A DNA stretch of 64,000 bases from Methylomicrobium sp. wino1 (GTDB lineage: Bacteria; Pseudomonadota; Gammaproteobacteria; Methylococcales; Methylomonadaceae), in assembly GCF_003932755.1 (NCBI RefSeq), contig NZ_CP024202.1:992001-1056000 (forward strand). Direction: 5' to 3'. The notes beneath the pieces are model-generated. The model made no database searches. It was not told the origin of the DNA and saw only the letters and a program-made list of their open reading frames with translations. This document shows positions 1 through 64,000 of the stretch, piece by piece (position 1 is the stretch's first letter; every line of letters starts with the position of its first letter). The translations under genes and the position numbers were made by a program.

Positions 1-1217
1 TGCCGGAACAATTCCAGCGGGTCACGGATGAACAGTTATGGAATCTGCGTGTGCAAAACCGAAAATGCTTGGTCGAGTTCGTCCGGGATGAATACAACCG
101 GGAACTCGATGTTCAAGGAAATATCTCGAAAACCGAGCGTAAAGATCAAGTGCTTCGCTTGTTCGACCCTAATGTCATGATTATCGGCTTTGCCCGCCGG
201 TTTGCAACCTATAAGCGCCCTAACCTGCTGTTGACCGACCCCGATCGTTTGGCCGCGATACTAACCAATCCCAAACGACCGGTGCAATTGGTTATCTCGG
301 GCAAAGCTCACCCGGCCGATTTGCCCGGTCAAGTGTTGATCCGAGCTTGGCATGAATTTATCCGTCGGCCTGAAATCAGGGAGCGTGCCATTTTTTTGAG
401 CGATTACGACATGATTACCGCCGAATATTTGGTGCAAGGGGTCGACCTTTGGATCAACACGCCTAGACGTCCTTGGGAGGCTTGCGGAACCAGCGGGATG
501 AAAATTCTGGTTAACGGCGGCTTGAATCTATCCGAACTCGACGGCTGGTGGGCGGAAGCGTATCGCCCCGAAGTCGGCTGGTCATTGAATGGGCAAGAGG
601 TCGAGCAAGCCGATCATGAACAAGCCGAGATACTTTATCGCCTGCTCGAACAGGAAATTGTGCCGATGTTTTATGAGCGCGATCAACAGGGCTTGCCGCG
701 CCGCTGGTTAGCAATCATGCGGGAAAGCATGGCGACGCTGACGCCTTATTTTTCTGCCAATCGCATGGTCAGGGAGTATACATCCAAGTTTTATTTACCT
801 CTAGCCGAAAGCTATTGCAAAAGGTTGGACGGGAATATGCAGCCGGGTAAGCAGCTGATCGAATGGTTGAAACGCATCGATGATCTTTGGGCTAAAATCC
901 ATGTCGATAATGTAGTGACGGAAACTCGGGAGAACGACTACGCGTTCAGTATGCAGGTTTATCTTGGGGAGCTTAGCGAGGAAGATGTTTGTGTGGAATT
1001 ATTCGCGGAGTCGTCAGGTGAGGAACGGTTTGAGATTCATTCGATGGCGATAGAACAAGTGTTGGCCGGTGCGATAAACGGTTATATTTACACTGCGACA
1101 ATACCGAAAACCAGGCCGATAAGCGATTATACGCCGAGAATCAGACCCGGCAATACGGATTGCAGTTTGCCGTTGGAAGCCAATCAGATTTACTGGGTGC
1201 AAGCGCAACAAGGGTAA
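1..1217 (+). CDS. glgP: alpha-glucan (glycogen) phosphorylase, 3' part
   Basis: The frame is open from base 3, so the gene begins before the window; a GTG at 51 is internal. The product resembles the C-terminal half of GT35 alpha-glucan phosphorylases, which release glucose-1-phosphate from glycogen in the cytoplasm. The pyridoxal-phosphate region is visible as EACGTSGMK followed by LVNGGLN; the lysine codon is 501-503. The stretch GFARRFATYKRP also fits this family. It lies tail to tail with rpe, and a hairpin separates them. The link to glycogen storage follows from the family; the N-terminal half cannot be judged here. Confidence 0.9.
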   Translation, partial: PEQFQRVTDEQLWNLRVQNRKCLVEFVRDEYNRELDVQGNISKTERKDQVLRLFDPNVMIIGFARRFATYKRPNLLLTDPDRLAAILTNPKRPVQLVISGKAHPADLPGQVLIRAWHEFIRRPEIRERAIFLSDYDMITAEYLVQGVDLWINTPRRPWEACGTSGMKILVNGGLNLSELDGWWAEAYRPEVGWSLNGQEVEQADHEQAEILYRLLEQEIVPMFYERDQQGLPRRWLAIMRESMATLTPYFSANRMVREYTSKFYLPLAESYCKRLDGNMQPGKQLIEWLKRIDDLWAKIHVDNVVTETRENDYAFSMQVYLGELSEEDVCVELFAESSGEERFEIHSMAIEQVLAGAINGYIYTATIPKTRPISDYTPRIRPGNTDCSLPLEANQIYWVQAQQG

Positions 1218-1252
1218 ATTAAATCTTGCCGCGCTTGCAGTAGAGATTTAGA

Positions 1253-1275
1253 AAAAGCCGTTTTACTCGGCTTTT
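1253..1275. terminator. bidirectional hairpin terminator between glgP and rpe
   Basis: AAAAGCCG at 1253-1260 pairs with CGGCTTTT at 1268-1275 around a 7-base loop. The A tract before and T tract after the stem allow termination in both directions, as expected between convergent genes. The stem overlaps the last codons and stop of rpe. Confidence 0.65.
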
Positions 1276-1934
1276 GCAATTTCGGCGCGCATTTGGTCGA
1301 TGACTGCTTTGTAATCCGGTTTGCCGAAAATCGCCGAACCGGCAACGAACGTATCGGCGCCTGCTGCTTTGATATCACGGATATTGTCGACTTTAACGCC
1401 GCCGTCGATTTCCAAACGAATATCGAAGCCGCTTTCATCGATTCGTTTTCTTGCATCGCGCAGTTTGGTTAATGCCGACGGCAGAAACGATTGTCCGCCA
1501 AAGCCCGGGTTGACCGACATCAATAAAATCATGTCGAGTTTATCCATCACATGATCCAGATAATGCAGCGAAGTCGACGGGTTGAATACCAAGCCGGCTT
1601 TACAACCTTGTTCTTTGATCAATTGCAAGGTTCTATCCAGATGAACCGAAGCCTCAGGATGGAAGGTAATATAGCTGGCGCCAGCTTTAGCGAAGTCCGG
1701 GATGATTCGATCGACCGGATCGATCATCAAATGCACGTCGATCGGAGCGGTAACGCCATGATTTCTTAATGCTTCGCAAACCAATGGGCCGATTGTTAAA
1801 TTGGGTACGAAATGATTGTCCATGACATCAAAATGGACAACATCGGCGCCGGCCGCTAAAACGTTATCGACTTCCTCGCCTAAGCGTGCGAAATCGGCAG
1901 AGAGAATGGAAGGAGCTATCCAGTTTTGGGCCAT
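1263..1934 (-). CDS. rpe: ribulose-phosphate 3-epimerase
   Basis: A 223-residue TIM-barrel protein of normal length that interconverts ribulose-5-phosphate and xylulose-5-phosphate. The start reads [15 protein letters not shown], typical of Rpe. Metal-site residues are visible in [12 protein letters not shown] (residues 34-45) and VDVHLMIDP, and the phosphate loop is NPGFGGQSF near residue 141. In a methanotroph the enzyme regenerates ribulose-5-phosphate for the RuMP cycle, whose core genes lie at the other end of this window. It stands alone, convergent with glgP. Confidence 0.96.
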
Positions 1935-2373
1935 TTTTTTATCCTCGATTAAAACAAAACAAACAATTATAGTCTTTTTTTATTAATTGATCCCGCATTG
2001 GTTTATAAGTGTATTCAGTGACGCAAGCGATATCAAGTTTAAGTTCAAAAAACAACTCTGGAACTATTGTAGAGTCGGATAGACGAGGACTATAATCGAG
2101 TCGAAGTTCTGTTCGTTTATACTCCCTTTAGATTGAAAAACCGTCTAAGAATAAAAGGTATGGGATGTGTCTATCGAGGAACGTCGTGAACCCCTCCATG
2201 GGGGCTTGACGGCAGCGCTCGAACGCCAAGGATGGCGTGAATGCAGATTTTGCATGGAGCAAAATCTGCCCTGCTGCCGACATCCTCGCTAGCCATACCT
2301 CATACCTTCATGAAGTTAACCATTTTTGAGTATAAATGGAGTAGAACTCGTCCATATAACAAGGAGAATAATC
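1935..2373. other. intergenic region with a 150-bp MITE-like element
   Basis: There is no gene in this stretch. Positions 2157-2306 form a unit with imperfect terminal inverted repeats: the left end GGTATGGGATG and the complement of the right end GGTATGAGGTATG. Inside it is a perfect 11-bp hairpin (2243-2253 with 2259-2269) and smaller hairpins. Nothing else was recognised between 1935 and 2156. Confidence 0.5.
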
Positions 2374-2886
2374 ATGAACAAGAAAATGATAATTGCGTTG
2401 CTGGCACCGTTGTTTTTTGCTCCGGCTGCTTACGCGCAATTCGAACATCACAAAGGACCTGTCGATAGTTGCGTGAAATCGGCGCTCGATGCCCATCCCG
2501 GCGATATAGTCACGATGAGGGCCGAAATCGAAGACGGTAAGCCTCAATATGAATTGGATATTCACGGCAAGGACGGTAAGCACTGGGAAGTCGAATGCGA
2601 TGCCGCAAGCGGTAAAATAATCGAAACCGAGCGCGAAGCCGCGGCAGACGATCCGGAATTTACTTCTAAAGCTAAAGTCAGATTGGATGCGGCATTAAAA
2701 ACGGCTTCGGATAAATATCCGGGCAGCGTCATGAAAATCGAATATGAAATAGAAGCGGACGACGGCGTTGCCTATGAGTTCGATATCAAAACCGCCGACG
2801 GCAAGCTGCTTGAAGTTGAAGTCGATGCGATCAACGGCAAGCTCAGCGATCAGGAAGAAGTGGTCTATCAAATCGGCTTGGATTGA
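2374..2886 (+). CDS. secreted protein with two PepSY-like domains
   Basis: A 170-residue protein starting at ATG 2374, chosen because AAGGAG lies just upstream (2361) and a signal peptide ending AAYA follows at once. After cleavage there are two tandem PepSY-like domains (about residues 25-90 and 100-168), each with a pattern like VTMRAEIEDGKPQYELDI and VEVDA-x-x-GK. PepSY domains are usually periplasmic or extracytoplasmic and are linked to protease inhibition or metal and redox sensing. The protein is very acidic, as expected for export in a halotolerant cell. No partner gene is adjacent, so the role is unknown. Confidence 0.8.
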   Translation: MNKKMIIALLAPLFFAPAAYAQFEHHKGPVDSCVKSALDAHPGDIVTMRAEIEDGKPQYELDIHGKDGKHWEVECDAASGKIIETEREAAADDPEFTSKAKVRLDAALKTASDKYPGSVMKIEYEIEADDGVAYEFDIKTADGKLLEVEVDAINGKLSDQEEVVYQIGLD

Positions 2887-3022
2887 TTCAGGCTTGACTT
2901 GAATTGATAAAGCGGGTCTTAAATATTGGATGCTATTGTCGTTACAATAGTATCCGATTTTTTGGCACGGGCCATGGTACATGGTATCGCCAACCATAAG
3001 TTAGAGCGGCATTTTAATAGGG

Positions 3023-3852
3023 GTGTTTTTTCAGGAATTTTTCCCATTGCCATATTTCCCTTTCCGATTGATTTCAATCATCGTTTTCATTTCACTTATC
3101 CCGTTTGTTCATGCGGCCGAGCCCGCCGAAAAGGAAGCACTAGCTTCGATACTGCGTATTCCGATTTTGTTGTTCCATAGTCTGTTGCTCGACAGTTGCC
3201 AAAATTTGGGCAATTTACTGGAAGCCCATGTCGCGGCGGCACTGGCTTTACGCCTCGAGCACCGGCATGCGACAAAATAAAGCCTAACGGGAAACCGCGA
3301 TGAACGGCGATATGATCGAAAGCCTAATCATTTCGCACCAGCGCGCCGAACAGCACATCGAGGATTTGATCGCGATGGGCGGACTTGTCATGTGGCCGCT
3401 GCCGGCCGTTTCGCTGGTATTGTGGACATTGGTGTTGGAACGCTATTGGTATTTGCTGCGTGTCTTTCCCGCATATATCGAAAACAACCTCTCTTGCGCT
3501 CGCGTGCCGCTCCAAGGAAACCGGCCCCCAAAAAAACGCCATCGCCAAGCGTTCCGGCCCCTCGCATCGACATCCCTAAACATGGAGACGGACCTGAATT
3601 GGCTCCCGTGCCGGGAACCGATTCACGCGCGAACGCGGTATCGAAGGCTGGGTTCGCCTGGAAATCGTCGTGAAGCCGAATGGCACGGTCGGCGATGCCC
3701 GAGTCATCGATGCCAATCCGAAGCGAATTTTCGATCAGGCGGCCCTCGAAGCGATCCGGCGCTGGCGATTCAAACCGACATACAAGGACGGCCGCGCAGT
3801 CGAACAGCGAGTGGTTCAGGAAATCAGCTTTCGGCTCGATCGGCGGCGTTAA
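3023..3852 (+). pseudogene. remnant of a TtpC-ExbB-TonB operon with internal deletions
   Basis: Three gene fragments follow one another in different frames. 3023-3280 joins a signal-peptide-like start (ending FVHAA) to a tail, LLFHSLLLDSCQNLGNLLEAH, that resembles the TtpC C-terminus (the intact copy has LLFLHSLLAYRSRALIQILDE). From 3300, MNGDMIESL and GGLVMWPLPAVSLVLWTLVLE resemble the ExbB N-terminus and first helix. From about 3490 a proline-rich TonB linker reads in one frame, and from 3637 a TonB C-terminal domain (GIEGWVRLEIVVKPNGTVGD) reads in another. ExbD and most of ExbB and TtpC are missing. An intact operon of the same kind lies at 33561-38492. Confidence 0.72.
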
Positions 3853-4199
3853 TCGAGTATTCAATTCGCTAAGAAACAAGCTGAATGTAAATATTCAGTC
3901 CCCGCCTGGGGTCCCTAATCGCAAAGCGATTCGGGTTACATTTCTGGTTCCCACGGTCCTCCGTGGGAACCCATATCTTGGCTGTCGAGGCAAGACCGGT
4001 CTAGATTTCCACAGAGGGCAGAGTGCTCAACTTTATACACAAGTATCGGTAAACTTGCTAGACAGGTTATTAAACAGAGGTGAGATAAATAAACAGGAAT
4101 TGATGAGATAAATGGGTATAAAAAGGTGTTTAAAAGTATAAAACGGTAGGCGGAAAAAAAATTTGTTGCAGTATTTGCAACTAAATGAAGATCAGAATT
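3853..4199. other. intergenic region with short hairpins
   Basis: No gene was recognised. A perfect 10-bp hairpin, GTTCCCACGG at 3947-3956 with CCGTGGGAAC at 3961-3970, lies just after a smaller one (3917-3922 with 3926-3931). These look like REP-type dispersed repeats rather than a terminator, since no T run follows. Confidence 0.45.
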
Positions 4200-4541
4200 T
4201 CAGGTGGTTTCTGTATCCAAATAAACTGCCCGTAAGGCCTCGGGCAATTGCTCGGCGGGGAAGGTTTGGTTGTGGATTTTGCCCAAATGCCACCACCACC
4301 ACTTATCCAGCGACTGATCGTCATGATCGTTAATCAATTCAGCATCGATATTCGGCAATTCCATCGTCAACTCAATTACCTCGACATCCAGATCGTCTTG
4401 CGCGGCATCGGTCGCGCCGCTGTTCAACGCGTCACGGCGCTCGCGCAAACCGGGCGCAGAACCGGTGTCCAGCGAATAGCGCACGATTTCCCGGTACCAG
4501 ATCAGTTTGTCGTTTGGATCAATTGATTTAATGTCAGCCAT
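4200..4541 (-). CDS. hypothetical acidic protein downstream of hsdR
   Basis: A 113-residue protein starting MADIKSIDPNDKL. It is acidic and tryptophan-rich in the middle (DKWWWWHLGKI), with a C-terminal QLPEALRAVYLD. No known domain was recognised. It lies downstream of hsdR on the same strand, separated from it by a palindromic element, so it may be a cargo gene of the restriction island. The frame is clean and codon use looks genuine. Confidence 0.55.
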   Translation of the reverse strand: MADIKSIDPNDKLIWYREIVRYSLDTGSAPGLRERRDALNSGATDAAQDDLDVEVIELTMELPNIDAELINDHDDQSLDKWWWWHLGKIHNQTFPAEQLPEALRAVYLDTETT

Positions 4542-4657
4542 GGGGTTTTCAATTCTGTGCCGTCTGATGAATAAACGCTGACGCGCTGCCCGGTCGGTTC
4601 TATTATAGTCGCCAAACGGCGCTTTTTACTATGCACCACATAACGTCTGCTGTCATG

Positions 4658-4739
4658 TCTCGTTCCCAAGCTTCAGCTTAGGAATACCTACCGTCAAGCT
4701 CTGCTTGTATACACGCCAAGCTAGAGCTTGGGAGCGAGA
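4658..4739. repeat. 82-bp element with inverted ends beside the hsdR 3' end
   Basis: The ends TCTCGTTCCCAAGCT (4658-4672) and AGCTTGGGAGCGAGA (4725-4739) are near-perfect inverted repeats, and the middle holds further AAGCTT-type short repeats. The right end stops six bases before the hsdR stop codon. A related fragment (CCAAGCTCCAGCTTGG) appears near 38641. Confidence 0.6.
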
Positions 4740-4745
4740 GAGCTT

Positions 4746-7700
4746 TCAAAAATGGCCGTAGCGACTCTCGCCCGCACCTTGATAATTAGCGTAGATATGC
4801 TGATAAACCAGTAAACTTTTCATATCCACTTCCTCATCCGGGTAAGTCTCTTGCGGTAACCACTGTAGACTGTGATCGATCAGGGTTTTCACTTGCGCGG
4901 CGACTTGAGTGCTTTCGCGCCAACGCTCGATTTTCAATTTTTCCGCTTTCAAAGTCGCCAATGTCGTTTTGGCGACTTCTTTGACTTTTTGCTCTTCCGC
5001 TCGGGTCAATTCAGGTTTTTTCAGTAAATCGAAAATCGCCAAGGTTTCTTCATCCAAACCCTCGCGCATCGCTCTTGCCGTTTCCGGCATCAGCCCGTTT
5101 TGCATGAAATCATTCAGATCGTCGAATGCTTTTTGAACGGCTTGAATGTCCTTGCCTTGGTTATACTCTTTAATGATGGCTTTATATTTTTCGTAAAACT
5201 CCAGACGAAGCGGGTTCTGCTGAACCATTTGCTCCAGTTTTTTTTGAATCGCTGCTTGCATATCGAACACCACCGCATTTTTTTGCTTCGATTTGGCAAA
5301 CGCTGCTCGAAGCTTATCGAAATCCAAGCGGCTCAAATCAACAAAATCATTATCGCGGATTTCGTTGTCTCGAACGTTGACGCTAATATCGACTTCTTGT
5401 TGCAGCCTGCGGATGACATCGGAAATATCGGCCAGCTTGGTTTTCTGATTCAACTGCTCGTAGATCGCTTCAATCGCGTTAAAAGCCTGAACAAAAGGTT
5501 TGACTTCGGGTTCCGGGTACAACGCCTTGTATTTTCTGAAAACATCGCGCGCCGCAATCTCGAATTGGGTCCGAGTCGTAGCATTCAAACACACGGCATT
5601 GGTTGCTTGTTTTAATTGGCTCAACCTTTCCATGGCGGTTTCGGCAAGCAATAATTTATCCAAGTCGAACGCTACGTTCTGCAAGAATTGACGTACCGCC
5701 AAGATGGCATCGGCCAACTCGTCGGCCATTGCAACCAGCTTTTCCAAAGGCCGGTCCGAGTCATTTTCCTCATCGCCGTTTTTGCGTTTACCCCTATCGC
5801 CGCCCTCGCCATAGATCGAATAGGCTTTTTCCAGTTGTTTGTATACATTGCCGTAATCGACAATCAAACCGTTTTCCTTTTCATCGTCATAGACTCGATT
5901 GGCGCGCGTGATGGTTTGCATCAGCGTATGCCCTTTGATCGGCTTGTCCAGATACACCGTTGAGACACTCGGCACATCAAACCCGGTAATCCACATCGCG
6001 CAAACTATCACTAATCGAAAAGGATTTTCGTCATCCTTGAATTCGGTTTCCAAATCGCGCTCGACCATTTTTTTGCGGTGCGGCTCAATATCCAGGCCCA
6101 ATTTGGCGAATTTCCGAACTTCATTTTGTTCGGGGCTAACCACCACGCACACTTCGGTCGCTTCAACCCGTTTCAAATGATGCTTGAGTTTCAGCTCTTC
6201 TTGCTGATCGTCGGCATCGGCAATGCGCTGTTTCAGTTCGGCGACATATTCCGGCCAATATTTCATAACCAAGTCGTGCATCCGGACGGCAGTCGGTTTA
6301 TCCAACGCCACAAACATCGCTTTGCCTTGATAGCCGCGGTCATTGAAATGCCATACCAAATCCCTGGCGATCGCATCTAATCGTCGCTCGGACGTTAAAA
6401 TCGGATAATCCCGTTTAAACTCCCGTTCCAGTTTTCGCCGCTGATCGTCATTCAGCTCGGCATCATCGATGATATCGGACATGCGTTCGTCCAGATCGGG
6501 GTTTTCGATACCCAGCTTTTCGCCTCGATTCAAATAACGCAGCGGTAACGTTGCGCCATCGACGATCGCCCGCTTAAAGTCATACACCGAAACATACTCG
6601 CCGAAAATATTCCGGGTCAGTTCCAGTTCGTTTTTAATGATCGGCGTACCGGTAAAGCCCAGATAAGAGGCGTTGGGAATACCTTTGAAACGCATGTTGC
6701 CGGCAAAAGCGCCGCCTTGAGTCCGGTGCGCCTCGTCGGAAATCACAATGATATTGGGACGATCGGTAATCAGAGGGTAGTCCGTTTCCTTCTTGGGATC
6801 GATCGAGAACTTGTGAATCAACGTGAACACATAACGATGATTTTCGGTCAATAAATCACGCAAATGGTCGCGGCTCTTGGCGCGTACATTATCCTCGGTG
6901 ACCGCGCCCACGCTGCTGAAGGTGTCGTAAAGCTGATTTTCAAGCTCGGTTCTATCGACAACCAACAAAAACGTGTAACTGCCGCCCAACTTACGCAGAA
7001 TTTTTTGACACAGAAACACCATCGAATAGGACTTTCCGGAACCCTGAGTATGCCAAAACACGCCCAGCTTGCCTTTTAGCGCTTCAATATGGGCCGATCG
7101 ATCGATGACCTTGTTGACGCCGATGAACTGATGGTTTTTGGCCATGATCTTGGTAACTTCGGACCCTTCGCCATCGAACAATAAAAAATTCTCGAACAAA
7201 TCCAGCAAACGATGCGGCGCACAAGTACCGCGCAGCAACGTATCGAGGCTCACCACGCCTTCGTCTTCCTCCTCGATGCGCTTCCATTCCATAAAAAATT
7301 TATACGGACTGGTCAACGTACCGACCCGGCTATCGGCGCCATTGCTCAGAATGATAAACGCGTTGCAATGCAGAATTTCGGGGATGGTGTCTTTATAGTC
7401 GGAGAGATTATTGTCAAACGCATGGCGTAAATCGGTGTGATGGGCTTTCAACTCAAAAAACACCAAAGGAATACCGTTCACAAACCCCACGACATCCGGG
7501 CGGCGGTTATACAATTTGCCCACTACCTCAAATTGCCTGACGGCTAGAAAATGATTGTTCGCCGGGTCGTCAAAATCAAAGACCTTCAAACGTTTTTTCT
7601 GCAATACCCCTTTCTCGTCCTGATAACTGATCGGAACGCCTTTGACCAGAAGATCATGTTTATCCTTATTAATCGCTGCCGGATGCTTGTCCGCCGCTGA

Positions 7701-7955
7701 TTCCTTCAGCACATTCACAGCTTGTTGATAAGCGGCTTCCGGCACATCGGGATTCGATGTTCGTAGCGCCTGTAACAAATAGCGCTCCAGGATTACTTCG
7801 GATTTATTCAGCCGCCCCAGCAAACCGTCGCTACGGTCGGCCTGAGTTGCCAGCGACTCATTTTGCCAGGCCGTAACCACCATCCACCCTAGATCCTCCA
7901 GCACCTCTTGTGTCGCGGCCTCAATCAGGCCGTCTTCGGAATATTCGTAGCTCAT
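4746..7955 (-). CDS. hsdR: type I restriction enzyme, R (motor and nuclease) subunit
   Basis: A 1069-residue protein of normal HsdR length. It cuts unmodified DNA after ATP-driven translocation, in complex with HsdM and HsdS. An N-terminal PD-(D/E)xK nuclease is seen as RPDVVGF followed by VFFELK (about residues 151-170). Walker A HTQGSGKS lies near residue 305 and the DEAH box (VISDEAHRTQ) near 407; helicase motifs QTITRANRV and a helical C-terminus follow. It is co-directional with hsdM-hsdS but separated from them by about 3.3 kb of toxin-antitoxin genes and repeats, which is not the usual contiguous arrangement, so it may need its own promoter. Confidence 0.95.
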   Translation of the reverse strand: MSYEYSEDGLIEAATQEVLEDLGWMVVTAWQNESLATQADRSDGLLGRLNKSEVILERYLLQALRTSNPDVPEAAYQQAVNVLKESAADKHPAAINKDKHDLLVKGVPISYQDEKGVLQKKRLKVFDFDDPANNHFLAVRQFEVVGKLYNRRPDVVGFVNGIPLVFFELKAHHTDLRHAFDNNLSDYKDTIPEILHCNAFIILSNGADSRVGTLTSPYKFFMEWKRIEEEDEGVVSLDTLLRGTCAPHRLLDLFENFLLFDGEGSEVTKIMAKNHQFIGVNKVIDRSAHIEALKGKLGVFWHTQGSGKSYSMVFLCQKILRKLGGSYTFLLVVDRTELENQLYDTFSSVGAVTEDNVRAKSRDHLRDLLTENHRYVFTLIHKFSIDPKKETDYPLITDRPNIIVISDEAHRTQGGAFAGNMRFKGIPNASYLGFTGTPIIKNELELTRNIFGEYVSVYDFKRAIVDGATLPLRYLNRGEKLGIENPDLDERMSDIIDDAELNDDQRRKLEREFKRDYPILTSERRLDAIARDLVWHFNDRGYQGKAMFVALDKPTAVRMHDLVMKYWPEYVAELKQRIADADDQQEELKLKHHLKRVEATEVCVVVSPEQNEVRKFAKLGLDIEPHRKKMVERDLETEFKDDENPFRLVIVCAMWITGFDVPSVSTVYLDKPIKGHTLMQTITRANRVYDDEKENGLIVDYGNVYKQLEKAYSIYGEGGDRGKRKNGDEENDSDRPLEKLVAMADELADAILAVRQFLQNVAFDLDKLLLAETAMERLSQLKQATNAVCLNATTRTQFEIAARDVFRKYKALYPEPEVKPFVQAFNAIEAIYEQLNQKTKLADISDVIRRLQQEVDISVNVRDNEIRDNDFVDLSRLDFDKLRAAFAKSKQKNAVVFDMQAAIQKKLEQMVQQNPLRLEFYEKYKAIIKEYNQGKDIQAVQKAFDDLNDFMQNGLMPETARAMREGLDEETLAIFDLLKKPELTRAEEQKVKEVAKTTLATLKAEKLKIERWRESTQVAAQVKTLIDHSLQWLPQETYPDEEVDMKSLLVYQHIYANYQGAGESRYGHF

Positions 7956-8305
7956 TGCAGAAAATAGTTATCCCTTTAAAAAATATAAGATTAGCTAAAT
8001 TTTTAGAGTCTTGATTAATTGTGTTAAGCGATGAGTTTTAAGGCTATTTCGCCGTCTTGACTTCCAAATTTAACAGATAAATAGCAAGTATCTGATTTTT
8101 AATAACTATTGCCGAATTTCCGAATTACAGTTAAATAAAAATGCAATGGCTGAACGCTCTACGGTTGTATCAGGATTAGCCATGAGCTGAAAAAATTCAG
8201 AACAGGTTGCCCGGTAGTATGGCCCATTTAGCCGATCCGGAGTGGCGTTGATTGGGTTAACCATCTTGGAAATTGTTGGTGATTATAGCTTATAAAGCGC
8301 CAGGC

Positions 8306-8382
8306 GTAGGGTGCGCATCGCGCACCTGGGTCGGGGCCTCGTCGGTTCGGAACCGAGGGAAGGTGCGCGATGCGCACCCTAC
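8306..8382. repeat. long perfect hairpin element
   Basis: Positions 8306-8326 and 8362-8382 are perfect 21-bp inverted repeats (beginning GTAGGGTGCGCATCG) around a GC-rich loop. The same element occurs near 24668-26245, where an IS4-family insertion splits it. Confidence 0.7.
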
Positions 8383-8523
8383 GGCGCTATCGAAATTTAG
8401 ATTTCAGCATGAGGGAATGGAGGGGCCGGGCTTAAAATCTCTCCATGAACGCTTCGTCCAGGACCAAAGCAATTCAAAACGTTCCGGTCGGATTGAATAA
8501 CCGACCCGTGCTAGTACTCATCT

Positions 8524-8724
8524 TTAAACCTAAAAAGAGCAGTTGAGATCTTCAAACTACCTTTCGCCCTGAGCCCTTCGGCTACGCTCAGGAGAGCCCT
8601 GTCGAAGGGTGAAGGGTAGTTTGAGGCTTCACCAGGCCGGTGAAAGTGCAGTAGACCCTTCATGCTTCGACTTGGCTCAGCACGAACGGTCTTCTGCACA
8701 TGCCAATTGCTCTTTCAGGTTAAA
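8524..8724. repeat. dispersed repeat family B, copy 1
   Basis: About 200 bp with imperfect terminal inverted repeats (TAAACCTAAAAAGAGCAGTTG at the left; complement of the right end TTAACCTGAAAGAGCAATTGG). The core contains GAGCCCTTCGGCTACGCTC and, later, CTTCGACTTGGCTCAGCACG. Related copies lie at about 28400, 32548 and 50369. Confidence 0.7.
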
Positions 8725-8728
8725 ACGC

Positions 8729-9037
8729 TTAATCTTCGACCTTTTTCTTCCTCGTTTTTTTCGGCTTACAAGGATTAACGATAGCTGCATCGACTGTTGT
8801 AGCTGATTCAACGCGGGTAGGCATCAGACCAATTTTAGAAATCCCTATTAAGGCGCTCGGTAACGTAGCCTCAGGCGTAGGACCAAACATACCGGTCCCA
8901 ATCTGGAATTCCATCAATAAATCGTATTTTCCTTCGTGAATTCCATAATGTTTAACTAATAATTCGGTTAAGTCGCGGAGCGACAATACGGGCGCTACAG
9001 CCTTTGGTGATTGAATAATTTCGTTAGTGTCTTGCAT
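8729..9037 (-). CDS. hypothetical third gene of the hicAB operon
   Basis: About 102 residues if started at the ATG at 9037 (an upstream ATG at 9046 would add three). The start overlaps the 3' end of hicB, so the two are probably translated together. The middle (LLVKHYGIHEGKYDLLMEFQ) is well structured and the C-terminus is strongly basic (KPKKTRKKK). No domain was recognised. Position suggests an accessory to HicAB; this is inference. Confidence 0.6.
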   Translation of the reverse strand: MQDTNEIIQSPKAVAPVLSLRDLTELLVKHYGIHEGKYDLLMEFQIGTGMFGPTPEATLPSALIGISKIGLMPTRVESATTVDAAIVNPCKPKKTRKKKVED

Positions 9038-9491
9038 AAGGAGCATCAGCAGTATTGGTAGGCATGTTAAACCATTGAGGTTCCGCAGTGGGGATCGAGC
9101 TGATCACTGGGTTTTGTTGGCCAGCTATCGATATATTGAAGGGGTTGGTCACATCATGGCTTGCATACAGATAAGCCTCTAATGCACGTTTAACAATTTC
9201 ATTCAAAGATACGTCGTCATTGTACGATCTTAGAATGGCCTCTTTATGCAATTCCGGCGTAACCCTGACATTGAATTGGCCCTTCAAAGGCTTTTTAGCT
9301 TCGATCCCAAGCTCTGCACAGGTTTCGATATAGTCGTCCACCGCCGCTTCAAACTCTTGCCTCAACTGTTTTGGTATCTCGGCTTCGTAGGTAATTAGAT
9401 CATCAATAAACAACAACTTTCCGTAACAAATTTCTTCCTCGGCATCTATTTCGCAAGTTCCTTCATAATCTTTGTACTTTAGAGTTTTCAT
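9024..9491 (-). CDS. hicB: HicB-family antitoxin with ribbon-helix-helix domain
   Basis: A 155-residue protein. Residues 1-66 match the degenerate RNase-H-like HicB core (MKTLKYKDYEGTCEID, then FEAAVDDYIETCAELG). Residues 71-110 form an Arc-like ribbon-helix-helix DNA-binding domain (GQFNVRVTPELHKEA, then LNEIVKRALEAYL). A tail of about 45 residues follows. HicB proteins block HicA and repress their own operon. It overlaps hicA by 4 bases (ATGA), a sign of translational coupling. Confidence 0.88.
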   Translation of the reverse strand: MKTLKYKDYEGTCEIDAEEEICYGKLLFIDDLITYEAEIPKQLRQEFEAAVDDYIETCAELGIEAKKPLKGQFNVRVTPELHKEAILRSYNDDVSLNEIVKRALEAYLYASHDVTNPFNISIAGQQNPVISSIPTAEPQWFNMPTNTADAPYARH

Positions 9492-9751
9492 TTCTTATCT
9501 ATCAGCCCCTTTGATGTTAGGTGGTCAATGACTTGTCCAATGTAGATCTTTTTAACAATGTTGCCTGGATGTGGCTTGTGAAGATTGATCACCGCTTCTA
9601 ACTCTTTGTTAAAAAACTTTCGTCTTGACCCATCGTTTTTTAGTTCTTTATAGCCAAATCCTTCTAGTACCTTTTTTAACTCATCCCATGTGATGTCGGC
9701 AGGAGTTGGTTGTGTGGTCAATCTTTCTAGCGCTTTCTGCTGTTTCGACAT
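9488..9751 (-). CDS. hicA: HicA-family mRNA interferase toxin
   Basis: An 87-residue protein with the HicA double-stranded-RNA-binding-like fold: WDELKKVLEGFGYKE, GSRRKF (residues 41-46) and INLHKPHPGN (residues 56-64). HicA toxins cleave mRNA and are blocked by HicB, encoded next. The loop often written GSHH in smaller HicA proteins reads GSRR here, so activity could rest on the HKPHPG histidines or be lost. The gene is toxin first, as usual for hicAB. Confidence 0.85.
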   Translation of the reverse strand: MSKQQKALERLTTQPTPADITWDELKKVLEGFGYKELKNDGSRRKFFNKELEAVINLHKPHPGNIVKKIYIGQVIDHLTSKGLIDKK

Positions 9752-10055
9752 AACTTTAGACTAGAAAGTTCTTTTTGTAACTAAAAAACGGTTACACATT
9801 ATCATTTGTAATGTTCTTATCGTCAATTTCACATTCAAAACTTAAAGATCATCACTAGTGGATGATGGCAAGAGTCTTTTATACCTCTTCGCCCAGGTTG
9901 AAGTACGGTCAGCGGCTTATTGCAGAAATCCATGTCCTAAGGCATTGGTTTGCGTGAGCTCAAGGCAGCGACATACTGACGCCCCGCAACGGATAAAGCT
10001 TTATTCAATGGTTTTATGCGCCAAGTGAACCGACTTTACCGCACTCTCCTTGATA

Positions 10056-10284
10056 TATACCTTTCGCACTTCAAATTTCGGCAGTGCCGGAGGAGGTCTC
10101 GGGGTGCTCGGTAAAGGCTTTGCCAGCATGGAGCTGGCATAAAGCCTACATGGACGTATTTACCCAGCACCTAAATAAGCCATGATTTTGAATCATTGCC
10201 AAAGACCTATGGAATTTAGGTGCTGGGTTTACGGCGTCCTTTGACGGGCACCCCGAGGCCGAATTTTCATCTACGATGAGTATA
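10056..10284. repeat. dispersed repeat family A, copy 1 (MITE-like)
   Basis: The ends are imperfect inverted repeats: TATACCTTTCGCACTTCAAA at the left and the complement of the right end TATACTCATCGTAGATGAAA. Inside is a hairpin pairing GGCTTTGCCAGC with GCTGGCATAAAGCC. Further copies lie at 32771-32930 and 44938-45111, with fragments near 38698, 50340 and 63571. Confidence 0.75.
10164..10228. mobile_element. 65-bp nested MITE with 4-bp target duplication
   Basis: Perfect 14-bp terminal inverted repeats, CCCAGCACCTAAAT (10164-10177) and ATTTAGGTGCTGGG (10215-10228), are flanked on both sides by TTTA (10160-10163 and 10229-10232). It sits inside the family A repeat at a point where other copies read straight through (GTATTCACGGCG), which makes insertion the simplest reading. 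It is too short to code for a protein. Confidence 0.8.
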
Positions 10285-10401
10285 ATAATGCTCCCCAGCC
10301 CTTTCTTATTTGCTATTAAAGCGCGTAGCCCGTATGCAGCGTAGCGGAATACGGGAATGGCGTGGCTCCAAGCTCTAAATAAAGACTATCAATTGATACC
10401 A

Positions 10402-11189
<788 letters not shown>

Positions 11190-11209
11190 CTAAGTGATAA
11201 ATAAAACGC

Positions 11210-12502
11210 TCATGCGGCTTGCGGCTCTTGTGTCAGATTTAATGACAACTCGCCTAATGACTCGGGCAAAACCAACTGCTCGACATCGATCATGCCGGTC
11301 ATCAGACGCGGCAGCAGGATGTCTCGGGCTTCTTTTAGGAGTTGGTTTTGAGATCGATATATTGAAATGGATTCATAAAGAGGTGATGAAAATTCATCAT
11401 ATTTTATTAGTAGATCTTTTGTTGGGACTACTATCTTAACGATTTCTGCCAAATCAGTTCTGGATAACTCTTGTTGATTCGTTGCCCCTTTGCCAAGATT
11501 TGCGATAAAAGAATCAATATGTTCTAAAGCCCTTCCTAAATACAATGCTGATATAGTAAAGCTAGCCCTAACAATAGTGACATGAGTGTCAACAGTAGAA
11601 GGGCTTGGTGATTCGAATACTTGAGCAATTCTACCTAATGTTCCTGTTCCTGTAGAGTTAATTAGAATATCAAATTTTTTTATTAATTTTTCATCAGGTA
11701 TTTTTCTTTCTTTTGAAGTGAATCTTGCTTCGTCAAAATTAACAAAATGCTCCCTAATACATTTTTGATTTATTACATACGCCCCATCGCTTTCAACGTA
11801 ATCAGGTGATATGCCCCTATTTATGTATGACGCCAAATTACCAAGTTTTTCCCGAGACCACCCCTCAGGCAAGCTCGTTTCCGGATCTACCGGTGTGGTT
11901 TCGTGGCCGGGGAATTTCAGGCGCACGAACCATTCTTCATAGGTGATTTGCGCCATTTCTTCCAGCAGCTTGATGCGTTTTAAGTTGTTTTCAATCAGGT
12001 CGTCGTAGGCGGACAGAATGGCGGCGATTTTTTCTTGGGTTTTAAAATCAGGTAACGGTATTTTGATTTTCTTTAAGGATTCGATTGTTAATGCTTTTTG
12101 CGAAGAGCCTATCAGGTAATTATTAATAGTTTCTTTACCTATAGGCGAAACAATCCACTTGAATATATAAAGCGGTGATACGTTTTTTTTAATATCTTTT
12201 ATCCAAGTAAGGTTCCCATCTTTGAAATAAAAATAATCTCCATTTTTTACTAAGTAAGGAATTCCTATCGTTCCAACACTCGTAATCAGAATGTCCCCAG
12301 GTTTTGGTGCTCCAAATTTATTAACTATTGACTCATATTGAGAAAACGAGATGTAGAGAGGGTTGGATGCTTCTTTTCCCTCATATCTTTCGATGACTTC
12401 TTTTGAACGCCAAAACGGAACACCGCAATCAACATAGTCACTTAAAAAAATTCGTTTACTGGAAGTAACAGTCGCAATTTCGACAATCATTGTAGGCTTC
12501 AC
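11210..12502 (-). CDS. hsdS: type I restriction-modification specificity subunit
   Basis: A 430-residue protein that sets the DNA target of the HsdMS/HsdRMS complex. It has two target-recognition domains (about residues 1-140 and 210-390), each followed by a conserved helical spacer; the central spacer reads FKTQEKIAAILSAYDDLIENN and KRIKLLEEMAQ. The probable start is GTG 12502, which overlaps the hsdM stop by 4 bases; an ATG 12 bases further in is the alternative. The TRDs are AT-rich compared with hsdM, common for recombining specificity genes. Confidence 0.93.
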   Translation of the reverse strand: MKPTMIVEIATVTSSKRIFLSDYVDCGVPFWRSKEVIERYEGKEASNPLYISFSQYESIVNKFGAPKPGDILITSVGTIGIPYLVKNGDYFYFKDGNLTWIKDIKKNVSPLYIFKWIVSPIGKETINNYLIGSSQKALTIESLKKIKIPLPDFKTQEKIAAILSAYDDLIENNLKRIKLLEEMAQITYEEWFVRLKFPGHETTPVDPETSLPEGWSREKLGNLASYINRGISPDYVESDGAYVINQKCIREHFVNFDEARFTSKERKIPDEKLIKKFDILINSTGTGTLGRIAQVFESPSPSTVDTHVTIVRASFTISALYLGRALEHIDSFIANLGKGATNQQELSRTDLAEIVKIVVPTKDLLIKYDEFSSPLYESISIYRSQNQLLKEARDILLPRLMTGMIDVEQLVLPESLGELSLNLTQEPQAA

Positions 12503-14490
12503 AGACTTACCTCATAAATTTGCTGCATCAAAGTATTAGCTTTTGTATTCAAATCAATTAATTGTTGTTTGATCTCCGCCATGCGCTTTTGATAATCAAA
12601 ATCCTCGTCCACCTGAATGCTATACCCCACATACCGCCCCGGCGTCAGACTGTAATCGTTCTCTGCGACTTCGGCCAAATCGACGATCTTGCATAAGCCT
12701 TCGATATCGGCGTAACGGTCGTCGGGAAAGTATTGGGTCAAATGATGCCAGTCTTTCAAGGCTTGCTTGTAATCGTGCAACGGTTCGCCGACCTGGCTTT
12801 TGCAATACTGGATTTGATAGGCGTTGATCGCGGCGTTCAATTCGCGCAGCAGTTTGCCTTGCTCATCCAATCGTTTTTTGCCGGCGCTGTCTTTTTTATC
12901 CAGCGCTTTTTTGGCCGTATCCAGTTGGGTCTTATAGCTTTCCAGCAAAGCCGCCAGCCTCGGAACCGGATTTTCAAAGGTTTGCAATAGGGCATGGCAA
13001 GCGGCGTAACCGGCATCCTTAGCCAGGATGATGCATTGCGCCAATTCAAGTTGTGCGGCCTTAAAGTTCAACGCAGTGTTGTTAAACATGGCTCCGGCAC
13101 ACTGTTGCCGTAACTCGTTGACGGCCTCTACCAGATTAGCGGCTTGTTCAATCGCCTGGGCTTGCAATTGCATGACTGCGTTGCTTATTGCATCTGAATC
13201 GCCGCGATAGGCGTTCATGATCGCGGCAAAGGTCAGCAACTGGCCGGGCGAATAGTCGTTGATCGTGGTCGTGACTTTGCGGAAGGTGTTGCGCGCATCG
13301 ATCATCAGGATTTTGTCGCGGTTTTCTTCGCGTTTGCCGCGATCCAGAAACCAGACATGACAAGGCAGCGAGCGGGTGTAGAAGAAATTATTGCCCACCG
13401 AAACGATGCAATCCACCGCGCCGGTTGCTATCAGTCTTTGGCGAATGGCTTTTTCGGTGTTGCCGGCGTCGGTGGCCGAGCTGGCCATGACGAAGCCGGC
13501 GCGGCCCGTGGCGTTGAGGTAGTGGTAAAAATATTGTATCCACAGATAGTTGCCGTTGTCGGCCTTGGGGATGCCGATGTCTTTAAACAGGCGAGGGTCG
13601 GTCTTGACGTAGTCCTTGTCTTTGTCGACCTTGTTGACGTTGAACGGCGGATTGGCCATCACGAAGTCGCATTGGCCGATCAGGTCGTGCGGGTCGGAGT
13701 AAAAGCTGTTGCTTTCGATGACCTTGCCTTCGATGCCATGGATCGCCAGGTTCATTTTCGCCAATTTGGCGTTGTTGGACTTTAACTCGGTGCCGTAGCA
13801 TTTGATGGTTTCGTTGACGCTTTTGCCGCCGTGCTCTTCGATAAAGTGGCCGGTTTGCACGAACATGCCGCCGGAACCGCAGGCCGGATCGTGAATGATG
13901 CCGTGGTCGGGTTGAATCAGGTTGACGATCAATTGCACCAACGACGGCGGCGTGAAGAATTCGCCGCCTTCCTGCGCGCCGGCCCCGCTCATCGAGAACT
14001 TCATCAAAAAGTATTCATAGATGCGGCCGAATACGTCCCCGCTAAGGTTTTTGACCGAATCCTTGTTGAATACCCGGATGAGTTCGCGCAGTAAATCGGG
14101 GTCCAGCTCCTGATAATTTTTCGGCAAAATGCCGGCCAGATCGGGGTATTCCTCCTCGATCAGCCGCATCGCAGTATTCAAGGCTTCGCAAATGCCGACG
14201 CCTTCGGGCAGATTGGCGAGATAGTCGTATTGCGATTGTTCGGGAACCAGCATGGCTCCCGCCGCCAAGAAGTGTTCTTTAGTCGGCTTTAGTTTGCCGC
14301 GCGGGGTTTCCGGCATGGCGGCTTCAATGGCAACCTTGGCTTGCTCGTAGCGGTTTTGCGCATAACGCAGCAAGATAAGCCCCAGTACCGGGTCTTTGTA
14401 TTCCGCCGCCGTCAGTTTGGAATTGGCCCGCAGATTGTCGGCGCTGGCCCAGAGTTCGGTTTCGAGTTGTTTGATTTGTTGCTGATTCAT
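12499..14490 (-). CDS. hsdM: type I restriction-modification DNA methyltransferase subunit
   Basis: A 663-residue N6-adenine methyltransferase, longer than the classical HsdM of about 530 because of a helical segment around residues 420-610. An N-terminal helical domain is followed by the SAM-binding motif DPACGSGGMF near residue 200 and the catalytic NPPF near residue 280. With HsdS it modifies the host target site. It starts the hsdM-hsdS operon; HsdR is encoded further downstream on the same strand. Confidence 0.95.
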   Translation of the reverse strand: MNQQQIKQLETELWASADNLRANSKLTAAEYKDPVLGLILLRYAQNRYEQAKVAIEAAMPETPRGKLKPTKEHFLAAGAMLVPEQSQYDYLANLPEGVGICEALNTAMRLIEEEYPDLAGILPKNYQELDPDLLRELIRVFNKDSVKNLSGDVFGRIYEYFLMKFSMSGAGAQEGGEFFTPPSLVQLIVNLIQPDHGIIHDPACGSGGMFVQTGHFIEEHGGKSVNETIKCYGTELKSNNAKLAKMNLAIHGIEGKVIESNSFYSDPHDLIGQCDFVMANPPFNVNKVDKDKDYVKTDPRLFKDIGIPKADNGNYLWIQYFYHYLNATGRAGFVMASSATDAGNTEKAIRQRLIATGAVDCIVSVGNNFFYTRSLPCHVWFLDRGKREENRDKILMIDARNTFRKVTTTINDYSPGQLLTFAAIMNAYRGDSDAISNAVMQLQAQAIEQAANLVEAVNELRQQCAGAMFNNTALNFKAAQLELAQCIILAKDAGYAACHALLQTFENPVPRLAALLESYKTQLDTAKKALDKKDSAGKKRLDEQGKLLRELNAAINAYQIQYCKSQVGEPLHDYKQALKDWHHLTQYFPDDRYADIEGLCKIVDLAEVAENDYSLTPGRYVGYSIQVDEDFDYQKRMAEIKQQLIDLNTKANTLMQQIYEVSL

Positions 14491-14879
14491 CGAGTTGTCG
14501 GCGAACTTCCGTTATTTTTTTGGCGTCGGGAATGCGGCATGAGCCGCTGGACCCACGGTTGGGGCCTAATTAATACGAATTATCCTATCATGGACGTTTC
14601 GATTTGTTTAATCCCCGCCAGCATCCCGGCAAATCCCAATTTAGGGATCACAGGTATGAGGGCGTCCAAAAAAAGTGAGATAGCAGTAATAATAAAGAAA
14701 CTGCCCCATTTTAACGCGGTATGGTAAACCTCATGGAGCCCCTATCGCATATGATCTAGACGAGGCAGTAGCGACTTGCTCGGCATCCCAATCGGTGTAC
14801 GCCTGACCGCTTGATGTATTCCAGGCAGTACGGCCAGCTTTGCTTGAACCGCAAATAACCGAGGCCGCCATAGATGGCG

Positions 14880-15200
14880 TGGTAAATTTACATTCCTGAA
14901 TGAACACATGCGTAAAAGGGTTACTTTTTTCGACGATCGCCGAGAGGTTTTTCTCGAACAACTCTACTAACGTCTTATTGCAGATGTTTCCCGAAGACAC
15001 AAGCAATAGCTTGTATGGCACCGATGCAATCAAAAACTAACTCATAAAATCGGCATCTTTGGTGATAACGACTCTTTGTTCCGCTAACAATATTTCGTTG
15101 ATACGCCAATCAGGAGTGCGTTTACCTAACGGCAAATCCCGCGTATGCATTACATCAGACCACTACTTCAGGCTATCAAAAAGATGATCTACCCCTTTTC
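14880..15200 (-). pseudogene. DUF5615-type PIN-like protein gene, with in-frame stops
   Basis: Reading the minus strand gives DVMHTRDLPLGKRTPDWRIN, VVITKDADFMS, a TAG stop (15037-15039), FLIASVPYKLLLVSSGN, then LVELFEKNLSAIVEK. This matches the Mut7-C/DUF5615 PIN-like family often paired with DUF433 antitoxins. A second in-frame TAG lies at 15163-15165 and the N-terminus is lost. A 100-codon open stretch from 15033 to 14731 is only its tail plus read-through. No antitoxin gene is adjacent, so it is a dead remnant of a toxin-antitoxin module. Confidence 0.72.
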
Positions 15201-15273
15201 CGATCACGGATTTTATTGCTGAGCACGGAGGCTTGTGCTAACGTTCAGGCTTTATCCAAATGAGGCGAACTCT

Positions 15274-15954
15274 ATGAAATTAAATAAACCGTTAGTCAAA
15301 GGCTTTGTAGCCTTGACCATTGTCAACCTGATGAGTGTAAGCAATGCCAATGCCGTAATCGTTGTTGATTCCGGTGTTGATGTGATTACCCAGCGCTATA
15401 CCATCGATACCGCTAATAGTCAGATTCTTTACAACACTCGCGAAATCGTTTTTGACATTGAAGACAGCTCGGGTCAAACACAACAAACTTTTGAACTGGC
15501 CGGTAGCTTCGATGTGCAGTTTCAACGTCACTGGTGGCGATATTATCAGAGTGGTGACGTCACAGGATCGCAAGGCACGTTTGAATTCATCAGCAACTGG
15601 TTGGAATTCAGCAATCCATTGTTAGAGGCTGAGGATTTGCCGGCGGACTTCGTATTCCCAACCTTTAATATTCGTACCAACAATGTCTCATTCGAAGGTA
15701 ATAATGGTCCATGCAGCATGCCGTTTGGACCAAATACATATTGTACCGGGTTTTCTACAGGGTCTCTATCGGTGTTGTCGGGAACGCTTGAGGATGGTCT
15801 ACTGATCTTGGACGGTTCCCAACCAATGAACTCCGGCGTCTATACCTATCATCTGGAAGCAACATCAGTTCCCTTGCCCGGTGCATGGCTGCTATTTGTC
15901 TCGATGTTGGGCGTTTTGGGCTGGATGCGTAAACAACGTCAGCTTCCAAGTTAA
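15274..15954 (+). CDS. PEP-CTERM-type secreted protein
   Basis: A 226-residue protein starting at ATG 15274, where a signal peptide begins (MKLNKPLVKGFVALTIV, cleaved after NANA). The body is beta-rich with no recognised enzyme domain and contains one CSMPFGPNTYC cysteine pair. The C-terminus has the PEP-CTERM-like sorting signal: VPLPGAWLLF, a hydrophobic helix, then basic RKQRQ. Such proteins are processed by exosortase and usually reach the cell surface or matrix; the exosortase gene is not in this window. The longer frame start at 15235 is rejected because it would hide the signal peptide. Confidence 0.78.
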   Translation: MKLNKPLVKGFVALTIVNLMSVSNANAVIVVDSGVDVITQRYTIDTANSQILYNTREIVFDIEDSSGQTQQTFELAGSFDVQFQRHWWRYYQSGDVTGSQGTFEFISNWLEFSNPLLEAEDLPADFVFPTFNIRTNNVSFEGNNGPCSMPFGPNTYCTGFSTGSLSVLSGTLEDGLLILDGSQPMNSGVYTYHLEATSVPLPGAWLLFVSMLGVLGWMRKQRQLPS

Positions 15955-16177
15955 AGAGGGCGCTAATTCATCTGAGTAACCCGGTAGGAAGGGCTAACGT
16001 CAGTACAAGGAAAAGGGGTCAGGATACTTTTTGGGGTCAAAGCTGGCTTGGACGTTCAGGTGATCAGCAATATCATGGTCGATTTGTTTAACAGTTTGCA
16101 TAATCAATTGGCTTTATAAAGCAGCCTGACCAGCATTAACGCCGGAAAAATACGCCGCAGCCCATTCTGCAGTATTA

Positions 16178-16459
16178 TCATGCAGCTTCTCGCACCCGCA
16201 TCTCGATATGTAAACCGGCTGATGCGGCCATATTGACTAGGGCATCTAGACCAAACAAATTAATCTTGCCGCGCATAAGATCAGAAATACGGGGCTGGGT
16301 AACGCCGAACAGTTTGGCGGCCTGCGCTTGATTTAATCCGGCGCGGGTAATGTGATCTATTAAAATCTTCATTAGAGTCGAACGAAGTTTCATGTTTTCG
16401 GCTTCCTCAGGCGTGTCTTCGATAGCATCCCACACACTGGAAAATTGCTCGTTATTCAT
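16178..16459 (-). CDS. XRE-family antitoxin, duplicated orphan copy
   Basis: A 93-residue HigA-like protein with a helix-turn-helix at about residues 42-62 (LNQAQAAKLFGVTQPRISDL). It differs from the copy at 16720-17001 at only three residues. Upstream on the same strand only the last 30 or so codons of its toxin remain (about 16459-16550), so it is now an antitoxin without its own toxin and may still neutralise the intact one. Confidence 0.85.
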   Translation of the reverse strand: MNNEQFSSVWDAIEDTPEEAENMKLRSTLMKILIDHITRAGLNQAQAAKLFGVTQPRISDLMRGKINLFGLDALVNMAASAGLHIEMRVREAA

Positions 16460-16550
16460 TAGGTTAACTCCTTTAGTAAATCACGATAGCGTTTGGCGGC
16501 TAAATTAATATCTGCCTGATTGGTTTTCTGGGCCTTTTTCTGAAAACAGC
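16459..16550 (-). pseudogene. truncated C-terminal piece of Gp49-like toxin gene
   Basis: The minus strand encodes CFQKKAQKTNQADINLAAKR and the rest of the toxin C-terminus, nearly the same as the end of the toxin at 17001-17336. The remainder is absent, cut at the boundary of the tandem duplication. Confidence 0.8.
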
Positions 16551-16719
16551 ATAAAAGGGGTCAGGTTACTTTTTGGGGTCGAAGGCGGCCTGGACGTTCA
16601 GGTGATCGGCAATATCTTGGTCGATTTGTTTAACGGTTTGTATAATCAATTGGTTTTATAAAGCAGCCTGACTAGCATTAACGACGGAAAAACACACCGC
16701 GGCCCATTCTGCAGTATTA

Positions 16720-17001
16720 TCATGCAGCTTCTCGCACCCGCATCTCGATATGTAAACCGGCTGATGCGGCCATATTGACTAGGGCATCTAGACCAAACAA
16801 ATTAATCTTGCCGCGCATAAGATCAGAGATACGCGGTTGGGTAACGCCGAGCAATTTGGCGGCCTGCGCTTGATTTAATCCGGCGTGGGTAATGTGATCT
16901 ATTAAAATCCTCATTAGAGTCGAACGAAGTTTCATGTTCTCGGCTTCCTCAGGCGTGTCTTCGATAGCATCCCACACACTGGAAAATTGCTCGTTATTCA
17001 T
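16720..17001 (-). CDS. XRE-family antitoxin of a HigBA-like pair
   Basis: A 93-residue helix-turn-helix protein (LNQAQAAKLLGVTQPRISDL, about residues 42-62), similar in layout to HigA antitoxins that bind their toxin and repress the operon. It follows its toxin gene, sharing one base at the junction (17001), the toxin-first order typical of higBA-like modules. Confidence 0.87.
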   Translation of the reverse strand: MNNEQFSSVWDAIEDTPEEAENMKLRSTLMRILIDHITHAGLNQAQAAKLLGVTQPRISDLMRGKINLFGLDALVNMAASAGLHIEMRVREAA

Positions 17002-17336
17002 TAGGTTGGCTCCTTTAGTAAATCACGATAGCGTTTGGCGGCTAAATTAATATCTGCCTGACTGGTCTTCTGGGTCTTTTTCTGAAAACAGTGAACCACA
17101 TAGACAGCGTTGGCAAATTTGGCGACATAGAGCACGCGAAATGCTCCGGTTTCGTCGCGAATTCGAATTTCTTTAACCCCATGACCAACCGTATTCATTG
17201 GTTTCCAGTCGCGTGGTTCGCAACCATGTTGCACTAGGTCGAGCTGATAACCTGCTTCACGTCGTACGGAAATGGGAAATGCGCGGAGGTCTTCAAGAGC
17301 GCTGCCCAGGAATTTGATAGGCTTGGGATTAATCAT
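17001..17336 (-). CDS. Gp49-like (DUF891) RelE/HigB-family toxin
   Basis: A 111-residue protein. Features of the phage-derived Gp49-like family are visible: IKFLGSALEDLRAFP, GYQLDLVQHG, KPMNTVGHGVKEIRIRD, FRVLYVAKFANAVYVVHCF, and a basic QKKTQKT followed by IAAKRY-type helix. Members are ribosome-dependent mRNA interferases. It is the only complete toxin of the duplicated module. An AT-rich stretch at 17337-17400 upstream is the likely promoter and operator. Confidence 0.87.
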   Translation of the reverse strand: MINPKPIKFLGSALEDLRAFPISVRREAGYQLDLVQHGCEPRDWKPMNTVGHGVKEIRIRDETGAFRVLYVAKFANAVYVVHCFQKKTQKTSQADINLAAKRYRDLLKEPT

Positions 17337-17429
17337 ACGTTGAAATATACAAAATATTATATATTTCTACAATTATTTTAAAACCAATTGGCTGGAAAAA
17401 AGTAGAAAAAGGAGAAAAAGGGGTCGAGA

Positions 17430-18209
17430 AAAAGGGGTCAGGTTACATTCTTGTGCTATTATTCAGTTAGTCCTTTAAACATACAAAAGCCATGCCTCGT
17501 CTCCCGCGCCTCGACTTGCCGAATGTCCCGCAGCACATTGTGCAACGCGGCAATAATCGCCAGCCCATTTTCTTTGATGAAAATGATTACTCGATCTATC
17601 TCGAATATCTGCATGAAGCCTTGGTGAAGAACCATTGCAAGCTTTACGCATTCGTGCAGATGACGAATCATGTTCATTTGTTGGCAATGAGCGAGGCGCC
17701 GGGCGGGATTTCCGGTTTGATGCAATCGGTCGGCCGGCGGTATGTACGTTACATCAATAAGACGTACCAGCGCACCGGAACGCTCTTCGAAGGGCGCTTC
17801 AAATCGAGTTTGATCGACAGCGAGCGTTACTTGTTGACGTGCATGCGTTATATTGAATTGAATCCGGTACGGGCCGGCATGGTGGACTATCCATGGGATT
17901 ACCGTTGGTCCAGTTGCCAGCATCATGTGACCGGAAGCGGCATGGAATGGTTGGAGGAGCCGCCGGAATATCGCCTTCTGGCTGCGAACCCCAAGGCCCG
18001 AGCAATGGCCTACCGCGAACTCTGCACGCAAGCCTTGGCCGACCATGACATTCGAGCGATACGTACGCATTTGAACAAAGATTGTGCGCTGGGTTCGGAC
18101 AAGTTTCAGCATGAAATCGAGACTGTTTTGGGTCGACGCGTCAAAATTGCGCCGCAAGGCCGCCCCAAAAAAGCCAGAGATGGCAATAAAAAGTAACCTG
18201 ACCCCTTTT
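17430..18209 (+). mobile_element. RAYT (REP-associated tyrosine transposase) element
   Basis: A 17-bp motif AAAAGGGGTCAGGTTAC (17430-17446) and its exact inverse (18193-18209) bound the transposase gene. Copies of the same GGGGTCAGG motif stand at 16011 and 16553, so this REP sequence is scattered in the area. The inverse motif contains the transposase stop codon. The right end lies only four bases before the next gene's start. Confidence 0.8.
17492..18196 (+). CDS. REP-associated tyrosine transposase (TnpA-REP, Y1/HUH)
   Basis: A 234-residue Y1 transposase that nicks single-stranded DNA at REP hairpins. The HUH pair is in TNHVHLL (His60 and His62) and the likely nucleophile is Tyr120 in RYIELNPVRA. 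The start MPRLPRLDLPNVPQHIVQRG is typical of the family. The C-terminal third is less conserved and ends in a basic tail. It appears intact. Confidence 0.93.
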   Translation: MPRLPRLDLPNVPQHIVQRGNNRQPIFFDENDYSIYLEYLHEALVKNHCKLYAFVQMTNHVHLLAMSEAPGGISGLMQSVGRRYVRYINKTYQRTGTLFEGRFKSSLIDSERYLLTCMRYIELNPVRAGMVDYPWDYRWSSCQHHVTGSGMEWLEEPPEYRLLAANPKARAMAYRELCTQALADHDIRAIRTHLNKDCALGSDKFQHEIETVLGRRVKIAPQGRPKKARDGNKK

Positions 18210-18213
18210 AGAG

Positions 18214-21200
18214 ATGTCTGATAGTTTTCGACTGCAAAAAATCATCCTGATCGACAGCTTTTGGCCCGGCAAGTCCGTTTTGCTGAAGCTGGATGGTCAC
18301 ACCAATCTTAGCGGCACGAACGGGGCCGGCAAGACCACTTTTCTGCGTTTGATGCAGTTGTTCTGGGGCGAGCGGCCTAGCAATATCGTCGGCGGCAGCG
18401 GCAGCAAGAAAGGCTTTCTGGATTATTATTTGCCGCGCGGCAGCAGTTGTCTGGTCTATGAATATCAACGGCCGCACGGTCAAGTCTGCCATGTCATGGT
18501 GCAGAGCGACGGTCGCGGCGCCAAATACAAGTTCATCGACGCCCCCTATCGGCAGGATTTTTATATCGGCGAGAACGGTCTGCCGCGCGACAGCCACAGC
18601 ATCGAACGCCTCTATAAGACGCTGAACGCCGAGGCTTCCCGTTTCGTCGCGGTCGACGATTATTGCAGCATCATCCAGTGTCATCAGGTCAGCAGCGGCA
18701 AGCGCTGGTTGCGTCCGCTGCAACAACGCTTTGCGATGGGTTTCGCGCCGATGACGCATATCGAGAAGGTCATCGGTTCGGTCATCGAAAAAATCGGCGA
18801 TTTCGACGTGATCAAACAAATGCTGATCGATATCTCGCGCAACAAGCTCAGCCAGACCTTCCTGCAGAACGAAGACGAGCAGCAACCCTTTCAACTGAAC
18901 AAACAGCACATCGACGCGTGGCTGTCCGACTTGACCGCGGCGCGGGAAATCGAGGCCAAGCGCGGCGATTTCGACGAACTGTTGCAGACGATAGGCGAGT
19001 ACAAGGAAACGCTCAAGGCCTTATCGCATATTCACGCGCTCGCGCTCGACAGTCATAAAACCGGCCTGAAGGAAAAAGACGCGCTCGAACAAAGCCTGAG
19101 CGAGCTGAACGAACAGCGCGACCGATTACAGCAGGAACACGATAGCCAGTTGGACCCGAAAACCGACGAGCTGATCGAATGTAACGAGCGGCTGAAAGAA
19201 CTGAATTATCAGATCGACGCGCTCGAAACGCAGAAGCTCGATTATGAACGGCAGGATGCCGAAAGCTTTGCGTTCAAGGCTTCGCTACTCGGACAGCATG
19301 TCGAAAGACAGGTGAAAATCAAGAGCGAGATCGAAGCGCTGGAAAGTAAGACGCAGGAAATCAAGGCTTACTACGAGAAACAACTCGACGAATTACGACA
19401 TAGTCACGATAGCCAGACCCAGACTTTCGAGCGGCAATGCGCAGAAGCGCAGTTCGCGCAAGAAAAGAGTTTGCGCGAGACCGATGAGGCGTTTCAACAA
19501 CGCAAGGAAGAATTGCGGCAGGCTAAGGAAAGCCGGTTGCACCCGGTCAAGGAGCAGCAAACGCAATGGCTGACCGAATTCGAAGTCGAAAAGAGCCGTT
19601 TGAGGAATCCGCCGATTCCGGAAGCTTTGGCCGAACAGCAAGCTAAAAACCGGCAGGCGCTCGAAGCGGCCGTCAAGGAAAACCGGCTCGCCTATCAGGC
19701 CCGACATGACGCGCAAAATGACTACCAGAGCAAGCTCGATCAATTCCGGCAGATCGAACAAAAGCTCAAGGACAAAAATACCGAACTCAGGAATCTGCGC
19801 GAGCGCCATGCGCAGTGCCTGAAACGCCTGAGACCGGAACCCGGCACGCTGCAGCATTATCTCGACAATGAAGTCGAAGGCTGGCAAAACACCATCGGCC
19901 GCGTGATCGCACCGGAACTGCTCGATCATAGCGGCCTCGATCCGCAGTGGAATGAAAACGGTGGCGACGATTTCTACGGGCTGCGGATCGCGCTCGACAC
20001 ATTGGCCGAACGAAGCTATCTGACCGCCGGCAAATTGCGCTTGGAGCAGGAAGAAAAAAATCTGTTCGACAAACTGAACGCGCTCGGCGTCGAAAGCGAA
20101 AGTCTCGATGCGAGTCTAAATGCCGCGAACAAGCAGCGCGAGCAGGCCAAGGCCGAGCTCGACAAGGTACAGCAACGGATCAAGCGCGTCGAAAAAAACG
20201 AAGCGCATCTGCAAGACGAGGCGAATGCGCTGGCGGACCGGATCAAGGTCGAAACAGAAAAGGCGCGCCGCGACATTGAATTGAACATGCAGCGCTTGTC
20301 TTCCGACATCGAAGGCAGTAATAAAACCATCGCCGCGATCGAGGCGGAACACGAAAAGGCGATGCATGCATTGCATGACGAACATCTGGGCCGGAAAGGC
20401 GTCATCGAGTCGGACGGCCATCGCCTGATTGCGACGATCAGAGAACAAATCGCCGCCGATACCGAACGCTTCGAACAGGAGAAACGCCGCATACAGCAGC
20501 AATTGAACAGCGAGCTGAAAGACAGCGGTGCCGACGACACTATCGTGAAATTGTCGGAACAGCTCCATGAGGCGAAGCGTCTCGAAAAAGAAGCGAGAGA
20601 CTTCCAGCGCAAGCATGAAGAATACCAGACGTGGCTGCAGCAACGCTGGCAGGAACATCCCGATCTATGCCGCCGGCGCGGCGATTGCGAGAGTAAAAGC
20701 CGGCAACTGAACGATGCGATCGAGCAGCTCAAGCAGGAATTCAAGCGTCGACGAACGCACCTAAATCAACAGATCGCAGCACAGCAGGAACAACTAAAAA
20801 AGCGTCTCGGTTTGTTGAATCAACTGGAGCAATGCATGGAGCTGTTGAAAAGCAGTCCGCCGACCTATGCGGAAGAGCTGCATGCATTCGCGGCCGACAC
20901 GCTGCCGCGGCTGACCCAGGAGACGGTCAAGGATCGCAAGCGCCAGGAGCATGCGATCCACAGCGGCAAGCAGATACTCGTGCAATTGTTCGGCAAGCAT
21001 CACCGCAGCCAATTGGCCGAAGCCTGGCAACAGGCGCTGGCCGCGCCGGGGAATAGCGGCCCGTTTTTTCAGAACGAGGCCTTGGAGATCGAACAGCCGT
21101 TGATTGATGTGCTGCAAATGGTCGAACACGTCAGGCAAGCCACCGCGCAACAGATAGAGCTGCATGCGACCGGCGTCAATGCCTTTTATCAGCATCTCTA

Positions 21201-21888
21201 CAACTTCGACCGCGCGATCAAGCACACCGGCTCGGAGCTGTCCAAATACATCAGCGAAGAACAATATTTCGTAGCGCTGGGCGAGATCACCGTCAACGTC
21301 CGCTCGAAGATGAGCGATCTGGAATATTGGCAGGCGCTGAAAAAATTCGGCGATAATTACAGTCAATACCGCGACAACGCCGAGTTGATCGGCCATCGGG
21401 ACATCCCCGACGAGCTGATTCAGGCGATGAGCGAGCTGACCGCGCTGCTGCCTTCGTCGGGTTTCAAGATCAAGCATTTGTCGCTGTTCGACATCGAGTT
21501 CAGCATCTACGAGAACGGCCAGCTCAAGCACGCCCGTAACGCGAAGGAACTGAAGGACGTCAGCTCCACCGGACTGTCCTATCTGGCCTTGATTACGTTT
21601 TTTACCGGCGTGACGGCGATGCTGCGCAAGCAGAATCCGACAGTCGTCTGCTGGCCGATTGACGAGCTGGGCGATTTGGCGCCCGAGAACATTGAGGCGA
21701 TGATGAATCTGCTCGCGAAACAGAACATACAGATTTTGTCGGCGACGCCGACCGCCGACCGGCATGTGCTCGCCCTGTTCAGCAGGCGCTATCTGCTGAA
21801 CAAGCAGAGACTGCATGAGGTCGAACTGCCGGCCAGCAAGCTCGACCAGTTATTGAATGCAATGCAACGGGAGAACTCCGATGTTTAA
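18214..21888 (+). CDS. jetC: Wadjet-like SMC ATPase (JetC/MukB-like)
   Basis: A 1224-residue SMC-type protein. Walker A is LSGTNGAGKTTF (about residues 32-43). Long coiled coils flank a hinge-like segment at about residues 535-610 (GRVIAPELLDHSGLDPQW). The C-terminal head has a degenerate ABC signature, VSSTGLSYLAL, and Walker B WPIDELGDL. With MukE- and MukF-like partners and a TOPRIM nuclease encoded downstream, this is a condensin-like anti-plasmid system of the Wadjet/MksBEFG group. It opens the operon, directly after the RAYT element, with no good ribosome-binding site. Codon use is GC-rich compared with neighbours, suggesting transfer. Confidence 0.88.
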   Translation: MSDSFRLQKIILIDSFWPGKSVLLKLDGHTNLSGTNGAGKTTFLRLMQLFWGERPSNIVGGSGSKKGFLDYYLPRGSSCLVYEYQRPHGQVCHVMVQSDGRGAKYKFIDAPYRQDFYIGENGLPRDSHSIERLYKTLNAEASRFVAVDDYCSIIQCHQVSSGKRWLRPLQQRFAMGFAPMTHIEKVIGSVIEKIGDFDVIKQMLIDISRNKLSQTFLQNEDEQQPFQLNKQHIDAWLSDLTAAREIEAKRGDFDELLQTIGEYKETLKALSHIHALALDSHKTGLKEKDALEQSLSELNEQRDRLQQEHDSQLDPKTDELIECNERLKELNYQIDALETQKLDYERQDAESFAFKASLLGQHVERQVKIKSEIEALESKTQEIKAYYEKQLDELRHSHDSQTQTFERQCAEAQFAQEKSLRETDEAFQQRKEELRQAKESRLHPVKEQQTQWLTEFEVEKSRLRNPPIPEALAEQQAKNRQALEAAVKENRLAYQARHDAQNDYQSKLDQFRQIEQKLKDKNTELRNLRERHAQCLKRLRPEPGTLQHYLDNEVEGWQNTIGRVIAPELLDHSGLDPQWNENGGDDFYGLRIALDTLAERSYLTAGKLRLEQEEKNLFDKLNALGVESESLDASLNAANKQREQAKAELDKVQQRIKRVEKNEAHLQDEANALADRIKVETEKARRDIELNMQRLSSDIEGSNKTIAAIEAEHEKAMHALHDEHLGRKGVIESDGHRLIATIREQIAADTERFEQEKRRIQQQLNSELKDSGADDTIVKLSEQLHEAKRLEKEARDFQRKHEEYQTWLQQRWQEHPDLCRRRGDCESKSRQLNDAIEQLKQEFKRRRTHLNQQIAAQQEQLKKRLGLLNQLEQCMELLKSSPPTYAEELHAFAADTLPRLTQETVKDRKRQEHAIHSGKQILVQLFGKHHRSQLAEAWQQALAAPGNSGPFFQNEALEIEQPLIDVLQMVEHVRQATAQQIELHATGVNAFYQHLYNFDRAIKHTGSELSKYISEEQYFVALGEITVNVRSKMSDLEYWQALKKFGDNYSQYRDNAELIGHRDIPDELIQAMSELTALLPSSGFKIKHLSLFDIEFSIYENGQLKHARNAKELKDVSSTGLSYLALITFFTGVTAMLRKQNPTVVCWPIDELGDLAPENIEAMMNLLAKQNIQILSATPTADRHVLALFSRRYLLNKQRLHEVELPASKLDQLLNAMQRENSDV

Positions 21889-22513
21889 GCAGGTCGCCGA
21901 AGCGCTGTTGAGCGGTCATTTCATTTGCCCGACCGCCTATCCCGATGCCTACGATTATTTGTCGCAGCAAGCCAACGCGGACAAGATCGACGCCTTTCTG
22001 AAACCGTTGGACAGAACCTTGTTGTCGTTGGACGGCGAGGTCTATTACGCCGCCTACACGGTCGTCGACGACAGCAACCGCGGCCCCATCCGCGAAGCCT
22101 TCGCCGAAATCCGCGCGCAATTGCGTCCGGTCGTCGAATGGATGGACATGGTTATGACCGCGCTCGGACAGGACATGCCGATCCGGGCGCGCGACGAAAT
22201 CCGCATGACGCAGCTCTTGAACGCGATCGAGCATGAACCTGCGCTGTCCGAGCAATTGAACCGGCTGACCCAGTTGACGCTGTTCAAGACCAGCAAGACC
22301 GCGATCTCCGAACAATTGTCGTGGGTCTTGCAAAAACTGGAGCAGAGCGGCTATTTGGTCAAGCCGAATCCGCAGGCCTCTCTGTATCTCGCGACCGGCA
22401 AGATCGATTATCTGCATCGCATCATCGCGTTTCTGAACGACGCCGAGGCGTTGGAGCTCGACAAGCACGCGGCCAATGCCGAAGACGTCGAGCAGCAGGA
22501 ATTGTTTCTATGA
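21881..22513 (+). CDS. jetB: Wadjet-like MukE/JetB-type subunit
   Basis: A 210-residue protein starting at ATG 21881, eight bases before the end of jetC, so it is translationally coupled. It has a helical and winged-helix composition (SEQLSWVLQKLEQSGYLV, then ASLYLATGKIDYL), fitting the KITE-type MukE/JetB subunits that bind the kleisin. Assignment rests on gene order and general resemblance more than on single motifs. The end overlaps jetA by four bases. Confidence 0.78.
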   Translation: MFKQVAEALLSGHFICPTAYPDAYDYLSQQANADKIDAFLKPLDRTLLSLDGEVYYAAYTVVDDSNRGPIREAFAEIRAQLRPVVEWMDMVMTALGQDMPIRARDEIRMTQLLNAIEHEPALSEQLNRLTQLTLFKTSKTAISEQLSWVLQKLEQSGYLVKPNPQASLYLATGKIDYLHRIIAFLNDAEALELDKHAANAEDVEQQELFL

Positions 22514-23736
22514 GTTTCGACCGGGAACAGATCGCCGGCTTGATCCGCAAGCTGGCTAGCGCCGATCGGTTACTGGCGCAAACCTATATCGACGGAACGG
22601 TGTTCGTCGACGACGACAACCGCGCCGCGATCGACAGTCTGAAAAAGGCCGGTATCATGCGCACCGCAGACGTCAGCGACGAATACCGCCTGACCGGCGA
22701 CGTCAAACGCCTGATCGATCGCTTGCTGCTGCGCAATCAGCGCTATCAACAGGCGATCGACCTGGGCAAGATGATCCTGACCGTCGAAGAAGACATCGAA
22801 GACTATCGGCGCGCGCTCGAGCGAAACGATCAGGATGAGGCACGCTATCATCTGGAACAGATCGACGACACGCTGTACGAGGCGATCGAATCGTTGGAAA
22901 CAAGCCTGTCCGTGATGTTCGCGGCGATCACGAGCCAGTTCGGTTTCGTCTCGTCGCTGAACAGCAAGATCCGGCAAAACCGGCGCGCGTTAGCCTATGC
23001 GCAGCGGCTGGTGCAGGAACTCAATCAGGTCGATCTGAACGATTGCTACGACTGGTTAAGCTGGGCCGCGATTCCGCCCGAACTGAGCCGCAAGATCATC
23101 CGCTTCATCGATCAATACAAAAGCATCGTCGAGCGGCTGACCAGCATCGTTGCCCGCATGAAGACCCTGCTGTTCACGCTGCGGCTGCAGGAGCAGACCG
23201 CGAACCGTACCCGCGCGATGGCTCAATTTCTGAGGCAACACCCGGAATGGGAACCGTTGGACTGGAGCATCGAAACGGCCGCACCGGAACTGCTCAGGCG
23301 CGGTTCCGGCCTGAACTTGTTTCCCGGTATCGATACGGCCAATCCGGTCCTACAAGCCGATCTCGTCGAGATCGTGCAGGAATTGAGACGGCAAACCAAA
23401 CCTCTCGCTCCGCCGCCCCGAGATAATGCCTCGGCGCCGCTCGACACGCAGATGCCGGAGCATATCGAATATCACCGAGACCTTTACGAGAGCCATATCG
23501 AAAACCTATTCACATCGGCGCTCGAGCGGCAAGGCCGCAGCACGTCGGCACTGCAGTATTGGCAGGGAGAAGGGCTCGAAATCAAGGCCGAGTTGTGGTT
23601 GGACATGGTGTTCGCGCAATATTGCTGCTTGCCGCAGCGTATGAGAAGCGTCGTAGCGCTGGAGATGCAGGGTGAAAATCTGTCCGATTTCAACGGCAAT
23701 CAAGTGATTCACGAGATTTCTTTACGCAGGGTGTAA
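22510..23736 (+). CDS. jetA: Wadjet-like kleisin (MukF/JetA-type) subunit
   Basis: A 408-residue protein starting at ATG 22510, which overlaps the jetB stop. An N-terminal winged-helix-like part (FDREQIAGLIRKLASADRLL) is followed by a long helical middle (about residues 75-250) and a C-terminal domain (WLDMVFAQYCCLPQRM). The layout fits MukF/JetA kleisins, which bridge the SMC heads. In type I Wadjet the kleisin gene comes first; here it is third. Confidence 0.78.
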   Translation: MSFDREQIAGLIRKLASADRLLAQTYIDGTVFVDDDNRAAIDSLKKAGIMRTADVSDEYRLTGDVKRLIDRLLLRNQRYQQAIDLGKMILTVEEDIEDYRRALERNDQDEARYHLEQIDDTLYEAIESLETSLSVMFAAITSQFGFVSSLNSKIRQNRRALAYAQRLVQELNQVDLNDCYDWLSWAAIPPELSRKIIRFIDQYKSIVERLTSIVARMKTLLFTLRLQEQTANRTRAMAQFLRQHPEWEPLDWSIETAAPELLRRGSGLNLFPGIDTANPVLQADLVEIVQELRRQTKPLAPPPRDNASAPLDTQMPEHIEYHRDLYESHIENLFTSALERQGRSTSALQYWQGEGLEIKAELWLDMVFAQYCCLPQRMRSVVALEMQGENLSDFNGNQVIHEISLRRV

Positions 23737-23740
23737 ATGA

Positions 23741-24634
23741 ATGAACCGAAAACTTTTCAAATGGATCAGCGAACTCGTAGCGAGTGGACCGGATCGCAGC
23801 ACGACTCGTCCCGTCAGTGCGTTGGGTAGTGAAGTGACCGAACGTTATCGGTGCGGCCATTTGCACAACGGCAAACTGGTCTTCACCGCGCAGGAAAAGC
23901 TCGAACTGCGTCAACGGGTCGCGGAAGAAACCGGCTTCGATCCCTTGGGCGAACGCCTGCCGGACGACAGGCTGACAGTCGCTAAACATCACGCGAACGA
24001 AAAACTGGCAGGGAAGCCTGTCAGCGAAGATTATCTGCTGCTGAACAGTCCGGACGGTGAGCTCTGCATCAACGGCGGGCGAATCACGCTGCAGCCTGTT
24101 TCGATCATGGCGGCTGGCGTGTTTTGTCCGAGTTCCGGCATCGAAACGGTCGAGCACGATGCTGTCATGGTCGTCGAGAACCTGGCTATCATGTCTTTAT
24201 GCGCTTCGTTCGAATTGCCGTCTATAGCGAGGCGGGCATTATGGGTTTATCGCGGCGATCCGAAGACCGGCTCGAAAACCAATGTCTGCCGCGATTTCAT
24301 CAAGCGTTTCGGCGCGGATAAAACGGTCATCGTGTTCAGCGACATGGACCCGAAAGGTTTGGAAATTGCTTTGACGATGCTGCACGCGAGTCATTGGCTC
24401 GGCCCGGTGCCGGGATACTGGCAGACTTGCTTGCAAAAACGTGGACTGGGGAATCGCGATGGCTATTATCTTCAGGCGAGGTCGATGGCTTATCTGAAGC
24501 GTCTTTCCAGAGACGGCGAACTGTCCAAGCCAATGAGTGCCTTAATAGAATGTCTGCAAAACGAACGCAGCAGTTGCCGGCAAGAGCACATGTACAGCCA
24601 CAAAATCGAGCTGGGCTTATTGCCGATACGCTAG
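23741..24634 (+). CDS. jetD: Wadjet-like TOPRIM nuclease (JetD/MksG-type)
   Basis: A 297-residue protein whose C-terminal half has TOPRIM features: the acidic residue in VMVVENLAIMSL (about residue 144) and the DxD pair in VIVFSDMDPKGLEIAL (about residues 201-203). JetD cuts plasmid DNA after loop extrusion by JetABC. It is shorter than typical JetD proteins of nearly 400 residues, so the N-terminal DNA-binding arm is reduced or absent. An ATG at 23737 in another frame soon meets a stop, so ATG 23741 is preferred. An IS4-family insertion lies 60 bases downstream. Confidence 0.78.
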   Translation: MNRKLFKWISELVASGPDRSTTRPVSALGSEVTERYRCGHLHNGKLVFTAQEKLELRQRVAEETGFDPLGERLPDDRLTVAKHHANEKLAGKPVSEDYLLLNSPDGELCINGGRITLQPVSIMAAGVFCPSSGIETVEHDAVMVVENLAIMSLCASFELPSIARRALWVYRGDPKTGSKTNVCRDFIKRFGADKTVIVFSDMDPKGLEIALTMLHASHWLGPVPGYWQTCLQKRGLGNRDGYYLQARSMAYLKRLSRDGELSKPMSALIECLQNERSSCRQEHMYSHKIELGLLPIR

Positions 24635-24694
24635 CGTAGGGTCTTGATACGAACGTAACGCCAGGCGTAGGGTGCGCATCGGGGGCCTCGGTCG

Positions 24695-26175
24695 CAATGC
24701 TGTTGACTTAAGAAAAATAAAGACATAACACCTTGTTTTTATTATAATAAGCACATGAAATCATCACTACAGAGAGACTCATTTATGACCAGCACCGCAA
24801 ACATGGCACAAACATCGCTTTGAAAATTCATGCCAACTTTCGTCTTATCTTGAACAATTTCGCCGTTTAATTCCACACACGTTAGCCGATGATCAAAAGC
24901 AATCGGCCGAGCACTTTACCCGCAAACGCAAACTCTCCTTACCCAACCTAATTACCTTGGTATTATCACTGGTCACCGGTGATAAATCCGCCGGCGTGGA
25001 CATCCACTCCGGTGAATTCTTCAAACAAGCGCGGCGAAGCGGTTGTTGGCCTGAGGCTGAAGCCGTGCATCGGAGCGCGGTGACGAAAGCCCGAAGTCGA
25101 TTACCGTGGTCCGTCTTTGCTGATCTATTAGCCGATAGTGTGCAATTAGCTTATTCGCTTTGGCCGGAAGCGCCGGAATATACGTGGCATGGCATGACGG
25201 CGGTGGCTTTTGACGGTTCCAAATATCACTTGCCGGCCTCGCCCGAACTTCGCCAAGCCTTCGATCCCAACAGCGGCTTGACCGTTCCCGGCAAAGGACA
25301 CTATCCGCAATGTCTGGTCTCGACCGCATTCGATGTCTTTCGACGGTTACCGATCGCGCGCGCGATCAGTCCCTTAGCGGAAGGCAACGAACGCGAGGAT
25401 GTGAAAGAGCTGCTACCGCAGCTCCCCGATCGTCCTTTGGTCTTATTGTTTGACCGCGGTTATCCCAGCTATGACTTGCTTTACTACTTACGAGATACCT
25501 CGCCGGATTCGGCTTTCGTGTTCCGCTGTCCGGCCCAATCGACCTTTAAAGCGGTCGAGAATTTTGTACAATCCGGTTGCTCAGAGGCCGTCATCTGGTT
25601 GGATACGGCCTCGCGGATTCGCCGGAAACGACCGAGCCCCAAAAGCATCAAACTACGCGCGGTCCGTTTGGAAAGCCCGGACGGCACGCTGTCGGTCTTA
25701 TTAACCAATCTCACCGATAACCGTCAGTATCCCGCCGACTCGCTGGTCGAACTGTATTTCCGTCGCTGGCGTATTGAAGAACAGTATCGTGATGAAAAAT
25801 TGCACCTCGACATCGAAACGTTCCACAGTCACAGTGAAAACGGCATAAGACAAGAACTGTTAGCTGTCCTGGTCATGTGCGTGATCAGTCGAACCTTGAT
25901 TGCCCTGCTCACCGACCCGGATCCCGAGCGCTTATCGACGCCCCAATTTAAAAATGCCGTGCGGGCATTGGCGAGTGAGGTCGTGGTGTTTACCGCAGCT
26001 TATCCGGAGATCGCACGCAACGTGTTTCAGGAGCTTTTGGTGGAAATCACGCGCGTTCAGTATTACCATCCGAAGAAGCCCAGGAAGTCCCATCCTCGTG
26101 TATCCCGTAAACCCATCAATAAATGGCAGCAGGATAAATCAAAACGGATCGCTGATGCTTAAGTCAACAGCATTG
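24695..26175 (+). mobile_element. IS4-family insertion sequence, 1,481 bp
   Basis: The ends are perfect 18-bp inverted repeats (left CAATGCTGTTGACTTAAG; right its complement ending at 26175). Both sides carry the 11-bp direct repeat GGCCTCGGTCG (24684-24694 and 26176-26186), a target duplication of the size usual for IS4 elements. It holds one transposase gene and landed in a hairpin repeat 60 bp downstream of jetD. Confidence 0.9.
24957..26162 (+). CDS. IS4-family transposase
   Basis: A DDE transposase. Catalytic aspartates lie in VAFDGSKYHLP and LLFDRGYPSYDLL, and the YREK signature YFRRWRIEEQYRDEK gives the glutamate. The first start in this frame is a TTG at 24957, but the same frame is open back to about 24789 and encodes plausible N-terminal sequence (TWHKHRFENSC, YLEQFRRLIPH). 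An ATG at 24785 lies one frame away, so a one-base insertion near 24800 may have separated the start from the body. The element may therefore be weakly active or dead. Confidence 0.88.
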   Translation: MVLSLVTGDKSAGVDIHSGEFFKQARRSGCWPEAEAVHRSAVTKARSRLPWSVFADLLADSVQLAYSLWPEAPEYTWHGMTAVAFDGSKYHLPASPELRQAFDPNSGLTVPGKGHYPQCLVSTAFDVFRRLPIARAISPLAEGNEREDVKELLPQLPDRPLVLLFDRGYPSYDLLYYLRDTSPDSAFVFRCPAQSTFKAVENFVQSGCSEAVIWLDTASRIRRKRPSPKSIKLRAVRLESPDGTLSVLLTNLTDNRQYPADSLVELYFRRWRIEEQYRDEKLHLDIETFHSHSENGIRQELLAVLVMCVISRTLIALLTDPDPERLSTPQFKNAVRALASEVVVFTAAYPEIARNVFQELLVEITRVQYYHPKKPRKSHPRVSRKPINKWQQDKSKRIADA

Positions 26176-26186
26176 GGCCTCGGTCG

Positions 26187-26628
26187 GGACTTCCTGTCGG
26201 TTCGGCACCGTGGATAGGTGCGCGATGCGCACCCTACGGCGCTCAAACTATCTTGGAAATTGTTGATGGCCATAAGCTATAAAAGCTGCAGTGATTATCT
26301 CAAAAACCATAAAACAGTACCTGATTACTAACAAGCTTCAGCTAAAATCGGAACGTAACGGATCCCATGAAGACTATTAATCGTCACCCAGGCAGGGATT
26401 GCCGGGGGTAGGTTGCATGGATGCGACTAGGTAAAGTATTAAAGGCATATGAGTACGGTCCCTGTACACTGGATACCGGCAATCCCTGCCGGTATGACGG
26501 GTCGTTTGGCCTTTGTCGATTAGGCCGAATGTTCTACGTAATCAGGAAACAGTATATTTCGATAGCTTAGCCGCGCCTTGTAAATTCATCAGAATTTGAA
26601 AAAGTACGAATGATAAACTCCAAGAATC
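26187..26628. other. intergenic region with a large inverted repeat
   Basis: After the end of the split hairpin element this region has a 15-bp perfect inverted repeat, GGCAGGGATTGCCGG (26391-26405) and CCGGCAATCCCTGCC (26476-26490), enclosing about 70 bp. It looks like another MITE-like unit. No gene was recognised. Confidence 0.6.
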
Positions 26629-27990
26629 TTAACCCAGCCAAACTTGCTGTGCATTGACAAATTCGTGCATGCCGTGCGGCCCCAGTTCGCGGCCTACTCC
26701 TGAGCGCTTGACGCCTCCGCTTGGTAGTCTGGGGTCGGTTTTGACGATGCCGTTGACCGCGACTTGACCGGTTTCCAATTGCCGAGCCAGCTTTTCGCCT
26801 CGCGACCGCTCCGTCCAGATGCTGGCGGCTAGACCATATTGACTGTCGTTGGCTAAGCGCATCGCTTCGTCTTGATCTTCGGCCTTGATAACGACGGCGA
26901 CCGGGCCGAAAGTCTCTTCTCGGGCGGCGGTCATATCGTTCGTGACGTCGGTCAGTAAAGTGACCGGATAAAAATAGCCCGGCTCCTCCGGTATCTCGCC
27001 GCCGAGTCGGCATTGCGCTCCGGCGGCAATCGTTTCTTGAACCTGGCGATGCAGGTTTAGCCGCAGGTCTTCTCGCGCCAAAGGGCCGATGTCTGTGCTT
27101 TCCTCATTCGGGTCGCCTAGTTTCAACTTGCTTAGACGTTCTTCAAGCCGTGTCACGAGTTCATCATGAATGCCGGCTTCGACAATGATGCGTTTGGCGG
27201 CGATACAAGATTGGCCTGCATTGATGATGCGCGACAGCGTAATTACATCGGCGGCTTTGTCCAGATCGGCATCGGCCAGTACAATGCAGGGGTCGGAACC
27301 GCCCAATTCCAGGACGACCGGTTTGATTTCAGCGCCGGCGATCGAGGCCACGACAGTGCCGGCTCTATCCGAACCGGTCAACGAGACGGCTTGTACGCGT
27401 GGATCGCGAATAACCGCTTCTACATCGGTGTTCGACAAGGGTAGATTTTGCAATAGACCGGCTGGGACTCCGCTCTGCTCAAATAGCCGCGCGATTGCTT
27501 CGGCGCAGGCCGGAACATGCGGATCGTGCTTCATCAGGCAGGTGTTTCCGGCCATCAATGCCGGGGCGCAAAAGCGAAAAGCCAGCCAAAATGGTGCGTT
27601 CCAAGGCAAAATGCCCAGTACAACGCCCAAAGGCAGATATTGCACATAGCTAAGACTGGCGTCAGATGCCAATGTATCTGGGGCAAGATAGCTCTCGCCA
27701 TGTTCGGCGTAATGGTCGGCGCAGAGCGCTGCCTTCATCACTTCGGCGCGGGCCTCCTTGATCGGTTTACCCATCTCCAGGGTCATCAGCGGCGCCAACG
27801 ATTCTACATCATCGCGTAAGCGCTGAGCGATGTTACGTAACACTTGCGCGCGTTGCGCAAAGGAGCTGTTTTTCCAATCGGCATAGGCTGTTTGCGCGCG
27901 ATCAAGCGCCGCATCGCGATCAGCGGCGTCTAGTTCCGGGCTTATGCCCAATGATTCGCCGTTGGATGGATTAATAACTTGTATGCTCAT
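26629..27990 (-). CDS. doeC: aspartate-semialdehyde dehydrogenase of ectoine degradation
   Basis: A 453-residue NAD(P)-dependent aldehyde dehydrogenase. The general base Glu228 (VLELGGSD) and nucleophile Cys262 (AGQSCIAAKR) are 34 residues apart, as in the family. By sequence alone it could be taken for a succinate-semialdehyde dehydrogenase; its place after doeB-doeD-doeA points to DoeC, which oxidises aspartate-4-semialdehyde to aspartate, the last step of ectoine breakdown. A gap of about 570 bp with a repeat separates it from doeA, so it may have its own promoter. Confidence 0.85.
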   Translation of the reverse strand: MSIQVINPSNGESLGISPELDAADRDAALDRAQTAYADWKNSSFAQRAQVLRNIAQRLRDDVESLAPLMTLEMGKPIKEARAEVMKAALCADHYAEHGESYLAPDTLASDASLSYVQYLPLGVVLGILPWNAPFWLAFRFCAPALMAGNTCLMKHDPHVPACAEAIARLFEQSGVPAGLLQNLPLSNTDVEAVIRDPRVQAVSLTGSDRAGTVVASIAGAEIKPVVLELGGSDPCIVLADADLDKAADVITLSRIINAGQSCIAAKRIIVEAGIHDELVTRLEERLSKLKLGDPNEESTDIGPLAREDLRLNLHRQVQETIAAGAQCRLGGEIPEEPGYFYPVTLLTDVTNDMTAAREETFGPVAVVIKAEDQDEAMRLANDSQYGLAASIWTERSRGEKLARQLETGQVAVNGIVKTDPRLPSGGVKRSGVGRELGPHGMHEFVNAQQVWLG

Positions 27991-28563
27991 TAGTTTCGTT
28001 CTCCGTTGAATAAGCTAAATTAGGAATAGCGTTACTCACCATCCCATGCTGTTGAGACCGTAAGTTAGTGAATTCATCATAAAAAATTTATTTACCATGA
28101 AGAGCATGCAGGAAATGAATAAAAAGTCTATTTACCTATAAAAAGCATTTTTGTCCACGAAACACACGAAAATCACGAAAACATTCAATTAGTTATACTT
28201 TTCAAGTTACTTACCCAGTGGGTGATTCAAGAGCTTTAAGTAACTGCATGATTACTTTCGTGTATTTCGTGGACTGATTGGCGAATTTAGGGTTAAGTCA
28301 ACAATCTAATTCTGCATGTAACTTCATGGTTATTTCATAATCTTGAATACTTTCACTGTTTCTGGAGCGTGGGAGCCATGAACAACCTTCCTTGTCTAAG
28401 CTCAGTGCCATTAAGTTAAGGACTTTTCCGTTCGCCCTGAGCCCTTCGGTTGCGCTCAGGAGAGCCTTGTCGAAGAGTGAATGGAAAAGACCGAGCCGAT
28501 AAGTTAAGCCGTCCATGGTTCGACAGGCTCACCACGAACGGATTAACTTAAAGACAGTGTTGC
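27991..28563. other. 573-bp region between doeA and doeC with a repeat
   Basis: AT-rich sequence at 28060-28300 includes a near-palindrome (CACGAAACACACGAAAATCACG and, further on, CTTTCGTGTATTTCGTGG). A family B-like repeat covers about 28400-28555. No gene was recognised. Confidence 0.5.
28400..28555. repeat. dispersed repeat family B, copy 2 (diverged)
   Basis: The core GAGCCCTTCGGTTGCGCTCAG matches the other copies, and the later TTCGACAGGCTCACCACGAAC matches their second block. The ends differ: TTAAGTTAAGGAC at the left faces its rough inverse GATTAACTTAAAG at the right. Confidence 0.6.
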
Positions 28564-29739
28564 CTAAGCCCCGTATTCGGGCTTTACGACAAAATCCTGA
28601 TCCAGCGTAAAAAAGGATTCGCAGCCATTTTCGGTCACGTAAAGCGTGTCCGATATGCCCATGGTTTTATCGCCTTCGACGCCCCACATCCACGGGATGA
28701 TGTGAAATGTCATGCCTTCTTCCAGCACCGTCGAAATGCCTTGTTTTAAGCTGATGATGTAACCTTCATCCCAGCTTGGCGGAAACGCGATGCCGATCGA
28801 ATAGCCCGAACGCGTAATCAGCCTGCCGCCGATGTCGTTGTCGGTGATGATCGCGCGCACCAGATTGTCGGCGTCCGAGACCGTCAGGCCGGGACGCATG
28901 ATTTCTTTCAGCCGTTGCAGCGCAAATTTCATTTTTTCCTGAGCCTTGTAGAATGTATCCGTCATATCGCCCAGAACGACGGTGCGCATCATCGCGGTAT
29001 GATAGCGCCGATAGCAGCCGCCGACTTCAAGGAAGACATGTTCACCAGGCTGCACGACTCGTCCTTCCCAAGTGGCGTGGCCGATCATCGTGCGTGGGCC
29101 GCTGGTGACATAAGGCATTACCGCGGGAGTCTCGCCGCCCGCTCGAAACATGCCGGCACTGATCGCGGCTCCGATTTCGTTTTCGGTCGCACCGGCAACG
29201 CAAGCCTCGAATCCGGCCATCATACCGGCTTCGGTCGCATGGGCGGCCTTGCGCATGATTTCGATTTCCACAGGTGATTTCGTGATGCGTCCTTGTTCGA
29301 CGATGCCGAAACAATCCAATAAACGCCCGTCGGTAAAGGTCGTATGAATCGAGTCTTGATGATAGGCCGGAAAGAAGTAGCTGTTGCGTTCGTAACCGAT
29401 ATGTTTGCCATTCAAGCCGAATTCTCGAAGCGATTCCACGAGCATTTGAATAGCGTCGCCGGTATCGGGATAAGGTCGCGTGATTTCCACCCAAGTCCGC
29501 GCGTAAACATTGGATTCCTCGAGTTTTCGAGTGATCATGAACGGCTCGTTGTCGAGCGGGATGACCAGGGCTTGAAAAAACGAATAGCCGGTTGTTTGAT
29601 AGTCGGTCAGATACATCAGGTTTTCCGGATCGCTGATTACGACCGCGTCGAGCAGCCGTTTTTGCATCCGCCCACGCAGTTCGTCGATTCGGCGTTGGTA
29701 TTCAGCGAACGGAAAAGTCATGTCGTCGCGTTCAATCAT
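28564..29739 (-). CDS. doeA: ectoine hydrolase
   Basis: A 391-residue M24 (creatinase/aminopeptidase-fold) protein starting MIERDDMTFPFAEYQ at ATG 29739, which overlaps the doeD stop by four bases. A longer upstream reading is rejected because it lies inside doeD. An N-terminal creatinase-like domain (about 1-140, with DPENLMYLTDYQTTGY) is followed by the pita-bread domain (GHATWEGRVVQPGEH, VFLEVGGCYRRYH, FHIIPWMWG). DoeA opens the ectoine ring to N-acetyl-diaminobutyrate. Several metal ligands of true aminopeptidases are replaced, as in other ectoine hydrolases. Confidence 0.9.
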   Translation of the reverse strand: MIERDDMTFPFAEYQRRIDELRGRMQKRLLDAVVISDPENLMYLTDYQTTGYSFFQALVIPLDNEPFMITRKLEESNVYARTWVEITRPYPDTGDAIQMLVESLREFGLNGKHIGYERNSYFFPAYHQDSIHTTFTDGRLLDCFGIVEQGRITKSPVEIEIMRKAAHATEAGMMAGFEACVAGATENEIGAAISAGMFRAGGETPAVMPYVTSGPRTMIGHATWEGRVVQPGEHVFLEVGGCYRRYHTAMMRTVVLGDMTDTFYKAQEKMKFALQRLKEIMRPGLTVSDADNLVRAIITDNDIGGRLITRSGYSIGIAFPPSWDEGYIISLKQGISTVLEEGMTFHIIPWMWGVEGDKTMGISDTLYVTENGCESFFTLDQDFVVKPEYGA

Positions 29740-31013
29740 AAGGCCTCCAAAGCATCCGCTAAGACGCCCGAGAAAATCGTTAAACCTTCGACTAGATCGG
29801 CTTCCGGAATCGTTAGCGGCGGAATCATTTTGATGACCTTGCCGCCCGTTCCGCAGGCGCTGAGTAGCAGTCCGCGTTCGAAGCAAAGATTGACGATGTT
29901 TTTAGCCAAGGCGCCGTCGGCGATGTCGAGTCCTTGCAGCATGCCTTTGCCGCGCACTTGAAACCGCCCTTGACCGAAGCGCTCCGCCAAGTCTTCGAGA
30001 TGCTGCTGTATCTTAGTGCCTTTGAGCGTGACATCGTTCATCAATGCGTCATCGTCGAAATAGGACAGCGCGACTTTGCCCGCGACGAAGGAGAGGCCTT
30101 GGCCGCGGAAAGTGCCGGTATGTTCGCCCGGTTGCCAATGCTTGTCGTGTTCCGGCTTGACCAAATTCATCGCCAGCGGCGTGCCGAAGCCGCCGATGCC
30201 TTTGGCTAACGTGATAATGTCCGGTTCCAAATCCATGCCGTCAAAACTGAAATATTGACCGGTGCGCCCGCAACCTGCCTGGATGTCGTCAAAAATCAAT
30301 AGCGCGCCCAGATCATGCGCCAGTTTTTGCACGGCGTGCAACCATTCCCGACTGGCTACATTGACGCCGCCTTCGGCTTGAATCGGTTCGACTAAAAACG
30401 CCGCCGGCGGTTCCAGGCCGCTCGACGAATCGGAAAATTGCGCGCGCAACTGGTCGATAGTTTCCAGGCCGCAGCCTAATTGGCAACCGATACAAGGCTT
30501 TTCGCAGCCGAAGGGTTCATGACGAACATATTCCAGGGGTACGCCTGCGGCATTGCGGAAATATTGGTTTGCCGTGCAGGCCAGCGAGCCCAGCGTCATG
30601 CCGTGAAAACCGTGATTGAACGCAATGATCGTACGGCGCCCGGTGACCTTGCGCGCCAATTTCAGCGCGGTTTCGACCGCATTAGTTCCGGTCGGTCCCA
30701 TGAATTGCATTTTGTAATTCATGTTTCGCGGTTTTAGCACGGAATTGGCGAAGGCTTCGATAAAATCGCGTTTCGCCGTGGTGTAGGTGTCCAGACTGTG
30801 GGCTACGCCATCCGCCTCGATAAAATCGATCAAGGCTTTTTTCATCAACGGGTTGTTGTGGCCGAAATTGAGTACACCGGCGCCTGCGAAGAAGTCGATA
30901 TAGGATTTTCCCGACTCATCCACTTGACGGGCATTGGAGGCCGATTTGAAAACGGTCGGATACACACGGCAGTAGCCGCGAATTTCGGATTCCCATTGTT
31001 CAAAGACTTTCAT
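29736..31013 (-). CDS. doeD: diaminobutyrate-2-oxoglutarate aminotransferase
   Basis: A 425-residue class III PLP-dependent aminotransferase of the EctB/DoeD kind. The PLP lysine is Lys271 in TLAKGIGGFG, with the cofactor aspartate in LLIFDDIQAGCGRTG. In ectoine breakdown it converts L-2,4-diaminobutyrate to aspartate-4-semialdehyde. EctB, in ectoine synthesis, catalyses the reverse; the surrounding doe genes and absence of ectA and ectC support DoeD. It is translationally coupled to doeA. Confidence 0.9.
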   Translation of the reverse strand: MKVFEQWESEIRGYCRVYPTVFKSASNARQVDESGKSYIDFFAGAGVLNFGHNNPLMKKALIDFIEADGVAHSLDTYTTAKRDFIEAFANSVLKPRNMNYKMQFMGPTGTNAVETALKLARKVTGRRTIIAFNHGFHGMTLGSLACTANQYFRNAAGVPLEYVRHEPFGCEKPCIGCQLGCGLETIDQLRAQFSDSSSGLEPPAAFLVEPIQAEGGVNVASREWLHAVQKLAHDLGALLIFDDIQAGCGRTGQYFSFDGMDLEPDIITLAKGIGGFGTPLAMNLVKPEHDKHWQPGEHTGTFRGQGLSFVAGKVALSYFDDDALMNDVTLKGTKIQQHLEDLAERFGQGRFQVRGKGMLQGLDIADGALAKNIVNLCFERGLLLSACGTGGKVIKMIPPLTIPEADLVEGLTIFSGVLADALEAL

Positions 31014-31150
31014 GAATACTCTCCTTACGGTTGACAGGGCAACAAATCGCCCGATTAATGCTTATTCGGCAATATTGTTGCCGGATAACGCTATTATTGA
31101 CTGCGGGCCGCTTTGGGGATACTGACTATGCGTGAGCTGTGGCGTCAGTT

Positions 31151-32317
31151 CTAGCCGTTCGGCACGGGCGCGCCGGCCAGTCGTGCATAAATACGCGCGA
31201 CTCGATCGATCAAGGCGTCATTGAAATCATATTCGGGGCTGTGGCAGGAGCGCTGATGCGCCGCTATGCCGTCATCGGAACCGATTAACGCGAAAGCGCC
31301 CGGAATCGCGTTCAAGTAATAACTGAAATCTTCCGATGCCATGATTGGAAGCGACGTATTTTGGGTGAGTCCGTCGCGCCCCGTTTCATGCAGCAATGTT
31401 TGGCGATAAAAAGCGGCAGGTTCGGGGTGGTTGATCGTCGCGCCATATCTAGGGTGTACCATAACGGTGCAGTCGACTCCATAAGCGGTCGCGGTAGCGG
31501 TTGAAATGTCCTGAATGCATTGCGTCAATCGGTCGCGTGTGAATTCGTGGGCAATGCGGAAGCTGCCGCCGATCAGAGCCTTGTCGGGAATCACGGTGGG
31601 CGAGCTGTAGGCTTCGATCGAGGTGACACTCAGTACGGCGGCTTCCTGAGGCGGCAGCCGACGCGATAGCGTCTGTTGTAGGGCCATGACGATAGCCGCC
31701 GCCGCAATTACCGGGTCACGGCAAGCTTCCGGTTGACTCGCATGACCGCCTTGTCCGTGTACTTCGATTTCAAAGGTTCCGTTACCTGCCATGACCGTGC
31801 CGTCGGGACAGACTGCCTGACCGAATGGAATCGCCGGCCAATTGTGCCATCCGAATATGACGTCGACACCTTCGAGCGCGCCGTCTTCGAGCATGCGTTT
31901 AGCGCCATGACCGCCTTCTTCGGCCGGTTGAAACAACAGGCTTACCGGACCCGGCAAGCGGTCTTCGTGGGTTTTGAGCCAGTGTGCGGCCGCGATCAGC
32001 GTGGCCGTGTGGCCGTCATGTCCGCAGGCATGCATGCAGCCTGCCGTTTGCGAGGACCAAGCCATACCACTGTTTTCATGGATCGGAAGTGCGTCGATGT
32101 CGGCACGCAAGGCGATGTGACGACCGCTTTTATTACGCGCCAATCGGGCCACGGTGCCGGTGTCGGCGCAGACGCGCCAAGCGATGCCTAAACGGGCAAG
32201 TTCATTGCGAATTCGCTTCGCGGTTTCCTGCTCATGCCAGCTTAGTTCAGGTTTTTGATGCAGCGTATGGCGAAATGCCACTGCGTCTTGAATCAGCTGA
32301 TCCCATTGTACGGCCAT
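31151..32317 (-). CDS. doeB: N-acetyl-diaminobutyrate deacetylase, M20 family
   Basis: A 388-residue M20 amidohydrolase. The metal-binding run MHACGHDGH (residues 95-103) and catalytic glutamate in FQPAEEGG (about 133-134) are intact; IMASEDFSYY supplies the C-terminal metal ligands. It probably deacetylates N-acetyl-L-2,4-diaminobutyrate between DoeA and DoeD. Some bacteria use an aspartoacylase-like DoeB for this step; the M20 form here is the DoeB2 type. It is the first gene of the doeBDAC set. Confidence 0.83.
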   Translation of the reverse strand: MAVQWDQLIQDAVAFRHTLHQKPELSWHEQETAKRIRNELARLGIAWRVCADTGTVARLARNKSGRHIALRADIDALPIHENSGMAWSSQTAGCMHACGHDGHTATLIAAAHWLKTHEDRLPGPVSLLFQPAEEGGHGAKRMLEDGALEGVDVIFGWHNWPAIPFGQAVCPDGTVMAGNGTFEIEVHGQGGHASQPEACRDPVIAAAAIVMALQQTLSRRLPPQEAAVLSVTSIEAYSSPTVIPDKALIGGSFRIAHEFTRDRLTQCIQDISTATATAYGVDCTVMVHPRYGATINHPEPAAFYRQTLLHETGRDGLTQNTSLPIMASEDFSYYLNAIPGAFALIGSDDGIAAHQRSCHSPEYDFNDALIDRVARIYARLAGAPVPNG

Positions 32318-32372
32318 ATTTCAATACTCCTGTTTGGGCTTCCGGATTGCCTAGGACGCTAAAGATTGCTAT

Positions 32373-32444
32373 TACCTATACAAGAAAACAGCAGACTCGC
32401 ATCACAGGTCGATCATAGGTAGCCTGAATGGACTATAGGTATAC
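32373..32444. promoter_or_regulatory. possible operator upstream of doeB
   Basis: TACCTATA at 32373, ATAGGT at 32415 and TATAGGTATAC at 32434 place one inverted and two direct copies of a six-base motif about 55-125 bp before the doeB start. This spacing could suit a regulator such as the MocR/GntR-type EnuR known for ectoine catabolism elsewhere. No regulator gene is adjacent, so this is only a suggestion. Confidence 0.3.
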
Positions 32445-32547
32445 ACCATACCCTTTTTGACTAATCAGAACAAAAAGAAAGGGTAAAAAGTGGGTTTTTT
32501 GGAGTATAAAATTAAGGAAAAAAGGCAGGATGTTTAAATTTACAGCT

Positions 32548-32705
32548 TAATCCTAAAAAGAACAGGTGAATGATTCAAACTACCTTTCGCCCTGAGCCCT
32601 TCGGCTGCGCTCAGGAGAACCTTGACGGAGAGTGAGTGGGAGTTTCAGGCTTCAGCAAGCCGGCGAAAGTGTTGTAGGCCCTCACCAACGCTTCGCACTT
32701 TCATT
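32548..32705. repeat. dispersed repeat family B, copy 3
   Basis: The left end AATCCTAAAAAGAACAGGTG and core GAGCCCTTCGGCTGCGCTC match the copy at 8524. The right part is degraded and lacks the inverse end. Confidence 0.6.
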
Positions 32706-32770
32706 AACTGGGCGATTGCCAGACTTTCATGAGGTTATACCCATCGCTTTTATCAAGCTTTGGCGTAAGA

Positions 32771-32930
32771 TATATCTTTCGCAGTTCAAATTTCTGCAGT
32801 GCCAGAGGAGGCGCCTGGGTGTCCGATAAAGGCTTTGCCAGCATGGAGCTGGCTAGAGCCTAAATGGGGGTATTCACGGCGTCCTTTAGCGGACACCCAG
32901 GCGCCGAATTTTGATCTACGACGGGTATAT
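32771..32930. repeat. dispersed repeat family A, copy 2
   Basis: ATATCTTTCGCAGTTCAAA at the left, the internal hairpin AGGCTTTGCCAGCATGGAGC, and the right end CCGAATTTTGATCTACG match copy 1, without the nested 65-bp element. Confidence 0.7.
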
Positions 32931-32940
32931 ATCGGTAACT

Positions 32941-33297
32941 TTAATTATGACCCAGCGGATGCAGGCAGGTTTTTAAACATAGTTCGCGAATACAACGATG
33001 CGATGCTTGATCCAGGCAATGAAAATCAGCCGCACAGAGTTGCCGGTTTGCTAGAAGTAACTGAATTTTCTCCGGATCGATCTCGATGCGTATCGGGCAT
33101 GGTTTGTCATAGAAATCCGACTTTTCTTGCATTAGGTTATTTGCCGTGAAAGAAGCTTTCTGTCGTCGGAAACGAATTGCCGACATTTTTGCAAGCAACC
33201 AGCGGCCTTGTGCGATTTGAGAATAAAATAATGCCAGCAATTGTTTGATGGCTAATTCAACAGATAGCGATAGTGGATTTAATTTTAAAACGTTCAT
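32941..33297 (-). CDS. hypothetical small cysteine-rich protein behind a Fur-like box
   Basis: A 118-residue protein starting MNVLKLNPLSLSVELAIKQ. It is basic in the middle (KMSAIRFRRQKASF) and has six cysteines in the C-terminal half (CPIR, QLC, HC, RC, LC, TC). I do not recognise the family. It is divergent from the TonB operon, and a Fur-box-like site lies about 55 bp before its start, so a role in iron handling is plausible but unproven. Confidence 0.6.
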   Translation of the reverse strand: MNVLKLNPLSLSVELAIKQLLALFYSQIAQGRWLLAKMSAIRFRRQKASFTANNLMQEKSDFYDKPCPIRIEIDPEKIQLLLANRQLCAADFHCLDQASHRCIRELCLKTCLHPLGHN

Positions 33298-33352
33298 AGG
33301 TGGCTTTATGTGGTGGTTTCCGGGAAGTAATGAGCTTTTTCCATAATAGTAA

Positions 33353-33367
33353 TGAGAATGATTGCTA
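33353..33367. promoter_or_regulatory. Fur-box-like site between the small gene and the TonB operon
   Basis: TGAGAATGATTGCTA fits the 7-1-7 Fur inverted-repeat model (tgAtAATnATTaTcA) at most positions. It lies between two divergent transcription units, one of which encodes a TonB energy system, a classic Fur target. It is about 190 bp from the TonB-operon start. Confidence 0.5.
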
Positions 33368-33560
33368 TTTACAAATAAATTATTTAACTCTGTTAATCCT
33401 GCTCGATAGTACTTGTGGCATAGCCTAACAATAGATAGTTGATTCTTCGGGAAGATAGAAATAAACCGTAATTTACTTCATGAAATAGCTAAATGACTCT
33501 TGTTTGCATTTACAACTGTGATAAAGTTACTTTCGTTTTAACGTTATTCGGATTTAATTT

Positions 33561-34334
33561 ATGTTTTTAACGCGCCGATTTCCCAAGGCTCTGGCCGGCG
33601 TTACCGTGTTTTTTTTGTCAGCCGGCGCTTATTCGGACTCTTTGAATCAAGCGATCGACACCGGTCTGGCGACCAATAAAGCAGCCGTCGATTCGCAAAA
33701 AACCATCGACCGGCTCAGCGATCAAACTCAAAAAATGCTCGAGGAATACCGCACAGCAAGCCGTCATGCGGATACCTTAAAGACCTACAACAAACATCTA
33801 AAAGATTTGCTTGCTTCTCAGCAACAGGAGAAAGCCTCTCTCGCACGGCAGCTAGACCGGATTGAGGAGACGCAACGCGAAATCGTGCCGTTGATTCTGC
33901 GCATGCTCGACAGTCTCGAGCAATTCATCGCTTTGGATGTGCCGTTTTTGCCTGAAGAGCGTCAGGAGCGCTTGAGTCAGTTGAAGGATATGATCAATCG
34001 CGCCGACGTCACCCCTGCCGAAAAATTTCGCCGCATCATCGAGGCGTTTCAAGTTGAAAATGAATACGGCAATACCATCGAAGCCTATCGGGCCGATCTC
34101 GAATTGGGCGGAACTGTCAGTTCGGTCGATTTTTTGCGCTTGGGCCGTGTCGCGTTGTATTTTCAACGTCTCGACGGTAGTGAAACCGGTTACTGGAATA
34201 AAGAGACGCAATCTTGGGAAACCTTACCTTCAAGCTATCGCAATGCGATACGCGACGGGCTAAGAATCGCTCGTAAGGAAGCAGCGCCCGATTTATTGAC
34301 GTTACCGCTGCCGGCGCCGGAGGCAAGCCAATGA
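33561..34334 (+). CDS. DUF3450 periplasmic protein, first gene of TonB operon
   Basis: A 257-residue protein with an N-terminal signal peptide (cleaved near SAGAYS) and a coiled coil at about residues 40-115. The LEQFIALDVPFLPEERQER block and the C-terminal SVDFLRLGRVALYFQ and TGYWN match DUF3450. Such proteins regularly precede TtpC-ExbB-ExbD-TonB genes and are thought to work in the periplasm with the TonB complex. The stop overlaps the next start (ATGA). Confidence 0.85.
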   Translation: MFLTRRFPKALAGVTVFFLSAGAYSDSLNQAIDTGLATNKAAVDSQKTIDRLSDQTQKMLEEYRTASRHADTLKTYNKHLKDLLASQQQEKASLARQLDRIEETQREIVPLILRMLDSLEQFIALDVPFLPEERQERLSQLKDMINRADVTPAEKFRRIIEAFQVENEYGNTIEAYRADLELGGTVSSVDFLRLGRVALYFQRLDGSETGYWNKETQSWETLPSSYRNAIRDGLRIARKEAAPDLLTLPLPAPEASQ

Positions 34335-35659
34335 GATTAATGATTTTACTGCTGGCCGGATTGTTATTGTCCGGCAATGCGTTAGCCGACCGTCTTTCGC
34401 TCGATCAATTACTGAAAGAAATTCAAAAATCCCAAGGCATCGATGGCAAAATCAATCGCGAACGCGAGGCCCGGTTCGTTGCCGATCATGCCAAGCAGCA
34501 GGAATTGCTGCAGTTGGCTCAAAACGAATTGGCGGCTCAAGAACGTTTGAGCAAGCAATTGAAGGATCAAATGGAGGCGAACGAGCAAGAGCTCGATCGT
34601 TTGCAAACCGATCTCGATAACCGTAGCGGTATCTTGCGCGAATTGACCGGCGTCGCGAAACAAGCTGCCGGCGATTTGAAAGTCGATCTGGAAAACTCGA
34701 TCGTTTCGGCGCAGTTTCCGGAACGTTCCGGAAAATTGGCCGCGATGACGCAAAGCAAGGCATTGCCAACCTTGGAGGAGCTCGAGTCGCTTTGGTTCTA
34801 TCTGCTTCAGGAAATGACCGAATCCGGTAAAGTTGTTAAATTCGGCAGCGATATTTTGACGGCTTCGGGCGAGCCGCGCCAGGCCGAAATCGTGCGCATC
34901 GGCACTTTCAATGCGATTGCCGACGGGCAGTATCTCCGCTATTTATCAGAAACCGGAAAATTGGCCGAATTGGCACGGCAACCGGGCGGCAATTATAACA
35001 GTCTTGCCGAAAAGTTTGCCTCGGCTTCGTCCGGAACCGCCGATTTGGGCGTCGATCCCACGCGCGGAGTGATTTTAAGCATGCTCATCCAAGCGCCCGA
35101 TTCTATTGAACGAATTCAACAAGGCGGTGGGATCGGCTACATTATCTTGCTGTTGGGCGGCTTCGGTCTGATTTACGGACTGTATCGTTTGTTGATGTTG
35201 ACGCAAACTCATAAGCGGGTTAGCGAGCAAATTTCCTCGACAGAAGTTTCCGAAGCCAATCCTCTAGGCCGTATCATTGCTGCGGTCGAAGAAAATCAGA
35301 CACAAAATACCGAAACGCTGGAATTGATTCTCGACGAAGCGATTACCCGCGAGGTGCCGGTCTTGGAAAAAGGGTTGTCGATGATCAAACTATTGGCTGC
35401 CGTCGCACCGCTGTTGGGCTTGCTTGGTACCGTTACCGGCATGATAGCGACCTTCCAATCGATTAGTCTGTTCGGTACCGGCGATCCGAAATTGATGGCG
35501 AGCGGCATCTCACAAGCCTTGGTGACGACGATGCTGGGTTTGTGCGCAGCCGTTCCGTTACTGTTTTTGCATAGTCTATTGGCTTACCGTAGCCGTGCGC
35601 TGATTCAAATTCTCGATGAACAAAGCGCCGGTATCATCAGTCGCCGGGCCGGAAAGTAA
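34331..35659 (+). CDS. TtpC-type MotA/TolQ/ExbB-family proton channel protein
   Basis: A 442-residue protein longer than ExbB. It has a signal peptide (residues 1-19, MRLMILLLAGLLLSGNALA), a periplasmic coiled coil (about 40-130), then three membrane helices (about 258-280, 355-377 and 395-418). The ExbB signature PLLGLLGTVTGMIATF is in the second helix. Large ExbB relatives with a periplasmic domain are called TtpC in the Vibrio TonB2 system and are needed with ExbB, ExbD and TonB. It overlaps the next gene at TAATG. Confidence 0.87.
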   Translation: MRLMILLLAGLLLSGNALADRLSLDQLLKEIQKSQGIDGKINREREARFVADHAKQQELLQLAQNELAAQERLSKQLKDQMEANEQELDRLQTDLDNRSGILRELTGVAKQAAGDLKVDLENSIVSAQFPERSGKLAAMTQSKALPTLEELESLWFYLLQEMTESGKVVKFGSDILTASGEPRQAEIVRIGTFNAIADGQYLRYLSETGKLAELARQPGGNYNSLAEKFASASSGTADLGVDPTRGVILSMLIQAPDSIERIQQGGGIGYIILLLGGFGLIYGLYRLLMLTQTHKRVSEQISSTEVSEANPLGRIIAAVEENQTQNTETLELILDEAITREVPVLEKGLSMIKLLAAVAPLLGLLGTVTGMIATFQSISLFGTGDPKLMASGISQALVTTMLGLCAAVPLLFLHSLLAYRSRALIQILDEQSAGIISRRAGK

Positions 35660-36183
35660 TGAACGGGTTGCTCGCTATTTTCGATTCGGTCGGCCATTTT
35701 CTCGATAGCGGCGGCATCGTTTTGAAGGTTATTCTGTTCGTTTCTATCGTCTTGTGGTGCCTGATCGCCGAACGTTTGTTGTATTTTCGGTTTAACTATC
35801 CGAAGGATCGGCAAGCCTGGCGAGAACAGTGGGAAAGTCGAAACGATAAATGTTCTTATGATGCGCATAACATCCGAAACCTCATCATTTCCGAAGCCAA
35901 AATCGCAATGGGTAAGTCGTTGACTATCATCAAAATGCTGATCGCTTTATGTCCGCTACTCGGGCTTTTAGGTACCGTGACCGGTATGATCCACGTATTC
36001 GATGTGATGGCGGTTACCGGTACCGGTAATGCGCGGGCCATGGCCTCCGGTATTTCTCTGGCGACGATTCCGACCATGTCGGGTATGGTGATTGCGATCG
36101 CCGGGCTCTATTTCAGTAAATCGATTGAAGAACGCGTCAGCGACGAAACCCATCATTTAGCCGATTTATTGAAATTCCAATAA
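35659..36183 (+). CDS. exbB: ExbB-type proton channel protein
   Basis: A 174-residue inner-membrane protein of the short ExbB2 class. The first helix (GGIVLKVILFVSIVLWCLIAE) and the signature LCPLLGLLGTVTGMIHVFDV are clear; a third helix follows near residue 140. With ExbD it uses the proton gradient to energise TonB. It lies between ttpC-like and exbD genes with near-zero spacing. Confidence 0.92.
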   Translation: MNGLLAIFDSVGHFLDSGGIVLKVILFVSIVLWCLIAERLLYFRFNYPKDRQAWREQWESRNDKCSYDAHNIRNLIISEAKIAMGKSLTIIKMLIALCPLLGLLGTVTGMIHVFDVMAVTGTGNARAMASGISLATIPTMSGMVIAIAGLYFSKSIEERVSDETHHLADLLKFQ

Positions 36184-36196
36184 CGAGATTGTTTTT

Positions 36197-36610
36197 ATGC
36201 GACGTACTACTAGCCGTTCGACATCCGACCAAATTTCCGATATCGATATGACGCCGATGCTCGACATCGTGTTCATCATGCTGATTTTTTTCATCGTAAC
36301 GACCTCTTTCGTCAAAGAATCCGGTATCGATGTTAATCGACCCACCGCGCAAACGGCCGAAAAAAAAGAACAAGCGCACATCATCGTATCGATAAAAGCC
36401 AACGGCGAAATATGGATCGATAAACGCGTGGTCGATGTCAGGGCGGTTAGAGCCAATGTTGCGCGCTTGCAGGCCGAAAATCCGCTCGGTTCGGTCATCA
36501 TTGCTGCCGATCGCGACACCAAGACCCACGTTCTAGTTCAAGTCATGGATCAAATTCGATTGGCCGGTATCACCAATGCGGCGATTGCGACGGAAACGGA
36601 ATCGAAGTGA
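36197..36610 (+). CDS. exbD: ExbD-type biopolymer transport protein
   Basis: A 137-residue protein with one N-terminal membrane helix, MLDIVFIMLIFFIVTTSF, in which Asp23 is the conserved proton-path residue. The periplasmic domain follows (ADRDTKTHVLVQVMDQIRLA). It partners with ExbB and TonB. The stop overlaps the tonB GTG start. Confidence 0.94.
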   Translation: MRRTTSRSTSDQISDIDMTPMLDIVFIMLIFFIVTTSFVKESGIDVNRPTAQTAEKKEQAHIIVSIKANGEIWIDKRVVDVRAVRANVARLQAENPLGSVIIAADRDTKTHVLVQVMDQIRLAGITNAAIATETESK

Positions 36611-37281
36611 AGCGGTTTTCGATTTCTTTATTGGCCGGGCTAGGCGCTACGCTGGCTTTGTTTTGGCTGATGCAAGCAATGGTGATGCACAGACAAAGCG
36701 GTTTGAAAAAAACCGACAACCTGCAAATGGTGGAATTCGTTCGCTTGAAACGAGAGACCAAGCCTCAGGTTCAGGAAAAAAAGACCGTTAAGCCACCGCC
36801 TCCGCCGGAAAAACGCCCGCCCCCTCCGCCGATGCAAACGCAGCACACACAACCGATGGCTGCCGCTCAACCGAATTTAGCGATTCCGAATTTGAGCGTG
36901 CAGTTACCGAGCGCTCGTTTCGGCGGTTCGGCTCTGGAAGGCTTGACGGCAGGCGCGGCAGCTACCTCGCCTGCCGCGCCGAGCGCAGCGGTCGGTACCG
37001 GCACGATCACGACCGATGTTATACCATTGGTACGTATTCCGCCGCGTTATCCGATGCGTGCGGCGAGCCGGCGTATCGAAGGTTGGGTGAAGGTGGAATT
37101 CACGATTACGAAAACCGGCGAAGTCAGCGATGCGGTTGTGGTCGAATCGCACCCTAGTAATATTTTTAACCGCGAAGCGCTGGCCGCCGTTAAGCGTTGG
37201 AAATTCAAAGCGAAAGTGGTCGATGGCAAGGCCTACGAACAAAGGGCTCAACAAACCTTGGAGTTTAAATTGTCCAAATGA
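36607..37281 (+). CDS. tonB: TonB energy-transducing protein
   Basis: A 224-residue protein starting at GTG 36607, overlapping exbD. It has an N-terminal membrane anchor (about residues 7-27), a proline-rich spacer (KPPPPPEKRPPPPP, about 62-75) and a C-terminal TonB domain (YPMRAASRRIEGWVKVEFTI, then AAVKRWKFKAKVVDGKAYEQR). It transfers energy to outer-membrane receptors for iron or other ligands. No receptor gene is in the operon. Confidence 0.94.
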   Translation: MKRFSISLLAGLGATLALFWLMQAMVMHRQSGLKKTDNLQMVEFVRLKRETKPQVQEKKTVKPPPPPEKRPPPPPMQTQHTQPMAAAQPNLAIPNLSVQLPSARFGGSALEGLTAGAAATSPAAPSAAVGTGTITTDVIPLVRIPPRYPMRAASRRIEGWVKVEFTITKTGEVSDAVVVESHPSNIFNREALAAVKRWKFKAKVVDGKAYEQRAQQTLEFKLSK

Positions 37282-38492
37282 AGCGAACGCACTTATTTAG
37301 CTTACTGCTTGTTTCATTAATGAACGCGCCGGTTGCAGCCGCGGCTGATTCCAAGCAAGCGACAATTTCTCCGGCGCTGTATCAAAAAATTCAGTCTACG
37401 GAGCGACTTATCGCCGATAAGGCTTACGGCAAGGCCGAACAGCAGTTGTTGGCGATAGTCGGCGAAGTCAAGGCCGGCGGCTTGGATCAAGCCGTCGTGT
37501 TGCGGAGCCTGGCTTCGGTTTATGCGCTCAAGGAACAGTATGCAAAGGCTGCCCAATGGCTGTCAAAAGCCGTTGCATTAAATGCCCTGCCTGACAAACA
37601 ACAGCAAGATGCGCTTTTAAACCTGGGGCAGCTGTATTTGGCTTCCGAGCAATATGCCAAGGCGATTGAGACTTTAAAGCCATGGCTGGCAAAAAATTCG
37701 GTGCCGGATGCACAAACTCATGTGTTGTTGGCGAATGCCTATACTCAGTTGAAACAATATCGTAATGCCTTGCCGCATATTTCCAAGGCCATTCAATCGA
37801 CTGCCAAGCCCCAGGATTCATGGTATCAGCTGCAGCTCGCGTTGTTTTATGAATTAAAAGACTATCAATCGGCGATCCCGTTATTGCGCAAGCTGATGGT
37901 CGTTAATCCGGAAAAAAAAGACTATTGGACGCAGTTAGTTTCTGTTTACCGGCAATTGAACCAATTTACGCAAGCGGCCACGGTCATGCATCTGGCATAC
38001 AAAAAAGGCCTATTGAATTCGGAAAAGGAGATTTTGGATCTGGTTAATTTATTTCTGTATGCAGGGCTGCCATATAAGGCCGGTTCAGTGTTGCGGTCCG
38101 AGCTTGATGCGAAAAAAATTGCGAGTACGGTAAAAAATTGGGAATTACTGGCTAACGCCTGGAAGCAGGCACGGGAACTGGAAAAAGCAGTTCAAGCCTT
38201 GGAAATAGCCTCTAAGCTGGACGATAAAGGTAGCCTTTATCAACAGCTCGGACAGATCTATTATGAGCAGGAAAATTGGAAGGCAGCCATTGGCGCGATA
38301 AATATGGCATTGGCAAAAGGCGGGTTGAAACAGCCCGGCCAAGCTTATATGATTCTCGGGATGAGTTATTACGAAAGCAATAACACCGAACAGGCCCGCC
38401 AATCTTTTGCCAAGGCGAAAAGTTTTCCGAACAATAGAAAAAACGCCGAACAATGGCTCAGTTACTTGAGTAAGGCCAACGAGACTTCTTGA
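37278..38492 (+). CDS. TPR-repeat protein of the TonB operon
   Basis: A 404-residue protein with a signal peptide (ending VAAAADS) and about eight tetratricopeptide-like repeats (for example LLNLGQLYLASEQYAKAIET, and AYMILGMSYYESNNTEQARQ). The start overlaps the tonB stop by four bases. TPR proteins are a regular last gene of TtpC-type TonB operons; a scaffold role in the periplasm is likely but not shown by sequence. Confidence 0.88.
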   Translation: MKRTHLFSLLLVSLMNAPVAAAADSKQATISPALYQKIQSTERLIADKAYGKAEQQLLAIVGEVKAGGLDQAVVLRSLASVYALKEQYAKAAQWLSKAVALNALPDKQQQDALLNLGQLYLASEQYAKAIETLKPWLAKNSVPDAQTHVLLANAYTQLKQYRNALPHISKAIQSTAKPQDSWYQLQLALFYELKDYQSAIPLLRKLMVVNPEKKDYWTQLVSVYRQLNQFTQAATVMHLAYKKGLLNSEKEILDLVNLFLYAGLPYKAGSVLRSELDAKKIASTVKNWELLANAWKQARELEKAVQALEIASKLDDKGSLYQQLGQIYYEQENWKAAIGAINMALAKGGLKQPGQAYMILGMSYYESNNTEQARQSFAKAKSFPNNRKNAEQWLSYLSKANETS

Positions 38493-38697
38493 GTGCGATG
38501 TTGCTCGCAAGCAGAGGCGTCGCTCCCCCAGAGGATGGGATACACTGTGGGAGCGATCCCCAGATCGCGATTTCGAAGTCGAGAATACTAAGTTACAATA
38601 AATGGCATCAAGGTCGCAAAGACTAAAATAGGCTGTCAACCAAGCTCCAGCTTGGGAAATAACGTGATGCGGTTGGGTCGTTTTAGCTTGATGCGAA

Positions 38698-38758
38698 TGG
38701 GCCGATCACCCCGGTGCCTCCTTAAGCATCGCCGAAATTTGAAGTGCGAAAGGTATTA
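38698..38758. repeat. dispersed repeat family A, half copy (inverted)
   Basis: Read on the minus strand this gives TAATACCTTTCGCACTTCAA and GGAGGCACCGGGGTGATCGG, the left third of family A. It ends at the stop codon of the next gene. Confidence 0.6.
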
Positions 38759-39265
38759 AACGACTCTGAGATTGGGGTCGTCGTACAAACGACGTTTTTT
38801 CCAACCGGCAAATTGACTATCGTCGAATTCCAGGTCGTTGTCTATCGCGTATTCATAGCAACTACGGAATAGGCGCGCGGTACGAAACGCGTGCAATTCG
38901 TCGTCGGCTGTGACTTTTTCGACATTGCCGACCTGAAAGGTTTTGTTTCTGGACTTGCCGTCCTTGACCCAAAACACCGTATAGCATAAGTAACTCTTAT
39001 CTTTGCGGTGGTCGTACTTGATCGTTCTCGAAACGCCGGTCAGTCCCGTAGTCGTTTTATTTTTCGGGGGCTTGAGAAAACGTGTCTTACTCCCTTTCAA
39101 AGCTACCAACATTTGATCGCGCCAAGCGATAGCGGCCTTTAAGGATTTATTTTTGTTTCCCCAAAGCTTATGAGAAAAATAACGACTGGTTTCCTTGCCT
39201 CGCCGAACGATTCGGACCTGATACCCGAATACATCGGGCTCTGTGATTTGTTTATGTTTTACCAT
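38756..39265 (-). CDS. AP2/ERF-like domain protein
   Basis: A 169-residue basic protein. The middle (about residues 73-115) reads TGLTGVSRTIKYDHR, then YTVFWVKDGKSRNKTFQVG, which resembles the three-strand AP2 DNA-binding fold of bacterial AP2 proteins. N- and C-terminal parts are helical and charged. Bacterial AP2 domains often belong to mobile nucleases, but no HNH motif is visible here, so a DNA-binding or regulatory role is inferred. Confidence 0.55.
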   Translation of the reverse strand: MVKHKQITEPDVFGYQVRIVRRGKETSRYFSHKLWGNKNKSLKAAIAWRDQMLVALKGSKTRFLKPPKNKTTTGLTGVSRTIKYDHRKDKSYLCYTVFWVKDGKSRNKTFQVGNVEKVTADDELHAFRTARLFRSCYEYAIDNDLEFDDSQFAGWKKRRLYDDPNLRVV

Positions 39266-39552
39266 AGCATTTGAACCTACTAACGGTTTTCACCATTTTG
39301 TTGAACAGAGAATATTTGCCGCTAATACATCGAGGTTATTCCGCGTGAAGCAGAAAAATATTACAAATTTATGAAAGCCTACTAATGTAAGCCTATGCTT
39401 ACAAATTATCCTCATTCCCAAAATAAAAGCAAGCTAAAAGTTAGGTAATTGTGACAATTCCCTAGTATTTTGATGTAGAATGCGGCTATGCCACCTTTTG
39501 GTGGTTGTCCTCAACTCATAACCTTCTATTTTTAAACACTTGGAGACATTCG

Positions 39553-40158
39553 ATGAGCGTATTAGTAGGTAAACAAGCCCCCGACTTTACTGTTCCTGCC
39601 GTATTGGGCAATGGCGAAATAGTCGATGCTTTTAATTTTTCCGATGCGACAAAAGGAAAATATGCGGTAGTCTTCTTTTACCCGCTGGACTTTACCTTTG
39701 TTTGTCCTAGCGAATTGATCGCTCTCGATCATCGCATTGACGAGTTCAAAAACCGTGGCGTCGAAGTGATTTCCGTTTCAATCGATTCTCACTTTACACA
39801 TAATGCATGGCGTAACACACCGGTCAACAAAGGCGGTATCGGTCCGGTCCGTTATACAATGGCGGCCGATATTTCACACGGTATCTGTAAAGATTACGAT
39901 GTCGAAGCTGCAGCGCCGGCCGTTGCTTATCGCGGAACTTTCTTAATCGACAAGGACGGCGTGGTTCGTCATCAAGTCGTTAACGATCTGCCTCTCGGCC
40001 GTAACATGGACGAATTGATTCGTATGATCGACGCCTTGCAATTCTTCGAGGAAAATGGGGAAGTCTGCCCTGCGGGCTGGAACAAAGGCGATTCGGGTAT
40101 GAACGCAAGCCCTGAAGGCGTTGCGGATTATCTGGAGAAAAATGCCGACAAGCTCTAA
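39553..40158 (+). CDS. 2-Cys peroxiredoxin (AhpC/Prx family)
   Basis: A 201-residue protein starting at ATG 39553, with GGAGA upstream; the frame also opens earlier, but MSVLVGKQAPDF is the family start. The peroxidatic Cys51 is in FTFVCPSE and the resolving Cys172 in EVCPAGW. It reduces peroxides in the cytoplasm using thioredoxin or AhpF-like donors. No reductase gene is adjacent. A strong terminator follows. Confidence 0.95.
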   Translation: MSVLVGKQAPDFTVPAVLGNGEIVDAFNFSDATKGKYAVVFFYPLDFTFVCPSELIALDHRIDEFKNRGVEVISVSIDSHFTHNAWRNTPVNKGGIGPVRYTMAADISHGICKDYDVEAAAPAVAYRGTFLIDKDGVVRHQVVNDLPLGRNMDELIRMIDALQFFEENGEVCPAGWNKGDSGMNASPEGVADYLEKNADKL

Positions 40159-40178
40159 TCGAATAATTCGATGGGCTT

Positions 40179-40213
40179 AAAAAGGCGCATTGCCAAACGG
40201 CAATGCGCCTTTT
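40179..40213. terminator. strong rho-independent terminator after peroxiredoxin
   Basis: AAAAGGCGCATTGCC pairs with GGCAATGCGCCTTTT around a short AAAC loop, followed by ATTTT. The symmetric A and T tracts also serve the convergent gene at 40232. Confidence 0.9.
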
Positions 40214-40231
40214 ATTTTAATAATCCGCAAT

Positions 40232-40528
40232 TTACTGGTTGCCTTGTTTCGATTCGGCCGCATCGACCAGATATTTCTTTCGAATGAACAATGTGGCAAG
40301 AATCGCAAGAACTGCAGGGGTTAAAATGATCACGAATTTCAAGATACCCGAATTTCCTGCAAGCACATCCAAATGTAGACTTTTGATCGTTAATTTGGCG
40401 ATCCACCAAGTCAACCAGTAACCGACCAAACCGGTTATCGCCCAGTTGATCGGGTTTTCACCTAATTTTTTCGCGGTTTGGTAAAACCATACCAGCATAA
40501 CGATTCCGGCAATTTGAGCAAACAACAT
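40232..40528 (-). CDS. small inner-membrane protein of unknown function
   Basis: A 98-residue protein with about three hydrophobic segments (MLFAQIAGIVMLVWFY; WAITGLVGYWLTWWIA; FVIILTPAVLAILATLFI) and a polar C-terminus (DAAESKQGNQ). A good ribosome-binding site (GGGAGG) precedes the ATG. I do not recognise the family. Confidence 0.7.
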   Translation of the reverse strand: MLFAQIAGIVMLVWFYQTAKKLGENPINWAITGLVGYWLTWWIAKLTIKSLHLDVLAGNSGILKFVIILTPAVLAILATLFIRKKYLVDAAESKQGNQ

Positions 40529-40799
40529 TGAGTTACCCTCCCTATTCTTTTTTATTTAGTCGTGTTCCTTATTGAAAGCACTTTTGAGTGCTTCACGAGG
40601 TCACGGCGTATTTTTTAATCATGTAATCGATCCACCACGATCTGATTTCGTTAACCCATTCGGAACATAGGCATCCGGCGGCCTTGCGCAATATTTCGAT
40701 TGATTTAAGCCGCATTAACGCTTAACGTAATGAATGAACAACACATAATAATTCAAATTGAATCGCTAATCACATCTTTATTCACAAAGGAGACTGGCT

Positions 40800-42941
40800 G
40801 TGTTAAAAACCCTGAAAATAGTTTTATCGGTTTTTGCGGCTATTATTTTGCTCATTGTGATTGCAGCAGCGGCTTTGCCGTTATTGTTCAGTCCTAATGA
40901 TTTCAAGCCGGAAATTGCTTCGGCGGTTAAAGACAAAACCGGCCGCGATTTAACTATCGGGGGCGATATCGAATTATCGATCTTTCCATGGATTGGCGTT
41001 ACTGCCGAAAAACTGTCTTTAAGCAATGCTGAGGGTTTTCAAGAAAGTCCGTTCGCTGAAATCGAAAACGCGCAAATCAGAGCCAAATTACTGCCCTTAT
41101 TTTCGAAAAAGTTTGAAGTGGATCGCGTCGTCTTGAAAGGCTTGATGTTAAATCTAGAAAAAAACGATGCTGGCGTAAACAATTGGGATGACTTAAAGCG
41201 AACAAAACCCGAGGCGCATACCGCAGCAACATCGACCGAGTGGGAAGATGCCGATATCGTCGACACAGATAAAGACGCCGAAGAGTTTAAGGCGGTGGCC
41301 GGCCTAGCGGTTGCAGGTGTTTCGCTTGAAAACGCCCGGTTGAATTGGCACGACAGGCAAAACGATAAGCGCTTTTTGATCAAGGAATTGAATCTTGTTT
41401 CGGGCGACCTGGCTTTTGGCAAGCCCATCGATTTTAAACTTCGATTTATATTGGATCAGCCTGAACAAGAAAGAACCAGTCATTACCAATTGTCCTCTGC
41501 CGTGTCGCTTAATGAAAATTTTGATCATTTTCAAGTGACCCGATTCGATTTATCTACCGAGATTCGGGGAAAAGACATTCCTGTCGGCTTCCAGTCAGCA
41601 AAAATGGCGGCTCTAGCCGATCTGAATTTAAATGCACAAACGCTGGAATTGACCAAGCTCGATGTCGAATCCGGACAATTACATGCGACCGCAACGCTAA
41701 CCGGCACGAATATCGTCGACGCGCCCGTTTTCGAGGGCCCGGTGAGTATTGCCCGCTTTAATCCATCGGCATGGTTAAAGCAGGTCGGCATCGACCCTCC
41801 TGTTATGAGGGATGCACAAGCATTGACGTCATTTGGCGCGGATTTCACATTACAGGTTACTTCCGAGTCGGCGGACTTACAAAGCATTAGCATTCAACTC
41901 GACGATAGCGCGATTAAAGGTAACGTTCGCGTCGATAATTTCGACGATCCGGCAATTTCATTCGACTTAAACGTCGATACCTTGAATGCCGATCGTTATT
42001 TAGCGCCTGAAGACGAATCGGATAAGACGACGCAACCGATTGCAGGACCGGCGGCGGCCGCCGCTGCGGGCGCTTCGATGATTCCGGTTGAAACCTTGAG
42101 AGATTTGAATATCAACGGTTTGTTATCGATCGGGCGGCTCACGATAAGCAATCTATTACTGCACGGAGTCGATCTCAAATTGATTGCCAAAGACGGTAAG
42201 GTCAATACCGAACAAGGCGTAAAAACATTGTATCGGGGCTCTTATGAAGGCGCGATGAACCTGGATGTGACCGGCGAGTTGCCGCAATGGAGGCTCAACG
42301 AAAAATTCAGCGGGATACAAATTGAACCCTTGTTGAACGATTATGCCGGCAATGCAAAAATTGCCGGTGCATTAACCGCATCGACTAAATTACAAGCAAG
42401 CGGCAATGATAGCAAAGCGCTTAAATCTTCGTTAAACGGCCAGGTTGATTTTTTTTTCAAGGACAGCATTATTCGCGGTTTTAATCTGCAACAAATGATC
42501 GACGATGCTAAATCGTTGCTAAAAGGCACGCCGGTTCTCCGGGACAATCCGAAGGATCAAACCGCTTTTTCCGAAATTAAGGGTAGCGCGCGAATCGTCA
42601 ATGGATTTATTAGCAATAATGATCTTATCGCTACAGCTTCCAAGATCGAAGCCACCGGGAAAGGTACCGCCGATTTGAAATCCGAACGGATCGATTATCA
42701 AGTCAATGCGAAACTGGTACGTAGCAAAGTGGCTGAAAGTACGCTCGACAAGATCAAGGAATTGCCAATCGTCATCAACATCACCGGTAATTTCAAAGAG
42801 CCGGAATATAAACTCGATATTGCCTCCATGCTCAAAGACCAGCAACTTGAAAAGCTCGAGCGCAAAAAAAACAAGTTACTGGACAAACTCGACAAAAAAG
42901 TCGGCCCCGGCGTCTCTGATATATTGAAAAAATTTTTTTGA
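40800..42941 (+). CDS. asmA: AsmA-family protein
   Basis: A 713-residue protein starting at GTG 40800 behind AAAGGAG. It has one N-terminal membrane helix (about residues 6-27) and a large beta-rich domain facing the periplasm. AsmA features include NDFKPEIASAVKDKTGRDL and FPWIGVTAEKLSLSNAEGF near the start, and GTADLKSERIDYQ near the end. AsmA-like proteins help move lipids or set outer-membrane composition. It is monocistronic. Confidence 0.88.
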   Translation: MLKTLKIVLSVFAAIILLIVIAAAALPLLFSPNDFKPEIASAVKDKTGRDLTIGGDIELSIFPWIGVTAEKLSLSNAEGFQESPFAEIENAQIRAKLLPLFSKKFEVDRVVLKGLMLNLEKNDAGVNNWDDLKRTKPEAHTAATSTEWEDADIVDTDKDAEEFKAVAGLAVAGVSLENARLNWHDRQNDKRFLIKELNLVSGDLAFGKPIDFKLRFILDQPEQERTSHYQLSSAVSLNENFDHFQVTRFDLSTEIRGKDIPVGFQSAKMAALADLNLNAQTLELTKLDVESGQLHATATLTGTNIVDAPVFEGPVSIARFNPSAWLKQVGIDPPVMRDAQALTSFGADFTLQVTSESADLQSISIQLDDSAIKGNVRVDNFDDPAISFDLNVDTLNADRYLAPEDESDKTTQPIAGPAAAAAAGASMIPVETLRDLNINGLLSIGRLTISNLLLHGVDLKLIAKDGKVNTEQGVKTLYRGSYEGAMNLDVTGELPQWRLNEKFSGIQIEPLLNDYAGNAKIAGALTASTKLQASGNDSKALKSSLNGQVDFFFKDSIIRGFNLQQMIDDAKSLLKGTPVLRDNPKDQTAFSEIKGSARIVNGFISNNDLIATASKIEATGKGTADLKSERIDYQVNAKLVRSKVAESTLDKIKELPIVINITGNFKEPEYKLDIASMLKDQQLEKLERKKNKLLDKLDKKVGPGVSDILKKFF

Positions 42942-43048
42942 TGGTGTTTAGGGCAATGCCGAAGGTTGAACCGCGAAAGGTATAATGCGTTAAATCCAAA
43001 ATCATTAGGCTCATTGAGCCCCGACCATTGCTAAAGGAGGCAGTCAAG

Positions 43049-43219
43049 ATGTCCGAATATAGAAAATACCATTGTATGGAATGCGAACATATTTACGACG
43101 AAGCAAAAGGCGATCCGGACAGCGGCATTGCGCCCGGTACGCGCTGGGAAGATATTTCCGACGACTGGGTTTGCCCTATTTGCGGGGCACCGAAAAGTTT
43201 TTTCAAGTTGTTGGCATAA
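43049..43219 (+). CDS. rubA: rubredoxin
   Basis: A 56-residue protein starting at ATG 43049 with AAAGGAGG upstream. The iron is bound by four cysteines, Cys9 and Cys12 (CMEC) and Cys42 and Cys45 (CPIC). The loop [16 protein letters not shown] is typical. It is a cytoplasmic electron carrier; the partner oxidase or reductase is not encoded next to it. Confidence 0.96.
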
Positions 43220-43487
43220 CCTGCCTTAAATACGAGGGTTTCGGTTCAATGGCGATCTTTCCGGTGACCGAGCAGGAGGCTTTTTACCGGGGGATAAAAA
43301 AATCGTTAGTATCGTTACTGTGAAAGTTCGTAGATATAGACTCTTTATCTAATTTTTCGATATGCAAAAGCTCAGTAACGAAAATGCCGCATCCTCAACT
43401 CCCCAAGAACTTTCATTATCCGGGGTAATTGCTAGGTCTTCATGAACGTTAGGTTATACTTCGCGGTTTTACTATTTCCTGATTCCT

Positions 43488-44531
43488 ATGACTCCAAGCG
43501 AATTTCAAGACCGTCTGTTGGTGTGGTTCGACAAGCACGGACGCCATGACTTGCCTTGGCAGAACCCTGCGTCACCTTACAAAGTTTGGGTTTCCGAAGT
43601 CATGTTGCAGCAAACGCAAGTGGCAACCGTAATTCCTTATTTCAATGCATTCATCGCTCGCTTTCCCGATATTCAATCTCTCGCAGAGGCTTCGGTCGAT
43701 ACGGTTTTGCAGTATTGGGCGGGCCTTGGTTATTATGCTAGGGGACGCAACTTGCACAAATGCGCGCAAATCATTGCGGGACGCGATTCGTTTCCTGATA
43801 GCTTGGACGAACTGCTCGATTTGCCCGGAATAGGACGCTCGACTGCCGGCGCGATATTAAGCATCGCTTTCAAGAAAAGCCATCCGATTCTGGATGGGAA
43901 TGTGAAAAGAGTGCTGACCCGCTTCGCCGGCATTAGCGAATGGCCCGGCTCGACGGAAGCCAGTAAGTCGCTCTGGAAACTAAGCACATTGTATACGCCG
44001 GTTCATCGTGTCGAAGACTATACACAGGCGATTATGGATTTAGGCGCCACAATTTGTACCCGGGGCAAGCCAAATTGTACTGTTTGTCCGCTCGTTTCGG
44101 CTTGCAGGGCTCATATTGAAAATAAAACGGCGACTATACCGGCGCCGAAACCGGCGCGTAAGCAACCGGTCAAGCAGGTTTATTTTTTATGCTTGATCGC
44201 AAACGAGAACAGTATTTTGCTGGAACAAAGACCGGGTGCCGGAATCTGGGGTGGCTTATGGAGCCTCCCGGAATTCGATACGATAGAATCGGCACGCTCG
44301 TGGTGTATGACTCGTCATATCGACATCATTAATGAATACACGCTACCAAAAGTGCGTCATACCTTTTCGCATTATCATTTGGATTTTACGCCGCTGTACT
44401 TCCAAATCAATAACCCTAATCATTTTGTGATGGAAGCAAATCGTATGCTCTGGTATAAACCTGAGCAATTTTCTTCACTTGCTTTGGCTGCGCCGATTAA
44501 GCGGCTGTTGCAACAAATTTATAAGGACTGA
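43488..44531 (+). CDS. mutY: A/G-specific adenine DNA glycosylase
   Basis: A 347-residue base-excision repair enzyme removing adenine opposite 8-oxoguanine. Glu37 (EVMLQQTQV), the helix-hairpin-helix LPGIGRSTAGAIL, the catalytic aspartate in ILDGNVKRVL and the 4Fe-4S cysteines (C-x6-C-x2-C-x5-C, around residues 191-207) are all present. The C-terminal NUDIX-like domain has EQRPGAGIWGGLWSLPE. It forms an operon with yggX two bases downstream, as in other gammaproteobacteria. Confidence 0.97.
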   Translation: MTPSEFQDRLLVWFDKHGRHDLPWQNPASPYKVWVSEVMLQQTQVATVIPYFNAFIARFPDIQSLAEASVDTVLQYWAGLGYYARGRNLHKCAQIIAGRDSFPDSLDELLDLPGIGRSTAGAILSIAFKKSHPILDGNVKRVLTRFAGISEWPGSTEASKSLWKLSTLYTPVHRVEDYTQAIMDLGATICTRGKPNCTVCPLVSACRAHIENKTATIPAPKPARKQPVKQVYFLCLIANENSILLEQRPGAGIWGGLWSLPEFDTIESARSWCMTRHIDIINEYTLPKVRHTFSHYHLDFTPLYFQINNPNHFVMEANRMLWYKPEQFSSLALAAPIKRLLQQIYKD

Positions 44532-44533
44532 CT

Positions 44534-44806
44534 ATGACCAGAATCATTCGCTGTGTAAAATTAGGTATCGACGCCGAAGGCCTTGATGCGCCTCCGTTTC
44601 CGGGGCCTAAAGGACAGCAAATATTCGATACGATTTCAAAACAAGCTTGGCAGGATTGGCTTAGTTTACAAACCATGCTGATTAATGAGCATCGTTTGGC
44701 CAGTTTCGACCCTAAAGCTAAAAAATTTCTTGAGGAAGAACGGAATAAATTTTTATTCGGCGGCGGGGCTGAAATGCCCGAAGGATACGTGCCTCCAACA
44801 AAATAA
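44534..44806 (+). CDS. yggX: probable Fe(2+)-trafficking protein YggX
   Basis: A 90-residue protein matching YggX along its length: MTRIIRCVKLG with conserved Cys7, GPKGQQIFDTISKQAWQDWL, KFLEEERNKFLFGG and the end EGYVPPTK. It protects iron-sulfur proteins from oxidative damage. It follows mutY, itself an iron-sulfur enzyme. Confidence 0.96.
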   Translation: MTRIIRCVKLGIDAEGLDAPPFPGPKGQQIFDTISKQAWQDWLSLQTMLINEHRLASFDPKAKKFLEEERNKFLFGGGAEMPEGYVPPTK

Positions 44807-45124
44807 GTCGAAAGCATATATGTGTTGTAGTCCGTTCGTGCCTCGCAACGCCGAAGCCAAAAGGACTGCATCACATTTAGCGATTGGGGAGGGCGTTTCA
44901 AATACCGATGTAAATAAGTCTGTTAGATCGGCGAAATTATACCTTCCGTACTTCAAATTTCGGTAGTGCCTAAGGAGGCGCCGGGGTGTTAGTTCCCTCA
45001 CCTAACGCTAGGTGAGAGACCAGCAAGGAGTTGGCATAGAGTCTACATGGACGTATTCACTGCGTCCTTTGACGGGCATCCCGGTGCCGAATTTTGATCT
45101 ACGATGGGTATTCGGATTCCACCT
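44807..45124. other. intergenic region dominated by a family A repeat
   Basis: Apart from the repeat at 44938-45111, bases 44807-44937 contain nothing recognisable. No gene is supported here. Confidence 0.5.
44938..45111. repeat. dispersed repeat family A, copy 3
   Basis: TATACCTTCCGTACTTCAAA at the left and CCGAATTTTGATCTACGATG near the right end match copies 1 and 2. The middle holds a separate short hairpin, CTCACCTAACGCTAGGTGAG. Confidence 0.7.
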
Positions 45125-45715
45125 TTATCGACCTTCCTGTCCCAGTTTTTCCAGTCGGCGCAGCCACTTCCGTCTTTTATCGTCACCGATGGCTTCTACC
45201 ATGCCGATCAGCGTGTCTTTGGTTGGACCGATACCGCAGAAACCCAGTATATTTCTCTTCAGGCTTTTCAAACTATGAGCCAAATAAATGAAGCGGTATA
45301 CGAAAGCCGGCATGCCCATGGTCACGACTATTCGCGCACTTCTTCCTGAGAGGCATTTTTTCCAAGACTTGCCTTCTACAGACTTGACTGCGGCAAATCC
45401 GGGTCTGAAAACTTGTTCGAGAAAGGCTTTCAGATAGGCGGGCATGCTTCCGAGCCATAACGGATAGATGATAACGAGATGATCCGCCCATTGAATGATG
45501 TCCTGGGCTTGTTGAATCGATTCGCTTATGGTGCCATGTTCGAATTCATGCTGTGTACGGAGAATCGGAAATTCGATTCGGGCAATGTCGATCGGTTTGA
45601 TTTGATGCCCTTCCGAACGGGCACCGTCGGCATAGGCGTTAGCAAGGGCTCGGCAAAATCGTTGCTCGTCCGGATCGGGATGTCCTTGAATGATTGCAAT
45701 GCGTTTTGCCGTCAT
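45125..45715 (-). CDS. flavodoxin-fold NAD(P)H oxidoreductase (quinone reductase-like)
   Basis: About 196 residues if started at the ATG at 45715 (MTAKRIAIIQGHPDPDEQRF); an upstream ATG would add 11. The FMN-binding GHPDPDEQRF and the IIYPLWLGSMPAYLKAFLEQ region match the NQO/KefG/MdaB flavodoxin-like family. It probably reduces quinones or other acceptors with two electrons. It stands alone; the exact substrate is unknown. Confidence 0.82.
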   Translation of the reverse strand: MTAKRIAIIQGHPDPDEQRFCRALANAYADGARSEGHQIKPIDIARIEFPILRTQHEFEHGTISESIQQAQDIIQWADHLVIIYPLWLGSMPAYLKAFLEQVFRPGFAAVKSVEGKSWKKCLSGRSARIVVTMGMPAFVYRFIYLAHSLKSLKRNILGFCGIGPTKDTLIGMVEAIGDDKRRKWLRRLEKLGQEGR

Positions 45716-45887
45716 AAATGATTTCCAAATCAATCGGTTTTCCGCCACGCTTCTAAACTATGGGGGCGTCGCTTCATAAAAGTAAGAGGTTGTTCGAATT
45801 GATAATATGGGGGTTATATAGGAGCCAATCCATTAAACGGTGTCGATCCGTCATAAACGTATTATTTACGTGCTATTGCTTAAAAAA

Positions 45888-47144
45888 TTAACGCTTCATC
45901 GAATCGAAAAATTCGGAATTAGTCTTGAAATCTTTGAGCTTGCCCAATAAGAACTCGGAAGCCGCCATTTCATCCATCGGTTGTAGAATTTTTCGCAATA
46001 TCCAAGTCTTTTGCAGTTCTTCAGAGTCGACGAGGTATTCTTCGCGGCGTGTGCCGGAACGATTGATATTGATCGCCGGATAAATCCGTTTTTCGGCCAA
46101 TTTTCGGTCTAGGTGCAATTCCATGTTGCCGGTGCCTTTGAATTCCTCGTAAATCACATCATCCATTCTCGAGCCGGTATCGATCAATGCGGTTGCAATG
46201 ATCGTAAGGCTACCGCCTTCCTCGATATTTCTTGCGGCGCCAAAGAAGCGCTTGGGTTTTTCGAGGGCATTCGCGTCGACACCGCCGGTTAATACCTTGC
46301 CGGAAGAAGGTACTACGGTATTGTACGCGCGAGCTAGTCGAGTAATCGAATCTAACAGAATGACTACATCGTGTTTATGCTCGACCAGTCTTCGCGCTTT
46401 TTCGATCACCATATCGGCCACTTGCACATGCCGCGTTGCGGGTTCGTCGAAGGTGCTGGAAATAACTTCGCCGCGTACGCAACGCTCCATTTCGGTCACC
46501 TCTTCGGGGCGCTCGTCGATCAATAAAACGATCAAATAACATTCGGGATTTTTTTCGGCGATGGAATGGGCCAAGCTTTGCATGATCATCGTTTTACCGG
46601 CTTTCGGCGGTGAAACGATCAAGCCGCGTTGGCCCTTGCCGATCGGTGCGATCAGATCGATAATGCGGCCCGTTAGGTCCTCACTGGTGCCATTACCTTT
46701 TTCTAAAGTGAAGCGTACGTTCGGAAACAGGGGGGTTAGATTGGTAAAGAGAATCTTGTTTTTGGTATTTTCGGGCGCTTCGAAGTTAATGTTTTGAACT
46801 TTGAGCATCGCGAAGTAACGTTCCGATTCCTTCGGTGGGCGAATTTTGCCGCTGACCGTGTCGCCGGTGCGTAGGTTAAAGCGTCTTATTTGGCTGGGTG
46901 AAACGTAAATATCGTCGGGGCCGGCTAGATAAGAGCAACCGGGTGTGCGAAGAAAACCGAAACCGTCTTGTAAAATTTCCAATACGCCATCGCCGTAAAT
47001 ATCCTCGCCGCTTTTGGCTTGTTTTTTTAAAATTGCGAAGATGAGGTCTTGTTTGCGTGTTCTAGCGACATTTTCGAGCCCCAATGACTCCGCAATATCA
47101 ATAAGTTCGCTGACTTGTTTTAGTTTTAACTCGGTTAGATTCAT
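45888..47144 (-). CDS. rho: transcription termination factor Rho
   Basis: A 418-residue hexameric RNA helicase of normal length. It starts [20 protein letters not shown]; the RNA-binding domain contains [10 protein letters not shown] and [10 protein letters not shown]. Walker A is PPKAGKTM (near residue 181) and Walker [15 protein letters not shown]. The C-terminus ends EFFDSMKR. It follows trxA on the same strand, with rhlB divergent, the order seen in E. coli. Confidence 0.98.
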
Positions 47145-47328
47145 AGATTAACGGGAACTCGAAGGAATGAAAAGCACGGCGAACGGCCGTAAAAACAAAG
47201 GAATGGTAAAATTTTTGGATTTTACCCATAGACGGGTAAGGAAGATGCCGAAAAAAGCAGCGCGATTATATATCAAAATAGTCGGGGCCGTCCAAATAAA
47301 TTACGACAACCCCGAGCTCGCTGGAATA

Positions 47329-47667
47329 TTAAATATTGTTATCGATGAAATCGGCCAGTTGCGATTTTGTCAAGGCGCCAACTTTAGTCGCCTCGACTTC
47401 GCCGTCTTTAAACAGCATTAAAGTCGGAATGCCGCGAACGCCGTAATGCTGTGGCGTTTGCGGGTTTTCATCGATATTGAGTTTGACGACAGCCAAGCGA
47501 CCGGCATATTCCTTGGCGATTTCATCCAGAACCGGTGCGATCATCCGGCAAGGTCCGCACCATTCAGCCCAATAGTCAACTAGCACAGGACCGCCTGCTT
47601 TCAGTACGGCTTCGTTAAATTCACCATCAGTTACATGAAGGACTGACTCACTCACGCTATTCTCCAA
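47329..47667 (-). CDS. trxA: thioredoxin
   Basis: A 112-residue protein with the redox pair Cys37 and Cys40 in [10 protein letters not shown], the cis-proline loop RGIPTLMLF and typical ends. It reduces disulfides in the cytoplasm and could serve the peroxiredoxin at 39553. It lies upstream of rho and is divergent from rhlB. Confidence 0.98.
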
Positions 47668-47748
47668 AATTGCTAAAATTGTGACTATAGGAGTGCCGAC
47701 GTTATTTTGTCAATCACTTTCAGCTTTTTTAAGTTATGCTATAGGGCT

Positions 47749-49071
47749 ATGAATACAACGCATCTTACTCAAACCCGATTCAGCAATTTGGAGTTATCCG
47801 ATTCGATATTGCGCGGACTGACCGAGGCCGGTTTCACGCATTGTACTCCAATACAGGATCGTTCGTTACCTTTGTCGTTAAGAGATAAGGATATCGCCGG
47901 ACAAGCTCAAACCGGAACCGGCAAAACAGCAACCTTTTTACTGGCTACCTTTCAGCGCTTAATCAACGACGAAAGTGAAAAGATCAAAAACCCCAGGGCG
48001 GTTATTTTAGCGCCTACCCGGGAACTTGCCATTCAGATTCATAAAGATGCCTTGCTGCTGGGCAAATATTTGAACCTTAAGCTAGCACTGATATACGGCG
48101 GCACCGATTATAAAAAACAAATGGACACGATCAAGTCCAATGTCGATGTTATCATTGGCACACCGGGTCGTATTATCGACTTTTATCGACAAGGTACTTT
48201 CACGCTGGATAACGTGCAGGTAATGGTGCTCGACGAAGCCGACCGGATGTTCGATTTAGGGTTCATTAAGGATATTCGATTCTTGTTAAGAAGAATGCCG
48301 CCAGCCGATAAGCGATTGAATATGCTGTTTTCGGCAACTTTATCTTATAAGGTGACTGAACTGGCTTACGAGCATATGAATCAGCCGGTGCTCATCAAAA
48401 TCGAAACGGAAGAAGTCACCTCCAAGGCCATTCGGCAAAGTGCGTTTTGTCCGTCCAACGAACAGAAAATACCGCTATTGTTAGGTGTACTAAAAAAATA
48501 TGCGCCTCAACGCAGCATTATTTTCGTCAATACCAAGCGTTGCGCCGAACGGCTAAACGACTATCTGAATGCCAATGGTTTCGTCACCGCTGTTTTGAGC
48601 GGCGATGTCCCTCAGGAAAAACGTCAGCGGCTATTGAGTGATTTCCAGGAAAACAAAATTAGGCTCATGATCGCGACCGATGTCGCGGCGCGCGGGTTGC
48701 ATATCGCCGACGTGTCGCATGTGATCAACTACGATCTGCCTCAGGAAGTCGAGGATTATGTCCACCGAATAGGCAGAACCGCACGTTTCGGCGCCAGTGG
48801 CGAAGCGATCAGTTTTATTTGCGAGGAATACGCCTATTCGATGCCGGACATTGAAACTTATATCGGTCAAAAAGTGCCGATTCAACCGATAACGGCTGAT
48901 TTGCTGCCTGAAGTCGTCAAGCCTGAGCGCAAACCTCGGCCGGATAAACCCGCTACTCATGCTCATGGTCAAGGTAAGCGCCCGGAAAAACCGAAAAAAA
49001 AGCCGGCGCAGCGAAATAAGTCTGCTCAAGCCGTTACAAACTCTCCATCAGTTCCCGAAAATCCTCAATAG
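47749..49071 (+). CDS. rhlB: ATP-dependent RNA helicase RhlB
   Basis: A 440-residue DEAD-box protein starting at ATG 47749 (MNTTHLTQTRFSNLELSD). Motif I is AQTGTGKTA (near residue 54), motif II VLDEADRMFDLGF (near 160), motif III FSATLS and motif VI HRIGRTARFG. A basic, proline-rich tail follows (KRPEKPKKKPAQRNK). RhlB works in RNA turnover with RNase E. Its last 38 bases overlap yrfG on the other strand. Confidence 0.95.
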   Translation: MNTTHLTQTRFSNLELSDSILRGLTEAGFTHCTPIQDRSLPLSLRDKDIAGQAQTGTGKTATFLLATFQRLINDESEKIKNPRAVILAPTRELAIQIHKDALLLGKYLNLKLALIYGGTDYKKQMDTIKSNVDVIIGTPGRIIDFYRQGTFTLDNVQVMVLDEADRMFDLGFIKDIRFLLRRMPPADKRLNMLFSATLSYKVTELAYEHMNQPVLIKIETEEVTSKAIRQSAFCPSNEQKIPLLLGVLKKYAPQRSIIFVNTKRCAERLNDYLNANGFVTAVLSGDVPQEKRQRLLSDFQENKIRLMIATDVAARGLHIADVSHVINYDLPQEVEDYVHRIGRTARFGASGEAISFICEEYAYSMPDIETYIGQKVPIQPITADLLPEVVKPERKPRPDKPATHAHGQGKRPEKPKKKPAQRNKSAQAVTNSPSVPENPQ

Positions 49072-49690
49072 CCGGAAACTCGTCTATCAGTCTTTTCGAA
49101 CGTGTGCTGTCCGGTTTGCTGACAGATATCAAATAATTGATGCCGTATTGCCTGGCCGAGTTCAAGACCGCTAGGCTGTCATCGACCAATAGCGTGCGTT
49201 GCTTATCGAACGATTGACGGCTTTCCAGTAAACGCCAAAATCCCGGCTGTTCCTTCGGAAAGCCGAAATCATGCGAGCTGATAATCGCGTCGAAAAACGG
49301 CTGCAAACAGGTTTTTTCCATTTTCAGGTCCAAACTGCTCCTATGCGCGTTGGTAACCAAAAAAACATTTTTCGATGATTGCCTAACTTTTTCGAGAAAT
49401 TCAGTGACATGCGGCAAGATCGAGATCAATCCCGCTATTTCGGCTTTAAGCCCGACAATATCCAGTTCCAAGACTTCGCTCCAATAATCCAGACAATACC
49501 ATTCCAACTTGCCTTCCATGCTTTTAAAGCGGGGTTCCAATTGATATTTGGCCGTTTCAACCGAAATGCCGGTTTTTTCGGCGAATTTTAACGGCACGAA
49601 TTCCAGCCAGAAATGATTGTCGAAATTCAAATCCAACAACGTACCGTCCATGTCCAGTAAGACAGTATCAATTTTTTTCCAATCAATCAT
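49034..49690 (-). CDS. yrfG: GMP/IMP nucleotidase, HAD superfamily
   Basis: A 218-residue HAD phosphatase with motif I LLDMDGTLLDL (Asp13 and Asp15), motif II VTNAH and motif IV LLVDDSLAVLNSA. It matches YrfG, including LNFDNHFWLEFVP and the place beside nudE. The 3' end overlaps convergent rhlB by 38 bases, so the two mRNAs are antisense there. Confidence 0.93.
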   Translation of the reverse strand: MIDWKKIDTVLLDMDGTLLDLNFDNHFWLEFVPLKFAEKTGISVETAKYQLEPRFKSMEGKLEWYCLDYWSEVLELDIVGLKAEIAGLISILPHVTEFLEKVRQSSKNVFLVTNAHRSSLDLKMEKTCLQPFFDAIISSHDFGFPKEQPGFWRLLESRQSFDKQRTLLVDDSLAVLNSARQYGINYLISVSKPDSTRSKRLIDEFPAIEDFRELMESL

Positions 49691-49754
49691 TTTTTCAATT
49701 AATGAAAAGAAGTGGGTTATATTTATTAGTCATCAGTTAAAAATATAGCCAATA

Positions 49755-50303
49755 ATGCGCGAAAAACCGACACTTCTCAATAAAACCGTGATCGCCGAAA
49801 GCCGGTTATTTCGTATCGAATCGCTCGATATCGAGTTTAGCAATGGCGAACAGCGCAATTTCGAACGCCTGGCTCGAGGAAGACCTGGGGGGGCGGTGTT
49901 AATTGTACCGCTTTTAGATAATGAAACGGTGTTATTGGTTCGCGAATATGCTGCCGGCGTTCATCGTTACGAATTGGGCTTGCCGAAAGGTAAAACCGAT
50001 GCCGGAGAAACTTTTATCGAAGCTGCAAACCGTGAACTCAAGGAGGAAGTCGGTTTTGGGGCTAGAACCCTCTATCATTTGAGTTCGTTTTCTATCGCGC
50101 CCGCTTATCTCGAGCACATGACCGAGATTATTATTGCCACGGATCTTTATGAGGAAAAATTGCAGGGCGACGAACCTGAGGAGCTCGAAGTCGTACCCTG
50201 GAAGATAAATGATATTGGGGGGCTAATTGCAACGGGAGAATGCACCGAAGCCCGGTCGATTGCGGCGTTGTTTTTGGCATTGAATTATCTTAAGGGTTCG
50301 TAA
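49755..50303 (+). CDS. nudE: ADP compounds hydrolase NudE
   Basis: A 182-residue Nudix hydrolase. The Nudix box spans residues 79-101 (GKTDAGETF, then ANRELKEEVGF). SRLFRIESLDIEFSNGE, YAAGVHRYELGLPKG and LEHMTEIIIATDLYEE match NudE, which splits ADP-ribose, NADH and diadenosine compounds. It is divergent from yrfG, as in related genomes. Confidence 0.95.
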   Translation: MREKPTLLNKTVIAESRLFRIESLDIEFSNGEQRNFERLARGRPGGAVLIVPLLDNETVLLVREYAAGVHRYELGLPKGKTDAGETFIEAANRELKEEVGFGARTLYHLSSFSIAPAYLEHMTEIIIATDLYEEKLQGDEPEELEVVPWKINDIGGLIATGECTEARSIAALFLALNYLKGS

Positions 50304-50719
50304 TAGACAAGTAACCAAGCTTTTTGACTCGCATGACACCGCGGCGCCGAATGTTGATTAGTAAAAGGTATCAACCTAAAAAGCAGTTGAGTGCCTAAAT
50401 CTAGCGTTGTTCGCTCTGAGCCCTTCGGCTACGCTCAGGAGAGCCCTATCGATGGGTGTGAAGGGTAGTTTGAGGCTGCACCAAGCCGGTAAAAGTCTTG
50501 TAGACCGTTCATGCTTCGACTTTGCTCAGCACGAAAGGTCTACAACATATACCAACTGCTTTTTTTAGGATCAATGCAAGCTTATTGAAAGCTACAGTTG
50601 ATATAGTCAGGTACAAAAGGGATTTCTCAAGTTTGCCAATCATCCTATTCTGTCTGGTCGCAAGGCTATTGAGGCGGTTTTGGCCGAAGTCTATTACGTT
50701 CAATCAGGAGATAAATCAT
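50304..50719. other. intergenic region with family A and B repeats
   Basis: A fragment of family A (GGCGCCGAATGTTGATTAG, about 50340-50372) is followed by a family B copy. The last 120 bases, AT-rich, are the likely promoter of the next gene. No gene was recognised. Confidence 0.5.
50369..50575. repeat. dispersed repeat family B, copy 4
   Basis: CAACCTAAAAAGCAGTTGAG at the left and CCAACTGCTTTTTTTAGGAT at the right are inverted ends. The core has GAGCCCTTCGGCTACGCTC and the second block TTCGACTTTGCTCAGCACG. Confidence 0.7.
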
Positions 50720-51133
50720 ATGAAAGCATTTAGTACAATCAACTTGTTGATCTTTTTTTCTGTAATGTTGTTGACCGTTAAAATGCCGTTGGAGTTGGTT
50801 CATGCGGTCGTGTGGGTCGTCAAGCATATCTATGTTTTTGTGGAATTTATGTTGGATGAAGTCATCTCATTGACATTTGACACCGATCCAAGAACCACCG
50901 AGATTATCGTGTTTTATTTGATGTTGGGTATTGGTGCAGTCATGGTGATGGCCATGTTTAGCTATATCGTCGATTTGTGGCGCCAGGCCAAAGAAACCGT
51001 TCCGGCTTGGTGCTTCGAGCAAAAAGCCCAATTGCAAAACACTTGGCAAACATCGCCAATGATTAAAAAATCGAAAGTGGTAGGCAGTATCGCTTTGGGC
51101 GGTTCATTTGCAATCATGTTGACATTGAGTTAG
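50720..51133 (+). CDS. inner-membrane protein of unknown function
   Basis: A 137-residue protein starting at ATG 50720 behind CAGGAG; the frame is open further upstream only through repeat DNA. It has three hydrophobic segments: INLLIFFSVMLLTV, TEIIVFYLMLGIGAVMVMAM (about residues 73-92) and VGSIALGGSFAIMLTL at the end. I do not recognise it. Confidence 0.7.
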   Translation: MKAFSTINLLIFFSVMLLTVKMPLELVHAVVWVVKHIYVFVEFMLDEVISLTFDTDPRTTEIIVFYLMLGIGAVMVMAMFSYIVDLWRQAKETVPAWCFEQKAQLQNTWQTSPMIKKSKVVGSIALGGSFAIMLTLS

Positions 51134-51207
51134 ATCTACCGATACTGGACAGGTCGGCGTGTTGAAGGCTATGCTCAAGCCTTCAACACTTTGTCAAGGA
51201 GTTCGCC

Positions 51208-51837
51208 ATGTCTTTATTTCCTAAATTATTCCCGGCAATGATCGATGCCGTGGATGCCATCATCAAACAAAACTCAGAAGCAGTCACCGAATTGGATCAA
51301 GCGATTGGCGACGGCGATCATGTCACGAATTTACAACGCGGTATTAAGGCCCTAAAAGCAAAAGGCGAAGAAATATCGGCATTCGATTGGGCCGATGCCC
51401 TGCAGAACATCGGCATGATATCGATGTCGGCGATCGGAGGTGCGTCGGGGTCTTTGTATGGAACGCTATTCATCGCAATGAGTAAAGCGGCTAAGGGGCA
51501 AGAGTTGAGTGTATCGACTTTCGCCGAAGCTTTCGCGCAAGGTGTCGATGCGGTTAAGCGTAGAGGCAAGGCTGATGCCGGCGAGAAAACGATGCTCGAT
51601 GTTTATATACCGGTAGCCGATTGCTTGAAACAAGCGGAAGCCAATTCGACCCCATGGCCGGAAGTTTTAGAGCTGGTTTGCGATACCGCGAATCGGGGTA
51701 TGGAAGCGACACGCGACATGGTGGCGACCAAGGGCCGAGCATCGTTTTTGGGCGAGCGCTCGCGAGGGCATATCGACGCCGGAGCGAAAACCGCGCAACT
51801 CATGATTTGCGCGATCGCTTCCGTGTTACCCCAGTAA
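51208..51837 (+). CDS. dhaL: dihydroxyacetone kinase, ADP/ATP-binding subunit DhaL
   Basis: A 209-residue protein with the metal-binding aspartates Asp30, Asp35 and Asp37 (LDQAIGDGDHVTN), and nucleotide-binding GGASGSLYGTLF and GEKTMLDV. With DhaK it phosphorylates dihydroxyacetone to DHAP. It faces dhaK tail to tail, with three bases between, instead of forming an operon. No DhaM phosphotransfer subunit is seen, so whether ATP or a PTS protein is the donor is open. Confidence 0.93.
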   Translation: MSLFPKLFPAMIDAVDAIIKQNSEAVTELDQAIGDGDHVTNLQRGIKALKAKGEEISAFDWADALQNIGMISMSAIGGASGSLYGTLFIAMSKAAKGQELSVSTFAEAFAQGVDAVKRRGKADAGEKTMLDVYIPVADCLKQAEANSTPWPEVLELVCDTANRGMEATRDMVATKGRASFLGERSRGHIDAGAKTAQLMICAIASVLPQ

Positions 51838-51840
51838 CCT

Positions 51841-52830
51841 TTACATGCCCCAGCGTAATGCCGCGGTATGGACAGGCGCATCCCAAAGCTCTAATAGTTC
51901 CTCATCAAGCAAGCTTAAGGTGATGGAGCAGCCGGCCATGTCGAGTGAAGTCGTATAGTTGCCGACCAGTGAGCGCCGGATATCCACACCGCGTTTTTGC
52001 CAAAACCGGGCCGCTAAGTTGTAAATCAAATGTAGCTCGATCAGCGGCGTTGCTCCAAAGCCGTTGATATGCAACAGTACCGGTTGTTTTTTTTTGGGTT
52101 TCAATTCCTCATCAATCGCTGTCGAGAGTTGTTCGACGATCTCCGTGGCGGATTTGATCGGGATCGTTTCGTGCCCTCTTTCGCCGTGAATACCGACGCC
52201 CATTTCAATTTCATCATCGTTGATAGTAAAAGTCGGTTTACCAAGCGCCGGAACGGTGCAGCTCGTCATTGCCACGCCCATTGACGCGGTTGCTTCGTTC
52301 ACTCTTTCACCCAGGGTTTTACAGGCGGCTAAGTCCTTGCCGTTTTCGGCAGCCGCGCCGGCAATTTTTTCGACAATCAGTGTTCCGGCGACGCCTCGCC
52401 GTCCGGTGCTGTGATTTTTCGGCAGGGAAACGTCATCATTCACCAAGACAGTCGCATTCGAGCAATCGATCATTTCGGCGGCCATTTCGAAATTCATAAC
52501 ATCGCCCGCATAGTTTTTAACAATAAATAATACACCACCTCCGTTTTCAACCGCTTGCGCCGCTGCCATCATTTGATCCGGTGTTGGTGAAGTGAATATT
52601 TGTCCGGGACAAGCCGCATCAAGCATGCCGTGTCCGACAAAGCCCGAATGCAAGGGTTCATGACCGGAGCCGCCGCCTGAAATTAGCGCGACTTTACCGG
52701 ATTGTGTCGGTGTCTGGCGGCTGATGAAATGGGGTTCTTCATTAAAGCGGACGATATCGGCATGAGCCATGGCAAAGCCGGACAAGCTTTCGTCGAGCAG
52801 AGTGTCGACGCTGTTGATAAACTTTTTCAT
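51841..52830 (-). CDS. dhaK: dihydroxyacetone kinase, substrate-binding subunit DhaK
   Basis: A 329-residue protein. SGGGSGHEPLHSGFVG forms the dihydroxyacetone site and His215 in GVGIHGERG is the residue that binds the substrate covalently. HINGFGATPLIELHLIY is typical. Length fits DhaK of PTS-type or split ATP-type kinases. It is convergent with dhaL and upstream of the HAD phosphatase on the same strand. Confidence 0.95.
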   Translation of the reverse strand: MKKFINSVDTLLDESLSGFAMAHADIVRFNEEPHFISRQTPTQSGKVALISGGGSGHEPLHSGFVGHGMLDAACPGQIFTSPTPDQMMAAAQAVENGGGVLFIVKNYAGDVMNFEMAAEMIDCSNATVLVNDDVSLPKNHSTGRRGVAGTLIVEKIAGAAAENGKDLAACKTLGERVNEATASMGVAMTSCTVPALGKPTFTINDDEIEMGVGIHGERGHETIPIKSATEIVEQLSTAIDEELKPKKKQPVLLHINGFGATPLIELHLIYNLAARFWQKRGVDIRRSLVGNYTTSLDMAGCSITLSLLDEELLELWDAPVHTAALRWGM

Positions 52831-52906
52831 GTTCGGAACTCCTAAGTGATGATATTAAGGGTAGACCTTAGTACGTTGCCTGGCAAATCGGCTGACGATC
52901 GGATGA

Positions 52907-53725
52907 TTAAGATTTTTGTAAGGCCTGGGTAATCGCCCGGATGTCCGGCATGATCCAGGTAGGCTGAAAATCGGATACTTTTAAATCGTCTTCGGAAGAC
53001 ACGCCGGTCAGTACCATCAAACTACGGATATCGGCTCGCACCGCACCGAGGATATCGGTATCGAGGCGGTCGCCGATCGCAATGGTTTTGTTGGGTTCAG
53101 TTCCTAACAAGGTCATGGCTTGTTGATACATGATCGGTTCCGGCTTGCCGATGGTAAGTGGCTTAACACCGGTCGCGGCTTGTAAAGCCGCTAAAATGGC
53201 GCCATTGCCGATTGTCATACCCTGTTCGGTCGGTAATGAAGTGTCGGCATTGGTGCCGATGAATTTCGCACCGGCATGGAGAGTGTATGTCGCGTTGGCC
53301 AGTTTTTGCCAGGTGAGAGTTCGATCCAGTCCGCAAACCACGATGTCGGCATTTGCTTGAGTATTAACCGGATCAAAAGTATCGGTTAAAGTGAATCCAT
53401 GTTCGAGAAGCGGTGCGCGCGCGCCTTCTTCGCCAATTACGAAAATGCGGGTGGTGGTCGGGTCGAACTCCCGCGATAAATAAGAGGCGGTAGCCATGGC
53501 GGATGTCAGAATTTGTTCGGTGCCTATGAATACACCCATTCCGGCCAGTTTCGAAACATATTGTTCGGCAGTGAGTGTTGCGTTGTTAGTCGCCAAAATG
53601 AAACGTAAATGCTTAGCGCGCACTGTCTCAAAAAAATCAATAAGACCCGGAAGCGGTTGGGTGCCGTGCCATAAAACGCCATCCATATCAATGATCAGCG
53701 CCTGAATATCGGAAAAAGGTGACAT
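52907..53725 (-). CDS. NagD-like HAD phosphatase
   Basis: A 272-residue HAD protein of the class with a large cap: motif I IIDMDGVLWHG (Asp13 and Asp15), ATNNATLT, and IAIGDRLDTDILGAV. It matches the NagD/phosphoglycolate phosphatase group. Placed upstream of dhaK on the same strand, it might act on a glycolytic phosphate ester such as glycerol phosphate or phosphoglycolate; the substrate cannot be read from sequence. Confidence 0.85.
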   Translation of the reverse strand: MSPFSDIQALIIDMDGVLWHGTQPLPGLIDFFETVRAKHLRFILATNNATLTAEQYVSKLAGMGVFIGTEQILTSAMATASYLSREFDPTTTRIFVIGEEGARAPLLEHGFTLTDTFDPVNTQANADIVVCGLDRTLTWQKLANATYTLHAGAKFIGTNADTSLPTEQGMTIGNGAILAALQAATGVKPLTIGKPEPIMYQQAMTLLGTEPNKTIAIGDRLDTDILGAVRADIRSLMVLTGVSSEDDLKVSDFQPTWIMPDIRAITQALQKS

Positions 53726-54076
53726 AGTTTGTTGCTTTTAAGGTTAATGATTAGAAAAGAAGGAGACCGAATTCTACTCTTGAAACCTTAAGGTACATTG
53801 AGGCATTAGCAAAGAGCAAGTTTGATTCAAGTAATTGTTTCGTGCAGAACTTTTAGCATCAGCTAGTCGTGTTGATCAGGCGATCTTTGACTCAGCGAAA
53901 TTGACAACCGCTCGCAATCTGGTTAGAGTTCGCCGTTCAGGGTAAAAATAGACTCGATTAAAATCGATTTAGGCACTAATTTTCCGCTTTATAAAGGGAA
54001 TTATGGTGGTGTAGGGCCTGATCGTTAATTATTTTTTCATTAAACAACAATAAACCGTAACTATCGGAGAAGAAAC
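53726..54076. other. promoter region of the first RuMP cassette
   Basis: 351 bp without a gene between the HAD phosphatase and hps. It contains the promoter-like boxes at 53901-53929 and an AT-rich stretch at 53990-54060. It shares nothing with the region upstream of the second cassette until base 54061. Confidence 0.5.
53901..53929 (+). promoter_or_regulatory. sigma-70-like promoter upstream of hps copy 1
   Basis: TTGACA at 53901-53906, 17 bases, then TAGAGT at 53924-53929. The leader to the hps ATG would be about 140 bases. Confidence 0.45.
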
Positions 54077-54724
54077 ATGGCAAGACCATTAATACAAATG
54101 GCGTTGGACTCATTGGATTTCGATCAAACCGTTGCGCTTGCCGAGCAAGTGGCACCGTACGTAGATATTTTTGAGATTGGCACCCCATGCATCAAACACA
54201 ACGGGGTTGGCTTAGTGAAAGAACTGAGACAACGTTTCCCGGACCAACTGTTGTTGGTTGACCTGAAAACGATGGATGCCGGCGAATACGAAGCGGCGCC
54301 GTTCTACGCAGCGGGCGCGGACATCTGCACCGTGTTGGGCGTATCGGGTCTAGCCACTATCGGTGGTGTGATCAAAGCGGCGCGCACGCACAATGCCGAA
54401 GTGCAAGTCGACCTGATCAACGTGCCTGACAAAGTCGAGTGTGCACGCGAATCGGCGAAACTGGGCGCACAAATCGTCGGTGTACACACTGGCTTGGACG
54501 CACAAGCAGCTGGCCAAACGCCATTTGCCGACCTGCAAGCGATTGCCGATCTGGGCCTGAACGTACGCGTATCGGTAGCCGGCGGTATCAAACAAGCGAC
54601 AGTGCAACAAGTGGTTGCCAGCGGCGCGAGCATCATCGTGGTCGGTGCGGCGATTTACGGTGCGCCATCCCCGGCGGAAGCGGCTCGTGAAATCCGTCAA
54701 CTGGTTGATGCAGCGAGTGCATAA
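54077..54724 (+). CDS. hps: 3-hexulose-6-phosphate synthase, copy 1
   Basis: A 215-residue TIM-barrel enzyme that adds formaldehyde to ribulose-5-phosphate, the entry step of the RuMP cycle. The family motif DLKTMD (Asp62, Lys64, Asp67) is intact, with MALDSLDF at the start and VAGGIKQATV for phosphate binding. GGAGAAG precedes the ATG. The phi gene follows after three bases. Confidence 0.97.
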   Translation: MARPLIQMALDSLDFDQTVALAEQVAPYVDIFEIGTPCIKHNGVGLVKELRQRFPDQLLLVDLKTMDAGEYEAAPFYAAGADICTVLGVSGLATIGGVIKAARTHNAEVQVDLINVPDKVECARESAKLGAQIVGVHTGLDAQAAGQTPFADLQAIADLGLNVRVSVAGGIKQATVQQVVASGASIIVVGAAIYGAPSPAEAAREIRQLVDAASA

Positions 54725-54727
54725 GTC

Positions 54728-55261
54728 ATGCATCAGCAACTGATCATTGACAAAATATCCGGTATTCTGGCGGCGACCGACGACAGCTATGATCAAAAAC
54801 TGACCAACCTACTCGACCAAGCGAAACGCGTGTTCGTATCGGGCGCGGGTCGGTCGGGCTTGATCGGTCGGTTTTTTGCGATGCGCTTGATGCATAGCGG
54901 CTATGATGTCAGCGTGGTTGGCGAGATTGTCACGCCGAGCATCAAGGCGGGCGACCTGTTGATCATCATTTCAGGCTCGGGCGAAACCGAACAATTGATC
55001 GCGTTCACCAAGAAAGCGAAAGAAATCGGCGCCAAAATCCTGTTGATCTCGGCGAAAAGCGATTCGAGCATTGGAGATATGGCTGACGCGGTGTTCCAGG
55101 TTGGGACCTCGGAGCTGTATGGCAAAGTGAAAGGCATGCCGATGGGCACCGTATTCGAACTATCAACGCTGTTCTTCCTGGAAGCGATCATCTCACATAT
55201 CATTCATGAGAAAGGCATTCCGGAAGAAGAAATGAGATCGCGGCACGCGAACCTGGAATGA
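54728..55261 (+). CDS. phi: 6-phospho-3-hexuloisomerase, copy 1
   Basis: A 177-residue SIS-domain enzyme converting hexulose-6-phosphate to fructose-6-phosphate. Typical parts are VFVSGAGRSGLIGRFFAMRL, ISGSGETEQLI and HANLE at the end. It is coupled to hps; the pair works as a unit to fix formaldehyde. Confidence 0.97.
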   Translation: MHQQLIIDKISGILAATDDSYDQKLTNLLDQAKRVFVSGAGRSGLIGRFFAMRLMHSGYDVSVVGEIVTPSIKAGDLLIIISGSGETEQLIAFTKKAKEIGAKILLISAKSDSSIGDMADAVFQVGTSELYGKVKGMPMGTVFELSTLFFLEAIISHIIHEKGIPEEEMRSRHANLE

Positions 55262-55267
55262 GCCGAT

Positions 55268-55334
55268 GCGGAGCGATCCGCGCTGGAACAAACCAAAAAG
55301 CCGAATCGAACGAGTGGCGACCTGTCACTCGTTC
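55268..55334. other. two hairpins between phi and tkt, copy 1
   Basis: GCGGAGCGATCCGC (55268-55281) and a 9-bp stem GAACGAGTG/CACTCGTTC (55308-55316 with 55326-55334) lie in the 171-base gap. Neither has a T run, so mRNA processing or stability sites are more likely than a full terminator. Confidence 0.5.
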
Positions 55335-55432
55335 CAACCGAATTCCAACACAACAAAAGAAGTGACCGAGCCGCAAGGCTTTACCAAAACGAGTCACCGT
55401 TGTAACTTACCGAATTGACAAAGGAGAAGAAT

Positions 55433-57445
55433 ATGCCTTCGCGCCGAGACTTAGCGAACGCCATACGCGCTTTGAGCATGGATGCCGTCCAAAAAGCCAA
55501 CTCCGGACACCCGGGCGCACCGATGGGGATGGCGGATATCGCCGAGGTGTTGTGGAACGACTTTCTGCAGCATAACCCGACTAACCCGAACTGGGCCAAT
55601 CGAGACCGTTTTGTACTATCCAACGGACACGGCTCGATGCTGCTGTACTCGTTACTGCATCTGACAGGTTACCAGCTGCCGATCGACGAACTGAAACAAT
55701 TCCGTCAACTGCATTCAAAAACCCCGGGTCATCCGGAATACGGCTATGCGCCGGGCGTCGAAACGACGACCGGACCGTTAGGTCAAGGCGTCACCAATGC
55801 CGTGGGCTTTGCGATAGCCGAACGCGCACTAGCGGGTCAATTCAACCGTCCCGGGCACGAAATCGTCGACCATTACACCTACGCCTTCCTGGGCGACGGC
55901 TGTTTAATGGAAGGCATCTCGCATGAAGCCTGCTCATTGGCCGGCTCAATGAAACTGGGCAAACTGATTGCCGTCTACGACGACAATAACATCTCGATCG
56001 ACGGCGAAGTCCGCGGTCACGGCGACACGCCGGGCTGGTTCCTGGACGACACGCCGAAACGCTTCGAAGCCTACGGCTGGCACGTCATCCCGAAAGTAGA
56101 CGGCCATAACCCTGAAGCCGTCAAAAAAGCCTTGGAAGAAGCGCGTAGCGTCACCGACCGGCCGACATTGATCTGCTGCCAAACCATCATTGGCTGGGGC
56201 TCGCCGAACAAAGAAGGCAAGGAAGAATGTCATGGAGCGGCATTAGGCGAAGCCGAGATCGCGGCAACCCGCGAACGCATCGGCTGGCCGCATGCACCAT
56301 TCGAAATACCGGCGGACGTCTACGCGGGTTGGGATGCGAAAGGCAAAGGCGCGCGTCAAGAAGCGGACTGGAACGACAAATTCGCGAAATATAAAGCAGC
56401 GCATCCGGAACTGGCGGCCGAATTCGGACGCCGCATGAACGGACAACTGCCGAGCGACTGGTCGGAAAAGGCGAACGCCTTCATTGCCGCGGTCGACGCG
56501 AAAGGCGAAACCATCGCCAGCCGCAAAGCCTCGCAAAACACCCTGAACGGATTCGGACCGTTACTGCCCGAACTGATGGGCGGCTCGGCGGACTTGGCAG
56601 GCTCCAACTTGACCCTGTGGTCGGGTTGCAAAGACGTCAATGCGCCTGGGCACGACGGCAACTACGTCTACTACGGCGTACGCGAATTCGGCATGTCGGC
56701 GATCATGAACGGCATCACCCTGCACGGTGGGCTCAAACCGTACGGCGCGACCTTCCTGATGTTCTCCGAATACGCGCGGAATGCTTTGCGGATGGCGTCG
56801 TTGATGAAAATCCCGACCATCTTCGTATACACGCACGATTCGATAGGCCTCGGCGAAGACGGACCGACCCATCAACCGGTCGAGCAAACCGCGACCTTGC
56901 GGATGATCCCGAACATGCAAGTCTGGCGTCCATGCGATGCGGTCGAATCGGCGGTGTCGTGGAAAGCGGCGATTGAACGAAACGATGGGCCGAGCTGTCT
57001 GATTTTCTCACGGCAAAACCTAGCGCATATCGCCCGGACGCCGGCCCAAATCGAAGCCATCGGTAAAGGCGGCTACATCCTGAAAGACAGTGAAGGTCAG
57101 CCGGACGTGATCCTGATCGCGACGGGATCGGAAGTCGAATTGGCGGTGAAAGCAGCGGACGAGTTGAGCGGTAAAGGCAAAAAAGTTCGTGTGGTATCGA
57201 TGCCGTCAACCAACGTATTTGATGCGCAAGACGAAGCGTACCGCGAATCGGTATTGCCGAAAGCCGTCACGAAGCGCGTGGTCGTTGAAGCGGGCGTGAC
57301 CGACAGCTGGTGGAAATACGCGGGCACTCAAGGTTGCGTCATCGGAATGGATCGCTTTGGCGAATCGGCACCGGCCGGTGCGCTGTTCAAAGAGTTCGGC
57401 TTCACCGTTGACAATGTCGTCAAACACGTCGAAGCTCTGCTTTGA
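55433..57445 (+). CDS. tkt: transketolase, copy 1
   Basis: A 670-residue thiamine-diphosphate enzyme starting at ATG 55433 behind AAGGAG; a TTG 18 bases upstream is rejected. The cofactor site is [15 protein letters not shown] to DDNNISIDG (about residues 150-185), and the catalytic glutamate is in [12 protein letters not shown] (near residue 418). It moves two-carbon units in the sugar rearrangements that regenerate ribulose-5-phosphate. Use of formaldehyde as acceptor, making dihydroxyacetone, is a known side activity in yeasts but is not shown here. Confidence 0.97.
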
Positions 57446-57602
57446 TTCATTTTTAGCTAGTACCAGCAGAGTCTGGATAACAAAATGGTTTGCGGTGCCT
57501 TGAGGTCATTTAATCTCTCGGTATCCGCGATCCGATTAGGCTTCGTCGGCGGATTTTGCTGAACAGCTTCTTAAAAACAACGTATTGATGTGGTGTCCAC
57601 AA

Positions 57603-58958
57603 ATGAAAAATAATAATTGGCTGAATAGTTTATTAGGGATACTGCCGACCTTTTCTTCCGACGACTCGGTCGAGCTGAGTAGCGATGTTGTAGTGTCTGT
57701 CAGAAATTCCGAAGGGCCGACAGGAGTAGAGCGATATCTAAATAAAATCACTCCGGAAAAAACGGTTTCCGTGACGGGTGTTGCAAGATATCTTGAAAAG
57801 CACGATGTAAAGCCGGAAGCAGATATACCTCAAGAAATTGTTGTCGAGAAATTAGAGCCAGAGACATTGCCGGAAGAAATCGAATCCGGAGTATCTCGAT
57901 ATTTAACGAAAGTGAACGAGCGGGCCAAGGTTGAACCGGCAGTTACCGGGGTGGCTAAGTACCAAATGAGGCATGAGATACTGGATAAGCCCCGTGAGAT
58001 TGTAACCGGGGTAGCGAAATACCTGACTAAACAAGGATTTGAAGAAAAAAAGGTGCCGGTTAGAACCGGCGTCGAAAAATATGTCGCTAAGCAAGATTTA
58101 TTGGAAAATACTGAGGTGCCGTCAACAGGAGTCGCCAAATATTTATTGCGTCAGCAAATTGAAACGAGCCACTTGCCGCAAACGACTAAAGTTTCTAAAT
58201 ATATGACGCAGCAAGAACAAGCTGCGCGTCAAATACCGGCATTGACCGGTGTAACAAAATATCTCACCAAACAAATAGAGTTAGCCAAAAAATCCGCTCA
58301 ATTAACTGGAGTAGAGAAGTTCATTGATGAGCAGGATAAGGCGGAAAAAAGGCTGGCGGCGGAAAAAATTGTCGCAAGATATATTGAAGAAGCTCGATTA
58401 GCTGCAGAAAAAAAAGCAGTCGTTGCCACTGCGACTGAAACGACAGAGGAGTCGATTGAAAGTAAATTAGCGGCTATCAAAGAAATGGACGGAACGGGTG
58501 TGGATAAATATGTCGCGAGACGGACTATTTTAATTAGCCTGCAACCGCCGGTTACCGGCGTAGCAAAATATGCCGCTAAAAAATTAGCTAAGGAACATGG
58601 CGAGCCGGTTAAAACCGGCGTTGCCAGATATTTAGTAAAACAATATTTGGCTTCTTTGAATGCGCCGATAGTGACTAAGGTTGAAAAATATATAACAAAA
58701 AGAGAATTGTTAGCGTTGAGAGCGCCGGCGACGACTAGCGTAGATAAATATCTTGCTAAATCTTTATTATCTCGTAAAGACACGTTAAAAGTTTCCGGTG
58801 TATCCAAATATGTGAAAAATCACGCCTTGACTGATAATAAGGTACGTAACATAACTGGTGTTGCAAGATATATGATCAAGCAAATCGTAGCCCCAACTGC
58901 TGCCGAGCCGGTCATCGAGCTGACCGGCGTCGAAAAATATTTAAGGAATGCCGGTTAG
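57603..58958 (+). CDS. TGVxKY-repeat protein, soluble, next to RuMP cassette 1
   Basis: About 451 residues from ATG 57603 (an ATG at 57588 is possible; neither has a strong ribosome-binding site). Almost the whole protein is made of a motif TGV-x-(K/R)-Y-(L/V/M)-x-(K/R), seen in 18 clear copies and one weak copy (KIVARYIEE), spaced mostly 18-25 residues apart by charged, helix-prone linkers. Variants include SGVSRYL, TKVSKYM and TSVDKYL. There is no signal peptide or membrane helix, so it should be cytoplasmic. I do not know a named family. Repeated short motifs in charged linkers suit a scaffold binding many copies of one partner. Confidence 0.85.
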   Translation: MKNNNWLNSLLGILPTFSSDDSVELSSDVVVSVRNSEGPTGVERYLNKITPEKTVSVTGVARYLEKHDVKPEADIPQEIVVEKLEPETLPEEIESGVSRYLTKVNERAKVEPAVTGVAKYQMRHEILDKPREIVTGVAKYLTKQGFEEKKVPVRTGVEKYVAKQDLLENTEVPSTGVAKYLLRQQIETSHLPQTTKVSKYMTQQEQAARQIPALTGVTKYLTKQIELAKKSAQLTGVEKFIDEQDKAEKRLAAEKIVARYIEEARLAAEKKAVVATATETTEESIESKLAAIKEMDGTGVDKYVARRTILISLQPPVTGVAKYAAKKLAKEHGEPVKTGVARYLVKQYLASLNAPIVTKVEKYITKRELLALRAPATTSVDKYLAKSLLSRKDTLKVSGVSKYVKNHALTDNKVRNITGVARYMIKQIVAPTAAEPVIELTGVEKYLRNAG

Positions 58959-59247
58959 TATTTCCTAAAATGAATTGATTTCAAGCGATATGCGGGTAGT
59001 CGGGTTAGCTCGATAGAGCTTAGCCCGACCCTCGAGGCCGAATAATCGGCTAAACTTCTTCTCTAGCCGCAAGCCTAAGCTTGCAAACCCTAACAGCGAT
59101 AAATGGAATTGGCTCGTTCCAAGCATTTAAGCGCTGCTTCTCGCTTTTTCGACCCAAAGTCTCTAAAAGGTATTGGGCATTGACATTTCAGTCCTTTCTA
59201 CTTTACAGTTACCTCCGCATAACGAATATGTAACAAAAAATAATAAC
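58959..59247. other. region between repeat protein 1 and RuMP cassette 2
   Basis: Non-coding. It contains a separate promoter for the second cassette (59180-59109 region boxes described separately) and short inverted fragments such as GCCTAAGCTTGC. It is unrelated to the sequence upstream of cassette 1. Confidence 0.45.
59180..59209 (+). promoter_or_regulatory. sigma-70-like promoter upstream of hps copy 2
   Basis: TTGACA at 59180-59185, 18 bases, then TACAGT at 59204-59209. The leader to the hps ATG would be about 50 bases, much shorter than in copy 1. Confidence 0.45.
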
Positions 59248-59263
59248 CTATCGGAGAAGAAAC

Positions 59264-59911
59264 ATGGCAAGACCATTAATACAAATGGCGTTGGACTCAT
59301 TGGATTTCGATCAAACCGTTGCGCTTGCCGAGCAAGTGGCACCGTACGTAGATATTTTTGAGATTGGCACCCCATGCATCAAACACAACGGGGTTGGCTT
59401 AGTGAAAGAACTGAGACAACGTTTCCCGGACCAACTGTTGTTGGTTGACCTGAAAACGATGGATGCCGGCGAATACGAAGCGGCGCCGTTCTACGCAGCG
59501 GGCGCGGACATCTGCACCGTGTTGGGCGTATCGGGTCTAGCCACTATCGGTGGTGTGATCAAAGCGGCGCGCACGCACAATGCCGAAGTGCAAGTCGACC
59601 TGATCAACGTGCCTGACAAAGTCGAGTGTGCACGCGAATCGGCGAAACTGGGCGCACAAATCGTCGGTGTACACACTGGCTTGGACGCACAAGCAGCTGG
59701 CCAAACGCCATTTGCCGACCTGCAAGCGATTGCCGATCTGGGCCTGAACGTACGCGTATCGGTAGCCGGCGGTATCAAACAAGCGACAGTGCAACAAGTG
59801 GTTGCCAGCGGCGCGAGCATCATCGTGGTCGGTGCGGCGATTTACGGTGCGCCATCCCCGGCGGAAGCGGCTCGTGAAATCCGTCAACTGGTTGATGCAG
59901 CGAGTGCATAA
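59264..59911 (+). CDS. hps: 3-hexulose-6-phosphate synthase, copy 2
   Basis: 215 residues, the same protein as at 54077 with Asp62, Lys64 and Asp67 intact. It differs only in its upstream region: 16 bases before the ATG the sequence departs from copy 1, so expression may differ while the enzyme is the same. Confidence 0.97.
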   Translation: MARPLIQMALDSLDFDQTVALAEQVAPYVDIFEIGTPCIKHNGVGLVKELRQRFPDQLLLVDLKTMDAGEYEAAPFYAAGADICTVLGVSGLATIGGVIKAARTHNAEVQVDLINVPDKVECARESAKLGAQIVGVHTGLDAQAAGQTPFADLQAIADLGLNVRVSVAGGIKQATVQQVVASGASIIVVGAAIYGAPSPAEAAREIRQLVDAASA

Positions 59912-59914
59912 GTC

Positions 59915-60448
59915 ATGCATCAGCAACTGATCATTGACAAAATATCCGGTATTCTGGCGGCGACCGACGACAGCTATGATCAAAAACTGACCAACCTACT
60001 CGACCAAGCGAAACGCGTGTTCGTATCGGGCGCGGGTCGGTCGGGCTTGATCGGTCGGTTTTTTGCGATGCGCTTGATGCATAGCGGCTATGATGTCAGC
60101 GTGGTTGGCGAGATTGTCACGCCGAGCATCAAGGCGGGCGACCTGTTGATCATCATTTCAGGCTCGGGCGAAACCGAACAATTGATCGCGTTCACCAAGA
60201 AAGCGAAAGAAATCGGCGCCAAAATCCTGTTGATCTCGGCGAAAAGCGATTCGAGCATTGGAGATATGGCTGACGCGGTGTTCCAGGTTGGGACCTCGGA
60301 GCTGTATGGCAAAGTGAAAGGCATGCCGATGGGCACCGTATTCGAACTATCAACGCTGTTCTTCCTGGAAGCGATCATCTCACATATCATTCATGAGAAA
60401 GGCATTCCGGAAGAAGAAATGAGATCGCGGCACGCGAACCTGGAATGA
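59915..60448 (+). CDS. phi: 6-phospho-3-hexuloisomerase, copy 2
   Basis: 177 residues, the same protein as at 54728, three bases after hps. The SIS-domain residues in GAGRSGLIG and ISGSGETEQ are unchanged. Confidence 0.97.
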   Translation: MHQQLIIDKISGILAATDDSYDQKLTNLLDQAKRVFVSGAGRSGLIGRFFAMRLMHSGYDVSVVGEIVTPSIKAGDLLIIISGSGETEQLIAFTKKAKEIGAKILLISAKSDSSIGDMADAVFQVGTSELYGKVKGMPMGTVFELSTLFFLEAIISHIIHEKGIPEEEMRSRHANLE

Positions 60449-60454
60449 GCCGAT

Positions 60455-60521
60455 GCGGAGCGATCCGCGCTGGAACAAACCAAAAAGCCGAATCGAACGA
60501 GTGGCGACCTGTCACTCGTTC
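60455..60521. other. two hairpins between phi and tkt, copy 2
   Basis: The same two stems as in copy 1, preserved base for base in this non-coding gap. Confidence 0.5.
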
Positions 60522-60619
60522 CAACCGAATTCCAACACAACAAAAGAAGTGACCGAGCCGCAAGGCTTTACCAAAACGAGTCACCGTTGTAACTTACCGA
60601 ATTGACAAAGGAGAAGAAT

Positions 60620-62632
60620 ATGCCTTCGCGCCGAGACTTAGCGAACGCCATACGCGCTTTGAGCATGGATGCCGTCCAAAAAGCCAACTCCGGACACCCG
60701 GGCGCACCGATGGGGATGGCGGATATCGCCGAGGTGTTGTGGAACGACTTTCTGCAGCATAACCCGACTAACCCGAACTGGGCCAATCGAGACCGTTTTG
60801 TACTATCCAACGGACACGGCTCGATGCTGCTGTACTCGTTACTGCATCTGACAGGTTACCAGCTGCCGATCGACGAACTGAAACAATTCCGTCAACTGCA
60901 TTCAAAAACCCCGGGTCATCCGGAATACGGCTATGCGCCGGGCGTCGAAACGACGACCGGACCGTTAGGTCAAGGCGTCACCAATGCCGTGGGCTTTGCG
61001 ATAGCCGAACGCGCACTAGCGGGTCAATTCAACCGTCCCGGGCACGAAATCGTCGACCATTACACCTACGCCTTCCTGGGCGACGGCTGTTTAATGGAAG
61101 GCATCTCGCATGAAGCCTGCTCATTGGCCGGCTCAATGAAACTGGGCAAACTGATTGCCGTCTACGACGACAATAACATCTCGATCGACGGCGAAGTCCG
61201 CGGTCACGGCGACACGCCGGGCTGGTTCCTGGACGACACGCCGAAACGCTTCGAAGCCTACGGCTGGCACGTCATCCCGAAAGTAGACGGCCATAACCCT
61301 GAAGCCGTCAAAAAAGCCTTGGAAGAAGCGCGTAGCGTCACCGACCGGCCGACATTGATCTGCTGCCAAACCATCATTGGCTGGGGCTCGCCGAACAAAG
61401 AAGGCAAGGAAGAATGTCATGGAGCGGCATTAGGCGAAGCCGAGATCGCGGCAACCCGCGAACGCATCGGCTGGCCGCATGCACCATTCGAAATACCGGC
61501 GGACGTCTACGCGGGTTGGGATGCGAAAGGCAAAGGCGCGCGTCAAGAAGCGGACTGGAACGACAAATTCGCGAAATATAAAGCAGCGCATCCGGAACTG
61601 GCGGCCGAATTCGGACGCCGCATGAACGGACAACTGCCGAGCGACTGGTCGGAAAAGGCGAACGCCTTCATTGCCGCGGTCGACGCGAAAGGCGAAACCA
61701 TCGCCAGCCGCAAAGCCTCGCAAAACACCCTGAACGGATTCGGACCGTTACTGCCCGAACTGATGGGCGGCTCGGCGGACTTGGCAGGCTCCAACTTGAC
61801 CCTGTGGTCGGGTTGCAAAGACGTCAATGCGCCTGGGCACGACGGCAACTACGTCTACTACGGCGTACGCGAATTCGGCATGTCGGCGATCATGAACGGC
61901 ATCACCCTGCACGGTGGGCTCAAACCGTACGGCGCGACCTTCCTGATGTTCTCCGAATACGCGCGGAATGCTTTGCGGATGGCGTCGTTGATGAAAATCC
62001 CGACCATCTTCGTATACACGCACGATTCGATAGGCCTCGGCGAAGACGGACCGACCCATCAACCGGTCGAGCAAACCGCGACCTTGCGGATGATCCCGAA
62101 CATGCAAGTCTGGCGTCCATGCGATGCGGTCGAATCGGCGGTGTCGTGGAAAGCGGCGATTGAACGAAACGATGGGCCGAGCTGTCTGATTTTCTCACGG
62201 CAAAACCTAGCGCATATCGCCCGGACGCCGGCCCAAATCGAAGCCATCGGTAAAGGCGGCTACATCCTGAAAGACAGTGAAGGTCAGCCGGACGTGATCC
62301 TGATCGCGACGGGATCGGAAGTCGAATTGGCGGTGAAAGCAGCGGACGAGTTGAGCGGTAAAGGCAAAAAAGTTCGTGTGGTATCGATGCCGTCAACCAA
62401 CGTATTTGATGCGCAAGACGAAGCGTACCGCGAATCGGTATTGCCGAAAGCCGTCACGAAGCGCGTGGTCGTTGAAGCGGGCGTGACCGACAGCTGGTGG
62501 AAATACGCGGGCACTCAAGGTTGCGTCATCGGAATGGATCGCTTTGGCGAATCGGCACCGGCCGGTGCGCTGTTCAAAGAGTTCGGCTTCACCGTTGACA
62601 ATGTCGTCAAACACGTCGAAGCTCTGCTTTGA
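60620..62632 (+). CDS. tkt: transketolase, copy 2
   Basis: 670 residues starting at ATG 60620 behind AAGGAG, the same protein as at 55433. After its stop the sequence departs from copy 1 within two bases and leads into the second repeat-protein gene. Confidence 0.97.
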
Positions 62633-62737
62633 TAATTAACTTTAACAATTAAAACATTACACAGAGCGAAAAGTCATTCGGAAATGCGTTAGTGACCGGA
62701 TGTCTTTTCCGCTTCCTACAGCAGAAAGGGGAATAAC

Positions 62738-63409
62738 GTGAAAGTGAATACTATTACCATGGGTGCTTTAGCATCCTTGCTACTATCTAGCCCGATAGTT
62801 GGCGCTGAAGATAAATATCCGGCATCTGATTTTAAACCACAAGTTCAATATCAGGATGCTGACTATATCGCCAATACAGCGAAACAGCCTGCCAAGGCAG
62901 AAGCCGCTGCCAAAACGACAGAGTCCGACTCTCGTTATCCGGCGACCAATTTCGAGCCGAAAGTGGTTTATCAAGATAGCGAGTATAAGCATACAACGCC
63001 AAAAGTAGCGGCTCCAAGTGCAAAATCAAGCTCGTCGTCTATAAGTTCAAGTACTGATGTAGCAAGCGCCGAATCGGCGAATCTAGAAGCGAAATCGGAC
63101 AACACTCTAGTGATCATAGTCGCCGTATTAGCCGCTGTCGGTTTTCTAGTATTTAGAAGACGTTCAGGCGTTGCCACGTCAAGTGCGAGTGCTTCGGCTT
63201 ATTATCAAGATAACAGCGGAACGACCGGCGTTGCAAGATATCTCAACAAACTTGAAGGCTCTGCTGTAACTGGCGTCGCTAAATATTTGGAAAGACAAGC
63301 AGCTTCGGTACAAGAAAAAGTTGCGACTACTGGCGTCGATAAATATTTGGAAAAGAAAGAATTGGAATCGGAAACCGGCGTATCGAAATATCTTCGCACT
63401 AAAGGCTAA
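62738..63409 (+). CDS. membrane protein with cytoplasmic TGVxKY repeats
   Basis: 223 residues from GTG 62738, with AAAGGGG eight bases upstream. Order: signal peptide (1-22, ending IVGA); two periplasmic copies of a motif YPA-(S/T)-(D/N)-F-x-P-x-V-x-YQD-x-x-Y (about 26-44 and 68-87); a serine-rich linker; one membrane helix (about 122-140, TLVIIVAVLAAVGFLVF) followed by RRR, which puts the C-terminus in the cytoplasm; then four repeats TGVARYL, TGVAKYL, TGVDKYL and TGVSKYL. The tail motif is the same as in the protein at 57603, so this could be a membrane anchor for the same partner. Family not recognised. Confidence 0.85.
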   Translation: MKVNTITMGALASLLLSSPIVGAEDKYPASDFKPQVQYQDADYIANTAKQPAKAEAAAKTTESDSRYPATNFEPKVVYQDSEYKHTTPKVAAPSAKSSSSSISSSTDVASAESANLEAKSDNTLVIIVAVLAAVGFLVFRRRSGVATSSASASAYYQDNSGTTGVARYLNKLEGSAVTGVAKYLERQAASVQEKVATTGVDKYLEKKELESETGVSKYLRTKG

Positions 63410-63912
63410 GATAAACGGCACGTATCGAGCCGAGAGCCCTTGATCGCTTTATTTAAGCGATAGCATAAATCGATTATTGCGTTCATAGTGAGGTAATGGC
63501 TGTCCGGTGCTAGATGTCTCAACAATGAATACCGGATTGCTTGATTAAATTTGATCGAGCATTTCGGTATTTACCTATCGCACTTCAAATTTCGGCATTA
63601 GTGTATGGTGGTGCCGAAATTTGACTAACGAAAGGTTGTAGTGAAACAGTTGCTTTTCAGAACTATAATGATCAATTGTAAGCTAATCGACAATACATCG
63701 ATTAGATATAGTAAAATATAAGAACTTCAAAGGCGGGCCTGCTCAATGACAAAATGAGGGGGGCCGATTTCAATACAATATAAGCGACAAAAACATTGCC
63801 GCTTAATAAAGCTTCCACTCCCGATATTAGTCTCGGATATATCACACTCATCGCAGACAATAGTGATAGGTAAGCTTAAAGATAAATATAACAGCAAATA
63901 AAGGTGCACAAA
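63410..63912. other. 503-bp region before the transaldolase gene
   Basis: It holds a shortened family A repeat at 63571-63645 (TACCTATCGCACTTCAAATT, then CCGAAATTTGACTAACG) and an AT-rich stretch at 63650-63910 that probably includes the tal promoter. No gene is supported. Confidence 0.5.
63571..63645. repeat. dispersed repeat family A, deletion derivative
   Basis: Both ends of family A are kept (CGCACTTCAAATTTCGGCA and GCCGAAATTTGACTAACG) while the middle is reduced to about 15 bases, so the ends can pair as one hairpin. Confidence 0.6.
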
Positions 63913-64000
63913 ATGGCAAAAAACTTACTTGAACAACTTCGGGATATGACCGTAGTTGTCGCGGATACCGGCGACCTTCAGGCAATTGAAACTTACAAAC
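63913..64000 (+). CDS. tal: transaldolase, 5' end
   Basis: The gene starts at ATG 63913 and runs out of the window after 29 codons. MAKNLLEQLRDMTVVVADTG, then DLQAIETYK, matches the start of TalB-type transaldolases. Transaldolase is used in the RuMP cycle variant with sugar rearrangement by transaldolase, and it fits the hps-phi-tkt neighbours. Too little is visible to judge completeness. Confidence 0.82.
   Translation, partial: MAKNLLEQLRDMTVVVADTGDLQAIETYK

Follow-up and report, generated by a model that had tools for sequence, protein, structure and literature searches.

What is a protein made up almost wholly of one short motif doing between two copies of the genes for formaldehyde fixation? 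The question is raised by the window (the whole stretch of 64,000 nucleotides analysed, representing positions 992001-1056000 of a 5.06-Mb genome), in which such a protein is encoded at 57603-58958 on the forward strand. To our knowledge, how RuMP methylotrophs carry a large and toxic formaldehyde flux from the periplasm into the cytoplasm undamaged is an unsolved problem. A sequence-only reading of the locus had proposed that the motif array gathers RuMP enzymes, an interpretation that is supported in part by the analysis described here.

Motif proteins of the window and its genome

The array ORF (57585-58958, forward strand) is opened by a TTG; counted from the ATG at 57603, its product has 451 residues, in agreement with the earlier estimate of about 450. 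Its 18 clear copies and one weak copy of [TS]GVx[KR]Y were confirmed by pattern counts: the strict pattern TGVx[KR]Y matched 12 times and the loose pattern [TS][GKS][VI].[KR][YF] 18 times, against means of 0.0011 and 0.0176, respectively, and a maximum of 1 for both when its sequence was shuffled 10,000 times. The weak extra copy is KIVARY at residue 255. The motif array is thus a real feature of the protein. Its spacing, previously put at mostly 18-25 residues, proved to be sharper, with a step of exactly 20 residues throughout residues 95-235 and again throughout residues 298-418. For Thr, Gly, and Val of the motifs all four codons are in use, and given this synonymous variation the copies have not arisen by recent expansion.

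The chain starts with a hydrophobic peptide, MKNNNWLNSLLGILPTFSS (57603-57659), which may act as a membrane anchor. It is followed by a first motif block (residues 40-240; 57720-58322), in which predicted helices start at most motifs, by a long central helix from structure prediction that holds the weak KIVARY copy (residues 237-293; 58311-58481), and by a second block that runs from residue 298 through the C-terminus (58494-58958).

On the same strand, the array gene is flanked by two hps-phi-tkt copies, as had been read from the sequence before. The first consists of ORFs for hps (54077-54724), phi (54728-55261), and tkt (55415-57445); the second of ORFs for hps (59264-59911, encoding a protein identical to that of copy 1), phi (59915-60448), and tkt (60602-62632). 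The two blocks (54077-57445 and 59264-62632) have 3402 bp in common at 99.85% identity. Counted from its TTG, the array gene lies 140 bp from tkt. The start of tal occupies 63904-64000 (forward strand); the gene runs beyond the window end and is followed by fba, and in the extended genome stretch tal and fba were located at L011:9904-10899 and L011:11029-12111. The names hps, phi, tkt, and tal are those that we presume from the sequences. Upstream of hps, genes that we take to be DhaL/DhaK-like and HAD-like (51208-53725) have counterparts at the equivalent position in many relatives, among them three loci of a second family, f5.

A second motif protein of the window, overlooked in the sequence-only reading, is encoded at 62738-63409 (forward strand, 223 residues), 106 bp downstream of the second tkt. 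It has a signal peptide (recognized by eye), a single predicted transmembrane helix (residues 121-142; 63098-63163) followed by RRR, in line with positive-inside orientation, a presumed periplasmic part with two YPxxxFxPxVxYQD repeats, and, on the side predicted to be cytoplasmic, four motifs. This protein and the array protein each carry at least two copies of [TS][GS]Vx[KR]Y, by which the proposed RuMP-operon motif family was defined. Genes resembling the second one, hereafter the membrane form, adjoin RuMP genes in other genomes.

A third motif protein of the same genome is encoded outside the window (L012:5028-5921, i.e. 1584027-1584920, reverse strand). It carries three loose matches and a weaker copy, TRVERY, and its Cys/His C-terminus resembles a zinc site by eye; nothing over cut-off was found for it in Pfam and no RuMP genes were noticed beside it. 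A search of the 151 order genomes with this protein gave matches in 22 at E ≤ 1e-5, in some cases restricted to part of the sequence. The fused HPS-PHI locus of the genome is without a motif ORF nearby.

Run over the whole genome, a narrower motif pattern gave 16 forward and 4 reverse matches against 3 and 4 in the reversed control. The total for a broad pattern (20 forward, 5 reverse) was not above that control (16 and 20), and therefore only clusters of motifs were counted. A lone TGVSRYL in a 316-residue ORF that resembles cysteine synthase was taken as a chance match. As a separate observation, the ORF at 3300-3872 of the window starts ExbB-like (membrane) and then loses that character; judged by eye, it is possibly a broken gene.

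None of the searched libraries contains a name for the motif family. No family over cut-off was obtained for the array in Pfam or NCBIfam, and with PHROGs included the motif proteins gave only weak or sub-cut-off matches, such as a relative (L080) matching 'Diatom pyrenoid component 2' at 17.7 bits against a cut-off of 70. A search of the PDB up to E 10 returned one chance match (E 0.66), and plasmid records gave none at E ≤ 0.001. The string TGVxKY and four written-out motif strings were absent from the literature searched, which mostly excluded subscription papers.

Linkage to RuMP genes across genomes

The array protein was used as a query against genomes of its own family and order. At E ≤ 0.01, and with the own genome included, 106 of 121 family genomes and 97 of 151 order genomes matched. 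Among the 15 unmatched family genomes, eight carry HPS and seven carry neither array nor HPS; five of these seven are 65-85% complete, the others being G091 (95%) and G115 (91%). In six of the eight HPS-bearing genomes (G014, G047, G069, G073, G087, and G056, the last with one motif only) a membrane-form gene is present at the hps locus. In G006 the hps locus is cut by a contig end, and the only HPS found on the G004 contig is fused to PHI.

Following these searches, 61 motif-led loci from 60 genomes were compared, taken as the strong matches plus a spread of weaker ones rather than as a random draw. The motif ORF lies at most 466 bp from hps, phi, tkt, or tal in 53 of them, and these 53 RuMP-linked loci contain HPS (52), PHI (48), TKT (48), and TAL (43). 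The direct neighbor is often tkt in the own family and tal in family f5. The complete order hps-phi-tkt-membrane form-array-tal-fba was found in 14 loci from nine genera. Three further arrays are undecidable, being located at contig edges (L048, L062, L063), and five loci are without a RuMP gene in the stretch examined (L080, L083, L088, L089, L091). Homologues are thus mostly at RuMP genes and not away from them, the outcome on which the earlier proposal depended. In four of the five genomes the hps locus carries a membrane-form motif gene (L180-L183); the fifth genome is G552.

Several of the motif genes away from RuMP genes have features of their own. Two encode small four-motif proteins (L083:9527-9916 and L088:9660-10145), the former adjoining a gene for a SulP-type permease (PF00916), and two encode proteins with a transmembrane helix before most of eight motifs (L089:9480-10163 and L091:9575-10195).

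Similarly, 25 further loci were fetched by HPS. An ORF with at least two motifs was present in 14, and the membrane form at L166 has just one motif. The ten loci without a motif ORF comprise L163 (contig end), four of family f186, L175, L177, and three with fused HPS-PHI, among them that of the own genome. A genome of the same genus (G037) has the membrane form and no array at its RuMP locus, and Methylotuvimicrobium buryatense 5G was recognized as a relative in the contig scan. The locus L118 (G010) contains three hps-phi-tkt copies and two arrays identical in DNA.

In a class draw of 369 genomes, which reaches beyond the order, four were matched by the array query at E ≤ 0.001, half of them from the own genus and half from family f5 (at most four candidates scored per genome); HPS matched six at E ≤ 1e-20. 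A motif gene is present in all six HPS genomes, four being detected by the search and two by inspection of the locus: G256 and G280 have HPS without an array match, yet motif ORFs occur at their RuMP loci, with broken frames in G256. None of the 363 HPS-negative class genomes had an array match, an absence that holds for array-like proteins only, because the long query misses short motif proteins such as those of G256 and G280. In a phylum draw the query matched 1 of 398 genomes, i.e. the own genome. Homologues in non-methylotrophs, which would have spoken against the earlier proposal, were not encountered: every array match in the class (4/369) and phylum (1/398) draws carries hps, the spread sample not knowingly including Methylophilaceae, Bacillus, or actinobacterial RuMP organisms.

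Family f5, which is probably Methylophaga-like, has HPS in 50 of 57 genomes. Of 31 loci compared (one per genome: the best-scoring 30 HPS loci plus that of G122), 30 have hps and a motif ORF separated by 119-347 bp, the exception being at a contig end, and longer stretches (L096, L097, L179) show the order hps-motif-tal-hps-phi. The methane oxidation gene pmoA was found in 11 of 24 genomes tested across families and in none of the eight tested in f5. The reverse pattern occurs in family f3 (pmoA in 3/4, HPS in 0/4, no array match) and in G492 (f187) and G493 (f183), which have pmoA and neither HPS nor an array match. G490 and G494 carry HPS and motif genes with pmoA unmatched, in genomes that are 94% and 85% complete. 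The main exception is family f186: HPS was found in 4/4 and pmoA in 3/4, yet the surroundings of hps contain no motif ORF and the array query did not match; a motif ORF is missing also from G506 and from one of the HPS loci of G495. From these patterns, the link is with RuMP genes rather than with methane oxidation, and since f186, G506, and one G495 locus have HPS without a motif ORF nearby, the RuMP pathway works without the motif family. Only one HPS alignment column separates motif-linked from unlinked HPS, and so the partner cannot be read from HPS columns.

The motif proteins might instead be operon companions with a different structural function, such as the binding of a non-RuMP protein at the membrane. 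Family members away from RuMP genes, one with the Cys/His C-terminus and one beside the SulP-type permease, would fit such a role; the tight linkage to RuMP genes, recurring in several families, speaks against it, and we regard it as unlikely.

Motif conservation, predicted helices, and topology

A consensus of P-x-x-[TS]-[GS]-V-x-[KR]-Y-[LVMI]-x-[KRN]-Q was derived from 729 repeats in 101 motif ORFs, which include near-identical species. Val is present in 100% and Tyr in 99% of the repeats, values that are upper bounds because the search profile favors such repeats; the basic position is Lys in 67% and Arg in 28%. When 25 arrays were aligned, 23 columns proved invariant, and 20 of these hold a motif Val or Tyr; on average the commonest residue accounts for a share of 0.72 in the motif core vs 0.35 elsewhere. 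Between close species, and omitting the first 30 residues, substitutions in the core numbered 1/95 against 42/326 elsewhere in one pair (p = 1.8e-4) and 2/95 against 27/326 in a second (p = 0.038). That Val and Tyr hardly vary suggests that they fit a specific pocket of a partner protein. Spacing is conserved less widely. The step of 20 residues (160 of 363 spacings) is a habit of own-family arrays and not of the motif family as a whole, the commonest spacings being 17 in family f5 (51/86) and 15 in membrane forms (17/67). The highest number of motifs per chain is 21.

Lys and Tyr react with formaldehyde, and an array rich in such motifs, encoded in a formaldehyde-fixing operon, could be a chemical buffer that traps formaldehyde reversibly. 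The frequent replacement of Lys by Arg and the fact that the most conserved residue is the unreactive Val argue against this; moreover, a stoichiometric trap poorly suits a high-flux intermediate. We consider a buffering role very improbable.

The AlphaFold model of the array, made with 25 sequences, is of low confidence (pLDDT 61, pTM 0.25) and consists of separate short helices without a global fold. In this low-confidence model a helix is predicted to start one residue after the Thr/Ser in 15 of 18 motifs; in the other three it starts two residues after, three residues after, or not at all. The central helix (residues 237-293, 57 residues) is predicted as a single long and better-scored one, with pLDDT values of 79-93 in ten-residue blocks across residues 231-290, and is absent or shortened in 4 of 25 aligned arrays (L103, L104, L107, L115). 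The model of the membrane form, also of low confidence (pLDDT 58), has a helix at residues 121-142 and predicted helices directly after the Thr of each of its four motifs.

The predicted transmembrane helix is clear in the membrane form of the window, and the N-terminal peptide of the array is suggestive of an anchor. Of 26 membrane forms, 25 have a positive net charge over the twelve residues past the transmembrane helix and one has a net charge of zero; the presumed periplasmic part is conserved. Many of the N-termini of 25 motif proteins are hydrophobic or amphipathic, some weakly so, with moderate hydrophobic moments. Several array N-termini (e.g. L103, L107) resemble the end of the membrane-form transmembrane helix, and for this reason the array may derive from the membrane form. 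In the loci read outside the own family, a membrane protein is the usual form. The earlier description of a free cytoplasmic scaffold calls for revision: because membrane forms are usual and soluble arrays are hydrophobic at the N-terminus, a membrane tether seems likelier than a free scaffold.

The same features could mean that the motifs are amphipathic helices that bind membrane lipid instead of an enzyme, the proteins shaping or lining the inner or the intracytoplasmic membrane. Lys/Arg and Tyr are typical residues of the membrane interface and are present at the motif, and the family has a transmembrane helix or a hydrophobic N-terminus; three motif peptides had hydrophobic moments from 0.19 to 0.65. 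A near-invariant Val and Tyr would be needless for lipid binding, and the linkage found is to RuMP genes. Shaping of intracytoplasmic membrane was ranked second because family f5, in which none of eight genomes tested has pmoA, carries the motif gene beside hps. Altogether, lipid binding appears improbable.

Possible docking of RuMP enzymes and known systems

In our proposed explanation, to which we give an even chance, the motif proteins are multivalent, membrane-tethered docking strips that would hold RuMP enzymes where formaldehyde enters the cytoplasm. Each motif would form a short helix, predicted to be capped by Thr/Ser. One form would consist of a small periplasmic part, a single transmembrane helix, and a few motifs exposed to the cytoplasm; in the other, perhaps derived from it, a hydrophobic N-terminal peptide would precede as many as 21 motifs. 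With many copies per chain, a RuMP enzyme would be gathered at the inner membrane, at the entry site of the formaldehyde that periplasmic methanol oxidation yields, and the benefit may be that free formaldehyde is kept low. HPS is the likeliest partner because it is present at 52 of 53 RuMP-linked loci. In older work the HPS of Methylococcus capsulatus reportedly behaves as particulate, which was given no weight in this proposal.

Alternatively, the motifs might bind a RuMP enzyme or a regulator and alter activity or expression with formaldehyde or with the state of the membrane. Operon linkage agrees with such a regulator or sensor, and in the membrane form a signal from the periplasm could be sensed by the conserved periplasmic part. 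Since up to 21 copies per chain fit docking better, as does the lack of a signalling domain over cut-off in Pfam and NCBIfam, we give little credence to regulation. More tentatively, and with considerable doubt, the docking strips may build a natural, shell-less formaldehyde-fixing body, in which RuMP enzymes would be condensed by motif strips on the inner membrane while the periplasmic part faces the methanol dehydrogenase side, so that formaldehyde would be caught at entry.

Among the matches listed in the literature on RuMP with scaffolds, metabolons, or membranes, none described a motif protein, as judged by title or opening of the abstract. The duplicated RuMP genes of Methylococcus are described without a motif gene in the sections considered of two papers (PMC8527097, PMC517821). 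Proteomics in a further study, in its sections considered, was carried out on the soluble fraction only, and for this reason it is silent on membrane association (PMC6548844).

Engineered RuMP scaffolds (MDH-HPS-PHI assembled through an SH3 ligand, and linker fusions) have the same aim as the docking proposed here and are man-made; they keep the formaldehyde producer and the fixing enzymes together, and no natural bacterial RuMP scaffold is named in the sections considered of that source (PMC13001265). Engineers are thus building artificial scaffolds for the very formaldehyde step at which, according to our proposal, a natural one would operate (PMC13001265, same sections). The occurrence of the motif family in methanotrophs and in a family in which none of eight genomes tested has pmoA makes natural RuMP organization directly testable, and the motif could offer a ready-made docking tag.

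Three natural systems offer a comparison. CsoS2 is likewise long, built of repeats, and tied to carbon-fixation genes; it differs in having another motif and a shell, whereas the family described here has membrane-linked forms. No CsoS2 family was among the Pfam matches of the array up to E 1, which consisted of three weak sub-cut-off families, and the neighbors of the motif genes at this locus, on which the comparison with a Rubisco or shell context is based, comprise hps, phi, tkt, tal, and fba. EPYC1 and other Rubisco linkers carry short helical motifs on a largely disordered chain, as may hold for the array to judge by its low-confidence model; they serve algal Rubisco, in contrast to the bacterial RuMP genes at the present loci, and the array had no relative of solved structure in the PDB search. 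Finally, the SSUL units of CcmM place several enzyme-binding units on one chain, comparable to the motif copies if these do bind an enzyme; SSUL units are folded domains, whereas the units here are predicted to be short helices.
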